This document shows positions 1 to 62,568 of a stretch of DNA of 62,568 bases, one piece after another. The DNA comes from Candidatus Krumholzibacteriota bacterium (lineage in GTDB: Bacteria > Krumholzibacteriota > Krumholzibacteriia > JACNKJ01): assembly GCA_016933175.1 (NCBI GenBank), contig JAFGBK010000084.1, forward strand, positions 1-62,568, given 5' to 3'. Made by a program: the position numbers and the translations under genes. Under the pieces are notes generated by a model. It saw only the letters and a program-made list of their open reading frames with translations. It was not told the origin of the DNA and did not search any database. The number at the start of each line of letters is the position of its first letter. Position 1 is the stretch's first letter.

Positions 1-92
1 ACGCATCATAACACAATTCTAGCCGAGCGGCCGGCCGCTTTCCACCGGGGCCGCAAGCCGCCACGCCGCAAGCGTTTGGGCCGGCGGCCGCC

Positions 93-122
93 TTGACACC
101 CACGGAAGGCCGGTGATACCGT
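93..122 (+). promoter_or_regulatory. Candidate sigma-70-type promoter of hldE operon
   Basis: TTGACA at 93-98 and TACCGT at 117-122 are separated by 18 bp. This fits the promoter pattern seen repeatedly in the window and would give a leader of about 35 nt before the hldE ATG at 163. Nothing else recognisable is seen in bases 1-92. Confidence 0.5.
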
Positions 123-162
123 GCCCTGTCCCCACTGCCCGCGGCCCCGCCGCAACGAGACC

Positions 163-1752
163 ATGCCCGACGAAGCGCTCACAGCCACTCGCGTCCGCGA
201 GCTCCTGGACGCCATGCGGGGTCTGCCCGTCCTGGTGCTGGGCGACCTCATGCTCGACGTCTACCTCGCCGGCGGCGTGGAGCGCATCAGCCCCGAGGGG
301 CCCGTGCCCGTCGTGGACGTGCGAGAGCGGAGCCGGCGCCTGGGCGGCGCGGCCAACGTGGCCTGGAACCTGCGCGTCCTGGAGGCGCAGCCCCGCCTGG
401 TCGCCCTGCGCGGCGACGACGAGGCCGGCGGCGACCTGGCGGCCCTGCTCGCCGAGCGCGGCATCGAAGCAGAGTCCCTGGTCACCGATCCCGGCCGGCC
501 CACCTCCGTCAAGACGCGCATCCTGGGCGGCGGCCAGCAGGTCTGCCGCTACGACATGGAGAGCCGCGCGCCGGCCGCCGGCGCGGCGCTGGCCGCCCTG
601 CGCAAGAAGGCCCTGGTCGCCCTCGACGGGGCGCGGGCCGTGGTCCTGTCCGACTACGGCAAGGGCGTCATGGCCGACGCCCTCGTCGCCGAGGTGATCG
701 CGGCGGCCGGGGCGCGCGGCATCCCCGTCGTGGTGGATCCCAAGGAGGGCCACTTCGCCGCCTACCGCGGCGCGGACCTGGTGACGCCCAACCGCGCCGA
801 GGCCGGGGGCTCCTGGGGCCTGCCCATCCGCAGCGGCGCGGACCTGGAGACCGTGGGCCGCGGCCTGCTGGAGCGCCTGGCCGTGCGGGCGCTGATGATC
901 ACCCTGGGCGCGGACGGCATCGCCCTGTTCGAGACGGGCCGGCCCACGCGCATCTTCCCGGCCGCGGCGCGCCAGGTCTACGACGTCACCGGCGCCGGCG
1001 ACACGGTGGTCTCCGTGCTCGCCCTGGCCCTGGCGGCCGGCGCCGGCCCGGCCGAGGGGGCCGTCCTGGCCAACCACGCCGCCGCCCGCGTGGTGGCCCG
1101 GGTGGGCACGGCGGCCGTGACGCCCGACGAGCTGGCCGACAGCTTCCTCGACGCGGCCCTGGGCGACGCGCCGCGCGGAGCCGACGAGGGCCGCGTCCTG
1201 GCCCGCGGCGACGCGGCCGCCGCCGTGGCGGCGGCCCGCGAGCGGGGCGCGAAGATCGCCTTCACCAACGGCTGCTTCGACCTGCTGCACTTCGGCCACC
1301 TGGCCATCCTGCGCGAGGCCGCGCGCCGGGGCGACCTCCTGGTGGTGGGCATCAACGGCGACGCGTCCATCCGCCGCCTCAAGGGGGCGGGGCGCCCCGT
1401 CAACCGCCTGGCCGAGCGGGCGCGGCTGCTGGCCGGCCTGCGCGGCGTGGACCTGGTGGTGCCCTTCGACGAGGACACGCCCCTGGCCCTCATCGAGATC
1501 CTGCGGCCCGATGTGCTGGTCAAGGGCGACGAGTACGAGGAGGACGCGATCGTCGGCGCCGCCGCGGTGCGCGGCTGGGGCGGCGAGGTGGTGCGCTTCC
1601 CCATGCTCCAGGGCTACTCCACCACGGACCTGCTTGAGCGCGACGGGAACGCCGCCGACGCACCTGCGGCGGACGGCGGCGGCGGTGCCGCGCACGGCGA
1701 CAGCAGCGCCGCGGATCGCGGCGCGACGAAGGACGCGAGGAGCGACACGTGA
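163..1752 (+). CDS. hldE: Bifunctional heptose-7-phosphate kinase / heptose-1-phosphate adenylyltransferase
   Basis: This enzyme makes ADP-heptose for the LPS inner core in the cytoplasm. The N-terminal half is a PfkB/ribokinase-type kinase (LGDLMLDVYL near residue 27, GGAANVAWNL, and the anion-hole/catalytic DVTGAGDTVV). The C-terminal half is a cytidylyltransferase-fold adenylyltransferase (FTNGCFDLLHFGHL). The 529-residue length from ATG 163 suits the fused two-domain form. That ATG was chosen because the kinase fold begins soon after it; an in-frame GTG at 121 would add a Cys/Pro/Arg-rich tail without homology value. The last about 35 residues are low-complexity Ala/Gly/Asp. The stop overlaps the sucC start (GTGA), suggesting translational coupling. 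Presence of this gene implies a diderm with heptose-containing LPS. Confidence 0.93.
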   Translation: MPDEALTATRVRELLDAMRGLPVLVLGDLMLDVYLAGGVERISPEGPVPVVDVRERSRRLGGAANVAWNLRVLEAQPRLVALRGDDEAGGDLAALLAERGIEAESLVTDPGRPTSVKTRILGGGQQVCRYDMESRAPAAGAALAALRKKALVALDGARAVVLSDYGKGVMADALVAEVIAAAGARGIPVVVDPKEGHFAAYRGADLVTPNRAEAGGSWGLPIRSGADLETVGRGLLERLAVRALMITLGADGIALFETGRPTRIFPAAARQVYDVTGAGDTVVSVLALALAAGAGPAEGAVLANHAAARVVARVGTAAVTPDELADSFLDAALGDAPRGADEGRVLARGDAAAAVAAARERGAKIAFTNGCFDLLHFGHLAILREAARRGDLLVVGINGDASIRRLKGAGRPVNRLAERARLLAGLRGVDLVVPFDEDTPLALIEILRPDVLVKGDEYEEDAIVGAAAVRGWGGEVVRFPMLQGYSTTDLLERDGNAADAPAADGGGGAAHGDSSAADRGATKDARSDT

Positions 1753-2887
1753 AGATCCACGAGTACCAGGCCAAGGAGCTCTTCCGCCGGGAGGGCATCC
1801 CGGTGCCCGAGGGCCGCGTGGCCGAGACGCCCGCCGAGGCCCGGCAGATCGCCGAGGACCTGGGCGGCGGTCCGGTCGTGGTCAAGTCCCAGGTACTGGT
1901 GGGCGGCCGCGGCAAGGCCGGCGGCGTCAAGCTGGCCGACGGGCCCGACGAGGCCCGCGAGACGGCCGAGGCCATCCTGGGCATGAAGATCAAGGGCCTG
2001 ACCGTCACGCGGGTCCTGGTCACGCCCGCCAAGGACATCGCGCGGGAGTTCTACCTGGGCATCGTCCAAGACCGCTCCCGCCAGCGGCCCGTGCTCATGA
2101 CCTCGGCGGCCGGCGGCGTGGACATCGAGGAGGTGGCCCGCACCGCCCCCGACCAGATCGTCACGACGCCCATCGACCCGGTGCTCGGCCTGCGGCCCTT
2201 CCAGGCGCGGCAGGCGGCCTTCCACGTGGCTGAGGGGCGGACGGCCGCGCAGATGGCGCGCATCATGGTCCAGCTCTGGAACGCCTACCGGCGCGTGGAC
2301 GCCAACCTGGCCGAGATCAACCCGCTCATCGAGACACCCGGCGGCGAGGTCTGGGCCATCGACGCCAAGATCAACTTCGACGACAACGGCCTGGCGCGCC
2401 AGCCGGAAATCGCCGGCTGGCGCGATCCCGCCGAGAGCCCGCCCGAGGAGAACGAGGCCCGCGCCGCCGGCCTGAGCTTCGTCAAGCTCGCGGGCAACGT
2501 GGGCTGCCTGGTCAACGGCGCCGGCCTGGCCATGGCCACCATGGACCTCATCCAGCACTTCGGCGGCCGGCCGGCCAACTTCCTGGACATCGGCGGCTCC
2601 TCGAGCCCCGACAAGGTGGTGACGGCGCTCGACATCATCACGCGCGACGCCAACGTGAAAGCCATCCTCTTCAACATCTTCGGCGGCATCACGCGCTGCG
2701 ACGACGTGGCCCGCGGCATCATCGAGGCGAGGCGCCGCGCGGACATCGCGGTGCCCATCGTGGTGCGCCTGGTGGGCACCAACGAGGAAGAGGCGCGGGA
2801 CCTGCTGGCCGAGACCGACCTGGTGCCCGCCGCGACCATGGACGAGGCCGTCCAGACGGCCATCCGCCTGGCGGAAGGAGGGGCGGC

Positions 2888-2891
<4 letters not shown>
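1749..2891 (+). CDS. sucC: Succinyl-CoA synthetase beta subunit
   Basis: This is the ATP-grasp subunit of succinate-CoA ligase in the TCA cycle. It starts [20 protein letters not shown], the family hallmark, with an ATP-grasp domain through about residue 240. The C-terminal CoA-ligase domain contains [18 protein letters not shown], followed by [13 protein letters not shown] and [17 protein letters not shown]. At 380 residues it is full length. The GTG start overlaps the hldE stop by 4 bases, and its own stop overlaps the sucD start in the same way, so the alpha and beta subunits are probably made in a coupled manner. Confidence 0.96.
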
Positions 2892-3766
<875 letters not shown>

Positions 3767-3776
3767 CGGAGGGCTC

Positions 3777-4184
3777 ATGAGCCAGACCTACCTGATGATC
3801 AAGCCCGAGCTGGTGGCGGACCAGATCATCGGCGAGATCGTGAAGATGCTCACCGACAACCGCTTCCGCGTCCTGGCCCTGGAGATGAAGCGCCTGGACG
3901 TCGCGCAGGTGCGCCGCTTCTACGCCGAGCACGAGGGCAAGCCCTTCTACGAGGATCTCGTGGCCTACATCACCAGCGGCCCCGTGGTGGCCGTCCGCCT
4001 GGAGAAGGACAACGCGGTGGCCGACCTGCGCGCCCTGGTGGGGGCCACCGATCCCGGCGCGGCGGCGCCCGGCACCATCCGCTACCTCTACGGGCGGAGC
4101 CTCCAGAACAACGGCGTGCACGCCAGCGACTCGGACGCGTCGGCGCTGCGGGAGCTGGCCATCGTCTTCGGTGACGGAACCTGA
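3777..4184 (+). CDS. ndk: Nucleoside diphosphate kinase
   Basis: Transfers the gamma phosphate between nucleoside triphosphates and diphosphates through a phosphohistidine. Residues 1-135 cover the single NDK domain: the TYLMIKPELV start strand, the GTIR nucleotide-binding segment, and the active-site histidine in NNGVHASDSD (usual form N-x-x-HGSDS, with Gly replaced by Ala here). It is slightly shorter than the common 140 residues. The ATG at 3777 is preceded by GGAGG. Its position behind sucCD is metabolically sensible, since succinyl-CoA synthetase and NDK are known to cooperate. Confidence 0.93.
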   Translation: MSQTYLMIKPELVADQIIGEIVKMLTDNRFRVLALEMKRLDVAQVRRFYAEHEGKPFYEDLVAYITSGPVVAVRLEKDNAVADLRALVGATDPGAAAPGTIRYLYGRSLQNNGVHASDSDASALRELAIVFGDGT

Positions 4185-4202
4185 GCCGGACCGTGGAAGG
4201 CC

Positions 4203-4231
4203 TTGACAGTGGGAGGGTTCGGCCCTACCTT
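4203..4231 (+). promoter_or_regulatory. Promoter of yceD-rpmF-plsX-fab cluster
   Basis: TTGACA (4203-4208), a 17-bp spacer and TACCTT (4226-4231). The -35 is a perfect consensus. It lies in the gap after ndk and gives a leader of about 26 nt to the yceD start. Confidence 0.65.
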
Positions 4232-4263
4232 CGAAGGCTGAACCGCCGTCTTCCCGGTCCCCG

Positions 4264-4848
4264 ATGCCCATGAAGATCCACCTATTACAGGTCAAGGACA
4301 GCAGCCGGGACTTCCATCTGGAGGCCGACATCGAGCTGCCGGGCCTCGCGGATCGCGTCGGGACCGGTCATGTGACGGCAGACGTCCGCGTGAACCCCAG
4401 CGGCGAGCGCTGGTACGTCAACGCCGCGGTGGAGGGCAGCTTTCCCTTCACCTGCGACCGCTGCGGCGCGTCCTTCTCGGGACGGCTGGCCGGAGACTTC
4501 ATGCTGGTGGTCCTGGCCAAGGCGGGCGGCGACCTGGATCCCGAGGACTCCGAAGAGGTGGTCCTGCTGCCCAGCGGCGTCCAGGAGATCGACATCGGCG
4601 AGCAGGTGCGGGAGACGCTGCTCCTCGCCCTGCCCATGCGGCTCCTCTGCCGGGAAGACTGCCGGGGTCTGTGCCCCGGCTGCGGGGCCAACCTCAACGA
4701 GGAGCCCTGCGTCTGCCATCGCGAGGACGCGGACCCGCGCTGGGGGTCGCTGCAGGAGCTGAAGCGCAAGCTGGAAACCGCCGAGGCCGCCCCGGCCGCC
4801 GGCCCGAAGCCAAACGAGGTGGACGATGGCCGTCCCGAAGAAGCGTAA
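4264..4848 (+). CDS. yceD: YceD/DUF177 family protein, 23S rRNA accumulation-type
   Basis: DUF177 proteins sit immediately upstream of rpmF in many bacteria and are linked to 23S rRNA processing or accumulation; the biochemical role is not settled. At 194 residues it contains a family Cys pair in FTCDRCGASFSG and a second Cys cluster (CREDCRGLCPGCG then CVC) likely to bind zinc. The start could be ATG 4264 (MPMKIH) or ATG 4270 (MKIH); both are in frame and differ by two residues. The 3' end overlaps rpmF by 23 bases in another frame. A promoter with consensus -35 precedes it. Confidence 0.85.
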   Translation: MPMKIHLLQVKDSSRDFHLEADIELPGLADRVGTGHVTADVRVNPSGERWYVNAAVEGSFPFTCDRCGASFSGRLAGDFMLVVLAKAGGDLDPEDSEEVVLLPSGVQEIDIGEQVRETLLLALPMRLLCREDCRGLCPGCGANLNEEPCVCHREDADPRWGSLQELKRKLETAEAAPAAGPKPNEVDDGRPEEA

Positions 4849-5014
4849 GTCCCGTTCCCGCTCCCACATGACCCGCGCGGTCTGGCTGGGCAGCCTGCGC
4901 CGTCCCAGCCTGGTCAAGTGCGCGCACTGTGGCCAGCGGAAGCCCGCGCACCAGGTCTGCCCGCACTGCGGCTACTACGCCGGCCGGCAGGTGGAATCCG
5001 TCGAGGCGGAATAG
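4826..5014 (+). CDS. rpmF: 50S ribosomal protein L32
   Basis: A 62-residue basic protein starting MAVPKKRKSRSRSHMTRA, the L32 signature. It has a zinc-ribbon made of two CxxC motifs (CAHCG and CPHCG). Its start lies inside the end of yceD. The yceD-rpmF-plsX-fab order is the classical arrangement linking ribosome and lipid synthesis. As a C+ form of L32 it should bind zinc. Confidence 0.95.
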   Translation: MAVPKKRKSRSRSHMTRAVWLGSLRRPSLVKCAHCGQRKPAHQVCPHCGYYAGRQVESVEAE

Positions 5015-5020
5015 GCCGTC

Positions 5021-6010
5021 GTGAAGCTTGCCCTCGACGTGATGGGAGGCGACCACGGGCCTCCCGTTCTCGTGCGTGGCGCCCTGCGCGCGCGGCGCGA
5101 GCTGGAGCGGCCGCCCGAGCTGGTCCTCTACGGCGTGCCGGAGGCCATCCGGAGCGTGCTGGCCGCCGAGGGCGAGCCGGCGGACCGCTTCGAGATCGTT
5201 CCCACCACGGAGAACATCACGATGCACGAACCGCCGGCCCAGGCCGTGCGGAAGAAGAAGGACACGCCCATCGTGCGCGCGATGGGCGACGTGCGCGCGG
5301 GCGCCGTCGCCGGCGTCGTGTCGGCGGGCAACACCGGCGCCATGGTCAGCGCCGCCATGCTGTACCTGGGCCGGCTGGCCGGCGTGCAGCGTCCCGCCAT
5401 CGCCACCTGGTTCCCCGGCCGCGGCGACGGCAGCATCGTCCTGGACGTCGGCGCCAACGCCGACAACAAGCCCGAGCACCTGTTCCAGTTCGGTGTCATG
5501 GGCAGCCTCTTCGCGGAGGCCGCCCTGCAGCGCGCGCGCCCGCGCGTGGGCCTGCTCAACATCGGCGAGGAGAGCGGCAAGGGCAGCGAGCTCTATGTCC
5601 GCGCGCACGCCCTGCTCGCCGAGGCTCCCGTCGACTTCATCGGCAACGTCGAGGGCCGTGACATCTTCCGCGGCAAGGCCGACGTCATCGTCTGCGACGG
5701 CTTCACGGGCAACGTGGTCCTCAAGCTCGCCGAGAGCATGATCGGCTTCATGGTGTCGCGCTTCCGCGAGAGCGTGCTGGCCAGCCTGCGCGGCAAGCTC
5801 GGCGCCCTGCTCATGCGCCGCGATCTCCTGCGCATGCGCAAGGACCTCTACTACGCCGAGCACGGCGGCGCGCCCCTGCTGGGCGTCAAGGGCTGCGTCA
5901 TCATCAGCCACGGGGCGAGCAACGACCTCGCCATCCGCAACGCCATCCGCATGGCGGCGCGTTTCCAGGAGCTGCGCACCATCGAGAAGACGGAGTCGCT
6001 CCTCGGTTGA
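5021..6010 (+). CDS. plsX: Phosphate acyltransferase PlsX
   Basis: Converts acyl-ACP to acyl-phosphate, the donor for glycerol-3-phosphate acylation at the membrane in phospholipid synthesis. The N-terminal KLALDVMGGDHGP motif, SAGNTGAMVSAA, and VEGRDIFRGKADVIVCDGF with TGNVVLK are all family hallmarks. It has 329 residues, full length. It uses a GTG start 6 bases after the rpmF stop. Confidence 0.95.
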   Translation: MKLALDVMGGDHGPPVLVRGALRARRELERPPELVLYGVPEAIRSVLAAEGEPADRFEIVPTTENITMHEPPAQAVRKKKDTPIVRAMGDVRAGAVAGVVSAGNTGAMVSAAMLYLGRLAGVQRPAIATWFPGRGDGSIVLDVGANADNKPEHLFQFGVMGSLFAEAALQRARPRVGLLNIGEESGKGSELYVRAHALLAEAPVDFIGNVEGRDIFRGKADVIVCDGFTGNVVLKLAESMIGFMVSRFRESVLASLRGKLGALLMRRDLLRMRKDLYYAEHGGAPLLGVKGCVIISHGASNDLAIRNAIRMAARFQELRTIEKTESLLG

Positions 6011-6059
6011 AGGGCGCCGCCGCCGCGCGCGAGTAGTGATCGTCGAAGGGAAGAGAGCC

Positions 6060-7052
6060 TTGGATCCCAAGATCAGCGTCCACATCACGGGCACCGGCCG
6101 CGCCGTGCCCGACCGCATCCTCACCAACCAGGACCTCGAGAAGATGGTGGACACGACCGACGAGTGGATCACCACGCGCTCGGGCATCAAGCGCCGCCAC
6201 ATCATCGGACCGGGCCAGAGCAACAGCGACTTCGTGGCCCAGGCCTGCCGCAATGCCCTGGCGATGGCGCAGGTCGACGCCGCCGACGTCGACTTCCTGC
6301 TGGTGGGCACCATCACCGGCGACCTGATCTTCCCCAGCACCGCCTGCCTGGTGCAGGAGAAGATCGGGGCGCGGAACGCCGCCGCCTGGGACCTGTCGGC
6401 CGCCTGCTCGGGTTGGCTTTACGGGGTCAAGACCGCCACCGCCCTGCTCAAGACGGGCATGGGCAAGCGCGCCCTGGTGGTGGGCTCCGAGATGCTCTCC
6501 ACCATCACCGACTGGACCGACCGCAGCACCTGCGTGCTCTTCGGCGACGGCTCCGGCGCCACCTTGCTCGAGGCCCGCGAGGACAGTCCGGGCGGCGTCC
6601 TGGCCACCTATGCCCGCACCGACGGCGGCCTGGCCGAGTTGCTGCACATCCCCAAGGGCGGGTCTCGCTACCCTGTGACGCCCGAGGTGCTGGCCGAGCG
6701 AAGCAACAAGGTGCAGATGAAGGGCAACGAGGTATTCAAGCACGCGGTGCGCAACATGGAGAGCGCGGCCCGCGAGGTCCTCGCCCAGGCCGGCCTGGGC
6801 ACCGGCGATGTGACCCTGCTCATCCCGCACCAGGCCAACATCCGCATCATCAAGGCCATCGCCAGCCGCCTCGAGATCGAGATGGACCGCGTCTACGTGA
6901 ACCTCCAGGAGTACGGCAACACGAGCGCGGCCTCCATTCCCATCGCCCTGGACGAGGCGCGGCGCGCCGGGCGGGTGCGCGAGGGCGACCGGGTGCTCAT
7001 GGCCGCCTTCGGCGGGGGATTGACCTGGGGCGCCGCCCTGGTACAGTTCTAG
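6060..7052 (+). CDS. fabH: Beta-ketoacyl-ACP synthase III
   Basis: Starts fatty-acid elongation by condensing acetyl-CoA with malonyl-ACP. The Cys-His-Asn triad is visible: Cys116 in DLSAACSGW, His in LIPHQANIRI and Asn in EYGNTSAAS. I prefer the TTG at 6060 because AAGGGAAGAGA sits just upstream and the family begins close to ITGTGRAVPDRILTN. A GTG at 6036 would add eight residues but lacks a ribosome binding site. From 6060 the protein has 330 residues. It lies in the fab cluster between plsX and fabD. Confidence 0.95.
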   Translation: MDPKISVHITGTGRAVPDRILTNQDLEKMVDTTDEWITTRSGIKRRHIIGPGQSNSDFVAQACRNALAMAQVDAADVDFLLVGTITGDLIFPSTACLVQEKIGARNAAAWDLSAACSGWLYGVKTATALLKTGMGKRALVVGSEMLSTITDWTDRSTCVLFGDGSGATLLEAREDSPGGVLATYARTDGGLAELLHIPKGGSRYPVTPEVLAERSNKVQMKGNEVFKHAVRNMESAAREVLAQAGLGTGDVTLLIPHQANIRIIKAIASRLEIEMDRVYVNLQEYGNTSAASIPIALDEARRAGRVREGDRVLMAAFGGGLTWGAALVQF

Positions 7053-7075
7053 GCCCCGCATAAGGGAGGAGCCGC

Positions 7076-8023
7076 ATGTCCATCGCCATGATCTTTCCGG
7101 GCCAGGCCTCGCAGTACGTGGGCATGGGCCGGGAGCTCTACGAGGGCGATCCCGCCAGCCGCGATCTGATCGACGGCGCCGAGGCGGCGCTGGGCCTGCC
7201 TCTGACCCGCCTCTGCTTCGCGGGCCCGCTGGCGGAGCTGACCGAGACCCGCCACGCCCAGCCGGCCATCCTGGCCGTCAGCCTGGCCTGCCAGGCCTAC
7301 CTGGCGCGCCATGGCGTCACGCCGACGGTGACGGCGGGGCACAGCCTCGGCGAGTACGCGGCCCTGGTCGCGGCCGAGGTCCTCGCGCCGGGACCGGCGC
7401 TTGAGCTGGTGGCCCTGCGCGGACGGCTCATGTTCGAGAGCGGCGTGGCGACGCCGGGCACCATGGCGGCCGTCATGGGGCTGGGAAGCGAGACGGTGAC
7501 AGCCTGCTGCCGCGAGGCCGCCGAGGGCGAGGTGGTCCAGCTGGCCAACATCAACAGTCCCGAGCAGCTCGTCATCAGCGGCGCCGTGCCCGCCGTGGAG
7601 CGCGCCATGGCGGCCTGCGAGGCGGCGGGCGCCAGGAAGGTGGTACGCCTCACGGTGAGCGGCGCCTTCCACTCGGCGCTGATGGCCTCCGCGGCGGCGG
7701 CGCTGGGCGAGGCCCTGGCGGCCACCGAGTTCTCCCGGGCGCGGGTGCCCGTCATCCCCAACGTCACCGGCACGCCGACGCAGGACGGCGGCGAGCTCCG
7801 CCGCCTCCTCATCGAGCAGTTGACGCGGCCCGTCCTCTGGACGGACTCCATGCTCGCCCTGCGCGAGCTGGACGCGGGCCCGATCCTCGAGGTGGGTCCG
7901 GGCAAGGTGCTCACGGGGCTCATGCGGCGCATCGACCGCGCCGCGCCGGTGACACCGGTGGGCGACAAGGCGGCCCTGGACGGCTGGCTGGCCGCGGGCC
8001 GGGCGGCGGGAGGTGCGCCGTGA
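7076..8023 (+). CDS. fabD: Malonyl-CoA:ACP transacylase
   Basis: Loads malonyl groups on ACP for fatty-acid synthesis. Conserved elements are FPGQASQYVGMG at the N-terminus, the nucleophile motif GHSLGEYAAL and the histidine-containing SGAFHSALM. It has 315 residues, full length. AGGGAGGA precedes the ATG. The 3' end overlaps fabG by four bases (GTGA), indicating coupling. Confidence 0.95.
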   Translation: MSIAMIFPGQASQYVGMGRELYEGDPASRDLIDGAEAALGLPLTRLCFAGPLAELTETRHAQPAILAVSLACQAYLARHGVTPTVTAGHSLGEYAALVAAEVLAPGPALELVALRGRLMFESGVATPGTMAAVMGLGSETVTACCREAAEGEVVQLANINSPEQLVISGAVPAVERAMAACEAAGARKVVRLTVSGAFHSALMASAAAALGEALAATEFSRARVPVIPNVTGTPTQDGGELRRLLIEQLTRPVLWTDSMLALRELDAGPILEVGPGKVLTGLMRRIDRAAPVTPVGDKAALDGWLAAGRAAGGAP

Positions 8024-8766
8024 GCGACCTTGCCGGCAAGCTGGCCCTGGTCACCGGCGGCACGCGCGGCATCGGCCGCGGCATCGTCGCGGCGCTCCTG
8101 GCCGCGGACTGCCGCGTCGCTCTGGTGGGCAGCGATCCCGGGCGCAGCGCCGCCGCCGCCGGCGAGCTGGGTCCGCCCGATCGCGTGCGGGGCTTCGGCG
8201 GGGACATCGGCGATCCCGGGGCCGTGGCCGGCCTTGTCGCCGCGGCGACGGCCGACCTGGGCGAGGTGGATTTCCTCGTCAACAACGCGGGCATCACCCG
8301 CGACAACCTCTTCGTGCGCCTGAAGACGGAGGAGTGGGATCGCGTCCTCGCCGTCAACCTGAGCGGGGCCTACCACTTCTGCCGCGCGCTGGCGCGCCCG
8401 ATGATGAAGCGGCGCGCGGGACGCATCGTGAACATATCAAGCGTGGTGGGCCAGATCGGCAACGCCGGCCAGGTCAACTACGCCGCCAGCAAGGCCGGGC
8501 TCATCGGACTCACCAAGAGCCTGGCCCGCGAGCTAGCGCCGCGGGGCGTCACCGTCAACGCGGTGGCGCCGGGCTTCATCCGCACCGACATGACCGACAG
8601 CCTGCCGCCGGAGGCGAAGGACGCGCTCCTGGCGGGCATCCCCATGGGCTGTCTCGGGGAGCCGGCCGACGTGGCCGCCGCGGTGCTCTTCCTGCTGGGG
8701 CCGGGCGCCCGCTACATCACGGGCCAGGTCCTGGGGGTGAACGGCGGCATGGTCATGCAGGGCTGA
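8020..8766 (+). CDS. fabG: 3-oxoacyl-ACP reductase
   Basis: NADPH-dependent reduction of 3-oxoacyl-ACP. It is a short-chain dehydrogenase with TGGTRGIGRG cofactor motif, NNAG(I) motif, catalytic Ser in INISSVVGQIGN and the YxxxK in NYAASKAGLIG. The C-terminus ends in GQVLGVNGGMVM, typical of FabG. It has 248 residues from a GTG start overlapping fabD. Confidence 0.95.
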   Translation: MSDLAGKLALVTGGTRGIGRGIVAALLAADCRVALVGSDPGRSAAAAGELGPPDRVRGFGGDIGDPGAVAGLVAAATADLGEVDFLVNNAGITRDNLFVRLKTEEWDRVLAVNLSGAYHFCRALARPMMKRRAGRIVNISSVVGQIGNAGQVNYAASKAGLIGLTKSLARELAPRGVTVNAVAPGFIRTDMTDSLPPEAKDALLAGIPMGCLGEPADVAAAVLFLLGPGARYITGQVLGVNGGMVMQG

Positions 8767-8779
8767 TGGGACTTTGCAG

Positions 8780-8809
8780 TTGACGGGCGCGAGGCGGATC
8801 GCCTATGCA
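8780..8809 (+). promoter_or_regulatory. Internal promoter ahead of acpP
   Basis: TTGACG (8780-8785), an 18-bp spacer and TATGCA (8804-8809). It would give acpP its own transcript with a leader of about 52 nt, in line with the high ACP demand known from other bacteria. Confidence 0.55.
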
Positions 8810-8867
8810 ATGGCATTCCGACCGCAACGGACAGGAAAACACGCATAAATCCAGGAGGATCCCGACC

Positions 8868-9104
8868 ATGGCCTCTATCGAAGAGCGCGTCCACCAGATC
8901 ATCGAGAAGGAGCTTGGCGTCAATCCCGAGCAGATCACTCCCGAGGCCTCGTTCATCGAGGATCTCGGCGCGGATTCGCTGGACACCGTGGAACTGGTCA
9001 TGGCCTTCGAGGAGGAGTTCGGCATGGAGATCTCCGACGAGGACGCCGAGAAGCTGACCACCGTCCAGGGCGTCGTCGATTACCTCAAGGCCAACGCCGA
9101 GTAG
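8868..9104 (+). CDS. acpP: Acyl carrier protein
   Basis: Acidic 78-residue carrier protein that shuttles acyl chains in type II fatty-acid synthesis. The phosphopantetheine attachment site is Ser37 in [10 protein letters not shown]. The start at ATG 8868 (MASIEERV) is fixed by the strong CAGGAGGA just upstream; an in-frame ATG at 8805 would add a non-homologous tail lying on top of the promoter. It sits between fabG and fabF. Confidence 0.96.
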
Positions 9105-9152
9105 GACAGCCACGCCACGCGCCGGAACGCGCCGGCGAACGAGGAGGCGGCC

Positions 9153-10400
9153 ATGGATCGTCGAGTCGTCGTGACGGGCATCGGGCTCATCAGCCCGGTG
9201 GGCAACACACGCGAAGCGTGCTGGGACGCGCTCCTGGCCGGGCAGGGGGGCATCGGCCCCATCACGCACTTCGACGCCGCCGACTTCGCCGTGAAGATCG
9301 CGGGTGAGGTCAAGGACTTCGATCCGGGCGCGGTGCTGGACCGCAAGGAGCAGCGCCGGACCGACCGCTTCGCCCAGTTCGCCCTCGTGGCGTCCGAGGA
9401 GGCCATGGCCGACGCGGGTCTCCTCGCGGACAGGCCCGACGGCGACCGGACCGGCGTCATCATCGGCTCCGGCATCGGCGGCATGGGCACCTTCGAGGCG
9501 AACCACTCGGCCCTGGTCGAGCGCGGCCCGGCGCGGGTCAGCCCGTACTTCGTGCCGATGATGATCGGCGACATCGCCGCGGGGCTCGTTTCCATCCGCC
9601 ACGGCCTGCGCGGACCCAACTACGGCGTGGTCTCCGCCTGCGCCACGGGTGCCCACGCCATCATCGACGCGGCCCTGCAGATCAAGGCCGGCCGCGCCGA
9701 CATCATGCTCTGCGGCGGCGCCGAGGCCACGGTCTGCCCCATGGCCATCGCCGGCTTCGGCAACATGAAGGCGCTCTCCACGCGCAACGACGACCCGGCG
9801 CGGGCCAGCCGCCCCTTCGACAGGGAGCGCGACGGGTTCGTCGTCGCCGAGGGCGCCGGGATCCTCGTCGTCGAGGAATGGGAACACGCGCGCGCGCGCG
9901 GCGCGCGCGCCTACGCCGAGCTGCTCGGCGCCGGCCTCACCGGCGACGCGCACCACATCACGGCGCCGGACCCCGACGGCCGCGGCGCGAGCGCCGCCAT
10001 GGCCATGGCCCTGCGCGAGGGCGGCGTCGCGCCCGAGCAGGTGGACTACGTCAACGCCCACGGCACGAGCACGCCCTTCAACGACCGTGTCGAGACCGCC
10101 GCCATGCGTCGCTTCTTCGGCGGCCACGCCGAGGCGCTCAAGATCAGCAGCACCAAGTCCATGACCGGCCATCTGCTCGGTGCCGCCGGCGGTTTCGAGG
10201 CCGGCATCAGCGCGCTGGTGGTGGACCGGGAACGCATCCCGCCCACCATCAACCTCGAGCACCCCGACCCGGAGTGCGATCTGGACTACGTGCCCAACGC
10301 GTCCATCACGCATCCCGTGGGCATCGCCATCAGCACCTCGCTCGGCTTCGGCGGGCACAACACCGTGCTGCTCCTGGCCAAGGCGCCGGACCGGCGCTAG
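9153..10400 (+). CDS. fabF: Beta-ketoacyl-ACP synthase II
   Basis: Elongating condensing enzyme of fatty-acid synthesis. The thiolase-fold triad is Cys163 (VSACATGAHAI), His in NAHGTSTPFND and His in MTGHLLGAAGG. It has 415 residues, normal length. GAGGAGG precedes the ATG by about five bases. A long CG-alternating run at 9889-9911 encodes ARARGARAY, a surface segment. Confidence 0.96.
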   Translation: MDRRVVVTGIGLISPVGNTREACWDALLAGQGGIGPITHFDAADFAVKIAGEVKDFDPGAVLDRKEQRRTDRFAQFALVASEEAMADAGLLADRPDGDRTGVIIGSGIGGMGTFEANHSALVERGPARVSPYFVPMMIGDIAAGLVSIRHGLRGPNYGVVSACATGAHAIIDAALQIKAGRADIMLCGGAEATVCPMAIAGFGNMKALSTRNDDPARASRPFDRERDGFVVAEGAGILVVEEWEHARARGARAYAELLGAGLTGDAHHITAPDPDGRGASAAMAMALREGGVAPEQVDYVNAHGTSTPFNDRVETAAMRRFFGGHAEALKISSTKSMTGHLLGAAGGFEAGISALVVDRERIPPTINLEHPDPECDLDYVPNASITHPVGIAISTSLGFGGHNTVLLLAKAPDRR

Positions 10401-10423
10401 GGCAGCGGGCGAAGGGACCTGCC

Positions 10424-11215
10424 ATCGGCTCCTGGTTTCTCAGACTCTTCCCTTCACGCCGGGGGCGCGATGCCGACGCGTCCCTGACACCGGAGGCGGT
10501 CGCCCTGCAGGAGCGCCTGCATTCCCGCCTCGAGAATCCCGAGCTGCTCATGCGCGCCCTCACGCACCGCTCCTTCACCTTCGAACAGGGCATGGAGCGC
10601 CACGAGAGCAACGAGCGACTGGAGTTCCTCGGCGATGCCGTGCTCGGACTGCTCATCAACGAGTTCCTCATCCGCGAGCAGCCCGGCGTTGACGAAGGCA
10701 GCCTCACCAAGACCAAGAGCCTCCTGGCCAGCCGTGCCATCCTGGCCAGCGTCGCCCGCTCCATCCGTCTCGGCGAGGCGCTGCGCCTGAGCCGCAACGA
10801 GGAAGAAAGCGGCGGCCGCGAGCGGGAGTCCATCCTCGCCGACGCCTTCGAGGCCGTGGTGGGCGCCGTCTTCCTCGCTGGCGGCCTGGATCCGGCCCGC
10901 GCGCTGCTCAACGACGTCCTCCTCGAGCGGCAGGAGGAGTTCCTCGCCGACGCCAGCCACCGCAACTACAAGTCCCTCCTCCAGGAGATGGTGCAGAGCC
11001 ACTACAAGTCGCCGCCGCGCTACCGCGTCGGCGGCACCACGGGTCCCGACCACTCCAAGGACTTCTTCGTGGAGGTCCTGGTGCAGGGAGATGTGGTCGG
11101 CGTGGGCCACGGCCGCAGCAAGAAGGACGCCGAGCAGGAAGCCGCGCGCGACGCCTGGGAGCGCCTGCGCGGGAGTGCGCCCTTCGACGCCGACGATTAC
11201 GACGAGTCCGACTGA
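10424..11215 (+). CDS. rnc: Ribonuclease III with probable ATC start
   Basis: Double-strand-specific RNase for rRNA and mRNA processing. The catalytic domain carries the signature NERLEFLGDAVLGL and the acidic helix ESILADAFEAVVGAVF. The C-terminal dsRBD spans NYKSLLQEMVQ through KKDAEQEAARDAWERL. No ATG, GTG or TTG lies at the expected N-terminus: the first in-frame ATG (10550) would cut off the start of the nuclease domain. The ATC at 10424 is six bases after an AAGGGA Shine-Dalgarno and yields a 263-residue protein beginning GSWFLRLFPSRRG, an N-terminus like other RNase III proteins of diderm phyla. A CTG at 10484 is the alternative. It follows fabF, the usual neighbour. Confidence 0.88.
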   Translation: MGSWFLRLFPSRRGRDADASLTPEAVALQERLHSRLENPELLMRALTHRSFTFEQGMERHESNERLEFLGDAVLGLLINEFLIREQPGVDEGSLTKTKSLLASRAILASVARSIRLGEALRLSRNEEESGGRERESILADAFEAVVGAVFLAGGLDPARALLNDVLLERQEEFLADASHRNYKSLLQEMVQSHYKSPPRYRVGGTTGPDHSKDFFVEVLVQGDVVGVGHGRSKKDAEQEAARDAWERLRGSAPFDADDYDESD

Positions 11216-11325
11216 CCCGCGCCCTTCATCGGCTTTTCACTTGACGCGGCCCCTCGTGGCTACACAGAATTGAAGCGAACGCGGATGGCGGGCAGCCAAC
11301 CAGCCCGCTCACCGACGCCGATGCC

Positions 11326-11877
11326 ATGGCCCATACGCTATTGAACAGACACGTCCTCGTCCTGGACGCCGGCTACCAGCCCGTCAACATCGTCAGCGCG
11401 CGGCGGGCCATGGTGCTCATCTGCCGCGGCCGGGCCGTTCCCGTGGAGGAGTCCGAGGACATCATCCACTCGCCGGGCGCCGTCTGGCGCCTGCCGCGGA
11501 TCATCCGTCTCTTCATCGCCATCGCCAGCCGCGTCTACCGCGCCGTGCGCGTGCAGCTCAACCGGCGGAACGTCTTCGCGCGCGACCACTACACCTGCCA
11601 GTACTGCGGGAGCCGGGAGGGGCCGTTCACCATCGACCACGTGGTGCCGCGGAGCCGGCGGACCGCCGACCACCCCGAAGGCGGCACGACGAGCTGGGAG
11701 AACTGCGTCACCTGCTGCGCCGCCTGCAACCACCGCAAGGGCAGCCACCTCCTGCACGAGGCCGGCATGCACCTGCTCAAGCAGCCCACGGAGCCGCGCT
11801 GGCTGCCGCCCATCATCTTCCGCCGCTATCTCGGCAACGGTGCCGACGAGAGCTGGCAGACCTACCTCTACATCTAA
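11326..11877 (+). CDS. HNH endonuclease family protein
   Basis: A 183-residue protein with an HNH nuclease domain in its second half: RDHYTCQYCG, the catalytic TIDHVVPRSR, and ENCVTCCAACNHRKG, which supply the His-Asn-His site and a four-Cys zinc site. The N-terminal half (LNRHVLVLDAGYQPVNIVSARRA) is the conserved extension of the stand-alone HNH proteins common in many bacterial chromosomes. The role is unknown in detail; it is not obviously part of a defence system. TTGACG at 11241-11246 and CAGAAT at 11265-11270 may form its promoter. Confidence 0.85.
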   Translation: MAHTLLNRHVLVLDAGYQPVNIVSARRAMVLICRGRAVPVEESEDIIHSPGAVWRLPRIIRLFIAIASRVYRAVRVQLNRRNVFARDHYTCQYCGSREGPFTIDHVVPRSRRTADHPEGGTTSWENCVTCCAACNHRKGSHLLHEAGMHLLKQPTEPRWLPPIIFRRYLGNGADESWQTYLYI

Positions 11878-11879
11878 CC

Positions 11880-12608
11880 ATGCGACGCGCGGCGGCCCTC
11901 CTCGCCCTGTTGCTGTCGGCGGGGGCGGCGGCCGCGCCGGGCGCGGCCGGCGATGCCACCCACCTGCGCTTCCAGGTCTGGGCCGCCGATTCCCTGCCGT
12001 TGCATAGCCGCTACTACCCGCCCGCTTCGCCCGGCGCGCCGCTGGTGATGTTCCTGCACGACCGGCGCGGCCGGGGGGACGACTGGCGGCCCCTGGCCGA
12101 GGCTCTCCAGGCGCGAGGCATCGGCAGCCTCCTGCCCGACCTGCGAGGCTGCGGTCGCAGCGTGCGCGCGCCGCGCGCCGTCCCGGCGGCGCCGTCACGC
12201 TGGGATGCCGCCTTCTGGCACCGCCTGGCCGAGGACCTCGAAGCCGTCATGGCCTTCGTCGACCGCCAGCCGGGCCTGGCGGGAAGGGAACGGGTGCTGG
12301 TGGCCACCGGCGAGAGCGCCGGTCTCGCCCTGGCGCTCTTCGCCGCGGACCGGCGCTGGTCACGCCTGGCGTTGCTCTCGCCGCTGCTGCCGGAGCCGGC
12401 GCCGCCCGTTCCCGAGCTAGAGCGGCCCGTGCTGCTCCTGGCCTGCGAGGGGGATCGCGAGGCGGTGGTCGCCGCGCGGCGCCTGGCCAAGCAGCTGCCG
12501 CCGGCCCTGCGGCGGGTGGAGTATCCGGAGTGCAGCAGCCGCGGGCCGCGCATGCTGCGCTGGCTGCCCGCGCTCACCGGACAGCTGGGCGACTGGATCC
12601 TCGAGTAG
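11880..12608 (+). CDS. Exported alpha/beta-hydrolase-like protein
   Basis: A 242-residue protein starting two bases after the HNH gene. It has an N-terminal signal peptide (Ala/Leu-rich, probable cleavage after AAAAPGAAG). The alpha/beta-hydrolase core shows VMFLHDRRG (oxyanion strand) and the nucleophile elbow GESAG with Ser146. The region where the catalytic His usually follows (YPECSSRGPRML) has no histidine, so activity is uncertain. Substrate unknown. The gene converges on the M28 peptidase with only five bases between stops. Confidence 0.6.
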   Translation: MRRAAALLALLLSAGAAAAPGAAGDATHLRFQVWAADSLPLHSRYYPPASPGAPLVMFLHDRRGRGDDWRPLAEALQARGIGSLLPDLRGCGRSVRAPRAVPAAPSRWDAAFWHRLAEDLEAVMAFVDRQPGLAGRERVLVATGESAGLALALFAADRRWSRLALLSPLLPEPAPPVPELERPVLLLACEGDREAVVAARRLAKQLPPALRRVEYPECSSRGPRMLRWLPALTGQLGDWILE

Positions 12609-12613
12609 GAAAG

Positions 12614-13957
12614 CTACCGGCAGGGCGCCGCCGCGAAGTCGCGGAGCGCCGCCGCCAGATCGGACAGGCGCGCGAACAGGATGCGCTCGGGAAGGTCACG
12701 CGGGGTCTCGTAGTCCGCGTGGAAGCCGCCGCAGACGAAGAGGCCGGGCACGCCGGCCTCCGCGAAGGGCGCGTGGTCGCCGCCGCGCGCGAACATCGGG
12801 CCGCGCGCCTCGCGGACCTGGAAGTCGCGGGCCGCCAGAAGCTCCCGAAGCCGGACGGCGTCGCCGCCGGCGTTTTCCGCTGACCAGAGCATCATCAGGC
12901 GGGGATCGGCCGCGCCGGGCTCGCGGATGCGCCGGGGGCTGTCCACGGTGGCGCGCCCGACGGAGTCCACGTTGAGAACACGCGCCGGCGGCCCGTACTC
13001 GCGCAGGTAGGCGCGCGCGCCCAGGAGGCCCAGTTCCTCGCCGTCGGTGAGCAGGAGGCGCCAGCCCGGCGCATCCGCCGCCAGGCGGGCGAACTCGAGC
13101 AGGGTCGCCACGCCGCTGGCGTTGTCGTCGGCGCCGGGCAGGACGCCGCCGGGTCCCGCGCCCAGGTGGTCGTAGTGGGCCACCAGGAGCAGGCCATCGG
13201 CCGCCGTCCCGCCGGGCGAATCGGCCACGAGGTTGACGCCCGCGAGGCGGAAGGGCTCGCCGGCCGGCAGGTCCAGGCGCCATGGGCCGGCGCGCAGGGA
13301 ATCCGCAGAGAAGAGGCGGGACCCGCCGCCCGCCGCCGCCCAGAGCAGGGGCGTCTCGGGCGCGTCCCCCGGCAGGCGGTGCAGGCGGAGGTCGCGGCCG
13401 GACAGGCGGTGGACGTAGCGCGCGTAGACGCCGGCCGTGTCCGCCGGGTGGGGAGCGAGGATCAGGGCCGCCGCGCCCGCGGCCGCCGCCCGGTCGCGCA
13501 GCAGCGTGGGCTGGAAGCCCTCCCGGCCGGAGGGACCGCGGGCCACCAGGGCCTCGCCGGGCCCGCAGGCGGGGGGCGGCGCGCCGTTGGGCCAGAGGCG
13601 CAGGCGCGTCACGGCTGAGCGGCGCAGCGGCGCGCGCGCCTGGATGGTCAGGGTCAGGGAGTCGCCGTCGGCGCCGACCAGGACGGCCGCGGCGGCCGCC
13701 AGGCGTTCGCCCTCGACGGTGAAGGCCTGGGCGAAGCCCACCGTGCCCGCGGGCGTCAGGCCCAGGTCGCGCAGGCCGCTCTCCAGGTAGCGGCGCGCGG
13801 CGTCGCCACCCGGCGAGCCGCAGCGGCGGCCGGCCATCGCCGGCGAAGCCAGGCGGTCGACGGTGTCCCGCAGGCGCAGGGTGTCGGCGGCCATCGCGCC
13901 GGCGAGGGCCGGCGGGGCCAGGGCAAGCAGGCAGAGAACAGCGATCACGCGCTTCAC
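12614..13957 (-). CDS. Exported M28 family zinc aminopeptidase
   Basis: A 447-residue secreted or periplasmic metallopeptidase. The GTG at 13957 was selected because GGGGAGG precedes it and it opens a clean signal peptide (KRVIAVLCLLALAPPALA). All M28 metal ligands are visible: HYDHLG, GADDNASGVATLL, DGEELG, NVDSVG and GGDHAPFAEAG. The region before the catalytic domain resembles a PA-type insert. It probably degrades exogenous peptides. It is a single-gene minus-strand unit that meets the hydrolase gene tail to tail. Confidence 0.85.
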   Translation of the reverse strand: MKRVIAVLCLLALAPPALAGAMAADTLRLRDTVDRLASPAMAGRRCGSPGGDAARRYLESGLRDLGLTPAGTVGFAQAFTVEGERLAAAAAVLVGADGDSLTLTIQARAPLRRSAVTRLRLWPNGAPPPACGPGEALVARGPSGREGFQPTLLRDRAAAAGAAALILAPHPADTAGVYARYVHRLSGRDLRLHRLPGDAPETPLLWAAAGGGSRLFSADSLRAGPWRLDLPAGEPFRLAGVNLVADSPGGTAADGLLLVAHYDHLGAGPGGVLPGADDNASGVATLLEFARLAADAPGWRLLLTDGEELGLLGARAYLREYGPPARVLNVDSVGRATVDSPRRIREPGAADPRLMMLWSAENAGGDAVRLRELLAARDFQVREARGPMFARGGDHAPFAEAGVPGLFVCGGFHADYETPRDLPERILFARLSDLAAALRDFAAAPCR

Positions 13958-14053
13958 GAAGGGCCTCCCCGAACAGCGCCCCGCAGCGTCGCAGGGCATC
14001 TCCCCAAGGCATAGTGGCCGCGCCGGCAGGGCGCAAGGCCTTTCAGAAATCCC

Positions 14054-14082
14054 TTGCCCGGCGTTCGCCCATTGCCTAGTAT
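14054..14082 (+). promoter_or_regulatory. Promoter of the 14158 lipoprotein gene
   Basis: TTGCCC (14054-14059), a 17-bp spacer and TAGTAT (14077-14082), lying in the 200-base divergent gap between the M28 peptidase gene and the lipoprotein gene. Confidence 0.5.
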
Positions 14083-14157
14083 GAATAGAAACCCCTTTGT
14101 TTCACGTCCCTTAGCATGAAGCGCGTTCGCGCCTCTTCCGTGCAAGCGAGGAGGATC

Positions 14158-15258
14158 ATGTCGTTGCGCACCGTTCTGATGAGACTCTCCCTGCTGCTCG
14201 CCCTGGCCGGCGTTGTCATCCTGGGAGCCTGCTCCAACGACGAGACCACCACGGGGCTAGACGGGGATACGCCCGTCTACACGCTCACGGAAGACTACTG
14301 GCCCCTGGCCGTCGGCAATGTCTGGACCTACCGGCGAATCGAGAGCGGCACCTTGAGCCCGGATCCCAACGTCAACTACTTCAACCCGAGCCTGCCGGCA
14401 GCCGACACGGAGCTGTCCGTCACGGGCACTACGGACGTGGGCGGCACCCCGGCCCTGGTCCTTCACGCCAACACGCTGTACCGCGAGGAACTCAACGCCG
14501 ACAGCCTCCACGTGCTGGACCTGTGGGTGGACGCCGGCGCCAACGCCATCCGCATGCTGGGCGAGGACGCGGTGACGGCCCTGGACAGCAGCGCGGTCTT
14601 CGATGAACAGCTTCCCTATGACTGGATTCGCTTCGGCGTGAACCGCTGGACCGCCTTCGAGGTGGACTACAGCGGCGAGGCCATGGACGTGGATTACGAC
14701 GGCGAGGAGACGGGCAAGGTGGTCTTCTCCGAGGCGCTCGGCTTCGACTACCCGCGGCGCATCTACAGCGGCGCCCAGCAGCCCGGCAACATCCCGTACA
14801 ATCCGTCGGACCTCGACTTCGACACCTATCTCGACGGCGCCTCCAGGGTCCGCCTGGTGGGCGAGGTCGTCGGATTCACCGATGCGTTCTACTACGCCGA
14901 CCTCGGCGCGTTGGCCGACAGCGTGTTCCCGGACCTCATCGGCGAGGGGTTCACCGACATGCGCACCGTCCGCTTCAGCCTCGAGGTGGAGCTCTTCCTC
15001 ACGAATCAGCGCGATCCCAACGCGCCGCCCGGTTCCACGTCCATCAACGAGACCTACGTCGCCGACCTGGCCTACGGTCTCTGGGCGCGGCGCGACCTGG
15101 GCTTCATCTCCTTCGCGCCCGGCATCGGCCCGGTGCTCATCGCCACCTACACCGACCTGGACAAGGTGCTCCAGGTGGGCGACCCGAGCCAGATGCAGCT
15201 GCAGTTCCAGCCCGACCGCATGCAATACGACATCCTCGTGGACTGGGACCTGCCCTGA
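14158..15258 (+). CDS. Predicted lipoprotein of unknown function
   Basis: A 366-residue protein with a lipoprotein signal ending in the lipobox LGAC, Cys25. After the anchor it has a low-complexity DETTT linker, then a segment TEDYWPLAVGNVWTYRRIES that resembles the N-terminal strand of many exported hypothetical proteins of FCB bacteria. The rest is acidic and beta-rich, with many D/Y/N residues. Start ATG 14158 has CGAGGAGG just upstream. Function unknown; it stands as a monocistronic unit closed by a strong hairpin at 15263-15285. Confidence 0.8.
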   Translation: MSLRTVLMRLSLLLALAGVVILGACSNDETTTGLDGDTPVYTLTEDYWPLAVGNVWTYRRIESGTLSPDPNVNYFNPSLPAADTELSVTGTTDVGGTPALVLHANTLYREELNADSLHVLDLWVDAGANAIRMLGEDAVTALDSSAVFDEQLPYDWIRFGVNRWTAFEVDYSGEAMDVDYDGEETGKVVFSEALGFDYPRRIYSGAQQPGNIPYNPSDLDFDTYLDGASRVRLVGEVVGFTDAFYYADLGALADSVFPDLIGEGFTDMRTVRFSLEVELFLTNQRDPNAPPGSTSINETYVADLAYGLWARRDLGFISFAPGIGPVLIATYTDLDKVLQVGDPSQMQLQFQPDRMQYDILVDWDLP

Positions 15259-15262
15259 CGCA

Positions 15263-15285
15263 CCGCCCCGCCGCCGGCGGGGCGG
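15263..15285. terminator. Bidirectional hairpin between convergent genes
   Basis: An 11-bp GC-only inverted repeat (arms 15263-15273 and 15275-15285) fills the 28-base gap between the convergent lipoprotein and YigZ genes. It has no T-tract on either side, so it is a hairpin-type terminator by position rather than a textbook intrinsic terminator. Confidence 0.6.
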
Positions 15286-15286
15286 C

Positions 15287-15904
15287 TCAGCCTGCCACCA
15301 CCTCGAAGGGATCCTTCCCGCGGGCCAGCTCGCGCGCCTCGCCGCGGAAGGCGTCCAGGGCCGAGCGGGGGACGTCCACCCGCCAGTGCACCGCTTCCCC
15401 GTAGTCCGCGGACAGCAGGCTGCCGCCCAGGCGCGCCAGCAGGCCTCGCAGGGGCGCCTCCAGTTCGTAGGGGAAGGTACCGGCCAGGGTCGCGGCGCGC
15501 AGGCGCTCGGCGCGCGGCGCCGCTTCCAGGGCGAGCCGCGCCGCCTCGCCGTAGGCGCGGATGAGGCCGCCCACGCCCAGCTTGGTTCCCCCGAACCAAC
15601 GGACCACGATGACGATCAGGTCGGACAGGCCGGCGGCGACCAGAGCCCGCGCGATGGGCGGCCCGGCACTGCCGGCGGGCTCGCCGGCGTCGGCGTGGCG
15701 CTCGCGGGGAGCGTCGGGATGGCCCAGGCGCAGGGCCCAGCAGTGGTGGGTGGCGTCGGGGTGCTCACGGGCGACCGCGTCGCGGCCGACCGTGGCTGCG
15801 GCTTCGTCGCGAACGGGAATGGCCAGGGCAAGGAAGCGCGAGCCCTTCACGCGCAGCTCGGCGCGAGCGGGATCCGCGAGGACGGCGTAGGCGTCGGGAT
15901 GCAC
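15287..15904 (-). CDS. YigZ/IMPACT family protein
   Basis: A 205-residue protein of the YigZ/IMPACT (UPF0029) family. The conserved core is KGSRFLALAIPV, then HCWALRLG and the family block DLIVIVVRWFGGTKLGVGGLIRAYG, followed by a C-terminal ferredoxin-like domain (FPYELEAPLRGLLARLG). Start GTG 15904 has GGAGGTGG upstream. The family has a poorly defined role in translation or stress. It is the last gene of a minus-strand operon below the PorV-like gene. Confidence 0.85.
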   Translation of the reverse strand: MHPDAYAVLADPARAELRVKGSRFLALAIPVRDEAAATVGRDAVAREHPDATHHCWALRLGHPDAPRERHADAGEPAGSAGPPIARALVAAGLSDLIVIVVRWFGGTKLGVGGLIRAYGEAARLALEAAPRAERLRAATLAGTFPYELEAPLRGLLARLGGSLLSADYGEAVHWRVDVPRSALDAFRGEARELARGKDPFEVVAG

Positions 15905-15954
15905 GGGCCACCTCCGCTGCCGGTGTAGCACGACCTGGCGTCAGGCACCAGGGG

Positions 15955-16863
15955 CTACCAGCAGTAGCACAGGGCGATGCGGAGGCTGCCGCCGAGGTCG
16001 TGGAAGAGATAGGCCGTGTCCAGCTGCATGCGGCCGCCCTGGTCGAGGTCCTTGCCCAGGCCCGCGCCCAGGCTCAGGAACCGCGAGGCGTCCTCGTCCA
16101 GGCGCTGGCGCAGGCCGCCGCGCAGGGCGAGGACGGCGTGGGGCGTCCACTCCAGGCCGACGGCCAGGCGAGCGGGCCGCTCATCGTCGAGACCGGTCTC
16201 GAGATCCACGGCCAGGAGCAGGTCGCCTGCCGGCAGGGCCAGGCCGCCGGTGAGGGTCGGCGGCACGGACTCCCAGTAGGTGCCGGCGACGGAGCTGGTC
16301 CAGTGGAGGCTGCCCAGGGCCTCCTCGAGGAAGAGGCCGAGCTGGAGGCGGCCGGCGCGACCGCGGACGCCCAGGTCCAGGGCCGTGCCCCAGGCATGGC
16401 CCGTCACGCCGTCGAAGGTGCCGCCGGAGCCGAAGCTGGCGTAGCGCAGCTTCAGCGCGGCGCCGATCTGCACGCGCCGCGCGCCGGGCAGCGTCTGGCC
16501 CCAGGCCGCCAGAAGCGTGTTCTCGCGCAGCAGGGCGTCGCCGGAGGACAGGACGCCCAGGGCCGCACCGTGGCCGGCGCCCCAGGACCGCGCCCCGGCG
16601 AGCAGGTAGGCCGGCACCAGGTCGAACTGCTCGGTCTGCATGGCCACGAGCTCGGGATGGCCCAGGTCGGCCAGACCGGCGGGATTCCAGAAGAGGTCGA
16701 TGGCGCGCCCCGTGCCCGCCGCGGCGGCGCCGCCCATGCCCATGACGCGGGCGCCAAGGCCCAGGTCGGCGAAGGCGGCGGGGATGGCGCTCTGCCCGCC
16801 GCTGGCGGGAGTCGCCACCGCCAGGAGCAGGACCGGAAGTACCAGCGCGCGGTGCGAGGACAT
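15955..16863 (-). CDS. PorV/PorQ-like outer-membrane barrel protein
   Basis: A 302-residue protein with signal peptide (to about residue 22) and the PorV/PorQ (UPF0164) signature: AFADLGLGARVMGMGGA and IDLFWNPAGLADLG. The remainder alternates hydrophobic and polar residues as expected for a 14-strand type barrel and ends in an aromatic residue. In Bacteroidota PorV shuttles type IX cargo and PorQ relatives have unclear roles. Here the gene follows, by nine bases, a giant protein with a FlgD-like C-terminal domain, which may be a partner. Confidence 0.75.
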   Translation of the reverse strand: MSSHRALVLPVLLLAVATPASGGQSAIPAAFADLGLGARVMGMGGAAAAGTGRAIDLFWNPAGLADLGHPELVAMQTEQFDLVPAYLLAGARSWGAGHGAALGVLSSGDALLRENTLLAAWGQTLPGARRVQIGAALKLRYASFGSGGTFDGVTGHAWGTALDLGVRGRAGRLQLGLFLEEALGSLHWTSSVAGTYWESVPPTLTGGLALPAGDLLLAVDLETGLDDERPARLAVGLEWTPHAVLALRGGLRQRLDEDASRFLSLGAGLGKDLDQGGRMQLDTAYLFHDLGGSLRIALCYCW

Positions 16864-16872
16864 GGTCGCCTC

Positions 16873-19800
16873 CTACTTGATCAGCACGGCCTGGAGGATC
16901 TTGGACTCCTCGCCGCTGTTGTCGTGGACGGTGATGCGCACCAGATAGCGGCCGTTGCGGGCCAGCTCGCCCGCATCGGTGAGGCCGTCCCAGCGCAGGC
17001 GCGTCTCGACGCCCGCCGGCACCGGTTGCCGCCGGGCCAGGGTGCGCACCGGATCGCCCAGCAGATTGAAGATCTCCACGTCCACGGGCGGCGCGGCCAT
17101 CTCCTGGCTCTCCACGCGGAAGACCACTTCCGTGCCGCGGCTGGCCGCCAGGGGACTGAAGGGATTGGGCGTGACGGCGGCGTGGGCGATCGCCAGCGGC
17201 TCGTTGGCCACGAGCAGGGCGTACTCGGAGAAGTGGGCCAGCGGGCGCGTGAGTCCCAGGGCGCCCCGGTCGGCGTCGAGGTGCTCCCAGGCCAGAGCCT
17301 CGGGATCCCACCAGCCCAGGGCCAGGCGCCGGTTGAAGACGGGATTGGGCACGGGCAGGGTCAGCACCGGCGGCGCGGCCGCGGCGAAGGCGAGGCCGTC
17401 GGGCAGCAGGTCGAAGACCATGCCCTCGACGCGGAAATCGCCCGCGCGGCGCTTGAGGGGCGCCGGCGCGTGGCGCTTGACGGTGACACGGAAGGTGCGA
17501 TCCACGGCTCCGGACGGCACGTCCAGGCGCAGGCCGGCGTCGTCGGCCAGGCCGCGCGCCGCGCCAGGCTCAAGGCGGGCGTAGACCTGGACGATCATGG
17601 CCCCCGTAAGCCCGCTTCCCGCATGCCGGGCGCGCAGGGTGGCGGCGCCCACATAATCGCCGCTCGGCGTGAAGCGCCCGGTGGACGCGTCCAGGATGCC
17701 GGCGGCGGCGGGGGACAGCTCCCAGCGCAGGGGGTAGTCCACCTGCTCGCCCGCGGCCGTGGCGACGGCGCCGTGATACAGGGCGCTGCCGTCGTTGTCC
17801 AGGTCCCCGGCGCCCACCACGTCGACGCGCTGCGGAGGCGCCGCCAGAAGCGCGAAGTCGAACGGACCGTAGCTGCCGCCCTCGGCCACGGTCAGCGCGA
17901 GGTGCCGCGGCTCGGTCTGGTGCCCGTCCACCTGGAAGCGCAGGACGTAGTCGCCGGGGCGCAGGCCCGTCAGCGTGAAGGCGCCGAGGCTGTCGAGGGC
18001 CACGGTCCCCGCCGCGGCGCCGGCGCCCACGGGAACGGCCTTGAGATGGCTCTCCGCGGGCATGGCGAGCGGCTCGCGGTCGGCGGTCAGGGTGCCGAAG
18101 ATCGTCGCCGGCGTCGGGGCGAGAGTCAGAACCACGGCGGCGCCGCCGGGCGCGATGCCGCAGGCGCTGGCCGCCGCCCAGCCGGGCGCGTCAGCCGTCA
18201 CCGTATAGCTGCCGGCCACGCGCAGGCCCGCGAGGGCGAAGGACCCGTCGGCGCCGCTGACCGACGCGCCGAGGAAGCCCGCGCCGTCGTCGGCGACCAC
18301 GTCGGCGCCGGCCAGGGGCGCGCCGCTGGCGGCGTCGGTGACGGCGCCCGTGATCACCCCCGTGTTGGCGGCCAGCACGAAGTCAAGTCCGGCGGCGGGA
18401 GCGGTGACGTCCGCCAGGGGATTGGCGCTCGCCGGCGCGTGGCCGGCCAGGCTGGCGGCGAGGGTCAGGGGAGTCCCTTCGGGCAGGCCCGCGAGGGCGA
18501 AGGTCCCGTCGGCGGCGCTGCGCGCCTGGGCGAGGACGGCGCCGCTCTCGCGCAGTACGAGACTGGCATCGGCGAGGCCCTGGCCGGCTGGGTTCCGCAC
18601 CGTCCCGGAAAGGATGCCGGTGAGGGCGGACAGCGTGAAGTCCCGCGTCGCCGCCTCGCACTCCGCAAGCGTCAGGGACGCCGTCTGGGAGGCATGGCCC
18701 GGCAACGCGGCCGTGAGCTGGTAGCCGCCGGCCGGCAGGCGCGGCAGGGAGTAGAGGCCCGCGGCGTCCGTGACCGCGCTGCCGGCGCCGGGACCCGACG
18801 CGGTCAGGAGGGCGCCGGCCAGGGGCAGGCCGGTCGCGTCCCGCACCGCACCGTCCACGCGGGCGAAGCGCGCGGCCAGCGTGAAGTCGCGTGTCTGGCC
18901 GCCGGCGGCCACGGAAACAGCGTCGTCCAGGAGTGCATAGCCCGCGGCCGTGAGGGCGACGGCATAGTCGCCGGGCGCCAGGCTCACCGTGTAGGCGCCG
19001 GCGGCGTCGCCGGCGACGGCGACGGCGAGGGGCCCGTCGAAGGCGAGGGACGCGCAGGGCACGGGCTGGCCCGCGTCGTCCCGGACTACGCCGGACAGGA
19101 TGGCGGGTAGGCTGGCCAGATCGAAGTCCCGCTGCCAGCTCTCGCCATCAGCCAAGGTGGGCGTGACGGCCTCGGCCGCGGCGTGGCCGTCGCGGGACGC
19201 GCGCAGGGTCCAGGCGGCGCCGCCGGGCAGGCGCAGGGTCCAGGCGCCCGCCGGACCGGTCAGCGTGGCTGCCCCGCCGCCGGGGCCGGTGGCCGTCACC
19301 AGGGCGCCGGACAGGGGCGCGCCGCCCGCTCGCACCGCGCCCGAGAGCGTGGCGCCGGCGGGCGTGAGCAGCAGGGCCTGCTGGGGCAGCACCTGCCCCG
19401 GGCCCAGGGTGAGTTCCAGGGGCTCGCCGGCAGCCAGGCCCTCCTTCTCGGCCCAGAGCATGAAGGCGCCGGCGCTCAGGCTGATGCTGTAGGCGCCCTG
19501 GCCGTCGCTCCAGCGCAGGAGGGTGTCGCCGCCGGCGGCGGCGAGGACGCGGGCTCCGGCCACCGGTTCCGCGGCGGCCAGGACGCGCCCGGAGACGGTG
19601 GCCGCATCGGGCCCCAGCACTAGGTCGATCCCGGACAGGGACTGGCCGGGTGCCAGGTCGAGGGCCACGGGGCCGCCGCCGCTGTAGCCTTCCTGCCACG
19701 CCTGGAGCTGGTGGGCGCCGGCGGGCAGCGACAGGGTGTAGCCGCCGTCCCAGGCGCTGAGGGTGGCGCATCCGCCGCTGGCCACCGTGGCGCCGGACAG

Positions 19801-21894
19801 GGGGGCCGCGCCGTCCATGACGTGGCCGCTGACCGAGCAGGGCGTGGGTGTCAGCGGCAGGGCCAGCCCCTCCTGACCGCCGCCCGCTGCCACGGTGATC
19901 TGGACGGGCGCGCCGGCGGCGTAGCCCGCCCGCGCGGCGCGGAGGGTCCAGGTGCCGGGGGGCAGGCTGAACTGGAAGTCGCCCTGGGGCCCGCTGGTGG
20001 CGGTCCGGGCGAGGCCCGTCTCCGGCGTCGCCGTGACGGAGGCGCCAGGAACGATGCCGCCGGGGCAGGTGACGAAGCCGCCGACGATGGCCGCCTGGAC
20101 GCCGAGGAACAGCGGCGGATCCAGGGACCGGTCCTCGCCCGGCGCCAGATCGACGTCGCGCGGCACCGGCGGGACGTAGCCCGCCTTGGCCACCTGCAGC
20201 TGCCAGGCGCCGTGGTCCAGGGAGAGCTGGAAGCAGCCCTCGTTGCCCGTGAGGGCCTGGACGCTCTCGCCCGCGCGCGCGGCCGTCACGGCGGCGGCCA
20301 CCACGGGCTGGCCCGCGTCGGTGAGCACGGCCCCCGACAGGGTGCACCCGTTCGACAGAAGGGTCAGCGGCGAGACCAGGGCCAGGAAGGCGCCCGGGAA
20401 CAGGCTCACGTCCAGGCTGTCCGCCGCATGATAGCCGTCCCCCTGGGCCCAGAGGCGCCAGTCGCCGGCGGCCAGGCCGAGCTGGAACTCGCCGTTGGCG
20501 CCGGCCTCGGTCTCGCGCAACGCACCGCCCGGCAGGGCGAGGGCGCGCACGCGGGCGAAGGGCCGCGGCCTGAGCTGCTCGTCGCGCACGCTGCCGGCCA
20601 GCAGGGCCGGGCTCTCGGACAGGACGAGTGTGGCGACCGCCGTCTGGTCCGCGCAAACCGTGACGTCCAAGGAGTCGGGCTCGAAGCCGTCCTTGCTGGC
20701 CGTGAGGCGATAGGTGCCGGGCGCCAGGTCCTGATTGCAGGCGCCGCCGCTGCCGGTGACGATGGGCAGGGCGCCGCCGCCGCCCGCCAGGGGACGGAGC
20801 GCCACGTCCACCCAGGGCAGGGCCGCGTCCCCGGCGCTGCGCGTGCGGATGTCGAGGGAGCCCATGGGAACCTGGTAGACGAAGCTCCGCGCGGGGGAGG
20901 CGCTGCCCTGGCCCGAGGCGTCCAGGGCAAAGACCTTCCACTCGTAACACGCATCGATGATGAGGCTGGCGGCTGGGAGCTCGAGTCGTGTCTGAGATGT
21001 CACCTGGTCGTAGGCGCCCACGGCCCCCTCGTTCTCGTCCTCCTGGATGAGGCGGTGGAGGGTGAAGTGGTAGCGGTCCGCGCCTGCCGCTGCCTCCCAG
21101 CGGAAGACGAGCGCGGGCGCGTCGAGGGTGTCGCCGTCGGCCGGGGCCGTCAGGACGGGAGCGGGCAGGCCGCCGGCCGCGACGGCGAAGTGGCTGACGC
21201 CGGCCTGGACGGTGCTGGTCAGGGCCGGGTTGGACGCGAAGTTGTTCAGGACGATCCAGTTGTACTCCAGACCGGCCACCAGCGGCGGCGGATCGCCGTT
21301 CAGGTCCGTGAAGAAGCCGCTGGGATCGGGCGCGCCGTAGGCGATGGCCGTCTGGGGCGTGATGGCCTGCCAGATGATGCTGGCGCCGGCGATGACGGAG
21401 TTGCCGTCCGCGTCTTCCTCGATGACGATCTCGCGGTCGCTGAGGGCGACGTGGTAATAGGGAACGCCGAGCACCGGCTCCCAGGCCAGCAGGCTCGTGC
21501 CGCCGGGCACCGTGGCGCCGTTGGCCGGCGACGTCATGGCAGGGGCCACCTCGGCCTCCACGCAGAGGAGGAAGGGCAGGCTCGTGGCGTCGGTGCCGGC
21601 CTGGCGCAGGCGCGCCGTCCAGACGCCCGCGCCCAGGCCGGCCGCCTCCGGGCAGCAGCGCAGGCGGCCGGGCTCCCCGTCGACGAGGGTCAGGGTGTCC
21701 GTCCACTCGACGGCGGAGAAGCCCACCTCGAGCTGGGCCGTCACGGGCTCGGCCCAGCGGAGGGTCACGGTGTCGGCCGGGGCCACGAGACCGGTGGGCA
21801 GCTGCGTGGGGTGCAGGTCGCCGGGCGCGGCGGCGGCTCCCGTGGCGGCGAGCAGGAGGCAGGTCAGCGCGGCGGCGTGCAGTCGGGCGGTCAT
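16873..21894 (-). CDS. Giant secreted repeat protein with carboxypeptidase-regulatory-like domains and FlgD-like tail
   Basis: A 1673-residue exported protein. The signal peptide covers about 23 residues. Residues about 110-330 hold fibronectin/Ig-like modules (LTAPADGDTLDAPALVFRWE). From about 340 to 1300 run roughly eleven to twelve CarboxypepD_reg-like beta domains of 80-90 residues, each with the pattern SG-x-V, then GA-x-V and a YxLxLPAG or YxVxLAPG turn. A larger beta region follows. The last about 90 residues are a FlgD-Ig-like module (VTPNPFSP, VEIFNLLGDPVRTL, LRWDGLTDAG, NGRYLVRI), which in FCB bacteria serves as a secretion or anchoring tail. Probably a cell-surface or extracellular scaffold. 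It is in the middle of a minus-strand operon of envelope genes. Confidence 0.75.
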   Translation of the reverse strand: MTARLHAAALTCLLLAATGAAAAPGDLHPTQLPTGLVAPADTVTLRWAEPVTAQLEVGFSAVEWTDTLTLVDGEPGRLRCCPEAAGLGAGVWTARLRQAGTDATSLPFLLCVEAEVAPAMTSPANGATVPGGTSLLAWEPVLGVPYYHVALSDREIVIEEDADGNSVIAGASIIWQAITPQTAIAYGAPDPSGFFTDLNGDPPPLVAGLEYNWIVLNNFASNPALTSTVQAGVSHFAVAAGGLPAPVLTAPADGDTLDAPALVFRWEAAAGADRYHFTLHRLIQEDENEGAVGAYDQVTSQTRLELPAASLIIDACYEWKVFALDASGQGSASPARSFVYQVPMGSLDIRTRSAGDAALPWVDVALRPLAGGGGALPIVTGSGGACNQDLAPGTYRLTASKDGFEPDSLDVTVCADQTAVATLVLSESPALLAGSVRDEQLRPRPFARVRALALPGGALRETEAGANGEFQLGLAAGDWRLWAQGDGYHAADSLDVSLFPGAFLALVSPLTLLSNGCTLSGAVLTDAGQPVVAAAVTAARAGESVQALTGNEGCFQLSLDHGAWQLQVAKAGYVPPVPRDVDLAPGEDRSLDPPLFLGVQAAIVGGFVTCPGGIVPGASVTATPETGLARTATSGPQGDFQFSLPPGTWTLRAARAGYAAGAPVQITVAAGGGQEGLALPLTPTPCSVSGHVMDGAAPLSGATVASGGCATLSAWDGGYTLSLPAGAHQLQAWQEGYSGGGPVALDLAPGQSLSGIDLVLGPDAATVSGRVLAAAEPVAGARVLAAAGGDTLLRWSDGQGAYSISLSAGAFMLWAEKEGLAAGEPLELTLGPGQVLPQQALLLTPAGATLSGAVRAGGAPLSGALVTATGPGGGAATLTGPAGAWTLRLPGGAAWTLRASRDGHAAAEAVTPTLADGESWQRDFDLASLPAILSGVVRDDAGQPVPCASLAFDGPLAVAVAGDAAGAYTVSLAPGDYAVALTAAGYALLDDAVSVAAGGQTRDFTLAARFARVDGAVRDATGLPLAGALLTASGPGAGSAVTDAAGLYSLPRLPAGGYQLTAALPGHASQTASLTLAECEAATRDFTLSALTGILSGTVRNPAGQGLADASLVLRESGAVLAQARSAADGTFALAGLPEGTPLTLAASLAGHAPASANPLADVTAPAAGLDFVLAANTGVITGAVTDAASGAPLAGADVVADDGAGFLGASVSGADGSFALAGLRVAGSYTVTADAPGWAAASACGIAPGGAAVVLTLAPTPATIFGTLTADREPLAMPAESHLKAVPVGAGAAAGTVALDSLGAFTLTGLRPGDYVLRFQVDGHQTEPRHLALTVAEGGSYGPFDFALLAAPPQRVDVVGAGDLDNDGSALYHGAVATAAGEQVDYPLRWELSPAAAGILDASTGRFTPSGDYVGAATLRARHAGSGLTGAMIVQVYARLEPGAARGLADDAGLRLDVPSGAVDRTFRVTVKRHAPAPLKRRAGDFRVEGMVFDLLPDGLAFAAAAPPVLTLPVPNPVFNRRLALGWWDPEALAWEHLDADRGALGLTRPLAHFSEYALLVANEPLAIAHAAVTPNPFSPLAASRGTEVVFRVESQEMAAPPVDVEIFNLLGDPVRTLARRQPVPAGVETRLRWDGLTDAGELARNGRYLVRITVHDNSGEESKILQAVLIK

Positions 21895-21908
21895 CGCGGG
21901 CCTTCCGT

Positions 21909-23348
21909 TTAGAAGAGGATTCCGGTGCTCAGCTTCAGGGCGGGCAGGGGCGCCACCTCCAGCATGACGTCCAGGCGCAGGCGCTCAGCCACGCGCGAGC
22001 CGGCCCCCAGCGAGAACCGGGGCAGGGGAACCAGCCCGGCTTCCTCCCAGGTGCCGTCCACCCGCGTGCGCGGCTCGCAGAGCAGGGCGCCCGCCGACAG
22101 GGAGGCCCAGGGCGTGTAGAGGCCGAGGGCCAGCAGATGCCGCGGATTCAGCTCGCAGCGGGCGTCCAGGTAGCTGATGCTGAAGCCGCCCCAGTAGGCC
22201 TGGTAGTCGATGGTCGCCGTCAGGGGACCCGCCAGCAGGGCCGCGCCGAGACCGAGGGTGTGGGGGAGGTCCAGGCGCACCGCATCGTCCACGGGACTCT
22301 GGACGATGGCCGTCTCGGTGGGGCGCGACAGGGAGAGGGCGGCCGGGTCGATGCCGCCCTCCTCGTCGTCCCAGGCCGCCAGGCGCCGCAGGGACAGCGT
22401 GGCGCTGCCCGTCAGCTCCAGCGGCCGCGCGGCGACGAAGCTCATGCCGAGGGCCCAGCGGGCGCCGGGGCGCCAGCCGGCGCCCAGGCGCAGCGCCCAG
22501 GCGCCGCCCGCGTAGCGGGCGTCCAGGCGCTGGTCCAGGGAGTTCTCCCAGCTGTCGGCGGGGTCGTCGAAGTGGAACTCGCGGCCGCTGGTGGCCATGA
22601 CGCCCTCGACGTCGAGGAGGCTGGACACACGCGCCTGGGCGCGCAGGATATCCAGGCCGAGACCGGTCCAGAGGTCGGGGCGCACCGCCCCGCCCACCGC
22701 GAGGGAGTAGCGCTGGGACCGGAGGCTGAGGTGGCTGCTCAGGTCCATGTCCGCCCGCAGGTGGACCACCTCCACGTCGTCGCCCACCGTCTTCTCGATG
22801 TCGCCCCAGCACTGCATGCCCGTGGCGAAGAGACCGAGATCGAGCAGGACGGGCTCGTCCACGGACAGGCCCACGGACACCGGGCCGGTGGGAACGACCA
22901 GCACCAGTCCGCTCAGGCCGCCCGGGTGGCCGAGTGCGGCCGAGGGATCACCGGCGCACCAGGCGGCGTCCGGGGACAGGTGTCCGTCCAGGGCTTCCTC
23001 CGTGGCCTCGGCCACCTCGCGGTCGAGATCGAAGCGGGCGCCGAGGTCCAGGTCGAAGCGGGGGCTCAGATCCAGCGCCAGCAGCGGGCGCCTGGCCAGG
23101 CCCAGCAGAGCCGGATTGTGGTTGTGCCGCCCGGGGCCGGGGTAGACCGGCGCCACGCTGGCCTGGAGGCCGCCGGCGCCGGGGCCCAGCATGGGAAGCG
23201 ACGCGGCGCCCAGCGTGACGTCGATGCGGCCGCCCTCGAAGCGGTTGATTTTTGCAAGATCATCCCCATCTTGCGCGACGGCCGCCCCCGGAATTACGGG
23301 AAGGATTGACGCCATGAGCGCGGCGGTGAGACGCAATCGGAATCGCAC
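21909..23348 (-). CDS. Predicted outer-membrane beta-barrel protein
   Basis: A 479-residue exported protein, first gene of the minus-strand envelope operon. Start GTG 23348 is preceded by GAGGAGG with good spacing and opens a signal peptide (RFRLRLTAALMASILPV, cleavage near AVAQ). The mature part is rich in alternating hydrophobic strands, Trp/Tyr at strand ends, and ends LKLSTGILF with a terminal Phe, a typical barrel-insertion signal. It contains the segment HNHNPALLGLARRPLLALDL, resembling PorV/conjugal-type barrels. No specific family recognised. Confidence 0.65.
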   Translation of the reverse strand: MRFRLRLTAALMASILPVIPGAAVAQDGDDLAKINRFEGGRIDVTLGAASLPMLGPGAGGLQASVAPVYPGPGRHNHNPALLGLARRPLLALDLSPRFDLDLGARFDLDREVAEATEEALDGHLSPDAAWCAGDPSAALGHPGGLSGLVLVVPTGPVSVGLSVDEPVLLDLGLFATGMQCWGDIEKTVGDDVEVVHLRADMDLSSHLSLRSQRYSLAVGGAVRPDLWTGLGLDILRAQARVSSLLDVEGVMATSGREFHFDDPADSWENSLDQRLDARYAGGAWALRLGAGWRPGARWALGMSFVAARPLELTGSATLSLRRLAAWDDEEGGIDPAALSLSRPTETAIVQSPVDDAVRLDLPHTLGLGAALLAGPLTATIDYQAYWGGFSISYLDARCELNPRHLLALGLYTPWASLSAGALLCEPRTRVDGTWEEAGLVPLPRFSLGAGSRVAERLRLDVMLEVAPLPALKLSTGILF

Positions 23349-23370
23349 GGTAGCGGGCCTCCTCGTTGTC

Positions 23371-23382
23371 CAATCCGGATTG
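23371..23382. repeat. 12-bp palindrome in divergent promoter region
   Basis: CAATCCGGATTG is a perfect palindrome 22 bases upstream of the minus-strand porin-like start, in the 115-base gap shared with the divergent aminotransferase gene. It may be an operator. Confidence 0.35.
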
Positions 23383-23405
23383 CAAGATCGTGACCCTGTT
23401 CGACC

Positions 23406-23434
23406 TTGGGCGCGCCAGCGGCCGGTGATAGACT
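23406..23434 (+). promoter_or_regulatory. Promoter of the DegT aminotransferase gene
   Basis: TTGGGC (23406-23411), a 17-bp spacer and TAGACT (23429-23434), giving a leader of about 23 nt before GTG 23464. Confidence 0.5.
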
Positions 23435-23463
23435 GCCGCGTTCCCCAGCGGGAGGCATGAGTC

Positions 23464-24582
23464 GTGAAGGTTCCCCAGCTCGACCTCGTGGCCCAGTACG
23501 GTACGCTGCGCGGCGCGTTGCGGCGCGCGGTGGACGACCTCTTCGAGAGCCAGCGCTTCATCCTCGGCCCTGCCGTCGAGGACTTCGAGGACGCCATGGC
23601 CGGCCTGCTCGGCGTGCCCGGCGCCGTGGGGCTGTCCAGCGGCAGCGAGGCGCTGCGCGTGGCCCTCGCGGTCCTGGACGTGGGTCCCGGCGACGAGGTG
23701 CTCCTGCCCGCCTTCACCTTCTTCGCCACGGCGAGTGCCGTGGTGCACCGCGGCGCGCGGCCCGTCTTCGTGGACGTGGGCGAGGACTTCCTCATGGATC
23801 CGGCCGACGCGGCGGTGCAGGTGACTTCGCGCACGCGCGCGGCCATCTGCGTCCACCTCTACGGGCTGCAGGTGCCCTGGGCGCCCTGGCGCGAGCTGGC
23901 CGCAGCGCACGGCCTGCGCCTGATCGAGGACGCCGCCCAGTGCGTGGGCGCCCGCCGCGCGGGGGAGGGGCACGCGGGAAGCCTCGGCGACGCGGCCGCC
24001 TTCAGCTTCTTCCCGAGCAAGAACCTCGGCGGCGCGGGCGACGGGGGCCTCCTGACGGCCCGCGATCCGGCGCTGCTCGCGCGCGCGCGGCGCTACCGCA
24101 ATCACGGCGAGGCCTGCCGCTACCATCACGAGGAAGTCGGCATCAACGGCCGCCTGGACGCCCTGCAGGCGGTGGTCCTCCACGCCAAACTGCCCCACCT
24201 GGCCGCGTGGAACGAGGCCCGCCGCGCCCGCGCCGGCCGCTACGAGGCCCTCTTCGCGGCTTCCCGCGTGGCCGAGCGCGTCGGGCGTCCGGTCCTGCCC
24301 GCCGGCGGCGAGCATGTCTTCCACCAGTACACGATCCGCGTGCCGGAGCGTCGCGACGCCCTGCTGGACTGGCTCCGGGAGCGCGAGATCGGCGCCGCTG
24401 TCTACTATCCGCTGCCCCTGCACCGCCAGCCCTGCTTCGCCGCCGAACCGAGCGCCGCGCGGCCCCTGCCCGTGACGGAGCGCCTGGCCGGCGAGGTGCT
24501 CTCCCTGCCCATCTATCCGGAGATCAGCGAGGACCAGCAGGCCTGGGTCGTCGCGAGCATCGAGGCGTTCTACGGCAGGTGA
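23464..24582 (+). CDS. DegT/DnrJ/EryC1/StrS family PLP aminotransferase
   Basis: A 372-residue PLP-dependent sugar aminotransferase. It shows the usual N-terminal VPQLDLVAQY, GLSSGSEALRVAL, PAFTFFATASAV, IEDAAQCVGA, and the Schiff-base lysine in FSFFPSKNLGGAGDGG. These enzymes transfer an amino group to keto-sugar nucleotides for LPS, exopolysaccharide or glycan assembly. No sugar nucleotide genes are adjacent, so the substrate is open. GGGAGG lies upstream of GTG 23464. Confidence 0.9.
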   Translation: MKVPQLDLVAQYGTLRGALRRAVDDLFESQRFILGPAVEDFEDAMAGLLGVPGAVGLSSGSEALRVALAVLDVGPGDEVLLPAFTFFATASAVVHRGARPVFVDVGEDFLMDPADAAVQVTSRTRAAICVHLYGLQVPWAPWRELAAAHGLRLIEDAAQCVGARRAGEGHAGSLGDAAAFSFFPSKNLGGAGDGGLLTARDPALLARARRYRNHGEACRYHHEEVGINGRLDALQAVVLHAKLPHLAAWNEARRARAGRYEALFAASRVAERVGRPVLPAGGEHVFHQYTIRVPERRDALLDWLREREIGAAVYYPLPLHRQPCFAAEPSAARPLPVTERLAGEVLSLPIYPEISEDQQAWVVASIEAFYGR

Positions 24583-24615
24583 TCGCGGCGGCGTCGCGGC
24601 GCGCGCGGCCGGCGC

Positions 24616-26085
24616 CTACATGTGGCGCAGGACCTCGCGGGCCTCGCGGCTGATCTCCTCGCGGACGTCGGGGCCGCCGCGGGCCAGGTGGGCCAGGTCG
24701 TGGCGCGTGATGAACCGCGGCGAGAGGAAGGGACGCAGGGCGCTCAGGGGGATGCCCACGGGATTCGCCAGCAACGCGACGGGCACGCCGCGGTTCGCCG
24801 ATCCCGTGTAGAACTTCCGCGTGCGGGCGATGCGCAGGAGGATCTTCAGGGAGCGGCTGCCCCGGGCGATGGCCTCCACCACGCCGGGCCGGCCGGTCCA
24901 CTGGCTGTTGTCCAGGATGCGGTTGCAGAAGGCCTCGTCCTGGATCCGGCTGCGCAGCATCAGCAGTGGCGATTCCTCGCGGAGCCAGAACTCGGGACTG
25001 GCCGGGATGCCGTCGGCGCTCACCCAGGCGCTCCACAGCAGCTGGTCCAGGTCGACCCAGTAATAGCCATCCGCCATGCTGACGGCGCGCCGCGGGAAGA
25101 GTTCCTCCGGCGGCTTGCGCTTGAGCCCCAGGCGCCGGTCCCGCCAGCGCATGGGCAGGACGAGTGCCGCCAGCAGCGTGCGCCGGTAGCGGCGATCGTC
25201 CAGGGCCTTGAGGATGGCCACCCAGCCGGCGGGCTCGTTGCCCAGCATCTCCGTCTCCTCCATCCACCCGATCCAGCGCGAGAGCAGCCGGGCCGGAGCG
25301 CCGCCGTCCTTCTTGAGGGCGTGCTTCCAGCCGACGGTCTCCTCCTCGCCGAGGAACTGGCGCAGGGGGTGCTTGAGGGAGGTGGGGCCCCGGTCGGCGA
25401 AGTCGTGGAGATCGCCCTGCCACTCGTCCAGGGCGATCACCATGGGCAGGATGCGGGCGGGGCCCCGGGGATCGTAGTCGCCGATGCGCTCGACGAGGCG
25501 CTGGCCGCGCAGGCTGGCCGCTTCGCCCTCGAGCTTGACCAGGGCGGCGACCGTCTCCTCGAAGGGGAAGGGCATCTCGTTCTCGAGGGAAAGGACCGCG
25601 TGCAGGCGCGCGCTGGCCGCGTCCAGCAGCTCCAGCGGCCGCGAAGCGGTCGCCAGGTCGGGCAGGACGGCCAGCAGCCGTTCGAGCCAGCGGGTCTCCT
25701 CCTCGCTCCGATCGACCTTGCCCGCCGCCAGCTTGCGGTGGAAGCGCCGCGTGTGGTGCAGCTTGGTGATCAGCTCGGCGTACAGGAAGGAGACGGGCCG
25801 GCCGCAGAGGAAGCTGAACAGGAGGCGCAGGCCCTCGTTCTCCTCGCGGTAGGACGCGCCGAGGATCTCGGTCATGAGGCGGGTCCGCTCGGGACGCTCC
25901 AGATCGGCCAGCAGTTCCCAGAGGGCCACGCGGCGCTGGCGCGCGTTGTCCTGCATGGCCAGCTCGACGAGCTGGCGCGACAGGGGCGGCGCCGCGCCGG
26001 CCCAGCGCTCCAGGGCCACGGCCAGGTCCTCCTCCACCGCGGCGGCGGGCGGCGCGTGCTCAGAATGCAGCGTCTCCTCGGTCAC
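24616..26085 (-). CDS. Hypothetical protein, large, soluble
   Basis: A 489-residue protein I do not recognise. Start GTG 26085 is preceded by GGAGGCAAG. It has no signal peptide or membrane segment, is rich in Leu, Arg and Glu and appears all-helical, with several Trp-containing segments (LDEWQGDLHDFADRG; YYWVDLDQLLWSAWVSADG). The look is of a lineage-specific helical-repeat scaffold. It converges on the DegT gene and diverges from tatA. Confidence 0.6.
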   Translation of the reverse strand: MTEETLHSEHAPPAAAVEEDLAVALERWAGAAPPLSRQLVELAMQDNARQRRVALWELLADLERPERTRLMTEILGASYREENEGLRLLFSFLCGRPVSFLYAELITKLHHTRRFHRKLAAGKVDRSEEETRWLERLLAVLPDLATASRPLELLDAASARLHAVLSLENEMPFPFEETVAALVKLEGEAASLRGQRLVERIGDYDPRGPARILPMVIALDEWQGDLHDFADRGPTSLKHPLRQFLGEEETVGWKHALKKDGGAPARLLSRWIGWMEETEMLGNEPAGWVAILKALDDRRYRRTLLAALVLPMRWRDRRLGLKRKPPEELFPRRAVSMADGYYWVDLDQLLWSAWVSADGIPASPEFWLREESPLLMLRSRIQDEAFCNRILDNSQWTGRPGVVEAIARGSRSLKILLRIARTRKFYTGSANRGVPVALLANPVGIPLSALRPFLSPRFITRHDLAHLARGGPDVREEISREAREVLRHM

Positions 26086-26196
26086 CTTGCCTCCATCACG
26101 CGGCACGACGGGAAGACACCAGCAATCGCCCGCGCCGGCCCGCTGCACCGACGCTCGTGATGCAAGGACGGGTCCGGCCGCGGGACGTTTTTTGCG

Positions 26197-26225
26197 TGGA
26201 CAGGCGCGGCGGGCGGACGTATCGT
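26197..26225 (+). promoter_or_regulatory. Promoter of tatA operon
   Basis: TGGACA (26197-26202), a 17-bp spacer and TATCGT (26220-26225), in the divergent gap before tatA. Confidence 0.55.
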
Positions 26226-26263
26226 GACATCGGTATTCCAACCCACCGCGGCGCGGAGAGCAT

Positions 26264-26467
26264 ATGTTCGCATTCACGGGACACTGGGAGATCATCCTCA
26301 TCATTCTCGTCGTCCTGCTGCTGTTCGGAGCGCGCAGGATCCCGGAGCTGATGCGGGGCCTCGGCTCGGGCTTGCGCGAGTTCCAGCGGGGGCGGCGGGG
26401 TGAGGCCGACGAAACTCCCCCGGAACGCGTGGAAGGCGGCACGGAGACCCGGGAGCGTGAACCCTAG
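26264..26467 (+). CDS. tatA: Sec-independent protein translocase TatA/E
   Basis: A 67-residue protein with one N-terminal membrane helix ([15 protein letters not shown]), the conserved FG hinge and an amphipathic helix [20 protein letters not shown], then an acidic tail. It forms the pore-like part of the twin-arginine translocase. No tatC is in the window. It likely heads an operon with the exported protein and the sigma/anti-sigma genes. Confidence 0.92.
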
Positions 26468-27185
26468 GCGCCGGTGGCCGCTCGCCGGCCTGTCCGCGAT
26501 CATCCTGTCCATCCCGACCCTGGCCTTCGGACCGGCCGCCGCCGGTCCGGACTGGCGCGTCCCGCCGCCCGTCGAGCTGCGGGGGCGCTGGATCCTGCAC
26601 CGGGGGGGGATGCACGCCGGGGGTACCTGGCGCCTGCGCCGGCCCGACATCCGGCGCGCGGCCCTGCGCGCCGCCTTGCCCCGCCGGGCCGGATTGCCCC
26701 GCGCCCAGGTCCTGCTGCGCGACGGCGACGCGCTGCTGGACTGGGCGGAGCCGGCATCGCAGGCCTCCCTGATCCGGCCCGGAGACGCGCGCCTGGAACT
26801 CCTGGAGCGGCTGCCCGCCGCCGCCTGGGCGGCCGTGCTCACCGGGGAGGGCCTGGCCGACTTCCTGGAGGGCGCCGAGCGCAGCCGCGAGTCCGGCTGG
26901 GACCGTCTCGAAGGCGCGCTGGGGGGCTGGCCCGCCCGCCTGCGGCTGGCGCCCGGCGGCCGCGCCCGCGATCTTGTCCTGGAGAGTCCCGACGGCCCGC
27001 TGCGCCTGGCCTGGCGCGACGTGGCGGGCGGACGCCGTCGCGTCCTCGACCTCCGGCTCCCCGATGGGCGGCTCCTGCGCCTGACCCTCCGGCCGCCCAG
27101 GGCGCGGCGTCTGGCGCCCGAGGCCTGGCTCTTCCTGGATGGAACGGGGGCGGCAGCGGGAACTTCCCGGGGGCGACGGCGTTAG
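26457..27185 (+). CDS. Predicted exported protein of unknown function
   Basis: A 242-residue protein with an N-terminal hydrophobic segment ([19 protein letters not shown]). The mature part alternates beta strands rich in Arg and Leu ([33 protein letters not shown]), ending [17 protein letters not shown]. This shape is reminiscent of LolA/LolB-like or DUF4292 half-barrels, but I cannot name a family with confidence. GTG 26457 overlaps the tatA end; an upstream in-frame ATG at 26400 lies inside tatA. Confidence 0.6.
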
Positions 27186-27206
27186 CCCACCCGACGAGAT
27201 GAGCCG

Positions 27207-27848
27207 ATGACACGGAATTGGCAGCAGAAGCAGGCGGACGCGCCGCGCAGCGACGAGTCCCTCATCCTGGCCGTCCAGGAGGGGGACAAGCGCGCCTATG
27301 ACGAGTTGGTGCGCAGGTACAAGGTGCGACTCTACAACTTCCTCCTGCGGATGCTGGCCGATCCCGAGCTGGCCGAGGAACTGACCCAGGACGCCCTGGT
27401 GCGGGCCTATCTCAACGCGGACAAGTACCGCACCATCGCCCGCTTCTCGACCTGGCTCTACACCATCGCCATCAATCTCGTCCGCAACCAAGCCCGCCGA
27501 CGCAAGCGCAGCCCCGTCTTCCGCATGCCCCTGGTGGGAAGGAGCGATGGCGAGCAGCGCGAGCTCGAGGCGCCGGACATGAGCCGCATGCCGGACAGGG
27601 ATCTGGAGACGAAGGAGGAGCGGGAGCACATCCAGGAGACCGTGATGCTGATTCCGCCCCACTACCGCGAGCCCTTCGTGCTGCGCGAGTTCCACGACCT
27701 GTCCTACGAGGAGATCGCCGCGGCCACCGGATTGAAGCTGGGAACGGTGCGCAGCCGCATCAACCGGGCCCGGTCCCATTTCCGCGACCACTGGGTGGCG
27801 CGCTTCCACAGCGACGAAGCCACCCGCGAGGGAGGTCCCCTGCGATGA
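27207..27848 (+). CDS. ECF-type RNA polymerase sigma factor
   Basis: A 213-residue sigma-70 family protein. Region 2 spans DESLILAVQEGDKRAYDELV through FSTWLYTIAINLVRNQARR. After a variable linker, region 4 carries the helix-turn-helix DLSYEEIAAATGLKLGTVRSRINRAR. It overlaps, by four bases, a gene for a zinc anti-sigma factor, the standard arrangement for an ECF pair that responds to an envelope signal. The position after tatA suggests control of envelope or export functions. Confidence 0.92.
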   Translation: MTRNWQQKQADAPRSDESLILAVQEGDKRAYDELVRRYKVRLYNFLLRMLADPELAEELTQDALVRAYLNADKYRTIARFSTWLYTIAINLVRNQARRRKRSPVFRMPLVGRSDGEQRELEAPDMSRMPDRDLETKEEREHIQETVMLIPPHYREPFVLREFHDLSYEEIAAATGLKLGTVRSRINRARSHFRDHWVARFHSDEATREGGPLR

Positions 27849-28471
27849 ACTGCAAGCGAGCCCGAGCAGCCATCTCACTCTTCATCGACGAGCGCCTGGA
27901 TCCCACGCGCCAGGCTCGCCTGAACCGTCACCTGGAGCGCTGCCCCGGCTGCGCGGCCTACCTGCGAGACCTGCGCGCGGGCCTCGCCATGCTCCACGCG
28001 CAGCCCGAGGCGGAGCCCTCGGCCAACTTCGAGTGGAACCTGCGGCGCAAGCTGCAGCGGGCCATCCTGGAGCGCGAGCTGCTGTCCCAGCGCCCCGGAC
28101 GTGTGGCCTTCTGGCCGCGCTTCGCCGCCGGCGCCGCCGCCGCTCTCGCGATCTGCGTCGTCGGCGTCTGGCTGCTCTACGACGAGGGCGGCCCCGCTCG
28201 CACGCCGTTAATCCCGCCGTCCGGCCCCGCCGTCACGGCGGCGACCGAGGACGCCGGCTTCACATCGACGCCGGGACGGATGCCCGACCAGTACCGCTCC
28301 CGCGGCGCGCGCGTGCAGGCCGTGGACGGCAGCACCGGCCAGCTTGCCACCGGCAGCGAAACGCGCGGCGCCATCGAGGCCGACGATCCGTACAGCGGCC
28401 TGCCCATGCAGGGCGCGCGCGCCGACAGCGCCGGCGCCGACAGCCTGGCGCCCACCGATCCGGCGCCCTGA
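27845..28471 (+). CDS. Membrane-anchored zinc-finger anti-sigma factor
   Basis: A 208-residue protein with an N-terminal zf-HC2/ZAS domain: Cys3, then His and two Cys in LNRHLERCPGCAAYL. One membrane helix (FAAGAAAALAICVVGVWLL) follows near residue 105 and then a periplasmic tail that is Ala/Gly/Asp-rich. It should sequester the preceding sigma factor until a signal releases it. ATGA overlap with the sigma gene indicates coupled synthesis. Confidence 0.88.
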   Translation: MNCKRARAAISLFIDERLDPTRQARLNRHLERCPGCAAYLRDLRAGLAMLHAQPEAEPSANFEWNLRRKLQRAILERELLSQRPGRVAFWPRFAAGAAAALAICVVGVWLLYDEGGPARTPLIPPSGPAVTAATEDAGFTSTPGRMPDQYRSRGARVQAVDGSTGQLATGSETRGAIEADDPYSGLPMQGARADSAGADSLAPTDPAP

Positions 28472-28481
28472 GCCAAAGGAA

Positions 28482-28510
28482 TTGACCGCAGCCGCGGCCT
28501 CTCCTATGCT
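28482..28510 (+). promoter_or_regulatory. Promoter producing a probably leaderless transcript
   Basis: TTGACC (28482-28487), a 17-bp spacer and TATGCT (28505-28510). Only six bases separate the -10 from the ATG at 28517, so the transcript would begin at or next to the start codon. Confidence 0.6.
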
Positions 28511-28516
28511 CCCGTC

Positions 28517-29569
28517 ATGAGACATGTCCCGCACCACGCGGCGCCCGGTCCGGGGCGCCGCGCCGGCGCCATGATCCTGGCCGCCCTCGCCCTCGCCGCC
28601 GCCGGCTGCGGCGGCGACCGCAACCTGCCCTCCGTCGGCAGCTACTCGGACGTCCTCCTCATCTCCGAGACGGGCAAGAGCAGCCCGCAGGTGCGGGAGT
28701 TCGTCCAGGCCCTGGCCCATCCCATCCGCTATGTCTTCGAGGATGAGAACGAGTTCAACGTCTTCCACCTGGACGTGGACGGCATCACGGGCAACACGGA
28801 CGCGCGCAACATCGTCTTCCTCGTGCGGATCGACGAGCCCGGCGCCCTGCGCAATCGGGTCACCCGGGAGCTGGGCCGGGACTACCTCGCGCGCACGCGC
28901 GAGGAAGGCCATCTGCTGCTCTACAAGCAGGACTTCTACGCCCGCGACCAGGATGTCTACTACCTGCTCATGGCCAACCGCGCCGAGCAGGAGTACGTGC
29001 TCGCCCGGCTGGCGCCGACCCTGTGCCAGCGCCTGCGCGATTCGACCCGCGAGCGCTATCGCCGCTATCTCCTGCGCGACCGGGAGAACAAGGGTGGCGG
29101 CAAGTACCTCTGGCAGAACTACGGCTTCACCCTGCGCTTTCCCGCCGACTACCATCTCCTCCAGGAGCGGCGCGACCTGCGCGCCATCGAGCTGCACCGC
29201 ACCGACCCCAGCCGGGGCATCGCCGTCTTCTGGCGGAACGAGGTGAAGGACGCGCCCGGCCTGGCCGACTCCACCGCCCTGCTGGACTGGCGTGCCGAGG
29301 TGGCCGACACCCTGTACAGCGGGGACACGATGCTGCGCGAGGAAACCGTCATCACCAAGGCCACGCTCGGCGAGCACGACGCCATCCGCGCCCAGGGCGT
29401 CTGGCAGAACGAGCGGGACATGACCGGCGGCGTCTTCATCACCTACTTCATCCACGACACGCGCCTCGAACGCCTGCTGGCCGTGGACCTCATCGTCTAC
29501 GCGCCGGGTCTGGCCAAGCACCCCTACGTGCGCGAGCTGGAGGCCCTCGCCAGCACCCTCCGCTTCTGA
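28517..29569 (+). CDS. DUF4837 family lipoprotein
   Basis: A 350-residue protein with an N-terminal twin-Arg-containing region, hydrophobic stretch and lipobox AAGC. The mature part matches DUF4837 in layout: LPSVGSYSDVLLISETGK at the start, a middle NTDARNIVFLVRIDEPG, and a repeat-like second half (YGFTLRFPADYHLL; WQNERDMTGGVFITYFIHD). This family is found in Bacteroidota and relatives and has no known function. ATG 28517 is preferred over ATG 28571, which would leave a signal peptide with no charged start. It is followed by aroB after three bases. Confidence 0.75.
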   Translation: MRHVPHHAAPGPGRRAGAMILAALALAAAGCGGDRNLPSVGSYSDVLLISETGKSSPQVREFVQALAHPIRYVFEDENEFNVFHLDVDGITGNTDARNIVFLVRIDEPGALRNRVTRELGRDYLARTREEGHLLLYKQDFYARDQDVYYLLMANRAEQEYVLARLAPTLCQRLRDSTRERYRRYLLRDRENKGGGKYLWQNYGFTLRFPADYHLLQERRDLRAIELHRTDPSRGIAVFWRNEVKDAPGLADSTALLDWRAEVADTLYSGDTMLREETVITKATLGEHDAIRAQGVWQNERDMTGGVFITYFIHDTRLERLLAVDLIVYAPGLAKHPYVRELEALASTLRF

Positions 29570-29572
29570 GCC

Positions 29573-30643
29573 ATGCGCACCCTCGCCGTCGAGCTGGGAC
29601 CGCGGCGCTATCCCGTCCATGTGGGGCGGGAGCTGCCTCCCGCCCTGCTGGCCGAGGTCCTGGCTGGTCGCCCGGCCGCGGCCGTGGTGGATGCGCGCCT
29701 GGCGCGGCGCCAGGGGCCGCGCCTGGACGCCTGGCTGGGTGGCCTGCCCCGCCTGACGGTGCCGTCCGGCGAGGGCAGCAAGCGGCTGGTGCGGGTGGAG
29801 CGCCTGGCCGGGCGCCTGCTGGAGCTGGGCCTGGGCCGCGACGGCGTCCTGGTGGCCGCGGGCGGCGGAGTCGTCGGGGACCTCGCCGGCTTTCTGGCCG
29901 CCAGCTACCTGCGCGGCGTGCCCTTCGTGCAGCTGCCGACGACCCTCCTCGCCCAGGTCGACGCCAGCCTGGGCGGCAAGACCGCCGTCCACCTGGCCGG
30001 CGCCCGCAACGCCCTGGGCTTCTTCCACCAGCCCCTGGCCGTCATGGCCGATCTGGCCTGGCTGGACACCCTGTCCCGGCGCGACCTGCGCGCCGGACTC
30101 GCCGAGCTGGTCAAGACCATGGCCGTGGCCGATCCCGCCTGGCTGGAGCGCCTGGCGGCGGCGGGGCCGGCGTTGCTGGATCCGCACGCGCCCCTGCTGG
30201 AGGCGGCGGTGACGGCGTCCTGCCGGCACAAGGCGGCCGTGGTGGCCGCCGACGAGCGGGAGGACGGCCGCCGTCGCGTGCTCAACTTCGGGCACACCCT
30301 CGCCCACGCCCTCGAGGCCGCCGGTCCCCGACCGGCATGGCGGCACGGAGAGGCCGTGGCCCTGGGCATGCTCGCGGCCCTGAGGCTGGGGGAGCGCGAG
30401 GGCATCACGCCGCCCGCCCTGCGACGGTGTCTGACGGGCCTGTTCGGGTCCCTCGGCCTGCCCGGCCGGCTGCCGCCGGACCTGGCCGCGGCGCGCCTCC
30501 TGGCGCTCATGGACCGCGACAAGAAGCGGCGCGGCGGTCGAGTGGAATTCGTCCTGCTGGAGGCCTGGGGCCGCCCGCGCGCTGGCATCGTGGTGGCCCC
30601 GTCCCGGGTGGCGGCCGTGCTGCGGGAATTCGGCGCCGCCTGA
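29573..30643 (+). CDS. aroB: 3-dehydroquinate synthase
   Basis: Second step of the shikimate pathway, NAD- and metal-dependent. The family block GGGVVGDLAGFLAASYLRGVP is complete, as are PTTLLAQVDASLGGKTAVH, and the metal ligands in KAAVVAADEREDGRRRVLN plus NFGHTLAHALE and HGEAVALGM. It has 356 residues. aroQ, the next pathway enzyme, follows with one gene between, although a promoter lies ahead of that intervening gene. Confidence 0.95.
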   Translation: MRTLAVELGPRRYPVHVGRELPPALLAEVLAGRPAAAVVDARLARRQGPRLDAWLGGLPRLTVPSGEGSKRLVRVERLAGRLLELGLGRDGVLVAAGGGVVGDLAGFLAASYLRGVPFVQLPTTLLAQVDASLGGKTAVHLAGARNALGFFHQPLAVMADLAWLDTLSRRDLRAGLAELVKTMAVADPAWLERLAAAGPALLDPHAPLLEAAVTASCRHKAAVVAADEREDGRRRVLNFGHTLAHALEAAGPRPAWRHGEAVALGMLAALRLGEREGITPPALRRCLTGLFGSLGLPGRLPPDLAAARLLALMDRDKKRRGGRVEFVLLEAWGRPRAGIVVAPSRVAAVLREFGAA

Positions 30644-30668
30644 CGAGGCGGCTCCGCCCAGGAAATCG

Positions 30669-30697
30669 TTGACCACCGGCTGAGCCGGTGCTAGCGT
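30669..30697 (+). promoter_or_regulatory. Promoter of TPR-aroQ-accB unit with palindromic spacer
   Basis: TTGACC (30669-30674), a 17-bp spacer and TAGCGT (30692-30697). The spacer holds a perfect 6-bp inverted repeat around TGA (30675-30689), a candidate operator placed where a repressor would block RNA polymerase. Confidence 0.55.
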
Positions 30698-30728
30698 CGA
30701 ATCTCCTGTCACGATACGGTGCATCTAA

Positions 30729-31394
30729 ATGGGAGACAACGAGATAGGCATGGGCGACAAGGATCGCGACCGGCAGGGCGCCCGCCCGGCGCTCCAGGGC
30801 GAGATGACCCTGCGGCGGCTCTACGAGAGCGGGCGCGAGGAGCTGTTCCTGGTCCTGGCCGACTGGGCCCGGCGCCGCGGTGCCGTGGAGGAGGCTCAGC
30901 TGCTGCTGGAGACGGGTCTCCAGCGCTGGCCCGAGAACGCGGCGGCCTGGGTGCTGCTGGGTCGCCTCCGCATGCAGATGGGGCGCCTGGACGAGGCGCG
31001 CGACATCTATGCGCGGATCCTGGCCCGACTCGACGCGCGCAACCTGCCCGCCCTGCGCGCCCTGGCGTCGGCGGCCGTGGAACAGGGTGACTGGCGCGCC
31101 GCTCGCGACTACCTGGAACGCTGGGCCTGCGAGGATCCCGAGGATCCCGAGATGGCCGACCGCCTGGAGGAGGTGGAGGGCGCTCTGGCCCGCGAGGAGG
31201 CCGGCGAAGACCTGCGGATCGAGCGGGCCGCCCTGGGCGCGCCGGACGCGGCCGCGCCGCCGGGGGTCCTCGACATCCCGCTGGCCGACATCGAGCGCGA
31301 TCTCATGCCGGCGCCGTCCCTGGAGGACGAGGGGTCCTGGCGGGAACGGGAATCCGCTCCCGAGGGCGAGGATCCTCCGCGGGAGGGGGACTGA
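30729..31394 (+). CDS. Tetratricopeptide-repeat protein
   Basis: A 221-residue soluble protein with two to three TPR-like helical pairs: EEAQLLLETGLQRWPENAAA, WVLLGRLRMQMGRLDEARDI, and EQGDWRAARDYLERWACEDP. The tail is acidic and disordered. The start could be ATG 30729 or ATG 30750, both in frame. It ends one base ahead of aroQ, so it is cotranscribed with it. Specific function unknown. Confidence 0.75.
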   Translation: MGDNEIGMGDKDRDRQGARPALQGEMTLRRLYESGREELFLVLADWARRRGAVEEAQLLLETGLQRWPENAAAWVLLGRLRMQMGRLDEARDIYARILARLDARNLPALRALASAAVEQGDWRAARDYLERWACEDPEDPEMADRLEEVEGALAREEAGEDLRIERAALGAPDAAAPPGVLDIPLADIERDLMPAPSLEDEGSWRERESAPEGEDPPREGD

Positions 31395-31826
31395 GTGGAT
31401 CGCTACCTCGTCCTGCAGGGCCCCAACCTGAACCTGCTCGGACGCCGCGAGCCGGGCTTCTATGGCACCCAGAGCCTCGAGGCCATGCACGCCGAGCTGG
31501 CGGAGTGGGCCGACCGGCGGGGCATCACGCTGGAGTTCCACCAGAGCAATCACGAGGGCGAGCTGATCGAGGCCCTGCAGGGAGCCGAGGGGCGCTGCCG
31601 GGGCGCCGTCCTCAACCCCGGCGGCTTCGCCCACAGCAGCGTCGCCCTGCGGGATTGCATCGCCGCCCTGGACCTGCCCGTGGTGGAGGTCCACCTGAGC
31701 AACCTGCACGCGCGCGAGCGCTTCCGGAGGCGCAGCCTCTGCGCCGCCGTCACCCGCGGCGTGATCTGCGGACTCGGCGCCGACGGGTACAAGCTCGCCT
31801 TGCGCCATCTCATGGGCGAGCCCTAG
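31395..31826 (+). CDS. aroQ: Type II 3-dehydroquinate dehydratase
   Basis: Third step of the shikimate pathway. It shows GPNLNLLGRREPGFYG with the catalytic Tyr, HQSNHEGELIEALQ, NPGGFAHSSVALRD and the catalytic His in VVEVHLSNLHARERFR. It has 143 residues, standard for the dodecameric type II enzyme. It starts with GTG directly after the TPR gene stop. Confidence 0.95.
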   Translation: MDRYLVLQGPNLNLLGRREPGFYGTQSLEAMHAELAEWADRRGITLEFHQSNHEGELIEALQGAEGRCRGAVLNPGGFAHSSVALRDCIAALDLPVVEVHLSNLHARERFRRRSLCAAVTRGVICGLGADGYKLALRHLMGEP

Positions 31827-31850
31827 GGCCGACGCCGACGAGGAGCCATC

Positions 31851-32300
31851 ATGCGCGAACGCGATCTCCGACGCCTGATCGAACTGCTCGAGAAGCATCC
31901 GGAACTGGGCGAAATCGAGCTCGCCGAGAGCCTGCTCGGCGGCCGGCGACTGCGCGTGGTGCGGCGCGCCGGGACGCCCGCCGCGGCGCAGGCCACGAAT
32001 CCGGGCGCGGCGGCGGCGGCTCCCGCGTCGCCGGCGGCCGAACCGGAGCCGGACGCCGGCCTCCAGGCCGTCAAGGCGCCCATGGTCGGCACCTTCTACC
32101 GGGCGTCCAGCCCCGACGCCGATCCCTTCGTGCGGGAGGGGACCCGCGTGGCTCCGGGCAGCGTGCTCTGCATCATCGAGGCCATGAAGCTGATGAACGA
32201 GATCGAGAGCGAAGTGGCCGGCATCGTGCGCAAGATCCGCGTGGAGAACGGCCAGCCGGTCGAATTCGGCCAGGTCCTCTTCCTGATCGAGACGGCCTGA
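31851..32300 (+). CDS. accB: Biotin carboxyl carrier protein of acetyl-CoA carboxylase
   Basis: A 149-residue carrier with an Ala/Pro-rich linker (residues about 40-65) and a C-terminal biotinyl domain ending FGQVLFLIE. The biotinylated lysine lies in the canonical [10 protein letters not shown]. It provides carboxybiotin for malonyl-CoA synthesis, feeding the fab cluster. Its usual partner accC is nearby but separated by pilT. Confidence 0.94.
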
Positions 32301-32324
32301 GCGGCGAGGGGCTCCCCGCGCCGC
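32301..32324 (+). terminator. Hairpin terminator after accB
   Basis: Directly after the accB stop, GCGGCG-A-GGGG-CT-CCCC-G-CGCCGC forms a 10-bp stem with one mismatch, followed by a pyrimidine-rich run (TCCTTTCCC). It separates accB from pilT. Confidence 0.5.
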
Positions 32325-32384
32325 CGCGTCCTTTCCCGTCGTTCCCCGCCCTGTCCGTTCCGCAGTGGGACACGTTCTTGCTAG

Positions 32385-32405
32385 CGCCTCCTCGACTAGG
32401 AGGCG
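32385..32405 (+). promoter_or_regulatory. Inverted repeat containing the pilT Shine-Dalgarno
   Basis: CGCCTCCT (32385-32392), a five-base loop, then AGGAGGCG (32398-32405). The right arm contains AGGAGG five bases before the pilT ATG. If the whole repeat is transcribed, the ribosome binding site would be hidden in the stem. A possible promoter (TCCGCA 32359-32364, TAGCGC 32382-32387, spacer 17) would start transcription inside the repeat, so this depends on the real start site. Confidence 0.45.
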
Positions 32406-32408
32406 TGG

Positions 32409-33509
32409 ATGGAACTTGCGAGTCTGCTGCAGGAGATGGTCGAGCGCGGGGCCAGCGATCTCCACCTCAAGGCCGGGCGCCCGCCCGCCTTCCGCGTCCA
32501 GGGCGACATCGTCTTCATGGAGGAGGCCGACCTCGACGTGAGCGGCATGCAGGTGCTGCTCAAGCAGGTCCTCGACGACAAGCAGGCCCAGCAGTTCGAA
32601 GCGGATCACGAGGTGGACCTGGCCCTGAGCATGCCCGGGCTGGGCCGCTTTCGCGGCAACATTTTCATGCAGCGCAGCAGCACGGCCATGGTCTTCCGGC
32701 ACATCCCCACGGAGGTGCCGGAGATGGAGAGCCTCAACCTGCCCGAGGTGACGGAGAAGCTGGCGCTGGCCTCACGCGGCATGGTGCTCGTCACCGGCAT
32801 GACGGGCAGCGGCAAGACCACGACCCTGGCCGCCATGGTCAAGCGGATCCTCGCCACGCGTCCCGCCCGCGTCATGACCGTGGAGGACCCCGTCGAGTTC
32901 CTGCACCAGGACGGCCAAGGCCTCATCACCCAGCGCGAGGTAGGCAGCGACACCAAGTCCTTCGCGACGGCCCTCCGCTATGTGCTGCGCCAGGACCCCG
33001 ACGTGCTGGTCATCGGCGAGATCCGCGATTCCGAAACCATGCGCGTGGCCCTGACGGCCGCCGACACGGGCCACCTGGTCCTGTCCAGCCTCCACACGAC
33101 GGACGCCATCCAGACCATCAACCGCGTCCTGTCCCTCTACCCGCCCGACCAGCACACGGAGATCCGCTACCTGCTGGCTCACAACCTCCGGGGCATCATC
33201 AGCATGCGCCTGGTGCGCGCCGCCGATGGCAGCGCGCGCCTGCCGGCGACGGAGATCCTCGTGGGCTGCTCCACGGTGCGCGACTACCTCCTGGATCCCG
33301 CGAAGCTGGGCGCGGTCCGCGACTTCCTGGTGGAGGGGCGGGCCGTCTACGGCACCCGCACCTTCGACATGAGCCTGCTGGAGCTCTGCCAGTCGGGCAA
33401 GGTGGAGCTGGAGGAGGCCCTGCGGCACGCCACCCACCCCGACGAGATCCGCCTCAAGCTCATGGGGATCGAGGGCGCCGAGGGCCTGCTGCAAGCCTTC
33501 AAGGAGTAG
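32409..33509 (+). CDS. pilT: Type IV pilus retraction-type ATPase
   Basis: A 366-residue PilT/PilU family ATPase. It has the N-terminal GASDLHLKAGRPPAFRVQGD, Walker A GMTGSGKTTT, Asp-box EDPVEFLH, Walker B VLVIGEIRDSETM and His-box HLVLSSLHTTDA. The C-terminus (GTRTFDMSLLELCQSGKVELEEAL) looks closer to PilU than to classic PilT with its AIRNLIRE motif. It would power pilus retraction or twitching at the inner membrane. No other pil genes are in the window, and its position between accB and accC is unusual. Confidence 0.88.
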   Translation: MELASLLQEMVERGASDLHLKAGRPPAFRVQGDIVFMEEADLDVSGMQVLLKQVLDDKQAQQFEADHEVDLALSMPGLGRFRGNIFMQRSSTAMVFRHIPTEVPEMESLNLPEVTEKLALASRGMVLVTGMTGSGKTTTLAAMVKRILATRPARVMTVEDPVEFLHQDGQGLITQREVGSDTKSFATALRYVLRQDPDVLVIGEIRDSETMRVALTAADTGHLVLSSLHTTDAIQTINRVLSLYPPDQHTEIRYLLAHNLRGIISMRLVRAADGSARLPATEILVGCSTVRDYLLDPAKLGAVRDFLVEGRAVYGTRTFDMSLLELCQSGKVELEEALRHATHPDEIRLKLMGIEGAEGLLQAFKE

Positions 33510-33573
33510 ACGAAGCTCCGCTTGGCCACGTCCCACGCGGCTCCGCGCCTTGTCGCGGCGCGCAAATGCCCGC

Positions 33574-33602
33574 TGGACACCCCCTGGACGATGTGCTACG
33601 CA
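33574..33602 (+). promoter_or_regulatory. Promoter of accC
   Basis: TGGACA (33574-33579), a 17-bp spacer and TACGCA (33597-33602), about 40 bases before the accC ATG. Confidence 0.55.
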
Positions 33603-33641
33603 CAAGCGGGCGCGGCCAGCCGCCGCGGCCAGGGAGTCGCC

Positions 33642-34997
<1,356 letters not shown>

Positions 34998-35018
34998 GCG
35001 CCGGCTGGGGGTGAGAGC

Positions 35019-37349
35019 ATGAAGACACGACGGCACGCCCTGCGCGGGCTGCTGTTCCTCTTTCTGGCAGTCCTCCTGTCCGTGAGCATCGCGACCCACG
35101 ATCCCACCGACCTGCCGCGCTGGGAATGGGACCGCCACCTTCTCGCGGCCGAGAACGCCTTCGGCTTCGTGGGGGCCATCCTCGCCAAGGCGCTCGTCGA
35201 TGTCCTGGGCGCCCTGGCGCCCTGGCTGCTGGCGCCCGCCTGCCTCCTGGCCGCCTGGGCGGACCTGACGGCCCGCCGCCGCCGCGGCCTGCTCATCGGC
35301 TGGACCGCCGCCGGCCTGCTGGCCCTGCTCTGGGCCGGGAGCCCCTGGCTTGGCGGCCCGGCCGCGGCCCGCGCCGGCTGGCTGGGCGTCCTGCTCGCCG
35401 AGGGCCTCCTGAGCTTCACGGGGCGAACGGGGAGCCAGGTGCTGCTGGGCTTCCTGACGCTGGCCGGCCTGTTCGCAGTGCTGCCGGGCGCCTGGCTGCC
35501 GGGCCTGCGGCGCGCCGGCCTCGTCGCCATCCTCGCCCTGCCCCGCGCCGCCTGGTGGCTGCTGCGCGGCGCCGGCCTCCTGGCGGTCGGTGCCGGACAT
35601 GGCCTGGCCGCCCTGGTGCGCGCGGCGAACAGGGGCGCCGCCGGGATGCGCTGGCGCCTGGCCGACTGGCAAGCCGCGCGCCGCGCCGCCAGGGAAGCCG
35701 CCTCCGCTGCGCGCGGCGAAGCGGCGATATACGCGGCGCGCGCGGAAGCGGCCGCACCCAGCGTGGTGGCGGCGCCGCCGCCGGCTGGCGATCTGGAGGC
35801 GCCCGCCATGACCGCGGCCGCGGCGGCCGGCACGGCGGCCAGCGTCCGCGCGACAGCGGCGCGGCCACAGCGGCGGCCCGCCCCGGTCGGGCGTCGCGGC
35901 GACTACGTCCTGCCTGACAGCTCGCTGCTGGAGCCGCCCGGGCCCGTCGACCGCCAGGCCGACCGGCGCGCCCTGGAGGAGCGGGCTCGCATCCTGGTGG
36001 ACAAGCTGGCCAGCTTCAACGTCAACGGGCGGGTCAGCGCCATGAGCCAGGGGCCCGTGGTCACCACCTACGAGTTCGAGCCCGACAGCGGCGTCAAGGT
36101 GAACCAGATCGTCAGCCGCCGCGAGGACCTGGCCCTCGCCTTGCGCAGCAAGGAGCTGCGCCTGGTGGCGCCCATCCCCGGCAAGGCCGCCGTTGGCATC
36201 GAGGTGCCGAACCCGCGTCCCCACCTCATTCGCCTGCGCGAGGTGCTGGAGGCCGACAGCGCTGCCGGACGGGGCGGCGAGCTGGCCCTGGCCCTCGGCG
36301 TGGATGTGGACGGAAGGGCCACCTGGACGGACCTTGCCGAGATGCCCCACCTGCTGGTGGCCGGCGCCACGGGCACGGGCAAGAGCGTGTGCATCAACAG
36401 CCTCCTGGTCAGCCTGCTCCTGGTCCACACGCCCGAGACCCTGCGCCTGTTCCTGGTGGACCCCAAGATGCTCGAGCTGAGCATCTACAACGACATCCCG
36501 CACCTGCTCCACCCCGTCATCACCGACAACCGGATGGCCCTGCAGGCCCTCAACTGGCTGGTGGGGGAGATGGAGCGGCGCTACCTCCTGCTCAAGCCGG
36601 CCGGCGTGCGCAGCCTCGAGGAGTACAACGCCCGCGTGCGGGACGGGCAGATCACGGACGCCGCGGGCGAGGCCGTCACCGCCACCCTGCCCTTCCTGGT
36701 CTGCGTGGTGGAGGAGTTCGCCGACCTGATGATGACCCTAGGCCGCGACGTGCAGACGCCCATCATCCGCCTGGCGCAGATGGCGCGGGCTGTGGGCATC
36801 CACCTGATCCTGGCCACCCAGCGGCCCAGCGTGGACATCATCGACGGCGTCATCAAGGCCAACTTCCCCAGCCGGATCGCCTTCAAGGTCTTCAGCCGCT
36901 TCGATTCCAAGACCATCCTCGACGGCGTCGGCGCCGAGACCCTCATCGGCCGCGGTGACATGCTCTTCAAGCACGGCCGGCGGCCCTTCCCCCAGCGGCT
37001 CCACGGCGCCTTCGTCGGCACCGAGGAGGTGGAGCGCGTCGTGGCGCACTGGCGCGAGCAAGCGGCCCCCGAGCCGCCCCTCGCGCTGGAGCGGCAGCAG
37101 GGCGCGGGCCCCGATTTCGGCGCCGAGGACGAGCTGTACGAGGACGCCCGCCGCATCGTCGTCCTGCAGGGCTTTGGCAGCACGACCATGCTCCAGCGCC
37201 GGCTGCGCGTGGGCTACACCCGGGCCAGCCGCCTCATGGACATGCTGGAGGAGGCGGGCATCGTGGGGCCGCACACGGGCAGCAAGGCCCGCGAGGTCCT
37301 CGTGGGGCCCGAAGCGCTGGCGGACGCCGGCGACGGGGACGGACTGTGA
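35019..37349 (+). CDS. ftsK: DNA translocase FtsK/SpoIIIE
   Basis: A 776-residue septal DNA pump. Four to five membrane helices occupy residues 8 to about 190, followed by an Ala/Arg-rich linker. The motor has Walker A GATGTGKSVCINSL, VDPKMLELSIYNDIPHLLHP, and the strand with CVVEEFADLMM. The C-terminal gamma winged helix (RRLRVGYTRASRLMDMLEEA) would read polar KOPS-type sequences for chromosome dimer resolution. Its end overlaps rimO by four bases. Confidence 0.95.
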   Translation: MKTRRHALRGLLFLFLAVLLSVSIATHDPTDLPRWEWDRHLLAAENAFGFVGAILAKALVDVLGALAPWLLAPACLLAAWADLTARRRRGLLIGWTAAGLLALLWAGSPWLGGPAAARAGWLGVLLAEGLLSFTGRTGSQVLLGFLTLAGLFAVLPGAWLPGLRRAGLVAILALPRAAWWLLRGAGLLAVGAGHGLAALVRAANRGAAGMRWRLADWQAARRAAREAASAARGEAAIYAARAEAAAPSVVAAPPPAGDLEAPAMTAAAAAGTAASVRATAARPQRRPAPVGRRGDYVLPDSSLLEPPGPVDRQADRRALEERARILVDKLASFNVNGRVSAMSQGPVVTTYEFEPDSGVKVNQIVSRREDLALALRSKELRLVAPIPGKAAVGIEVPNPRPHLIRLREVLEADSAAGRGGELALALGVDVDGRATWTDLAEMPHLLVAGATGTGKSVCINSLLVSLLLVHTPETLRLFLVDPKMLELSIYNDIPHLLHPVITDNRMALQALNWLVGEMERRYLLLKPAGVRSLEEYNARVRDGQITDAAGEAVTATLPFLVCVVEEFADLMMTLGRDVQTPIIRLAQMARAVGIHLILATQRPSVDIIDGVIKANFPSRIAFKVFSRFDSKTILDGVGAETLIGRGDMLFKHGRRPFPQRLHGAFVGTEEVERVVAHWREQAAPEPPLALERQQGAGPDFGAEDELYEDARRIVVLQGFGSTTMLQRRLRVGYTRASRLMDMLEEAGIVGPHTGSKAREVLVGPEALADAGDGDGL

Positions 37350-38755
37350 CCGGCACCCGCCGCCTGTACCTGGAGACGCTCGGCTGCAGCAAGAACCTCG
37401 TGGACAGCGAGGCCCTGCTGAACCTGCTGCCGGACGGGCGCTTCGTGCCGGTCGCGGATCCGCTGTCGGCCGACCTGATCGTCCTGAACACCTGCGGCTT
37501 CATCGAGGCGGCTCGCGAGGAGAACGTCGAGCGCCTGCTCGCCCTCGTGGCCGTCAAGCGGGAGACGGGCGCGCGCCTGGCCGTCATCGGCTGCCTCTCC
37601 CAGCGCTACGCCCGCACCCTGGCCGAGGAGGTTCCCGAGATCGACCTGCTGGCCGGCGTCTGCCAGCAGGCGGAGCTGGCGGGAGCCCTGACCGAGCTGG
37701 GCGCCGCCGCCGGCGCGCCGCGCAGCCTGGTGCCGGCGTCGCCCCGCATCAGCTTCGCCGGCTGCCTGGGCCGGCCCCTGCTCACCCCGCCGCACCTGGC
37801 CTACGTCAAGGTGAGCGAGGGCTGCAGCCGCGCCTGCGCGTTCTGCGCCATCCCGGCCATTCGCGGCCCCTATCGGAGCCGCACGCCGGCGGACATCGAG
37901 GCGGAGGTGCGCGAGCTGGCCGAGCGCGGCGTGGGGGAGATCAACCTCATCAGCCAGGACACGGCCGCCTATGGGCGCGACAGCGGCGAGGATCTGCCGG
38001 GGCTCGTGCGGCGCCTGGCGCGGGTGGCGGGCCCCCATTGGCTGCGCCTGTTCTATCTGCATCCGGCCCTGGTGGATCTGCCCGGGCTGCTGGACATCTT
38101 CGCGCAGCCGCGGGTGGCGCCCTACCTGGACCTGCCCATCCAGCACGCCAGTGACCCGGTCCTGGCCCGCATGCGACGCGGCCACGACCGCGCCCGGCTC
38201 GCCGCGCTGCTGGGCGGGTTGCGCCGCGAGCGTCCCGACCTCTGCCTGCGCACGACGGTCATGGTGGGCCATCCCGGCGAGACCGCGGTGGACTTCGCGG
38301 CGCTGCTGGACTTCCTGGCCGAGCATCCCTTCGACAAGCTGGGCGCCTTTGTGTTCAGCGCCGAGGAGGGCACGCCCGCCGCGGCCATGCCCGACGCCGT
38401 GCCGGCGGAACTGGCCGCCGAGCGCCTGGAGCGTCTCCAGCTCCAGCAGATGGAGATCAGCGCCGAGCGCCACGCGGCCCTGGTGGGGCGGGTTCTCGGC
38501 TGTTTCGTCGAGGCCCTGGCCGGCGTCGGCGACGGCCTGCCGCCGGGCCGCGGCGTCGATCCCCTGGCGGACGGGCCCTTCCCCAACGCCCGGGCCGCCC
38601 TGCGGACCGAGCGGGACGCCTACGAGGTGGACGGCCACCTCTTCCTGGACGATGCCGGGGAACTTTCCCTGGGGCAGTACGTGGAAGCCGAGGTCCTCGC
38701 GGCGGACGTCTACGACCTGCGCGGCCGGCTGGCCAACACCCCGGACAGGCATTGA
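37346..38755 (+). CDS. rimO: Ribosomal protein S12 methylthiotransferase
   Basis: Radical-SAM enzyme that methylthiolates Asp89 of ribosomal protein S12. The N-terminal MTTase domain provides three cluster cysteines (TLGCSKNLVDSE, LNTCGFIEAA, VIGCLSQRY), and the radical-SAM site is SEGCSRACAFCAIP (CxxxCxxC). The TRAM domain closes the protein. It has 469 residues with normal order. GTG or ATGA-type overlap with ftsK indicates coupling. Confidence 0.94.
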   Translation: MTGTRRLYLETLGCSKNLVDSEALLNLLPDGRFVPVADPLSADLIVLNTCGFIEAAREENVERLLALVAVKRETGARLAVIGCLSQRYARTLAEEVPEIDLLAGVCQQAELAGALTELGAAAGAPRSLVPASPRISFAGCLGRPLLTPPHLAYVKVSEGCSRACAFCAIPAIRGPYRSRTPADIEAEVRELAERGVGEINLISQDTAAYGRDSGEDLPGLVRRLARVAGPHWLRLFYLHPALVDLPGLLDIFAQPRVAPYLDLPIQHASDPVLARMRRGHDRARLAALLGGLRRERPDLCLRTTVMVGHPGETAVDFAALLDFLAEHPFDKLGAFVFSAEEGTPAAAMPDAVPAELAAERLERLQLQQMEISAERHAALVGRVLGCFVEALAGVGDGLPPGRGVDPLADGPFPNARAALRTERDAYEVDGHLFLDDAGELSLGQYVEAEVLAADVYDLRGRLANTPDRH

Positions 38756-38780
38756 CAGGATCGGCGCCCTTCCCTATACC
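38752..38780 (+). promoter_or_regulatory. Promoter of the bamD-nadD-polA-coaE(-prfB) operon
   Basis: TTGACA (38752-38757), a 17-bp spacer and TATACC (38775-38780), the best-scoring promoter in the window. Its -35 overlaps the rimO stop. Before element insertion it would have driven the operon through prfB and beyond. Confidence 0.7.
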
Positions 38781-38813
38781 AAGCGGGAACAAGCCCTTAG
38801 CACGGAGTACGAC

Positions 38814-39485
38814 ATGAAGCGCTTCCGCCGACTCGCACGCCTGCTCGCCGCTCCCCTCCTCGCCGGGTTCGCCCTGGGCTCCCTGCCCGGCGACCTGCTC
38901 GCCGCCGAGGAGCATCCGCTCAGCATCCAGGGCATCCCCACCAACCTGGGCCTGGCCCACGAGATGTGCCGCGGCGTGGCCGAGAAGACGCTCGACGCGC
39001 TGGCGGCGAGCCTGTCCGGGCGCTGCCTGCACAGCCGGGCCGCCGGCGAGCACAGCGGCAACGGCCTCGTCCAGCTGGCCCTGGACGAGGCCGCCCGGCG
39101 CCGCGGGCTCGGCGTATCCACGGACGGCGCCGACTGCGCGGTTCGCCTGGAGTTCCGCATCCTGGACCTGCGCATCGCCTACACGGGCGTGGACCGCAGC
39201 GCGGTCTTCGTCAAGAAGGAGATCGAGCGCAGCGGCACCTGCGTCCTGGCGACGCGCCTCGTCGAGGCGGCGTCGGGAGCGGAGCTCGCCACGACCCAGG
39301 AGGAGATCCTCGCCACCGACCGCGTGCCCTACGACCTGCGCGATCTCGTGCGCAGCGAGAGCTATCCCTTCACGCAGCCCGAGCTCAAGGAGAAGGACTG
39401 GTCCAAGTCCGTGGAGCCCTTCGTGGTGACGGCCCTGATCTCGAGCCTGGTCTACCTCTTCTTCAGCAACCAGAGCAGCGAATGA
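38814..39485 (+). CDS. Predicted exported protein with C-terminal membrane helix
   Basis: A 223-residue protein I do not recognise. It has a signal peptide (RRLARLLAAPLLAGFALGS, cleavage near LLAAEE), a mature region with two Cys (EMCRGV and GRCLH), and a hydrophobic C-terminus (FVVTALISSLVYLFFS). Start ATG 38814 has GGAG upstream. It leads the operon with TPR lipoprotein and BamD, so an envelope role is likely. Confidence 0.7.
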   Translation: MKRFRRLARLLAAPLLAGFALGSLPGDLLAAEEHPLSIQGIPTNLGLAHEMCRGVAEKTLDALAASLSGRCLHSRAAGEHSGNGLVQLALDEAARRRGLGVSTDGADCAVRLEFRILDLRIAYTGVDRSAVFVKKEIERSGTCVLATRLVEAASGAELATTQEEILATDRVPYDLRDLVRSESYPFTQPELKEKDWSKSVEPFVVTALISSLVYLFFSNQSSE

Positions 39486-40429
39486 TGCCGCCGGGCGCCG
39501 CCGGGATACGACGCCGGTCACCGTGGCGGCCCTGGGCCGCGGCGGTCCTGATCGCGCTGGCGGCGGGCTGCGGCCGGAGCGAACTGGAAGAGCACCTGCG
39601 CAAGGGTCATGAGCTCTTCGCCGCGGGCCAGTACGAGGAGGCCCAGCTCGAGGGGCTCTTCGTCCTCCAGCGCGAGCGCGAGAACGAGACGGCGCTGGAC
39701 CTCGTGGCCCGCAGCCTGCTGGCCCAGAATCGCGACGGCGAGGCCGAGGCCTACTTCCGCACCCTGGCGGCCATCAGCCCCGCCTATGCCTTCCAGGCGG
39801 CCGCGCTCTACGACGCGCGGGCGCGGGAGGATTACGAGGCCGGCGAGACCTCGCGCGCGGCGCGGCGCTGGACGGCGGCCCTGGAGTTCGATCCGTCGCG
39901 GGATCTCGGCCCCTACGCCCTCTTCATGGCCGAGCGCAAGTACCAGGAGCGGGAGTGGGGCCCCGCCGCCGCCCTCTACGAGGCCGGGCTGGCGGCCTAT
40001 CCCGACACGGCGGCCGTGCAGGCCGTCCTCTTCCCCTACGGCGTCAGCCTGCACCACCTCGAGCGCTGGCCGGAAGCCCTGCGCGTCCTCGAGCGCTTCC
40101 TGCGCAGCTACCCGCGCCACCCGCGCCGCCACGAGGCCGTCTGGCTCTACCAGGAGATCCTCATCCACGAAGCGCGCGCCGCGAGCGCCCGCATGGACTA
40201 CGAGGGCGCCATCGAGCTGCTGCGCAAGGTCCTGCGCTACGACATCAACCCGCCCAAGACGGCCGAGGCCCTGCTCGAGCTGGGCACCTGCTACGAGAAC
40301 CTGCAGGACTACGACGCCGCCGCGGACTGCTACCGCCGCATCGTCGAAGGCACCGCCGCCGGCACCGGCCGGATCTACGACGCGGCCATCGCGAGACTGG
40401 AGACCCTGGAGAAGGCGAGGCTGGAGTGA
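39482..40429 (+). CDS. TPR-containing lipoprotein
   Basis: A 315-residue protein with lipoprotein signal (AVLIALAAGC) and about six TPR-like helical pairs (KGHELFAAGQYEEAQLEGLF; RWPEALRVLERFLRSYPRHP; ELGTCYENLQDYDAAADCYR). It starts inside the preceding stop (ATGA) and overlaps the bamD-like gene by one base (TGATG). It is probably a periplasmic-facing envelope assembly protein, perhaps a BamD-like partner. No precise family. Confidence 0.78.
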   Translation: MMPPGAAGIRRRSPWRPWAAAVLIALAAGCGRSELEEHLRKGHELFAAGQYEEAQLEGLFVLQRERENETALDLVARSLLAQNRDGEAEAYFRTLAAISPAYAFQAAALYDARAREDYEAGETSRAARRWTAALEFDPSRDLGPYALFMAERKYQEREWGPAAALYEAGLAAYPDTAAVQAVLFPYGVSLHHLERWPEALRVLERFLRSYPRHPRRHEAVWLYQEILIHEARAASARMDYEGAIELLRKVLRYDINPPKTAEALLELGTCYENLQDYDAAADCYRRIVEGTAAGTGRIYDAAIARLETLEKARLE

Positions 40430-41169
40430 TGCGGTCACCGGGCTCACGCCGTCCGCTGACGTGGCTGCTGGCGCTGGCCCTGCTGGCGCTGACGGGCTGC
40501 GCATCCGGCGAGAAGCTGTCCCGCAAGGAGCGGGGCGACCGCGCCTTCGGGCGCGGCGACTGGCCCCAGGCCATCGACGAGTATCGCCTCTACCTGGACG
40601 CGGGCGGCGGTGGCGCCGAGACCATGGAGGCCCAGTACCAGCTGGCCCGCGCCTACTACGAGAACGAGGACTTCCCGACGGCCGCGGTCGAGTTCGAGAT
40701 CTTCCAGCGCAACTACCCGCGCAGCGACTCCCTGGAGGCGGCCGCCTACTACGAGGCCCACTGCTGGGTGCGCCAGTCCCTGCCCTTCGACCGCGACCAG
40801 ACGCCCACCGAGCAGGCCATCCGCAAGCTGGAGGCCTTTCTGCTGGACTACCCCGACAGTCCCTACCGCGAGCCCGCGCGCCGGAGCATCCTCGCGCTCA
40901 GCGAGAAGCTGGCCCACAAGGCCCTGGCCACGGCGCGCCTCTACCAGCGCCTGCGCCGGCCGGAGGCGGCGCGCCTCTACTACGAGAAGCTCCTGCGCGA
41001 GCATCCCACCAGCGCCCTCGTGCCCGAGGCGCTTTTCGAGCTGCTGGAGATCCAGGTGGACGAGGAGGACTGGGAGGCGGCCCGCCGCACCTTCGAGCGC
41101 CTCCGCGGCGAGTACCCGGGCAGCGACAGCGCCCGGCGCGCACAGGACCTGCTGCCGGAGCTGCGCTGA
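40429..41169 (+). CDS. bamD: Outer membrane protein assembly factor BamD-like lipoprotein
   Basis: A 246-residue lipoprotein (lipobox ALTGC) with five tandem TPR units. The stretch AQYQLARAYYENEDFPTAAV and EFEIFQRNYPRSDSLEAAAY is typical of BamD, as is QTPTEQAIRKLEAFLLDYPD and SPYREPARR. It would be part of the BAM complex that inserts outer membrane barrels. Some TPR lipoproteins share this pattern, so BamD is a strong but not unique call. It follows the TPR lipoprotein with a one-base overlap. Confidence 0.85.
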   Translation: MRSPGSRRPLTWLLALALLALTGCASGEKLSRKERGDRAFGRGDWPQAIDEYRLYLDAGGGGAETMEAQYQLARAYYENEDFPTAAVEFEIFQRNYPRSDSLEAAAYYEAHCWVRQSLPFDRDQTPTEQAIRKLEAFLLDYPDSPYREPARRSILALSEKLAHKALATARLYQRLRRPEAARLYYEKLLREHPTSALVPEALFELLEIQVDEEDWEAARRTFERLRGEYPGSDSARRAQDLLPELR

Positions 41170-41172
41170 GCC

Positions 41173-41775
41173 ATGGCGCGGCGGCGGCGCGTCGGCCTGC
41201 TCGGAGGGAGCTTCGATCCGCCGCACACGGGGCATCTCTGGATGGCGCGTCGCGCCCGCGACCGGCTCGATCTCGACGAGGTCTGGCTGCTTCCCGCCTA
41301 CCAGCCGCCCCACAAGGGCGCCGACGGCCTCAGCCCCTGGCGCCTGCGCCGGGAGATGGCGGCGCTCCTGGCCGCCGAGGAGCCCTGGCTGCGCGTGGAG
41401 CCCATCGAGGGCGAGCGCGGCGGCGTCAGCTACACCGTGGACACCGTGCGCGACCTGCAGGCGCGGCACGGCGAGGCGATCGCCTTCGTCCTGATCATCG
41501 GCGAGGACAGCCTGCGCGATGTGGAGGGCTGGAAGGATCCCGACGCCCTCTTCGCCGCGGTCGAGGTGGCCGTCCTGGCGCGCGCGGGCTGCGCCGCGGC
41601 GACCGGGCGCCCCTGCCGCCTCCTGGCCGGGGAGACGCACCCGGCCCAGAGCCGGCGCATCCGGGCGGCCGTCGCGGCCGGCGAGCCGCCGCCCTGGCTC
41701 ACGCCCGAGGTGGCGGCCTACATCGAGCGGCACGGCCTCTACCGCCGCCGCGCCGCGGGGGGGAGGCGGCCGTGA
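41173..41775 (+). CDS. nadD: Nicotinate-nucleotide adenylyltransferase
   Basis: Adenylylates nicotinate mononucleotide in NAD synthesis. The nucleotidyl-transferase motif LGGSFDPPHTGHLWMARRA is complete and SYTVDTVRDL is present. The usual ISST segment near the C-terminus is altered to HPAQSRRIRAAV, where SRRIR aligns with the SST(x)IR signature with two changes. It has 200 residues. It overlaps polA by four bases (GTGA). Confidence 0.88.
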   Translation: MARRRRVGLLGGSFDPPHTGHLWMARRARDRLDLDEVWLLPAYQPPHKGADGLSPWRLRREMAALLAAEEPWLRVEPIEGERGGVSYTVDTVRDLQARHGEAIAFVLIIGEDSLRDVEGWKDPDALFAAVEVAVLARAGCAAATGRPCRLLAGETHPAQSRRIRAAVAAGEPPPWLTPEVAAYIERHGLYRRRAAGGRRP

Positions 41776-44468
41776 AGCTGCTGCTCGTCGACGGCCACGC
41801 CCTGGCCTACCGCAGCTACTTCGCCATGATCCGCAGCCCGCTGACCAACCGGCGCGGTGAGAACACCAGCGCCGAGTTCGGCTTCGTCCGCACGCTGCAG
41901 GCGCTGCGCCGCGACGAGGCCCCCGACGCCGTCCTCGTCTGCTTCGATCCCGTGGGCAAGAGCTTCCGCCACGCGCGCTACCCCGAGTACAAGGCCCAGC
42001 GGCCGCGGATGCCCGCCGAGCTGAAGGAGAGCGTCGACCGCATCCAGGCCTTCCTGGACCGCGCCGGCGTCGCCTGGCTGCGTCGCGAGGGCTACGAGGC
42101 CGACGACCTCATGGCCAGCGCCGCGCGCCGCGCCGCCGGGGACGGCTGGGACGTGCTCCTGTTCACGTCCGACAAGGACCTCTGCCAGATCGTGGACGAG
42201 CGCGTGCAGGTGCTGCGCCCGGCAACGGGCGCGCGGCCTGCGACGCGGCTGGACGCCGCGGCGGTCGAGGCGGAATTCGGCGTTCCGCCCGCGCGGCTCC
42301 TCGACTACCTGAGCCTGGTCGGCGACAGCGCCGACAACCTGCCCGGCGTGCCCGGCCTCGGCCCCAAGGGCGCGCGCAAGCTGCTGGCGCAGTTCGCGGG
42401 CCTCGACGAGATCCTGTCGCGCAGGGACGAGGTCGACGCTCCAGGCGCCCGCCGGCGTCTCGCGGCGGGTAGCGAGAGCGCCCTGCTGACCCGCGAGCTG
42501 GCGCGCCTCGTCACCGATCTGGACCTGGCGCCGCCCGCGGCCTGGCAGCCCACCGGCGGCGATCCGGACGCCCTGCGCGACTGGCTCGTCGACCGGGGAT
42601 TCCAGTCCATGGTGGACGAGCTGGTGGCGGGCGGTCCCGCGCCCTCGGCGAGCGCGGACTACCGGCTCGTGGCCGACGCCGCGGCCCTCGCCGATCTGGC
42701 CGCCGTCCTCGCGGACGCGGACCGCTTCGCCGTGGACACGGAGACGACGGGCCTGGATCCCCTCGCTGCGGACCTGGTGGGGATCAGCGTCGCCACGACC
42801 TCGGGCCGCGCCTGGTACGTGCCCGTCGCCCAGGCGCCGACGGCGGCCACCCTCCTGGATGCGCCGCCGCCCGGCCTGCCCCTGCCCGACGTGCGCGACG
42901 CCCTGGCGCCCCACCTGGCCGATCCGGGCAAGGAGAAGGTGGCCCAGAACCTCAAGTTCGACTCCCAGGTCCTGCGGCGACACGGCCTGCCCCTGGCGGG
43001 CCCCGTCTTCGACACCATGCTGGCCAGCTACTGCGTGGATCCTTCCCGGCGCAGCCACGGCCTCGACGCCCTGGCCCTCGACCACCTGGGGCACTCGATG
43101 ATCCCCTACGAGTCCCTCTTCGCGAAGGGCGACCGGGAGCGGGACATCCGCCGCGTGCCCATGGAGCGCCTGGCCGATTACGCGGCCGAGGACGCCGACT
43201 TCACGCTGCGCCTGGCCGGCGTCCTGGCGCCGGCCCTGGCCGAAGCCGGCGTGGAGCGCGTCTTCCGGGAGATCGAGATGCCCCTGGTGCCCGTCCTGGA
43301 GCGTATGGAGGCGGCGGGTCTGCTCCTGGACCGCGATCACCTCGCCGCCCTGTCGGTGCGCATGGCGGACGAGCGGGACCGCCTGGAGTCGCGCATCTGG
43401 GAGGCGGCGGGGCGGCAGTTCGCCATCGCCAGCCCCCGGCAGCTCCAGGTGGTCCTCTTCGAGGAGCTGGGCCTGCCGCCGGGCCGCCGCACGAAGACGG
43501 GCTACTCCACCGACGAGGGGGTGCTGAGCGAGCTGGCCGCGGAGCATCCCATCGCCGGCCTGGTGCTCGAGTGGCGGGAGCTGAGCAAACTCAAGAACAC
43601 CTACGTGGACATCCTGCCGGCCCTGGCCGACGCCGCCGGCCGCGTGCACACGCGCTTCAACCAGGCCGTGGCCACCACGGGGCGCCTGTCCAGCAGCGAT
43701 CCCAACCTGCAGAACATCCCCGTGCGCACGGAGCTGGGCCGCGAGATCCGCCGCGCCTTCGTGGCGCCGCCGGGCGGCCTGCTGGCCTCCTTCGACTACA
43801 GCCAGGTGGAGCTGCGGATCCTGGCCCATCTCAGCGGCGACGCGGCCCTGATCGAAGCCTTCGCCGCCGGGCGCGACATCCACCGCTGGACGGCGGCCCG
43901 CATCGCTGGCAAGGACGAGGGCGACGTCACCCGGGAGGAGCGCAACCGCTCCAAGGTGGTCAACTACGGCGTCCTCTACGGGATGGGGGCGGCGGGCCTG
44001 GCCCAGCGCCTGCGCATCGGGCGCGCCGAGGCCCAGGCCTTCATCGACGAGTACTTCGCCAGCTTCCCGGGCGTGCGGGGCTGGATCGAGGCCACCCTCG
44101 CCGCGGCCCGCAAGGAGGAGGCCGTCACGACCCTCCTGGGCCGGCGCCGGCCCCTGCCCGACATCGGCAGCAGCAACGGCCGGGTGCGGTCCTTCGCCGA
44201 ACGGGTGGCCGTCAACACGCCCATCCAGGGGACGGCGGCCGACCTGATCAAGCTGGCCATGATACGCGTGGACGCGCGCCTGCGGGAGTCGGGCCTGGCG
44301 GCGCGCCTGCTGCTCCAGGTCCACGACGAGCTGCTCTTCGAGTGCCCCGCGGAAGAGCGGGACCGCCTCGCGGCGGCGGTGACGAGGATCATGGAAGGCG
44401 TCGCCGAGCTGGCCGTGCCCCTGGCCGTGGACTGGGGCGCCGGCCGCGACTGGCTGGAGGCCCACTGA
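41772..44468 (+). CDS. polA: DNA polymerase I
   Basis: An 898-residue polymerase for Okazaki fragment processing and repair. The 5' nuclease domain (residues 1 to about 290) has LLLVDGHALAYRSYFAM and REGYEADDLMAS, and the helix-hairpin-helix GVPGLGPKGARKLL. A proofreading domain with intact DTETTG (Asp322, Glu324) covers about 310-490. The polymerase part has DYSQVELRILAHLSGD, RSKVVNYGVLYGM and QVHDELLFE. GTG 41772 is set by homology and the GTGA overlap with nadD; the same frame is open for more than 700 codons upstream, but that is over bamD and nadD. Confidence 0.96.
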   Translation: MKLLLVDGHALAYRSYFAMIRSPLTNRRGENTSAEFGFVRTLQALRRDEAPDAVLVCFDPVGKSFRHARYPEYKAQRPRMPAELKESVDRIQAFLDRAGVAWLRREGYEADDLMASAARRAAGDGWDVLLFTSDKDLCQIVDERVQVLRPATGARPATRLDAAAVEAEFGVPPARLLDYLSLVGDSADNLPGVPGLGPKGARKLLAQFAGLDEILSRRDEVDAPGARRRLAAGSESALLTRELARLVTDLDLAPPAAWQPTGGDPDALRDWLVDRGFQSMVDELVAGGPAPSASADYRLVADAAALADLAAVLADADRFAVDTETTGLDPLAADLVGISVATTSGRAWYVPVAQAPTAATLLDAPPPGLPLPDVRDALAPHLADPGKEKVAQNLKFDSQVLRRHGLPLAGPVFDTMLASYCVDPSRRSHGLDALALDHLGHSMIPYESLFAKGDRERDIRRVPMERLADYAAEDADFTLRLAGVLAPALAEAGVERVFREIEMPLVPVLERMEAAGLLLDRDHLAALSVRMADERDRLESRIWEAAGRQFAIASPRQLQVVLFEELGLPPGRRTKTGYSTDEGVLSELAAEHPIAGLVLEWRELSKLKNTYVDILPALADAAGRVHTRFNQAVATTGRLSSSDPNLQNIPVRTELGREIRRAFVAPPGGLLASFDYSQVELRILAHLSGDAALIEAFAAGRDIHRWTAARIAGKDEGDVTREERNRSKVVNYGVLYGMGAAGLAQRLRIGRAEAQAFIDEYFASFPGVRGWIEATLAAARKEEAVTTLLGRRRPLPDIGSSNGRVRSFAERVAVNTPIQGTAADLIKLAMIRVDARLRESGLAARLLLQVHDELLFECPAEERDRLAAAVTRIMEGVAELAVPLAVDWGAGRDWLEAH

Positions 44469-45082
44469 TGAGCGCGGTATGGGTGCTGACGGGCCCCCTC
44501 GGCTCGGGCAAGTCCACGGTGGCGCGCCTGCTGACGGAGGCCGGCGCCGCGCACCGGGACGCCGATGTCCTGGGCCACCGCCTCCTGGACGGCGACGCGG
44601 CCGTGCACGCCGGCCTGCGCCGCCTCTTCGGCGAGGGCGTCTTCGACGACGCCGGTCGCCCCCGCCGTCCGGCCATCGCGGCGCGCGTCTTCGCCGATAC
44701 GGCGAAGCGGCGAGACCTCGAGGCGCTGCTGCACCCGCCCATCCTCGCCGCGCTGCGCCGGGAGGTCGCGGCCTGGCGCCGGGAGGGGACGGGGCTGCTC
44801 GTCCTGGAGGTGGTCCTCTGGCTCCAGCAGCGCGCCGTGCCCTTCGCCGTGGACGGCGTCCTGCTCACCTGGGCGCCCGAGCCCGTGCTTCTCGGCCGCG
44901 TGGCGCGGCGCGACGGCCTGGGCGCCGAGGAGGCGCGCGCGCGCCTGGCCGCCCAGGGCGACTGGCCGGCCCTGAAGGGGCGGGCCGACCGCGTCCTGGA
45001 GACGGACTGCCCGCGTGATGTCTTGCGCGATCGGGTCCGGGACCTGTATCGTGACCTGGTCCGCGAACCAAAGCGAGGTTAG
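44468..45082 (+). CDS. coaE: Dephospho-CoA kinase
   Basis: Last step of CoA synthesis. It shows the P-loop LTGPLGSGKSTVARLL, RDADVLGHRLL with the catalytic Asp, HPPILAALRRE, and a lid-type segment RRDGLGAEEARARLAAQ. It has 204 residues. ATG 44468 overlaps the polA stop by one base. The stop is two bases before the original prfB start, so the pre-insertion operon read polA-coaE-prfB. Confidence 0.9.
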   Translation: MSAVWVLTGPLGSGKSTVARLLTEAGAAHRDADVLGHRLLDGDAAVHAGLRRLFGEGVFDDAGRPRRPAIAARVFADTAKRRDLEALLHPPILAALRREVAAWRREGTGLLVLEVVLWLQQRAVPFAVDGVLLTWAPEPVLLGRVARRDGLGAEEARARLAAQGDWPALKGRADRVLETDCPRDVLRDRVRDLYRDLVREPKRG

Positions 45083-45084
45083 CC

Positions 45085-45153
45085 ATGGCAGGCGAAGACG
45101 GCATCGACGACCTGGTCCGGCGGGTCGATCATCTCAAGGAGTGTCTACGCTAG
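45085..45153 (+). pseudogene. prfB: Orphaned 5' end of prfB, left of the integrated element
   Basis: An ATG two bases after coaE opens 22 codons (MAGEDGIDDLVRRVDHLKEC, then Leu-Arg and TAG). It matches the N-terminus of RF2 up to the frameshift site: the AAGGAG, TGT and CT of the frameshift signal remain, but the sequence then switches to element DNA (ACGC TAG). The rest of prfB lies 9.4 kb away at 54517-55587. The peptide is unlikely to be functional. Confidence 0.85.
45124..45146 (+). repeat. attL (left junction of element)
   Basis: A 23-bp segment that matches 54492-54514 at 20 of 23 positions, with the last 11 bases (45136-45146, AAGGAGTGTCT) identical. It lies inside codons 14-21 of the original prfB and is the left integration junction. 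Confidence 0.85.
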
Positions 45154-45227
45154 GACAGCCGTGGCTGACGGTATTCCAACGGGTTACGCGGCTCTCTACA
45201 GGTGAAACCGGGCAGAATCGACTAGTT

Positions 45228-45248
45228 GTGGAGAGTATTTGGAGAGAA
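45228..45248 (+). repeat. Left end-repeat of the element
   Basis: A 21-bp direct repeat matching 54425-54445 at 18 positions. It contains two TGGAGAG units 11 bp apart (45229 and 45240), and a shorter TTGGAG follows at 45251. This spacing of one helical turn suggests arm-type sites for integrase or excisionase. Confidence 0.6.
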
Positions 45249-45256
45249 GTTTGGAG

Positions 45257-45309
45257 CCCCCTTACCCGACTCCGACGGGGGTAGGGGACAAGCCGGATCC
45301 CGATCCGGC
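45257..45309. repeat. Two consecutive hairpins near the element left end
   Basis: A hairpin with one bulge (CCCCCTTACCC at 45257-45267 with GGGGGTAGGGG at 45277-45287) is followed by a perfect 8-bp inverted repeat GCCGGATC/GATCCGGC at 45292-45309 with a two-base centre. They lie ahead of the first element gene. They may be a terminator shielding the element from coaE transcription or an operator. Confidence 0.45.
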
Positions 45310-45351
45310 CGGGGGCGACGTTTCCATCGGGAACCTCTGTCGGGAGGGGCT

Positions 45352-45912
45352 ATGGAAAGCTCACCAGCGAAGACCAGATCCGCGAAGTCGCCAGAAGCAT
45401 CGATAGACGGTTCCGACTGGTACAGACAGTTCCTTATCCGCCGCTTCAGACAGGCGCTTGACCGACGCGGGCAACTGCCATCTTCAAGGGAACTCAAGAA
45501 AGAGATCCTGAGAAAGAGAGACTCACTGAAAGCCGAAGCGGAGCCGACCTACCTCGACCTGGAAGAGATGAGTGGCGGCGACTTCGCACGAGATGATTCG
45601 GCGCTGCAGATCAAGCTACTTGAGACTCAACTCGCAATCTCAAATCGCATGGTCGATGAGTTGGAGGAGCTCGCAGGGGCTTGGGAATCTCGCCCTAGGC
45701 GAGGCCGTCCTCCGGAGACTGAGCGGGCTATCCTGATCCAATTGCTTGCCGCAGACTTTGAGGCTCGGTTCGGCGAGGCGAGCGCCTCCGGTGGATTCAA
45801 TCGGTACGTCAGGGAAGCCCTTAGTGAAGCAGGCGTCGAGTTGAGCAGTAGCGCAACAAGGCGCGCGATCGAAGCTGCATTGCCTCGATATTCAAAGGGT
45901 GTAGGAAACTAG
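45352..45912 (+). CDS. Element protein of unknown function
   Basis: A 186-residue protein with no family I recognise. It starts at ATG 45352 after CGGGAGGGG. It is charged and helical (QFLIRRFRQALDRRGQLPSS; SALQIKLLETQLAISNRMVD with heptad-like Leu/Ile spacing, a possible short coiled coil) and has a basic proline-containing hinge (PRRGRPPETERA), like AT-hook cores. This could be DNA binding. Its codon use is less GC-rich than the host genes. It is the first gene of the element. Confidence 0.6.
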   Translation: MESSPAKTRSAKSPEASIDGSDWYRQFLIRRFRQALDRRGQLPSSRELKKEILRKRDSLKAEAEPTYLDLEEMSGGDFARDDSALQIKLLETQLAISNRMVDELEELAGAWESRPRRGRPPETERAILIQLLAADFEARFGEASASGGFNRYVREALSEAGVELSSSATRRAIEAALPRYSKGVGN

Positions 45913-46017
45913 CCCGCCTTACGCCGTCTACGCGACCAATTGTTAGCGTAGTTCCGCTCCAGTAACGCGTTGCACCGTACGGCTTGTGAACGCAAGCTAG
46001 GCCGTAGGAGGTGTCGC

Positions 46018-46218
46018 GTGAACTCCATCCGAAAAGCCCGCATCCTTCGCGGGTATCACCAGTACGAACTCGCAGCGAATGCACGTCTCTCGCCGTCGCT
46101 CCTCTCACAATTCGAGACGGATCGGTGCAATCCCCGTCAAGACGAGCTCGTCCGCATCGCCGAGGCGCTCGGCGTCGAAGTCGCATCGCTCACGGGCGGC
46201 GAGGCGTCGCGTGGATAG
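46018..46218 (+). CDS. XRE-family helix-turn-helix regulator
   Basis: A 66-residue Cro/CI-type protein: KARILRGYHQYELAANARLS then PSLLSQFETDRCNPRQDELV and RIAEALGVEVASL, a complete HTH_3 domain. The start GTG 46018 has TAGGAGG upstream. It probably regulates the element lysis/excision-like decision, since it overlaps the excisionase-like gene by eight bases (same transcript). Confidence 0.85.
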   Translation: MNSIRKARILRGYHQYELAANARLSPSLLSQFETDRCNPRQDELVRIAEALGVEVASLTGGEASRG

Positions 46219-46468
46219 CCACACCTTCGATGCGCTGCTCGAGGAGATCGCCGCGCGCGTGGCGGAGAAGATCAAACTCCCCCCGGCCGAGCCGCAAGGG
46301 CTGCTCGATACCGACGGCGTCGCCCGGTTCCTGAAGGTATCCCGTGAGACGGTGACGCGAACGCTAGTTCGCCGCCACGGACTTCCGCATACCCGGATCG
46401 GCAGGGAGTTTCGCTTCGACCCGGATGCGGTGATGGCGTGGGCGCGGGCGAGGGGGCGCGTGCTATGA
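46211..46468 (+). CDS. Excisionase-family (MerR-like) DNA-binding protein
   Basis: An 85-residue protein. The C-terminal half is a winged helix of the excisionase/AlpA type: LLDTDGVARFLKVSRETVTR, then HGLPHTRIGREFRFDPDAVMAWA (motif: LP-x-x-RIG-x-x-(x)RF). It probably directs excision with the integrase at the right end. It starts with GTG 46211 overlapping the XRE stop and overlaps the next gene by ATGA. Confidence 0.8.
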   Translation: MDSHTFDALLEEIAARVAEKIKLPPAEPQGLLDTDGVARFLKVSRETVTRTLVRRHGLPHTRIGREFRFDPDAVMAWARARGRVL

Positions 46469-46638
46469 GCGCGCCGGACCTCGTAACCGTCAACGCAATC
46501 TGCGGCGACGGCGGACGCGCCGACATCGAGCGCGAGGGCGGCCTGCCTGCCCTGTACGTGGGCGACGGTGCTGAGCGCGCAGACTGGCGCTTCCGCCGCC
46601 GGGCGCTGTTGGACTGGGCGAAGGAGCGGGAGCAGTGA
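46465..46638 (+). CDS. Small degenerate excisionase-like winged-helix protein
   Basis: A 57-residue protein with the tail GGLPALYVGDG, followed by RADWRFRRRALLDWAKERE. This matches the second half of the excisionase fold (GLPA-x-x-VG ... WRFRR-x-x-LLDW) seen in the gene before it. It overlaps its neighbours on both sides (ATGA), and may act as a partner or anti-factor. Family assignment is by pattern only. Confidence 0.5.
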   Translation: MSAPDLVTVNAICGDGGRADIEREGGLPALYVGDGAERADWRFRRRALLDWAKEREQ

Positions 46639-47321
46639 ACGCGGGCTGGGTTCCTCTCTGGCGCGATGACGTGAGGCTGGCGGGCATCCTCAAGAATCAC
46701 CTGGCCGCCGCCCTCTACGTCCAACTGCTGGTAGAGGCCACGCACGAGCCCCGCACCGTGATGTTCGGCGAGCACGCGGTCCAGCTCGAAGCGGGCGAGG
46801 TTGTCACCTGCCGCCGCCAACTCGCCGAGGACCTGGGCACCACGGACCGCCGCATCCGAACCGCGATTACCGTCCTCGAAACCGTCCAGCTAACGACCAG
46901 CAGAACGACCAACGGATACACGGTCTTTACCCTTGCCAACTACGGAGTTAACGGAGGTGGCGACCAGCGGGGCGACCAGCGGTCCGTCACCAAAGCGACC
47001 AGCGGGCGACCAACGGGCGACCAGCCCTCAAATTATAGAAGAACAGAAGAACTTAAGAAAGAAGGGCGCGCGCCTGGGCGCGGCGACCCTGACGGGCCGC
47101 GCCCGCCGCGCGAGAAGACGGGCGCCGAGGCCGACGCACTGCAGGAGCGCCGAGCGCGTGAGGCTGCACGGCGCGGCAAGGGCGGCCTGCAGCTGGTGGG
47201 AGATGGAGCTCCACGAATCGCATCAGGTGCAGCCCGCATCACTGAGCTGGTGGGCGAGGGTCTGAGCTGGCCCGAGGCCATCGAGCAGGAGAAGCAGGAG
47301 CGAGAGGCGGCGACACAGTGA
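46635..47321 (+). CDS. Phage-type replisome organiser / replication initiation-like protein
   Basis: A 228-residue protein. The N-terminus WVPLWRDDVRLAGILKNHLA, EAGEVVTCRRQLAEDLGTTD and RRIRTAITVLE is the winged-helix of phage replication proteins (the O-like or DnaD-like organisers, with the typical LxTTNxYTVFTLANY ending). The middle is Gly/Asp/Gln-rich and the tail charged. It would recruit host replication to an origin. An ATG that overlaps the previous stop places it in the control operon. No helicase-loader gene was seen. Confidence 0.72.
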   Translation: MNAGWVPLWRDDVRLAGILKNHLAAALYVQLLVEATHEPRTVMFGEHAVQLEAGEVVTCRRQLAEDLGTTDRRIRTAITVLETVQLTTSRTTNGYTVFTLANYGVNGGGDQRGDQRSVTKATSGRPTGDQPSNYRRTEELKKEGRAPGRGDPDGPRPPREKTGAEADALQERRAREAARRGKGGLQLVGDGAPRIASGAARITELVGEGLSWPEAIEQEKQEREAATQ

Positions 47322-47363
47322 GTATGCGAGCGGCAAGCAGGGCCATCATCCTTGATACGGGCT

Positions 47364-47379
47364 GATAAGGGCCATTATC
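47364..47379. repeat. Near-palindrome downstream of the replication gene
   Basis: GATAAGGGCCATTATC: five-base arms around a GGCC core with one mismatch pair. Direct copies GGGCCATCAT (47340-47349) and GGGCCATTAT (47369-47378) overlap it. It sits 42 bases past the replication-like gene and may be a binding site or part of an origin. Confidence 0.35.
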
Positions 47380-47411
47380 GGAACGAAGTACAAGTCTGGG
47401 TACTGGACGGA

Positions 47412-47433
47412 GAGGGCACGAGAAACGGCCCTC
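47412..47433 (+). repeat. Stem-loop before the 47450 gene
   Basis: GAGGGC (47412-47417), a 10-base loop, GCCCTC (47428-47433). It ends eight bases before the AGGAGG of the next gene; could terminate upstream transcription or influence translation. Confidence 0.35.
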
Positions 47434-47449
47434 GCCCAAGGAGGTTAGC

Positions 47450-48643
47450 GTGTCTCGAACGAAAACGGCGGTCCGTACGCGCCGCCCGACGGCGACCCCG
47501 GAAGCTGAAAGCGCTCCGGCCGCACCTGAAGACCCGCTCGACGAGCTCGAACTCCCGACGGCGGTCGAACTCTTCGGCGCGTGGCTTCCCGGCTGGCTCG
47601 CGACTCCGCTCGCGGTAGTCGAGGTCCGTATCGTGCCAGGGGAGCGCCTCGAGAAGGCGGCGACTCCGGTCGAACCCGTCGACCCGCTCTCGAGGTCGAT
47701 CTACCAAAGCGTATCGGGCCGCGACGAGCGTTTCGCCCGTCGGGAGCGGTACTACGCCGACCTCGACAGCCGGAAGAAGATCGTCTCCTTCGACTTCGCC
47801 CGCGAACTTGCTCGCGGTGTCGCAGCGGCCGTCGAGAAGTCCCGCGTCGAAGTCTTGACGCGCTGGCGACGGCTCTACGACGACCGGGGGGTCGGGGCAG
47901 TCCCGAACTTCGTCAAGTGGAAGGCGCGGTGCATCCGGCTCGCGGAACTGACGGAAGGCAAGCCCTCGATCGAAGTCCTCTCGGGCGAGATCCGACTGCC
48001 TACGCCCGGACCCGAGCCGGAGCGCTTCAAGGATCCGGGCCTCTTCGTCGAGAAGATCTTCGACGACCTCGCTTCCACGGCGGCGATCTGCGAGAAGATC
48101 CGCGCGTACCGATTCTTCGAGACCGTTCCTGAGCCGTTCCCGATTCCGGCCGCGCTCGCGGCGAGGGTTTCTGATACTGAGAAGGCGATCCGCGAGGAGT
48201 ACGCCCAGGCGCGATTCCTCCTCGAGCAGATCCCGCAACGCAGGGAGTTCGATCAGATCCTCGACCTCGCGGAGATCCCTGCAGGACGTGTCCGTGATCC
48301 GCAAGCGGTCGAGGATGCATTCCTCGACTTCTGTTTCGACGCGTGGGAGCGCGCGAAGAAGTGCGGTCCCTGTCTACTCGCGGAATTGACGGCGGACGAG
48401 CCGCATCCCTTGCCGTGGATCGAAAAAAACGGCACGTGGGCTGAAGATCTCGTTCCGCTCCTTCGAACCAGATCGAAAGGCCGCCTGGAGTGCTTGATTC
48501 GGAAGGACGGGGAGCGCCTTGAGGCCCTGGCGGACGACGAGAGCGGGAAGGCCGACGAGCGGCAACGCCGCTTCGCGGAGAAGGTAGCGATCGAGGAACG
48601 TATCAAGAAGAACGAGCGAAAGCTCGCAGGCCTGGAGGCGTAA
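47450..48643 (+). CDS. Element protein of unknown function (397 residues)
   Basis: I do not recognise this family. It begins at GTG 47450 after AAGGAGGTT. The first 40 residues are Thr/Ala/Pro-rich and probably disordered. The body is helical and charged, with several acidic-aromatic segments (AVEDAFLDFCFDAWERAKKC) and a C-terminal coiled-coil-like run (RFAEKVAIEERIKKNERKLA). It shares an operon with the next two genes (3-base spacing), so the three may work together. No membrane or signal segment. Confidence 0.65.
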   Translation: MSRTKTAVRTRRPTATPEAESAPAAPEDPLDELELPTAVELFGAWLPGWLATPLAVVEVRIVPGERLEKAATPVEPVDPLSRSIYQSVSGRDERFARRERYYADLDSRKKIVSFDFARELARGVAAAVEKSRVEVLTRWRRLYDDRGVGAVPNFVKWKARCIRLAELTEGKPSIEVLSGEIRLPTPGPEPERFKDPGLFVEKIFDDLASTAAICEKIRAYRFFETVPEPFPIPAALAARVSDTEKAIREEYAQARFLLEQIPQRREFDQILDLAEIPAGRVRDPQAVEDAFLDFCFDAWERAKKCGPCLLAELTADEPHPLPWIEKNGTWAEDLVPLLRTRSKGRLECLIRKDGERLEALADDESGKADERQRRFAEKVAIEERIKKNERKLAGLEA

Positions 48644-48646
48644 ACG

Positions 48647-49135
48647 ATGGAACTGAAAGAAGAGAGCACCTTCGACGCGGTCGCCGCGAAGATCGCCGTA
48701 GTCCTTGAAGAACTCAAGGAACTGCGTACCGTCCACCTCGGCAAGGAGACGTATTTTCGACAGTACGTCGGCGAGGCCGAACGCTATATCCGGCCGCTCG
48801 CCGATCCGGAGGTCAAACGCCACCTCACCGGGCAGGAGATCAAGGACCTCGGCACGAAGCTCGGCGAAGTGATGGCCAAGATCGCCGGTGACGCCGACCT
48901 CGAGAGCCAGCTTGACGCGGCGTATACCGCGCGACTCAAGAAGCTGGAGACGCTCTACCCCGAAGCGGCGGCGGCGGCCGAGTACGGCGCGAGCCCGGAG
49001 GTTGCCGCTCAGTGGACCGAGCCGATCGGCGACGCCTTCCGGGAGGAACACCGGCGGCTTCTCGCGGAGACGAAGCGCCTCGGCGTCGAGACGGTTACTG
49101 TCGCCCCGAATGATCTGTCGGAGCTTCGCGGATAG
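48647..49135 (+). CDS. Element protein of unknown function (162 residues)
   Basis: A mostly helical soluble protein (EELKELRTVHLGKETYFRQY; DLGTKLGEVMAKIAGDADLE) with no recognised domain. It follows the 397-residue protein by three bases and precedes a zinc-binding-like gene by three, so it is translated from the same transcript. Confidence 0.6.
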   Translation: MELKEESTFDAVAAKIAVVLEELKELRTVHLGKETYFRQYVGEAERYIRPLADPEVKRHLTGQEIKDLGTKLGEVMAKIAGDADLESQLDAAYTARLKKLETLYPEAAAAAEYGASPEVAAQWTEPIGDAFREEHRRLLAETKRLGVETVTVAPNDLSELRG

Positions 49136-49138
49136 GCA

Positions 49139-49666
49139 ATGCCGCGCCTGTGTAAAGCGATCAACAAGAACGGGCAGCCTTGCAAGGCCAAGGCGATCCG
49201 GGGGAGTGACTATTGCGTCTTCCACGATCCTGACCGAGCGGCGGCGATTGCAGCGGGACGACTGAAGGGGTCGGCAACGGCGCTTATCCCGCGAGTTCGA
49301 CGACAGGGAATCCCGCTCCGGACGCCGACGCAGATCCTCGACGCCTGCGAGGACGCGCTCGAGATCGCCCGCACCGACGGCCTGACGCCGGACAAGTATC
49401 TCTTCATCACCGTGCAGATCCTCCGCGTCGCGCTGGACGCCCAGCGACTCCAGTACGCGATCGGCGAGACGCCCGTACAGGACGAACGGCTCGCCCTTCT
49501 CGACGCGATCATCGAAGCGGCGGATCCGGAGCCGGAGCCTGAACCGGAGGCCGAAGTCGGCGGCGAGGAGACGGTCTATCTCGAGGATCTTCCCGAAGAA
49601 CGGCGGATTCTTGTCGAGGGTTGGCTCCAGGAGGCCCGCGAGAGGTGTGTAGATGCCCCTAGTTAG
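49139..49666 (+). CDS. Element protein with N-terminal Cys/His (zinc-knuckle-like) motif
   Basis: A 175-residue protein. Residues 1-35 carry LCKAINKNGQPCKAKAIRG and DYCVFHDPD, a C-x9-C...C-x2-H arrangement that is common in small phage and mobile-element proteins (DUF5763 or HGGxSTG-like). The remainder is helical, and the C-terminal part is acidic (PEPEPEPEAE). Function unknown; in some phages such a protein is encoded near the small terminase, but no large terminase is present here. Confidence 0.6.
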   Translation: MPRLCKAINKNGQPCKAKAIRGSDYCVFHDPDRAAAIAAGRLKGSATALIPRVRRQGIPLRTPTQILDACEDALEIARTDGLTPDKYLFITVQILRVALDAQRLQYAIGETPVQDERLALLDAIIEAADPEPEPEPEAEVGGEETVYLEDLPEERRILVEGWLQEARERCVDAPS

Positions 49667-49698
49667 AGAGATCGGCGGCGGAGTGGGCCCCAGGTCCG

Positions 49699-49742
49699 TC
49701 CAGGGCCGCTCGGGCCCCCACGGGCGCAGGAGAGGCCCTGGA
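49699..49742. terminator. Large hairpin between the unknown-gene operon and the recombinase
   Basis: Perfect 9-bp arms TCCAGGGCC (49699-49707) and GGCCCTGGA (49734-49742) enclose a 26-base region with further GGGCC/GGGC pairing potential. It lies in the 169-base gap after the 49666 stop and before the recombinase promoter, which fits a terminator or structured leader. Confidence 0.45.
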
Positions 49743-49789
49743 GCGAGGTCACGATCTAGGCCCTCGGGGTCTTTACAGCAGGTCGACGC

Positions 49790-49818
49790 TTGACGGCAAG
49801 CCGCCATTGTGGCCTAAT
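49790..49818 (+). promoter_or_regulatory. Promoter of the 49836 recombinase
   Basis: TTGACG (49790-49795), a 17-bp spacer and CCTAAT (49813-49818); alternatively TAATGC at 49815-49820 with a 19-bp spacer. An SD-like GGGAGGGGAGG lies between it and the start. Confidence 0.45.
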
Positions 49819-49835
49819 GCGGCGGGAGGGGAGGT

Positions 49836-50807
49836 GTGATGGAAACCGACCTGATTACACATAACGCTCAATATCGGCCTCTCGCCGCGACCAAGCAGGA
49901 GATCCTCGAGGAATGGCTCGCCGGGCGGAGCGAGAACACCCGGCGGACCTACCGGGCGGCGTGGGAGCACTTCGCCCGGTGGCTCGGGGAACTGGATCTC
50001 GACGCCGCTTCGGCGTGGCTTCTCTCCGTTCCCTTCAACGAGGGGAACGCGATCCTCTACAAGTACAAGCTCGCGATGCGGGAGGAGCGGACGCGCCAGG
50101 GCAAGCCGCTCGCGCCGGGGACGATCAACGTCCGGTTGACGGCGATACGCTCGCTCGTCCGGCTCTCCCGGTCGCTTGGCCTGACGCCCTGGGCTCCCGA
50201 GGTACCCGGAGAGAAGGTCGAGTGCGACGATAGCCGGTTGCTCGGCCCGGAACTCGCCGTCGTCCAGGCGATCCTGTCGGGCCTCAAGAGTCTTACCGAT
50301 CCGAAAGGCCGCCGCGACTACGCAATCGTCCGCTTGCTGGCGGACCTCGGTCTTCGCCGCGACTCTGTCATCGGGCTGGACCTAGAGAACATCGACCTCG
50401 GCGCGGGTACACTCCGGACCCGCCTCAAGGGCCGCTCGGGCCTCCACACGTTCTCCCTGCCGCCGGAGACGGCCGAGGCGCTCGAGGCGTGGCTTCTCGA
50501 GCGTGGCCCTGCCGACGGTCCAGCGTTCCCGCACCTCTCGCGTTCGCATCCGCCGGGGAGGCTTACCGGCCGTGGACTGGCGAAGATCATCGAGGTGCGA
50601 AGCCTCCAGTTCGCCGGGGTTCGGGTCCGGCCACACGGTCTTCGTCACGCGTTCGCGACTCGAGCCCGCGATCTCGGCATCCCGATCGACGAAGTCGCGG
50701 TCGCGATGCGGCACTCGAACCTCGCGACGGTCCAGCGCTACGACGACGCACGCCGCAATCGAGACGAGAAGGTCGGCCGCAAGGTCGCTGCAAGCTACGG
50801 AGTGTGA
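49836..50807 (+). CDS. XerC/D-like tyrosine recombinase of the element
   Basis: A 323-residue phage-integrase family recombinase. The N-terminal SAM-like core-binding domain runs from EEWLAGRSENTRRTYRAAWE. The catalytic domain has Arg in LGLRRDSVIGL, the HxxR in RPHGLRHAFATRARD, the second His in MRHSNLATVQ and the nucleophile Tyr in VQRYDDARR. It lacks the arm-binding N-terminus present in the integrase at the right end. Possible roles are resolution of element multimers, a second integration system or a passenger recombinase. The RHH gene follows after two bases. Confidence 0.88.
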   Translation: MMETDLITHNAQYRPLAATKQEILEEWLAGRSENTRRTYRAAWEHFARWLGELDLDAASAWLLSVPFNEGNAILYKYKLAMREERTRQGKPLAPGTINVRLTAIRSLVRLSRSLGLTPWAPEVPGEKVECDDSRLLGPELAVVQAILSGLKSLTDPKGRRDYAIVRLLADLGLRRDSVIGLDLENIDLGAGTLRTRLKGRSGLHTFSLPPETAEALEAWLLERGPADGPAFPHLSRSHPPGRLTGRGLAKIIEVRSLQFAGVRVRPHGLRHAFATRARDLGIPIDEVAVAMRHSNLATVQRYDDARRNRDEKVGRKVAASYGV

Positions 50808-50809
50808 CG

Positions 50810-51031
50810 ATGGCGGATCTCCCGAAGACGAAGCGAACGATCTGGCTCCCCGGCGATCTGTCTCAGCTTGTTCGAGCCGTCGCGTACCTCGAGAATCGCT
50901 CGCAAAGCGACGTGATCGTCGAGGCGCTTCAAGGCTTTATCGAGGGAAAGCAGAAGGAGCACGGACGTGAACTCGAAACGGTTATCCGTGCATCGCAAAA
51001 GGTAGCGCGAGGAAAGCTGCCCAAGGCTTAG
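50810..51031 (+). CDS. Ribbon-helix-helix-like small protein
   Basis: A 73-residue protein: TKRTIWLPGDLSQLVRAVAY then NRSQSDVIVEALQGFIEGKQ, a likely RHH (CopG/Arc-type) fold with an initial strand and two helices. Such proteins are DNA-binding regulators or antitoxins. It follows the recombinase by two bases and precedes the nuclease-like gene by 19 bases, so it may regulate the cargo. Confidence 0.65.
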   Translation: MADLPKTKRTIWLPGDLSQLVRAVAYLENRSQSDVIVEALQGFIEGKQKEHGRELETVIRASQKVARGKLPKA

Positions 51032-51050
51032 TGCGGAATCGAGGTAGTGG

Positions 51051-52238
51051 ATGAGGAAGCCAACGATCTCTAGCCTCTTAAAAGAGAGTGCCGGTCTCAT
51101 GCGGCGGCAATTTGAGGGTATTAGAGAAACGATTCCGCACGGAGGCACCAAGGGAGTGGCTGTGGAACGAGTGCTTCGGAAGTTTCTGAATGATCAGATG
51201 CCCAAGCGCTTCAAGTCTACGCAGGGGTTCATCATCGACTCCAACAACAGCCTGAGTCCTCAGACCGATGTTATCGTGTATGACGCCTTTTCGGGTGTGG
51301 TCTACCGGGCATCGGAGGATGCAGACATAGTGCCGGCCGATGCGGTTGCTGCAGTTGTCGAAGTGAAGAGTGTGTTGAAAAAGGATGCGCTCCGAGACGC
51401 ATATAAAAAACTGTCAGCCTGCAAGCAACTGCGCAAGGCTCCAGGGTCGGGAATGGATCAGCAGGCTACTGGTAGCCCTCTGTCTTCGACTGCTACGTTC
51501 GGTGCTGTGTTCGCTTTCAGTTCCGATGCTAGCCTCAAGACACTAGCGGATAGCGTAGAGGAACTGAATCTAGAGTACGACTCACTGCTTTGGCCTGATC
51601 TCATTGTGGTCCTTGACAAGGGTGTGCTTGAATATGGCGTGGAGTTCTTTAGCGGCAGCGGAATGAAGGGAAGGATGAACCCGCCTATTGATCGCGACTT
51701 CACAATACCTCCATGGTTCGTTCGGCTAGCGATACTGGAGGCGGGTGATTTCACACTCAACCACTTCTTCTACCGCTTGATGGCACACGTCGTCTTCTAT
51801 CCATACCGACCGGCACTTTTGCCCGAGGCAGCACGGGAAGGCGTCCCAAATGAAAGTGAGATCCGAGCATCATATCAGTACAACTTGCAGCGCCAGCTGG
51901 TCCCAACGCCTACGGAGTGGTTTAAAGAGAACAAGCCTCGCCCGGCTGCATTGTTTTTAGTAAAGCATCGGGGTCAACAAGTGGGCTACCTAGAATACTA
52001 CTTGTGGCAGGATGGGGCTGTGGTCTCTCTACTAGGGGATCCATCACTCTCGAAGCTTCTAGGGCAAGTTCTTGCTGACCCGCAAGCCCAAGTGTTTCGT
52101 CCTCCAGGAGATCTGCGACAGATGACATCTTTGCTTCGGCTCAGCATCGATAAGTTTAGGGCGTGGAAGCCCGTTCTGGAAAAGAAAACACCCTTCACAT
52201 TTACCGAGGTTACACCACAAGACATTCAGAACCTTTAG
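51051..52238 (+). CDS. DUF6602-like putative PD-(D/E)XK nuclease
   Basis: A 395-residue protein. The N-terminal half fits a restriction-endonuclease-like fold: HGGTKGVAVERVLRKFLND, FKSTQGFIIDSNN, then QTDVIVYDAFSG (the catalytic Asp) and AVAAVVEVKSVLKKD (the E-x-K pair). The layout matches DUF6602, a family often found in defence islands. The C-terminal half, about 200 residues, is unassigned. Its DNA is clearly lower in GC than both flanks. As cargo between two recombinases it is a candidate anti-phage or plasmid-defence gene; no activity can be shown from sequence. Confidence 0.6.
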   Translation: MRKPTISSLLKESAGLMRRQFEGIRETIPHGGTKGVAVERVLRKFLNDQMPKRFKSTQGFIIDSNNSLSPQTDVIVYDAFSGVVYRASEDADIVPADAVAAVVEVKSVLKKDALRDAYKKLSACKQLRKAPGSGMDQQATGSPLSSTATFGAVFAFSSDASLKTLADSVEELNLEYDSLLWPDLIVVLDKGVLEYGVEFFSGSGMKGRMNPPIDRDFTIPPWFVRLAILEAGDFTLNHFFYRLMAHVVFYPYRPALLPEAAREGVPNESEIRASYQYNLQRQLVPTPTEWFKENKPRPAALFLVKHRGQQVGYLEYYLWQDGAVVSLLGDPSLSKLLGQVLADPQAQVFRPPGDLRQMTSLLRLSIDKFRAWKPVLEKKTPFTFTEVTPQDIQNL

Positions 52239-52389
52239 GGAGGCCCGCCAGCGTAGGTTGAGACTAGTAGCCATAGGACGCTGTTACTTACTTGTCTGTG
52301 AACCTAACCGTGGGGCCGATAATTGGGATTAACGGAAGCTACAGAAGCGGGTGTTCGCCAGTGTACAGCGGCCAGGGGAGGCGATCTGA

Positions 52390-52866
52390 ATGAAGTACGC
52401 GCTTGGTTTTCTTGGTCTGTTGGCCGGGAAGATCATCGGTGAGATCGTCTTCGATTCGAGGCTCCTTGGCTGGATTCTTGGTATTCTCTTGGGCATCGCC
52501 GCCTACTGGGCCCCGGCATTCTTGAAGTACCGTAAAAGCTCTCCTCATCAGTTCCTCTCGTTTCACGGGCCGAACTCTCCGATTACGCGTTCCAAGTCCC
52601 GAGGGCAGCTTCGGACCGCCATAGCGCAGCTTGCAGAGGGCGGACTGTTGGTTGATTTCGATCCCCATTCTAAGGAAGCCACTGCAGACGCGACGCAGTG
52701 GACGGCTCTTTCAGGGCGCGAGAAGCTCACGCTATGCCAGATCCTGGCGCAGGCAATTCGAGTTGAAGGACTGGATCCAGGAGAGCTAGCGCTTGTGGAC
52801 CGAGAAGAAAATACGCTCGCACTCTATTCCTGTGCGGATGATGTGTTCAGGTCGGCGTCAGAGTAA
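52390..52866 (+). CDS. Small membrane-anchored protein of unknown function
   Basis: A 158-residue protein with two N-terminal membrane helices (ALGFLGLLAGKIIGEIVF and LLGWILGILLGIAAYWAPAF), followed by a soluble domain of about 110 residues (GQLRTAIAQLAEGGLLVDFD; REKLTLCQILAQAIRVEGLD). No family recognised. The 151-base gap upstream shows no obvious hairpin. Low-GC codon use marks it as part of the cargo. Confidence 0.6.
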   Translation: MKYALGFLGLLAGKIIGEIVFDSRLLGWILGILLGIAAYWAPAFLKYRKSSPHQFLSFHGPNSPITRSKSRGQLRTAIAQLAEGGLLVDFDPHSKEATADATQWTALSGREKLTLCQILAQAIRVEGLDPGELALVDREENTLALYSCADDVFRSASE

Positions 52867-52890
52867 CTGTGTACAATAGCAGGTAACAAC

Positions 52891-53187
52891 GTGCTGCAAA
52901 GGATTACGATTATTTCGATCTTCGTTCTCGTGAGCCTTTGGGAATACTGCATGTACTTCTACCGTTTGGGGGCACTTCCCTATGCGTTTGGTTACAATGC
53001 GTTCTCAGCATTTCAGTGGATCATCATAGGCGTTGCTCTCGTTAAAATGTTCGGGTGGATCTTCGGGCTGCTCGGACTTGGAATCTGTATATTTGTACTT
53101 CAGTACGTTACGCATTTTACGCTGGGCTTGTTTACAACGCTGTGTTTAAAGCGGATCCGCGCCCAGCCTTGGCCTTGTTTGGTGTGA
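52891..53187 (+). CDS. Small multi-helix membrane protein, possibly frameshifted
   Basis: A 98-residue protein with about three hydrophobic helices (RITIISIFVLVSLWEYCMYF; AFQWIIIGVALVKMFGWIFG; LLGLGICIFVLQYVTHF). Its C-terminus (LKRIRAQPWPCLV) looks unnatural, whereas another frame of the same DNA continues with a convincing membrane helix. No family recognised. Start GTG 52891. Confidence 0.5.
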   Translation: MLQRITIISIFVLVSLWEYCMYFYRLGALPYAFGYNAFSAFQWIIIGVALVKMFGWIFGLLGLGICIFVLQYVTHFTLGLFTTLCLKRIRAQPWPCLV

Positions 53188-53237
53188 TGGTCTGGGTAAC
53201 TGCTGGTTTGACGGTGGCGCTTCTGATCTTTGGGTGA
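53055..53237 (+). other. Overlapping frame encoding a further membrane helix (possible frameshifted 3' part)
   Basis: In the -1 frame relative to 52891-53187, bases 53114-53237 encode YAGLVYNAVFKADPRPALAL and a hydrophobic tail FGVMVWVTAGLTVALLIFG ending at TGA 53237. This may be the true continuation of the preceding gene after a frameshift near 53112-53125, or a separate overlapping gene starting at GTG 53055. Confidence 0.3.
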
Positions 53238-53270
53238 GGTAACGAATTTCTTCGAGAGGAGGAGCGATGA

Positions 53271-54401
53271 ATGGCTGTAATTCGCCGTAGAGGAAAGCGC
53301 GGCGACCGGTGGGTCGTCGATCTGCGGATCGACGGTCGCCGCGTGCAGAAGACCCTACCGAAGGGCACGACTCGCGCCGGAGCCGAGGAAGCCGAAATCC
53401 GCGCGACCAAGGCGGGCAGTATCGAGGCGGCGATCCCGAAGCGGTGCGTGACCTTCGGGTACTTCGCCGAACGTTGGCTCGAGGAACGCCGGAGCGAGAT
53501 CAAGACCTCCACCTACATCAACTACGAAGCGAGGCTCCGGCATTACTTCCGGGGATCCGACCTCTGGAACCTCCCGCTCGACTCCATCGGCGTCGGTGAA
53601 CTCAAGGGGTTCCGGACGAGGCTCCGCGCCAAGCACACCAACCTCAAGGTAGGAACGATCAACGATCTCCACTCGATCCTCGGCGCGATCTTCGCCGATG
53701 CGGAGCGGGAGGGGGCGATCGTTCGCAATCCGTCTCGGTTGATGCGGCGGCTCAAGGAACGAGCCGAGGAGAAGCGAGGGCCGGTGTTCCTCGATCAAAC
53801 CGAAGCCGACCGATTGCTCGAGGCGTCGAAATCGGAAGGGCTCGCCTTCTACGCGATGGTATTCCTGTCCCTCCGGACAGGAATCCGGCGCGGCGAGATG
53901 CTCGCCCTCCGGTGGAAGGACGTCGACCTCGAGGCGGGAAGGCTCCGTGTCGAACGATCCTATCGCGCGAACAATCCCGAAGGCGAACGGTTCGGCTCGC
54001 CGAAATCGGAGAACTCCCGGCGGGAGGTGCCCTTGACCCCGGATACCGTCGCCGTTCTCCAGGAGCATCGGGCCGAGCAGATCGCGCGAGCCAGGGAGAC
54101 CCGGCGGCTTCCGGTCCTCGTCTTCGATCGTGGGGACGGGCGGCCGGTCGCCGAGTCGAACTTCTCGCGACGCAACGCCTGGGGGCGAGTCCTCGAACGG
54201 TCGAGGATCGGCAAGCCGCTCCGGTGGCACGATCTTCGGCACAGCTTCGCGAGTCTTTTGATCGCGAACCGGGTCCCCTTGGAGTACATTACGGAGCTCC
54301 TGGGGCATTACTCCATCACGATCACCAAGGACGTCTACGGGCATCTGGCTCCGAAGTGGAAAGCGGATGCGGTGGCGGTACTTGACGGGATCGGAAGCTG
54401 A
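53271..54401 (+). CDS. int: Element integrase, tyrosine recombinase with arm-binding domain
   Basis: A 376-residue phage-integrase family protein next to attR. The N-terminal Arm-DNA-binding-like strand domain (RRGKRGDRWVVDLRIDGRRV) is followed by the SAM-like domain (YFAERWLEERRSEIKTSTYI). The catalytic residues are Arg (RTGIRRGEMLALRW), Lys-containing beta-hairpin (SPKSENSRREVPL), HxxR (RWHDLRHSFASLL), the second His (ELLGHYSITIT) and Tyr (KDVYGHL). It is the best candidate for integration at prfB. Start ATG 53271 follows GAGGAGGAG. Its 3' end holds the -35 of the promoter reading into prfB. Confidence 0.93.
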   Translation: MAVIRRRGKRGDRWVVDLRIDGRRVQKTLPKGTTRAGAEEAEIRATKAGSIEAAIPKRCVTFGYFAERWLEERRSEIKTSTYINYEARLRHYFRGSDLWNLPLDSIGVGELKGFRTRLRAKHTNLKVGTINDLHSILGAIFADAEREGAIVRNPSRLMRRLKERAEEKRGPVFLDQTEADRLLEASKSEGLAFYAMVFLSLRTGIRRGEMLALRWKDVDLEAGRLRVERSYRANNPEGERFGSPKSENSRREVPLTPDTVAVLQEHRAEQIARARETRRLPVLVFDRGDGRPVAESNFSRRNAWGRVLERSRIGKPLRWHDLRHSFASLLIANRVPLEYITELLGHYSITITKDVYGHLAPKWKADAVAVLDGIGS

Positions 54402-54412
54402 GCGATACTGTC
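54383..54412 (+). promoter_or_regulatory. Outward promoter at the element right end, reading into prfB
   Basis: TTGACG (54383-54388) lies inside the integrase 3' end. A TACTGT (54407-54412, 18-bp spacer) or GATACT (54405-54410, 16-bp) -10 follows. It would transcribe the rebuilt prfB, whose ATG is at 54453 with TTGGAGAG upstream. Confidence 0.5.
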
Positions 54413-54424
54413 CGGCGATCCACG

Positions 54425-54445
54425 GTGGAGAGAGATTGGAGAGAA
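54425..54445 (+). repeat. Right end-repeat of the element
   Basis: Partner of 45228-45248 (18 of 21 identical): two TGGAGAG units 11 bp apart (54426 and 54437). The second unit doubles as the Shine-Dalgarno of the rebuilt prfB. Confidence 0.6.
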
Positions 54446-54452
54446 AAAAGCG

Positions 54453-55587
54453 ATGACGGAAAATCAAGAGATTGCCGCGCTTGAAGTTAGAGTCGCTCAC
54501 CTGAAGGAGTGTCTTTGACTACCCGCGCCTGAAGCGGGACCTGGCCCGGCTGGAGTCGGCCATGGCCGCCCCGGGGTTCTGGGACGACGCCGAGGCCGCC
54601 CGACGCACCCTCGCCGAATCCACACGCCTGAAGCGCTGGATCGAACCCCTGGAAGCCCTGGCCGGGGAGGTGGGGGACCTCGCCGAGCTCGCCGAGCTGG
54701 CGGCCGGCGAGGACGACGCGGAGTCGGCCGGCGAGATGGCGGCCGAGCTCGCGCGCCTCGGCGAGCGGCTGGACGACTACGAGCTGCTGCTGATGTTCAA
54801 GGGCGAGGACGACGACCGCAACGCGATCCTCACCATCCATCCCGGGGCCGGCGGCACCGAGAGCGCCGACTGGGCGGAGATGCTCTGGCGCATGATGCAG
54901 CGCTACATCGAGCGGCGCGGGTGGGAGGTCTCGGTCCTCGACCTGCAGCGGGGCGAGGAGGCCGGCATCAAGTCCGTCACGGCCGAGGTGAAGGGGGACT
55001 TCGCCTACGGCCGGCTGCGGGCCGAGCGCGGCGTGCACCGGCTGGTGCGCATCAGCCCCTTCGATCAGGCCAAGCGGCGACACACCTCCTTCGCCTCGGT
55101 CTTCGTCTACCCCGAGGTCAAGGACGCCGGCGAGATCGAGCTGGACGAGTCGGAGATCAGGATGGAGACCTTCCGCGCCAGCGGGGCCGGCGGCCAGCAC
55201 GTCAACAAGACCAGCAGCGCCGTGCGCCTGATCCACGTGCCGACGGGGCTCATCGCCACCTGCCAGGACGAGCGCAGCCAGCACCGCAACAAGGAGGTGG
55301 CCATGAAGATCCTCCTGGCCAAGCTCTACCAGAAGCGGCGCGAGGAGGAGGAGAAGGCCCGGCGCGCCCTGGAGGACAGCAAGACCGAGATCGGCTGGGG
55401 CAACCAGATCCGCAGCTACGTCTTCCATCCCTACCAGCTGGTCAAGGACCACCGCACCAACGTGGAGACGGGCAACCTGCAGGCCGTCATGGACGGCGAC
55501 CTGGACCGCTTCGTCGAGGCCTGGCTCAAGCGCGAGGCGGGCATGGCGGTCAGCGGCGAGGCCGGCGTGAAGGGGAAGCGGGCGTGA
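54453..55587 (+). CDS. prfB: Peptide chain release factor 2, rebuilt by the element, with programmed +1 frameshift
   Basis: Terminates translation at UGA and UAA. The product is read from 54453-54515, slips +1 past TGA 54516, and continues 54517-55587: 377 residues. The first 21 codons (MTENQEIAALEVRVAHLKEC, then Leu) are element DNA; from DYPRLKRDLARLE on, the sequence is chromosomal. It contains the RF2 codon-recognition SPF (RISPFDQAK) and the catalytic GGQ (GAGGQHVNKTSS). Length and architecture are normal. The AUG has TTGGAGAG upstream. Without the frameshift only a 21-residue peptide is made, so RF2 autoregulation by UGA readthrough competition remains possible. Confidence 0.93.
54492..54514 (+). 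repeat. attR (right junction of element)
   Basis: A 23-bp partner of attL 45124-45146 (three mismatches, all in the first 12 bases). The identical core AAGGAGTGTCT is 54504-54514 and ends two bases before the UGA of the frameshift site. Confidence 0.85.
54504..54519 (+). promoter_or_regulatory. RF2 programmed +1 frameshift signal
   Basis: AAGGAG, TGT, CTT, TGA, C matches the arrangement of the E. coli prfB signal (AGGGGG, TAT, CTT, TGA, C): an internal Shine-Dalgarno three bases before CTT, then the slippery CTT and a UGA with a following C. It is exactly on the att core. Confidence 0.9.
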
Positions 55588-56006
55588 AGACCCTCGCGGT
55601 GAAGACAGGCGCGCGGCAGGAGGTGCGGGACCTCACGGCCGAGGTGGCGCGGATCGTGGCCGAGTCCGGCATCGTCGAGGGGCTCTGCCACCTCTTCGTG
55701 CCGCACACCACGGCCGGCGTCGCCGTCAACGAGAACGCCGACCCGGACGTCAAGCGGGACCTCCTCATGGCCCTGGACCGCCTGGCGCCCGACGACCTGG
55801 ACTGGCGCCACGCCGAGGGCAACAGCCCGGCCCACCTCAAGAGCGTGCTCACCGGCAGCGGCGCCACGCTGATCGTCAGCGGCGGCCGCCTGGAGCTGGG
55901 CACCTGGGGCGGGATCTACTTCTGCGAGTTCGACGGTCCGCGCGCGCGGCGCCTCCACCTGCGCCTGCAGGGCGAGGACGCCGCGGGTCGCTGGCGTCTT
56001 GTCTGA
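55584..56006 (+). CDS. YjbQ/UPF0047 family protein
   Basis: A 140-residue protein with the UPF0047 core: GLCHLFVPHTTAGVAVNENA, DPDVKRDLLMALDRL, and GTWGGIYFCEFDG with HLKSVLTGSG. YjbQ relatives have been linked to thiamin phosphate synthase-like activity; the role is tentative. GTG 55584 overlaps the prfB stop. Confidence 0.88.
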   Translation: MKTLAVKTGARQEVRDLTAEVARIVAESGIVEGLCHLFVPHTTAGVAVNENADPDVKRDLLMALDRLAPDDLDWRHAEGNSPAHLKSVLTGSGATLIVSGGRLELGTWGGIYFCEFDGPRARRLHLRLQGEDAAGRWRLV

Positions 56007-56013
56007 GGAACGG

Positions 56014-57504
56014 ATGGGCATGACCGAGGAGCACACCGGCGGCACGGCCGAGCGCCTGCGCCGTGACAAGGAGCGCAAGGTGGCCGCCCTGCGCGAGCAG
56101 GGCGTGAACCCCTACCCCTACGGCTACGCGCGGGACGCCACCACGGCCGACTGCCGCGAGCAGGCCGCGGCCTGGATCGACGGCGGCAAGACCGTCGCCC
56201 TGGCCGGCCGCCTCATGAGCCAGCGCGTCATGGGCAAGACGAGCTTCGGGCACCTGCAGGACCACCGCGGCCGCCTGCAGCTCTTCCTGCGCCACGACGA
56301 GCTGGGCGCGGAGTCCTACCAGCGCTTCGTCAAGCTGGTGGAGCCCGGCGACCACCTGGGCGCGCGCGGGCGCCTGTTCGTGACGCGCACGGGGGAGTTG
56401 AGCCTCCGCGTGGAATCGTGGACCCTCCTGGCCAAGGCCCTGCTCCCCCTGCCCGAGAAGTTCCACGGGCTGCAGGACCCCGAGCTGCGCGCGCGCCAGC
56501 GCTACCTGGACCTCGCGGTCAACGAGGACGTGCGCGACCTGTTCGAGCGGCGCTCGCGGATCCTGCGCTTCATTCGCGGCTTCTTCGACGCGCGCGGCTT
56601 CCTGGAGGTGGAGACGCCGGTGCTGCAGGCGCTCTACGGCGGCGCCACGGCCCGGCCCTTCCGCACCCGCCTGAACGCCCTGGACCTGGACCTCTACCTG
56701 CGCATCGCCGAGGAGCTCCACCTCAAGCGTCTCATCGTCGGCGGCCTGGAGCGGGTCTACGAGATCGGGAAGATCTTCCGCAACGAGGGCATGGACCGCG
56801 CGCACAATCCCGAGTTCACCATGCTGGAGACCTACGTCGCCTACTGGGACTACCACGACATGGCGGCCTTCGTGGAGGAGCTCCTCGCCGGCCTGGTGGC
56901 CGAGCTGACGGGGTCTGCGCGGCTGCCCTACGGCGACACGCACCTGGACTTCGCGCCGCCCTGGCCGCGCATCGACTACTTCGCGGCCCTGACCGAGGCC
57001 GCCGGGCGCGACCTGCGCGGGGAGGACGAGGACGCCCTGCGCGCCCTCGCCGCGGAGCGCGGCATCGCGGTCGACCCGGCCTGGCAGCGCGGGCGTCTCC
57101 TGGATGCCTTCTGCGCCAAGCTCGTCGAGCCCGGCCTGGTGCAACCCTGCTTCCTGGTGGACCACCCCCAGGCCATCAGCCCCCTGGCCAAGGAGCATCG
57201 GAGCAAGCCCGGCCAGGTGGAGCGCTTCGAGGTCTTCGCCGCCGGATTCGAGCTGGGCAACGCCTTCAGCGAGCTCAACGATCCCGTCGAGCAGCGGCGC
57301 CGCTTCGAGCAGCAGATGGGCCTGCGCGCCAAGGGCGACGACGAGGCCCAGGTGCTCGACGAGGACTTCCTGCGCGCCCTGGAGGTGGGCATGCCCCCGA
57401 CAGCGGGCCTCGGCGTGGGCATCGACCGGCTGGTCATGCTGCTGACCGGCACCGCGCACATCCGCGACGTGCTCCTGTTTCCCATGATGCGCCCCGAGGC
57501 CTGA
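56014..57504 (+). CDS. lysS: Lysyl-tRNA synthetase, class II
   Basis: A 496-residue class II LysRS. The OB-fold anticodon-binding domain occupies residues about 60-170. Class II motif 1 contains FLEVETPVLQALYGGATARP, motif 2 FRNEGMDRAHNPEFTMLE, and motif 3 GLGVGIDRLVMLLTG. ATG 56014 (after GAGGAACGG) or 56020 could be the start. prfB-lysS adjacency is a widespread gene pair, here with yjbQ between. Confidence 0.95.
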   Translation: MGMTEEHTGGTAERLRRDKERKVAALREQGVNPYPYGYARDATTADCREQAAAWIDGGKTVALAGRLMSQRVMGKTSFGHLQDHRGRLQLFLRHDELGAESYQRFVKLVEPGDHLGARGRLFVTRTGELSLRVESWTLLAKALLPLPEKFHGLQDPELRARQRYLDLAVNEDVRDLFERRSRILRFIRGFFDARGFLEVETPVLQALYGGATARPFRTRLNALDLDLYLRIAEELHLKRLIVGGLERVYEIGKIFRNEGMDRAHNPEFTMLETYVAYWDYHDMAAFVEELLAGLVAELTGSARLPYGDTHLDFAPPWPRIDYFAALTEAAGRDLRGEDEDALRALAAERGIAVDPAWQRGRLLDAFCAKLVEPGLVQPCFLVDHPQAISPLAKEHRSKPGQVERFEVFAAGFELGNAFSELNDPVEQRRRFEQQMGLRAKGDDEAQVLDEDFLRALEVGMPPTAGLGVGIDRLVMLLTGTAHIRDVLLFPMMRPEA

Positions 57505-57505
57505 G

Positions 57506-58747
57506 GTGGGCTACTCCCTCTGGCTCGCGCTGCGCCACATCGCCCACGCCCGCCGCGGCGGCTTCTTGGGGCGCGTCAGCCTGCTGGCCCTGCTCGGCGT
57601 GGCGGTGGGCGTGGCGACCCTGCTGACCGTCTTCGCCTTCGTGCAGGGCTTCCAGGGGGAGCTGCGGCGCCTGCTGACGGGCATGAATCCCGCCGTCTTC
57701 GTTTCGGCCGCGGACCGCGGCGGCCTGGCACAGACGGACTCCCTGGCCGCGGCCCTCGCCGCCCTGCCCGGCGTGCGGGCGGCGAGCCCTTTCATCCAGC
57801 AGAAGGGCGTCCTCAGTCGCGCGGACGGCGGCGCGCTGCGCCTGCGCGGGGTGATCCTGCGCGGCGTCGATCCGGCGGGGGAGCCGGGCGTGACGGACAT
57901 CCTGGCGCGCTGCGATCCGCCCTTCGCCGGCTTCACCCCGCCCGGCGGCGCGCAGGGCCTGCTGCTGGGCGCGCGCCTGGCCGACGAGCTGGGCGTGCTG
58001 CCCGGCGAGCGCGTCACCTTCACCACCGTCCTCGACGCGGCCGACATGGAGCCCCTCCACCGGAACTTCACCGTCATCGGCCTCGTGACGACGGGCCTCT
58101 ACGAGTTCGACCGGCGCTTCGCCTACGGCGACGCGGAGCTGGCGCGGCGGCTCTTCCGCGGGGACGGCGGCGCGGACGGCCTGGGCCTCCGCCTGGACGA
58201 CCCCCTGGCGGCCGACCGCGTGGCGGCCCGGCTCCGCGAGGACCTCGAGTGGACGCACTACCGCGTGGCGAGCTGGATGGAACTCAACGCCGACGTCTTC
58301 CGCTGGATGCGCACCATGCGCGCCATCCTCTTCGTCGCGCTGAGCCTGATCATCCTCGTGGCCGGATTCAACATCGCGGGCACCATGACCATCATCGTCA
58401 CCGAGAAGACCCGGGAAATCGGACTGCTGCTCTCCCTGGGCGCCAGCCGGCGCAGCGTGCTGGCCGTCTACCTGCTGGAGGGCTGGCTCATCGGCCTGAC
58501 GGGCGTGGCGGCGGGCGGCGCCCTGGGCCTGGCGGTGATCGCCTGGTTCCGGCGGCATCCCCTGGGCCTGCCCGGCGAGGTCTACTTCATCGACGCCATG
58601 CCCGTGGCCCTGAGCCCCGGGCTCTTCCTGGCCATCGGGGCGGCGGCCGTGCTCGTCGCCCTGCTGGCCCTGGTCCTGCCCGGCTGGGAGGCCCTGCGCC
58701 GGACGCCCCTGGACGCCCTCCAGGGGGAGGGGAGGATCCGTGCATGA
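57506..58747 (+). CDS. lolC: Lipoprotein-releasing ABC transporter permease (LolC/E type)
   Basis: A 413-residue inner-membrane permease of the LolC/E family. It has one N-terminal membrane helix (VSLLALLGVAVGVATLLTVF), a periplasmic MacB-like core domain, and three C-terminal helices (ILFVALSLIILVAGFNIAGT through ALVLPGWEAL). Together with LolD it extracts lipoproteins from the inner membrane. Start GTG 57506, one base after lysS; it overlaps lolD by eight bases. With only one permease gene here, the complex may be homodimeric. Confidence 0.88.
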   Translation: MGYSLWLALRHIAHARRGGFLGRVSLLALLGVAVGVATLLTVFAFVQGFQGELRRLLTGMNPAVFVSAADRGGLAQTDSLAAALAALPGVRAASPFIQQKGVLSRADGGALRLRGVILRGVDPAGEPGVTDILARCDPPFAGFTPPGGAQGLLLGARLADELGVLPGERVTFTTVLDAADMEPLHRNFTVIGLVTTGLYEFDRRFAYGDAELARRLFRGDGGADGLGLRLDDPLAADRVAARLREDLEWTHYRVASWMELNADVFRWMRTMRAILFVALSLIILVAGFNIAGTMTIIVTEKTREIGLLLSLGASRRSVLAVYLLEGWLIGLTGVAAGGALGLAVIAWFRRHPLGLPGEVYFIDAMPVALSPGLFLAIGAAAVLVALLALVLPGWEALRRTPLDALQGEGRIRA

Positions 58748-59420
58748 ACCGCTGCTGGAAGCCCGCGACCTGAGCAAGCGCTACGTCACGCCCCGCCGCA
58801 CCGTCGAGGTGCTCCGCGCCTGCAGCCTGGAGCTGGCGCCGGGCGAGAGCGTGTCCGTGCTGGGAGCCAGCGGCAGCGGCAAGAGCACACTGCTGCACCT
58901 GTTGGGGACCCTCGAGGTGCCCGACGGCGGCGGCCTGCGCTACCGGGGGCGCGATTTGCTGGCGGCCAGCTCGCGCGAGCGCAGCGAGTTCCGCCGCCGC
59001 GAGCTGGGTTTCATCTTCCAGTTCCACCACCTGCTGCCCGAGTTCTCGGCCCTGGAGAACGTCGCCTTGCCGGCCCTGATCGGTGGCCGGCCCCGCGAGG
59101 AAGCCTTCGCCGGCGCCGGCGCGCTGCTGGAGCGAGTGGACCTCGTCTCCCGCCGCGAGCACCGCCCCGCCGAGCTGTCCGGTGGCGAGCAGCAGCGGGT
59201 GGCCGTGGCGCGGGCCCTCCTGACGCGCCCGCGCCTCATCCTCGCCGACGAGCCGACGGGCAACCTCGACCGGGCCACGGGCGAGGAGGTGGCGGACCTG
59301 CTCCTGCACCTCTGCGTCGAGGCGGGCACCGGCCTGGTTCTCGTCACCCACGACCGCGACCTGGCCGCCCGCAGCGACCGGTGCCTGCATCTGTCCGGCG
59401 GCCGCCTGACGCCGGCCTGA
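58740..59420 (+). CDS. lolD: Lipoprotein-releasing ABC transporter ATP-binding protein
   Basis: A 226-residue ATPase with Walker A GASGSGKSTLLH, Q-loop FQFHHLLPEFSALENV, signature LSGGEQQRVAVARAL, Walker B LILADEPTGNLD and the H-loop VTHD. The family is MacB/LolD/FtsE-like; adjacency to the LolC-type permease makes LolD the best call. GTG 58740 overlaps lolC. Confidence 0.92.
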   Translation: MHEPLLEARDLSKRYVTPRRTVEVLRACSLELAPGESVSVLGASGSGKSTLLHLLGTLEVPDGGGLRYRGRDLLAASSRERSEFRRRELGFIFQFHHLLPEFSALENVALPALIGGRPREEAFAGAGALLERVDLVSRREHRPAELSGGEQQRVAVARALLTRPRLILADEPTGNLDRATGEEVADLLLHLCVEAGTGLVLVTHDRDLAARSDRCLHLSGGRLTPA

Positions 59421-59427
59421 TCGCCAC

Positions 59428-59456
59428 TGGCCGGCGCCGCCGGGCTGGGGTATATT
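59428..59456 (+). promoter_or_regulatory. Promoter of mcsA-mcsB-clpC
   Basis: TATATT at 59451-59456 is a strong -10, and a weak -35 (TGGCCG, 59428-59433) is 17 bp upstream. The leader before the ATG at 59479 would be about 16 nt and contains GGGAGG. Confidence 0.5.
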
Positions 59457-59478
59457 GGCGGCGACCCCGGGAGGTCGC

Positions 59479-60012
59479 ATGCGTGAGATCTGCGAGGCCT
59501 GCGGGCGCAGGGAGGCCCAGCTCCGCTTCACCGAGGTTCGCCTGGACGGAAAGCGCACGCTCCAGCTCTGCGCCCAGTGCGCGGCCGAGCGCGGCGTGCC
59601 CGTCGGGCTCGGCGACGAAGCGCTGCTCGACACCGAGCGGATCTGGACGAGCCTCCTGCGTCGCCACGCCGGCGAGCATGGGGACGAAAGCCTGGCCTGC
59701 CCGCGCTGCGGCTGGACCTACGTTCGCTTCGAGGCCGAAGGCCGTCTGGGCTGCCCGCAGTGCTACCAGACCTTCCAGGGGGACATGACGCGGCTGCTGG
59801 CCGCCTACCACGGCGACAGCCGTCACCGCGGCAAGGTGCCCCACGGCATCGGCCACCGGCTGGACCTGCAGCGGCGGATCCGCAGCCTCAAGGAGAGGAT
59901 CCAGTTCGCCGTGGGCGCGGAGCGCTTCGAGGATGCCGCGCGCCTCCGGGACGAGGTCCGCGACCTGGAGAAGGAGCTGCAGCGCCTCCTGGGCCAGGCG
60001 GGCGCGCCGTGA
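59479..60012 (+). CDS. mcsA: McsA-like protein with UVR motif
   Basis: A 177-residue partner of the McsB family. Four CxxC zinc motifs (CEACG, CAQC, CPRCG, CPQC) fill the first 100 residues. The C-terminal UVR motif (FEDAARLRDEVRDLEKELQR) interacts with Clp/UvrB-type partners. In Firmicutes McsA activates the arginine kinase McsB, which marks substrates for ClpCP. It overlaps mcsB by four bases (GTGA). Confidence 0.9.
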   Translation: MREICEACGRREAQLRFTEVRLDGKRTLQLCAQCAAERGVPVGLGDEALLDTERIWTSLLRRHAGEHGDESLACPRCGWTYVRFEAEGRLGCPQCYQTFQGDMTRLLAAYHGDSRHRGKVPHGIGHRLDLQRRIRSLKERIQFAVGAERFEDAARLRDEVRDLEKELQRLLGQAGAP

Positions 60013-61072
60013 TACCGCCCGAGCTGACGCGTGAGCTGCTGGCCGTCTCCCGGGAGGCGCCGGACCACGAGGTGGCCCTGCTCACGCGACTGCGCCTGGT
60101 TCGCAACCTGCGGGAGCCCTTTCCCACCGGGATGGCGCCGGGCGAGCGGCTGCTGCTGCGCGAGCGCCTCATGGCCGGCCTGCGCGGCTGCGCCCCCCTG
60201 GACGCCTCCCGCTGCCTGGATGCCGAGTCCCTGGCGGAGCACGAGCTCGCCTTCCTCGCCGAGGCGAGCCTCGGCCAGGACCGCATCCCGCCGGATCCCG
60301 CCGGGCTGGGCCTGGTCTTCGGCGACGACTCCCGCCTGAGCGTCCTCGTCGCCGCCGAGGACCACTTCGTCATCACCTGCCTGCGGCCCGGCCTCGCGCT
60401 CCAAGACGCCTGGGCCTGCGTGGACGCCATGGACGCCGCCCTCGAGGAGCGCTTCGAGTTCGCCTTCAGCGAGGAGTTCGGCTACCTGGCCGCGTCGCCG
60501 CGCGGCGCGGGCACCGGCCTGGCGGCGGCGGTGGTGATCCACCTGCCGGCACTGGCACTGGCCGAGGAGCTGCCCAAGGTCCTCCGCGGCCTGGGGGCCC
60601 TGCACCTGTCCCTGGCGCCCCTGGGCGGGAACGGGGACGAGACCGCCAGCGGCCTGCTCGCGGTCACCAACGCGCGGACCCTGGGCCGCGAGGAGGGGGA
60701 GATCCTGGCGTCCCTGTCTGCCACCGTCGCCAAGCTGCAGGAGTTCGAGGCGCGGGCCCGGGAGCGCCTGCTTTCCGAGGCACGGAGCTTGCTGGAAGAC
60801 CGGGTCTGGACGGCCTACGGCCAGCTACGCTACGCCCGTCTGATGGACGGGGAGAAAGCACGCGAACTCCTGGGTACACTCCGCCTGGGATGCTTGGCTG
60901 GGATCATCCAAGACGTTACATTACAGGAAGTTCAGACCATGTGGCGGCTCCTGCAGCCCGGACATCTGCAGGCCGCCGAGGGACGCGCCCTGGACGAGGA
61001 CGCCGCGGCCGAGCTCAGGGCCGCGCGGCTTCGGGACTGGCTGGGCGACCCGCGAGAGGAGGATGGAGCTCG

Positions 61073-61076
<4 letters not shown>
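60009..61076 (+). CDS. mcsB: McsB-like ATP:guanido phosphotransferase, probably catalytically degenerate
   Basis: A 355-residue McsB homologue. The N-terminal substrate motif [14 protein letters not shown] and the [14 protein letters not shown] block (normally SNQ-x-TLGRSEEEI) support the family. However, the catalytic Cys-Pro-Thr/Ser-Asn motif is ASPRG, with Ser163 in place of Cys. GTGLRAS has become GTGLAAA (Ala172), the NEEDH motif is AAEDH (115-119), and the arginine of the RG-x-x-GE loop is missing. This suggests a pseudokinase or adaptor, still coupled to mcsA and clpC by overlapping genes. Confidence 0.85.
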
Positions 61077-62377
<1,301 letters not shown>

Positions 62378-62568
62378 TTCGAGTCGGCGGCGCGCCTGCG
62401 CGACCGGGAAAAGGACCTGCGCATCAAGCTGGAGAGCCTGCGCCTGGAGGCCGCGGAGGAGGAGACTGAAGAGCGCGCGGTCGTCGACGTCGCCGACATC
62501 ACCCGCATCATCAGCGACATGACCGGCGTGCCCGCCAGCAGCGTCGAGGAGAAGGAAGGGCAGAAGCT
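62378..62568 (+). pseudogene. clpC: Continuation of clpC beyond the TAG, runs off the window
   Basis: In frame with the upstream clpC part, FESAARLRDREKDLRIKLES and later DITRIISDMTGVPASSVEEK are typical ClpC middle-domain and start-of-AAA-2 linker sequence. No start codon or ribosome site fits. Reading it requires reversion, suppression or that the TAG is a sequence error. Confidence 0.6.

What the first reader, a model, noticed from the sequence alone, without database searches (positions are those of the whole stretch)
45085..54519. Integrative element inserted exactly at the programmed frameshift signal of release factor 2
The chromosome reads coaE-ATG-22 codons of prfB, then 9.4 kb of foreign DNA, then a rebuilt prfB start and the complete prfB body. 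Both junctions carry AAGGAGTGTCT (45136-45146; 54504-54514), which is the internal Shine-Dalgarno plus the first bases of the TGT-CTT-TGA frameshift cassette. An integrase gene abuts the right junction. A highly conserved RNA-level recoding signal of an essential gene is thus used as an attB. SXT/R391 elements in prfC (RF3) are the known analogy. I do not know a described family at the RF2 frameshift site, so novelty needs a literature check.
Basis: partly seen in the sequence, partly recalled or inferred. Interest (0 to 1): 0.95.

Follow-up and report, generated by a model that had tools for sequence, protein, structure and literature searches.

The report
Mobile element in RF2 frameshift signal
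In an uncultured bacterium, a 9.4-kb DNA element splits the gene for release factor 2 at the exact spot where ribosomes are expected to slip to read it, and carries a replacement start for that gene; it was likely inserted by its own integrase, whose nearest relatives in the same bacterial family sit beside tRNA genes instead, which would mean that such an element moved from tRNA genes to the slippage signal of a protein gene.

Summary
A 9,368-bp segment (45136-54503) interrupts prfB exactly at the RF2 frameshift cassette: AAGGAGTGTCT stands at both ends, the displaced 5' end follows coaE on the left, and a complete prfB with a new start (ATG 54453) stands on the right. Among 71 RF2 loci from the 80 genomes searched in the phylum, this is the only one seen interrupted; coaE lies directly upstream in 62. 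Added here: (1) both ends carry the tandem pair TGGAGAGNNNNTGGAGAG, the predicted arm sites of the integrase; (2) the integrase falls in a supported clade (SH-aLRT 100) with the five best-matching integrases of the phylum, all beside tRNA genes and all with an 11-bp-spaced pair at the end of int; the three whose far end could be reached have 45-47-bp repeats from the anticodon loop to the tRNA 3' end; (3) those five have a predicted hairpin before the tRNA where this element has an RBS, start codon and RF2 N-terminus. Best reading: a lineage of tRNA-anticodon integrases moved to the RF2 recoding signal. Mobility and direction of the switch are not shown. Seven full-text searches aimed at prfB as a target listed no such case. 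New variant of a known kind.

The parts
45085..45153 (+). displaced 5' end of host prfB, now a 22-codon frame ending in TAG
   Evidence: translation MAGEDGIDDLVRRVDHLKECLR-stop, directly behind coaE
45136..45146 (+). attL core AAGGAGTGTCT
45229..45246 (+). predicted left arm-type pair TGGAGAGTATTTGGAGAG, 82 bp inside the core
45352..45912 (+). 186-aa protein, no family found
46018..46218 (+). Cro/CI-type HTH regulator
   Evidence: PF01381 1.1e-11
46211..46468 (+). excisionase-like HTH_17 protein
   Evidence: TIGR01764 37.9 bits, cut-off 28.8; phrog_66 1.3e-8
46635..47321 (+). DnaD-like helicase loader
   Evidence: phrog_2514 2.5e-15
47450..48643 (+). 397-aa orphan protein
   Evidence: only itself
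48647..49135 (+). 162-aa protein, no family above cut-off
49139..49666 (+). 175-aa protein with a zinc-finger-like HGGxSTG start
   Evidence: below cut-off: NF041373 1.1e-4, PF19067 4.9e-5
49839..50807 (+). second tyrosine recombinase (Xer-like), role unknown
   Evidence: PF00589 1.1e-18
50810..51031 (+). Arc/CopG-like small protein
   Evidence: phrog_6506 5.3e-4, weak
51051..52238 (+). NucC-like PD-(D/E)XK nuclease, DUF6602; likely cargo
   Evidence: PF20247 1.3e-23; PADLOC NucC effector 5e-27; 6uxf NucC 2.2e-15 over residues 7-130
52390..52866 (+). 158-aa protein, no family found
52891..53187 (+). 98-aa hydrophobic protein, no family above cut-off
53271..54401 (+). tyrosine integrase with all catalytic residues (R206, K245, H320, R323, H346, Y356)
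   Evidence: PF00589 6.5e-25; these residues invariant in 14 sequences
54382..54409 (+). promoter-like TTGACG-16-GATACT, predicted to serve the rebuilt prfB
   Evidence: 1 found, 0.2 expected
54426..54443 (+). predicted right arm-type pair TGGAGAGAGATTGGAGAG; its second half is also the likely RBS of the rebuilt prfB
54453..54514 (+). element-borne 5' end of prfB, ATG to the core
   Evidence: 11 of 21 residues as in the host's own N-terminus
54504..54514 (+). attR core AAGGAGTGTCT
54504..54519 (+). rebuilt RF2 frameshift cassette AAGGAG-TGT-CTT-TGA-C
54562..55587 (+). RF2 body (from an internal ATG)
   Evidence: TIGR00020 477.6 bits

Best explanation
A 9,368-bp integrative element lies inside prfB between two copies of the AAGGAGTGTCT of its frameshift signal and was likely put there by its own tyrosine integrase, which probably descends from integrases that target tRNA genes. 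Shown: direct repeat, displaced 5' fragment, complete prfB on the int side, uninterrupted locus in relatives, matching tandem pairs at both ends, int with its catalytic residues, an excisionase-like gene, kin integrases beside tRNA genes. Inferred: Int binds the pairs (arms) and the core, and strand exchange within the 11 bp joins the element's own ATG-RBS-N-terminus to the host TGA and RF2 body, so that RF2, frameshift included, would still be made, now from an element-borne start and predicted promoter instead of the coaE-prfB transcript. Excision would put the host's own 5' end back. The change of target would have exchanged the hairpin that kin integrases carry before a tRNA 3' end for a prfB start.
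For: Repeat and junctions. Empty sites: cassette in 69 of 71 phylum loci, coaE directly upstream in 62. Arms: exact TGGAGAGNNNNTGGAGAG occurs twice in the 3.45-Mb genome, once at each end, 82 and 60 bp from the cores. Kin: the five best matches of the integrase in the 80 phylum genomes besides itself lie 42-77 bp (stop codon to tRNA 3' end) from Val, Met, Arg, Val and Lys tRNA genes, and all carry an 11-bp-spaced pair at the 3' end of int (8/8, 7/8, 8/8, 8/8, 8/8). tRNA-Met kin: 45-bp repeat, 5,928 bp, the pair repeated at the far end. tRNA-Val and tRNA-Arg kin: 47- and 45-bp repeats. In all three the repeat begins within 1 nt of the anticodon loop. Tree: window Int with the five kin and nine proteins of unknown context, SH-aLRT 100. 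Hairpin before the tRNA in the predicted folds of 5 of 5 kin, none of that kind in the window.
Against: No read, PCR or circle evidence. At up to one mismatch the arm pattern has 2 matches in the genome and its reversed control also 2 in all, so it is exactness and place that count. The far-end arm pair was found in 1 of 3 mapped kin. The tree is a quick one, the window Int is a long branch (1.09), identity to kin is 31-36%, nine clade members have no known context, and the direction of the target change is not tested. Whole-stretch folding of one kin, L236, is no better than shuffles (z -0.19; window z -0.40), and a stricter stem script found hairpins in only 2 of 5. Of six further, weaker relatives four have no tRNA at the int 3' end. 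The right-hand promoter is a consensus match only.
Confidence: 0.88

Rival explanations
1. Same integrative element, but the integrase did not come from tRNA-targeting ancestors; protein-gene targets are old in this clade and tRNA sites are a separate branch.
For: The five tRNA kin form their own branch (support 96) and the window Int hangs unresolved beside nine proteins of unknown context.
Against: All clade members with a known context, other than this one, lie at tRNA genes; of 80 more distant viral integrase loci 15 have a tRNA within 500 bp, 13 with its 3' end facing int, and none has RF2.
Confidence: 0.3
2. A fossil: the element integrated long ago and can no longer leave; the rebuilt prfB start is kept by selection on RF2 alone.
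For: No circle or empty-site contig: the host 5' core context occurs once in the assembly.
Against: Int frame, catalytic residues, excisionase-like gene and exact cores are intact; the displaced 62-bp end is still recognisable.
Confidence: 0.4
3. Assembly chimera between coaE and prfB.
For: The genome is a fragmented assembly of 144 contigs; GC changes at both joins.
Against: A chimera would not give a displaced prfB 5' end, a second in-frame prfB 5' end of the same 21-codon length, identical 11-bp cores and the same tandem pair at both ends.
Confidence: 0.03

Closest known systems
SXT/R391 ICEs in prfC (RF3); passages of PMC4489591, and PMC8138268
   Same: Tyrosine integrase; target is the 5' end of a release-factor gene; DNA-borne attachment site inside a protein gene.
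   Different: Other gene (prfB), site is an RNA recoding signal, 9.4 kb, no conjugation genes found in 14 proteins.
dusA-specific islands; section 18 and passages of PMC4482086
   Same: The island replaces the 5' end of the target with its own sequence, coding part and putative promoter.
   Different: dusA is a tRNA-modification gene without a frameshift; the dusA integrase family holds over 200 genomes (abstract), this one is a single case.
SpyCI in the 5' end of mutL; abstract of PMC3430984
   Same: Element without virion genes at a 5' end; a promoter inside int can drive the target.
   Different: There integration silences the gene; here the gene is rebuilt with an RBS and start.
Genomic islands at the anticodon of tRNA genes (type A of Islander); passages of PMC4383910
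   Same: attP carries a piece of the target, the gene is restored on the int side, a displaced fragment marks the far end; integrase kin have exactly this.
   Different: Target is a protein gene, the restored part is its 5' end and not a 3' end, and the gene runs in the same direction as int.

Membership tests
tyrosine-integrase genomic island that restores its target gene | integrase with catalytic R-K-HxxR-H-Y | tested here: met
tyrosine-integrase genomic island that restores its target gene | direct repeat at both ends, displaced fragment and restored target | tested here: met
tyrosine-integrase genomic island that restores its target gene | uninterrupted site in relatives | tested here: met
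tyrosine-integrase genomic island that restores its target gene | excised circle and empty site in the same strain | not testable with these tools
   no reads; one copy of the left core context in the assembly
SXT/R391 ICE | site at the 5' end of prfC | tested here: not met
   the interrupted gene is prfB
SXT/R391 ICE | conjugation genes | tested here: not met
   none among the families listed for 14 proteins
prophage or phage satellite | capsid, portal or large terminase genes | tested here: not met
   none listed; only weak small-terminase matches, 0.0032 and 0.012
tRNA-anticodon island clade of the same bacterial family | integrase within the clade | tested here: met
   15-row clade, SH-aLRT 100, long branch
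tRNA-anticodon island clade of the same bacterial family | 11-bp-spaced tandem pair at the 3' end of int | tested here: met
   6 of 6; in the five kin it overlaps the last codons or stop of int, in the window it starts 25 bp after the stop
tRNA-anticodon island clade of the same bacterial family | tRNA gene as target | tested here: not met
   target is prfB

The most novel reading that the evidence does not exclude
A recoding signal in an mRNA gene serves as attB because, as DNA, it resembles an anticodon arm: a hyperconserved 17-bp imperfect dyad (TCAAG-GAGTGTC-TTTGA) whose 7-bp centre lies wholly inside the 11-bp identity. An integrase lineage of tRNA anticodon loops switched to it, swapped its terminator hairpin for a prfB start, and now holds the start, promoter and half of the autoregulatory signal of an essential gene. 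Recoding signals would then be a second class of RNA-defined integration sites beside tRNA and tmRNA genes.
Probability: 0.4. Interest if true: 0.8.

Novelty: new variant of a known kind. Interest (0 to 1): 0.64.

Why it matters
Integrases prefer sites that cannot drift; tRNA genes are the classic case. The RF2 frameshift motif is nearly invariant for a different reason: ribosomes must slip there (a 2025 survey found the premature stop in 8,164 of 12,753 genomes and calls its elements hyper-conserved; PMC12421855, section 5). If such a signal is an attB, conservation at the RNA level can be exploited outside tRNA genes, and the integrated element sits between the cell and its RF2. The kin elements at tRNA genes make a target switch testable by comparing closely built att sites: same arms, same hairpin place, different core.

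Tried and rejected
Other cases at prfB: none seen in 71 phylum RF2 loci (9 of 80 genomes gave no RF2 match at 1e-90), in the 80 best of 264 named RF2 loci (no integrase match at 1e-4; control; 70 of the 80 hold over 2 kb upstream), or in E. coli, where 5,375 of 5,426 genomes match and all 5,375 hold at least 80% of a 601-bp stretch across the site (the other 51 had no match). The cassette pattern in viral contigs gave one chance match in a phage gene. Arm-plus-core patterns gave 0 in genome contigs and 0 in viral contigs; both are specific to this element's arms and would miss other integrases. Of the 80 best of 513 viral integrase loci none had RF2; 19 of them end within 150 bp of int.

An 11-bp pair at the end of int is not peculiar to this clade: 31 of 70 viral integrases reach 7/8 at spacing 11 against 3-15 of 70 at spacings 8-10 and 12-15, and 147 of 2,000 random host stretches. 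So the pair supports the arm reading, not kinship.

Dyad: the 17-mer pairs 6 of 8, reached by 773 of 52,551 host 17-mers, or 4 of 5 in anticodon-arm geometry, reached by 1,754 of 52,551. Suggestive only.

A claim in my first notebook entry, that only this genome has two cassette-like words on one contig, is wrong: G001 contig C512 and single-contig genomes such as G015 also do; it is not used. That entry's stop position 45152 should read 45151-45153, and '37 of 38 relatives' there should read 38 of 38 genomes, own included.

Phage records with RF2 (122) look like host DNA for the most part, judged from the names; not followed.
Full report
What is there. The window is contig C87 of a 3.45-Mb, 144-contig, 92.9%-complete genome. 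polA-coaE-prfB-lysS is the backbone. At 45136 the prfB reading frame, 20 codons and two bases in, runs into 9,368 bp of lower-GC DNA (61.6% against 73.1 and 71.7%). At 54504 the same 11 bp return, followed by host TTGAC and the RF2 body. The left remnant reads to a TAG seven bases past the core; the right copy has its own ATG and 21 codons with the same ending HLKECL. Host and element 5' ends share 37 of 62 bases and 11 of 21 residues, so the element carries a homologous, not an arbitrary, RF2 N-terminus. The internal SD, its 3-nt spacing, the CTT and the TGAC are all intact, the first part from the element, the last from the host.

Empty sites. Of the 80 phylum genomes 71 gave an RF2 match at 1e-90. 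CTTTGA was found at the expected place in 69; two loci are cut by contig ends. coaE lies upstream on the same strand with 74-338 bp between the end of its match and the cassette in 62. Leaving out L138, where the cassette is cut, the 11-bp core is exact in 3 of 68 (this locus, G002, G008) and has one mismatch in 43. In L003 another, divergent gene lies upstream and the cassette is intact. No other locus was seen interrupted.

Attachment site anatomy. TGGAGAG occurs as a tandem pair with 11-bp spacing 82 bp inside the left core and 60 bp inside the right one, same orientation. In the whole genome the 18-bp pattern has two matches at up to one mismatch, both exact and both here; the reversed control has two as well, inexact or exact not shown. 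Such pairs are what arm-binding domains of tyrosine integrases use (established knowledge, recalled).

Kin. The integrase is isolated: the best of 840 matches among 7,996 scored candidates is 34% identical. Its five best matches in the phylum are in the same family, G001 and G002. Each has a tRNA gene 42-77 bp past its stop codon, 3' end towards int, and an 11-bp-spaced pair at the 3' end of int, with a different motif each time. For the three that are not cut by a contig end the displaced tRNA fragment was found: 45 bp for tRNA-Met (5.9-kb element), 47 bp for tRNA-Val about 22 kb away and 45 bp for tRNA-Arg about 39 kb away. All begin within a base of the anticodon loop. The tRNA-Met element repeats its pair at the far end, letter for letter in both 8-mers; for the other two no pair was seen near the far end. 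Of six weaker relatives, one lies beside tRNA-Met and one beside the displaced tRNA-Val fragment (coordinates); four have no tRNA at the int 3' end.

Tree. With 124 rows the window integrase, the five kin and nine proteins of unknown context form one group with SH-aLRT 100; the five kin group with 96; the order inside is not resolved and the window branch is long.

Module exchange. The predicted folds of the int-to-tRNA stretches show a hairpin before the tRNA in 5 of 5 kin; the stretch before the core in the window has none of that kind (whole-stretch z-scores -3.71, -2.50, -2.72, -0.19, -8.40 against -0.40). The terminator scan also found none in 53100-54560. In its place the window has a promoter-like match (1 found, 0.2 expected), GGAGAG 11 nt before the ATG, and the RF2 N-terminus. 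A tRNA site is joined at the gene's 3' end, where a terminator would protect it; prfB is joined at its 5' end, where a start is needed. That is the mechanism I propose for the switch; its direction is inferred from the kin.

Cargo. Fourteen proteins were scanned. A Cro/CI-type regulator, an excisionase-like protein, a DnaD-like loader, a second recombinase and a NucC-like nuclease stand out. No conjugation or virion gene was listed. The element may copy itself after excision and may be moved by a helper; both are guesses.

Lineage. G025, same class as the window, has a 41,213-bp contig with RF2 at the place where named record JAICFA010000002.1, Candidatus Krumholzibacteriia, also 41,213 bp, has it. 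The window is thus probably from Krumholzibacteriota.

Literature. Seven asked for prfB or release factor 2 with integration terms: searches found no paper with all terms; some searches gave capped listings (25 of 68, 30 of 1,943, 20 of 42, 15 of 139, 15 of 474), in which no title or abstract start names such a case. The prfB survey PMC12421855 has no occurrence of integrase, mobile or insertion. Mageeney 2020, the likeliest list of target genes, is not held, and supplements could not be read. So 'undescribed' is what these searches allow, not a proof.

Noticed in passing
window 51051-52238: NucC-like nuclease without a visible cyclase or sensor partner in the element; its neighbours 52390-53187 have no family.
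   Followed up: partly
window 49839-50807: A second, Xer-like tyrosine recombinase in the middle of the element; its best phylum relative is 39% identical in G029 C92, which shares no other element gene in the 19.9 kb read.
   Followed up: partly
L245, G001 C1044 near 134,000: The displaced tRNA-Val fragment is followed by a second, cut integrase gene: probably two elements in tandem at one tRNA.
   Followed up: partly
L233-L237 between int and tRNA: The hairpins of the five kin share a loop-side motif like GCAAGTCRTTGC or AACTCATTG; meaning unknown.
   Followed up: no
window 47450-48643: 397-aa protein without any match in 7,985 scored candidates from 5.8 billion proteins.
   Followed up: partly
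window 54426-54453: The right arm pair overlaps the likely RBS of the rebuilt prfB, so integrase binding could disturb RF2 expression during excision.
   Followed up: no
G001 C512:90924 and 92022: Two CTCAAGGAGTATCT words 1.1 kb apart, away from prfB.
   Followed up: no
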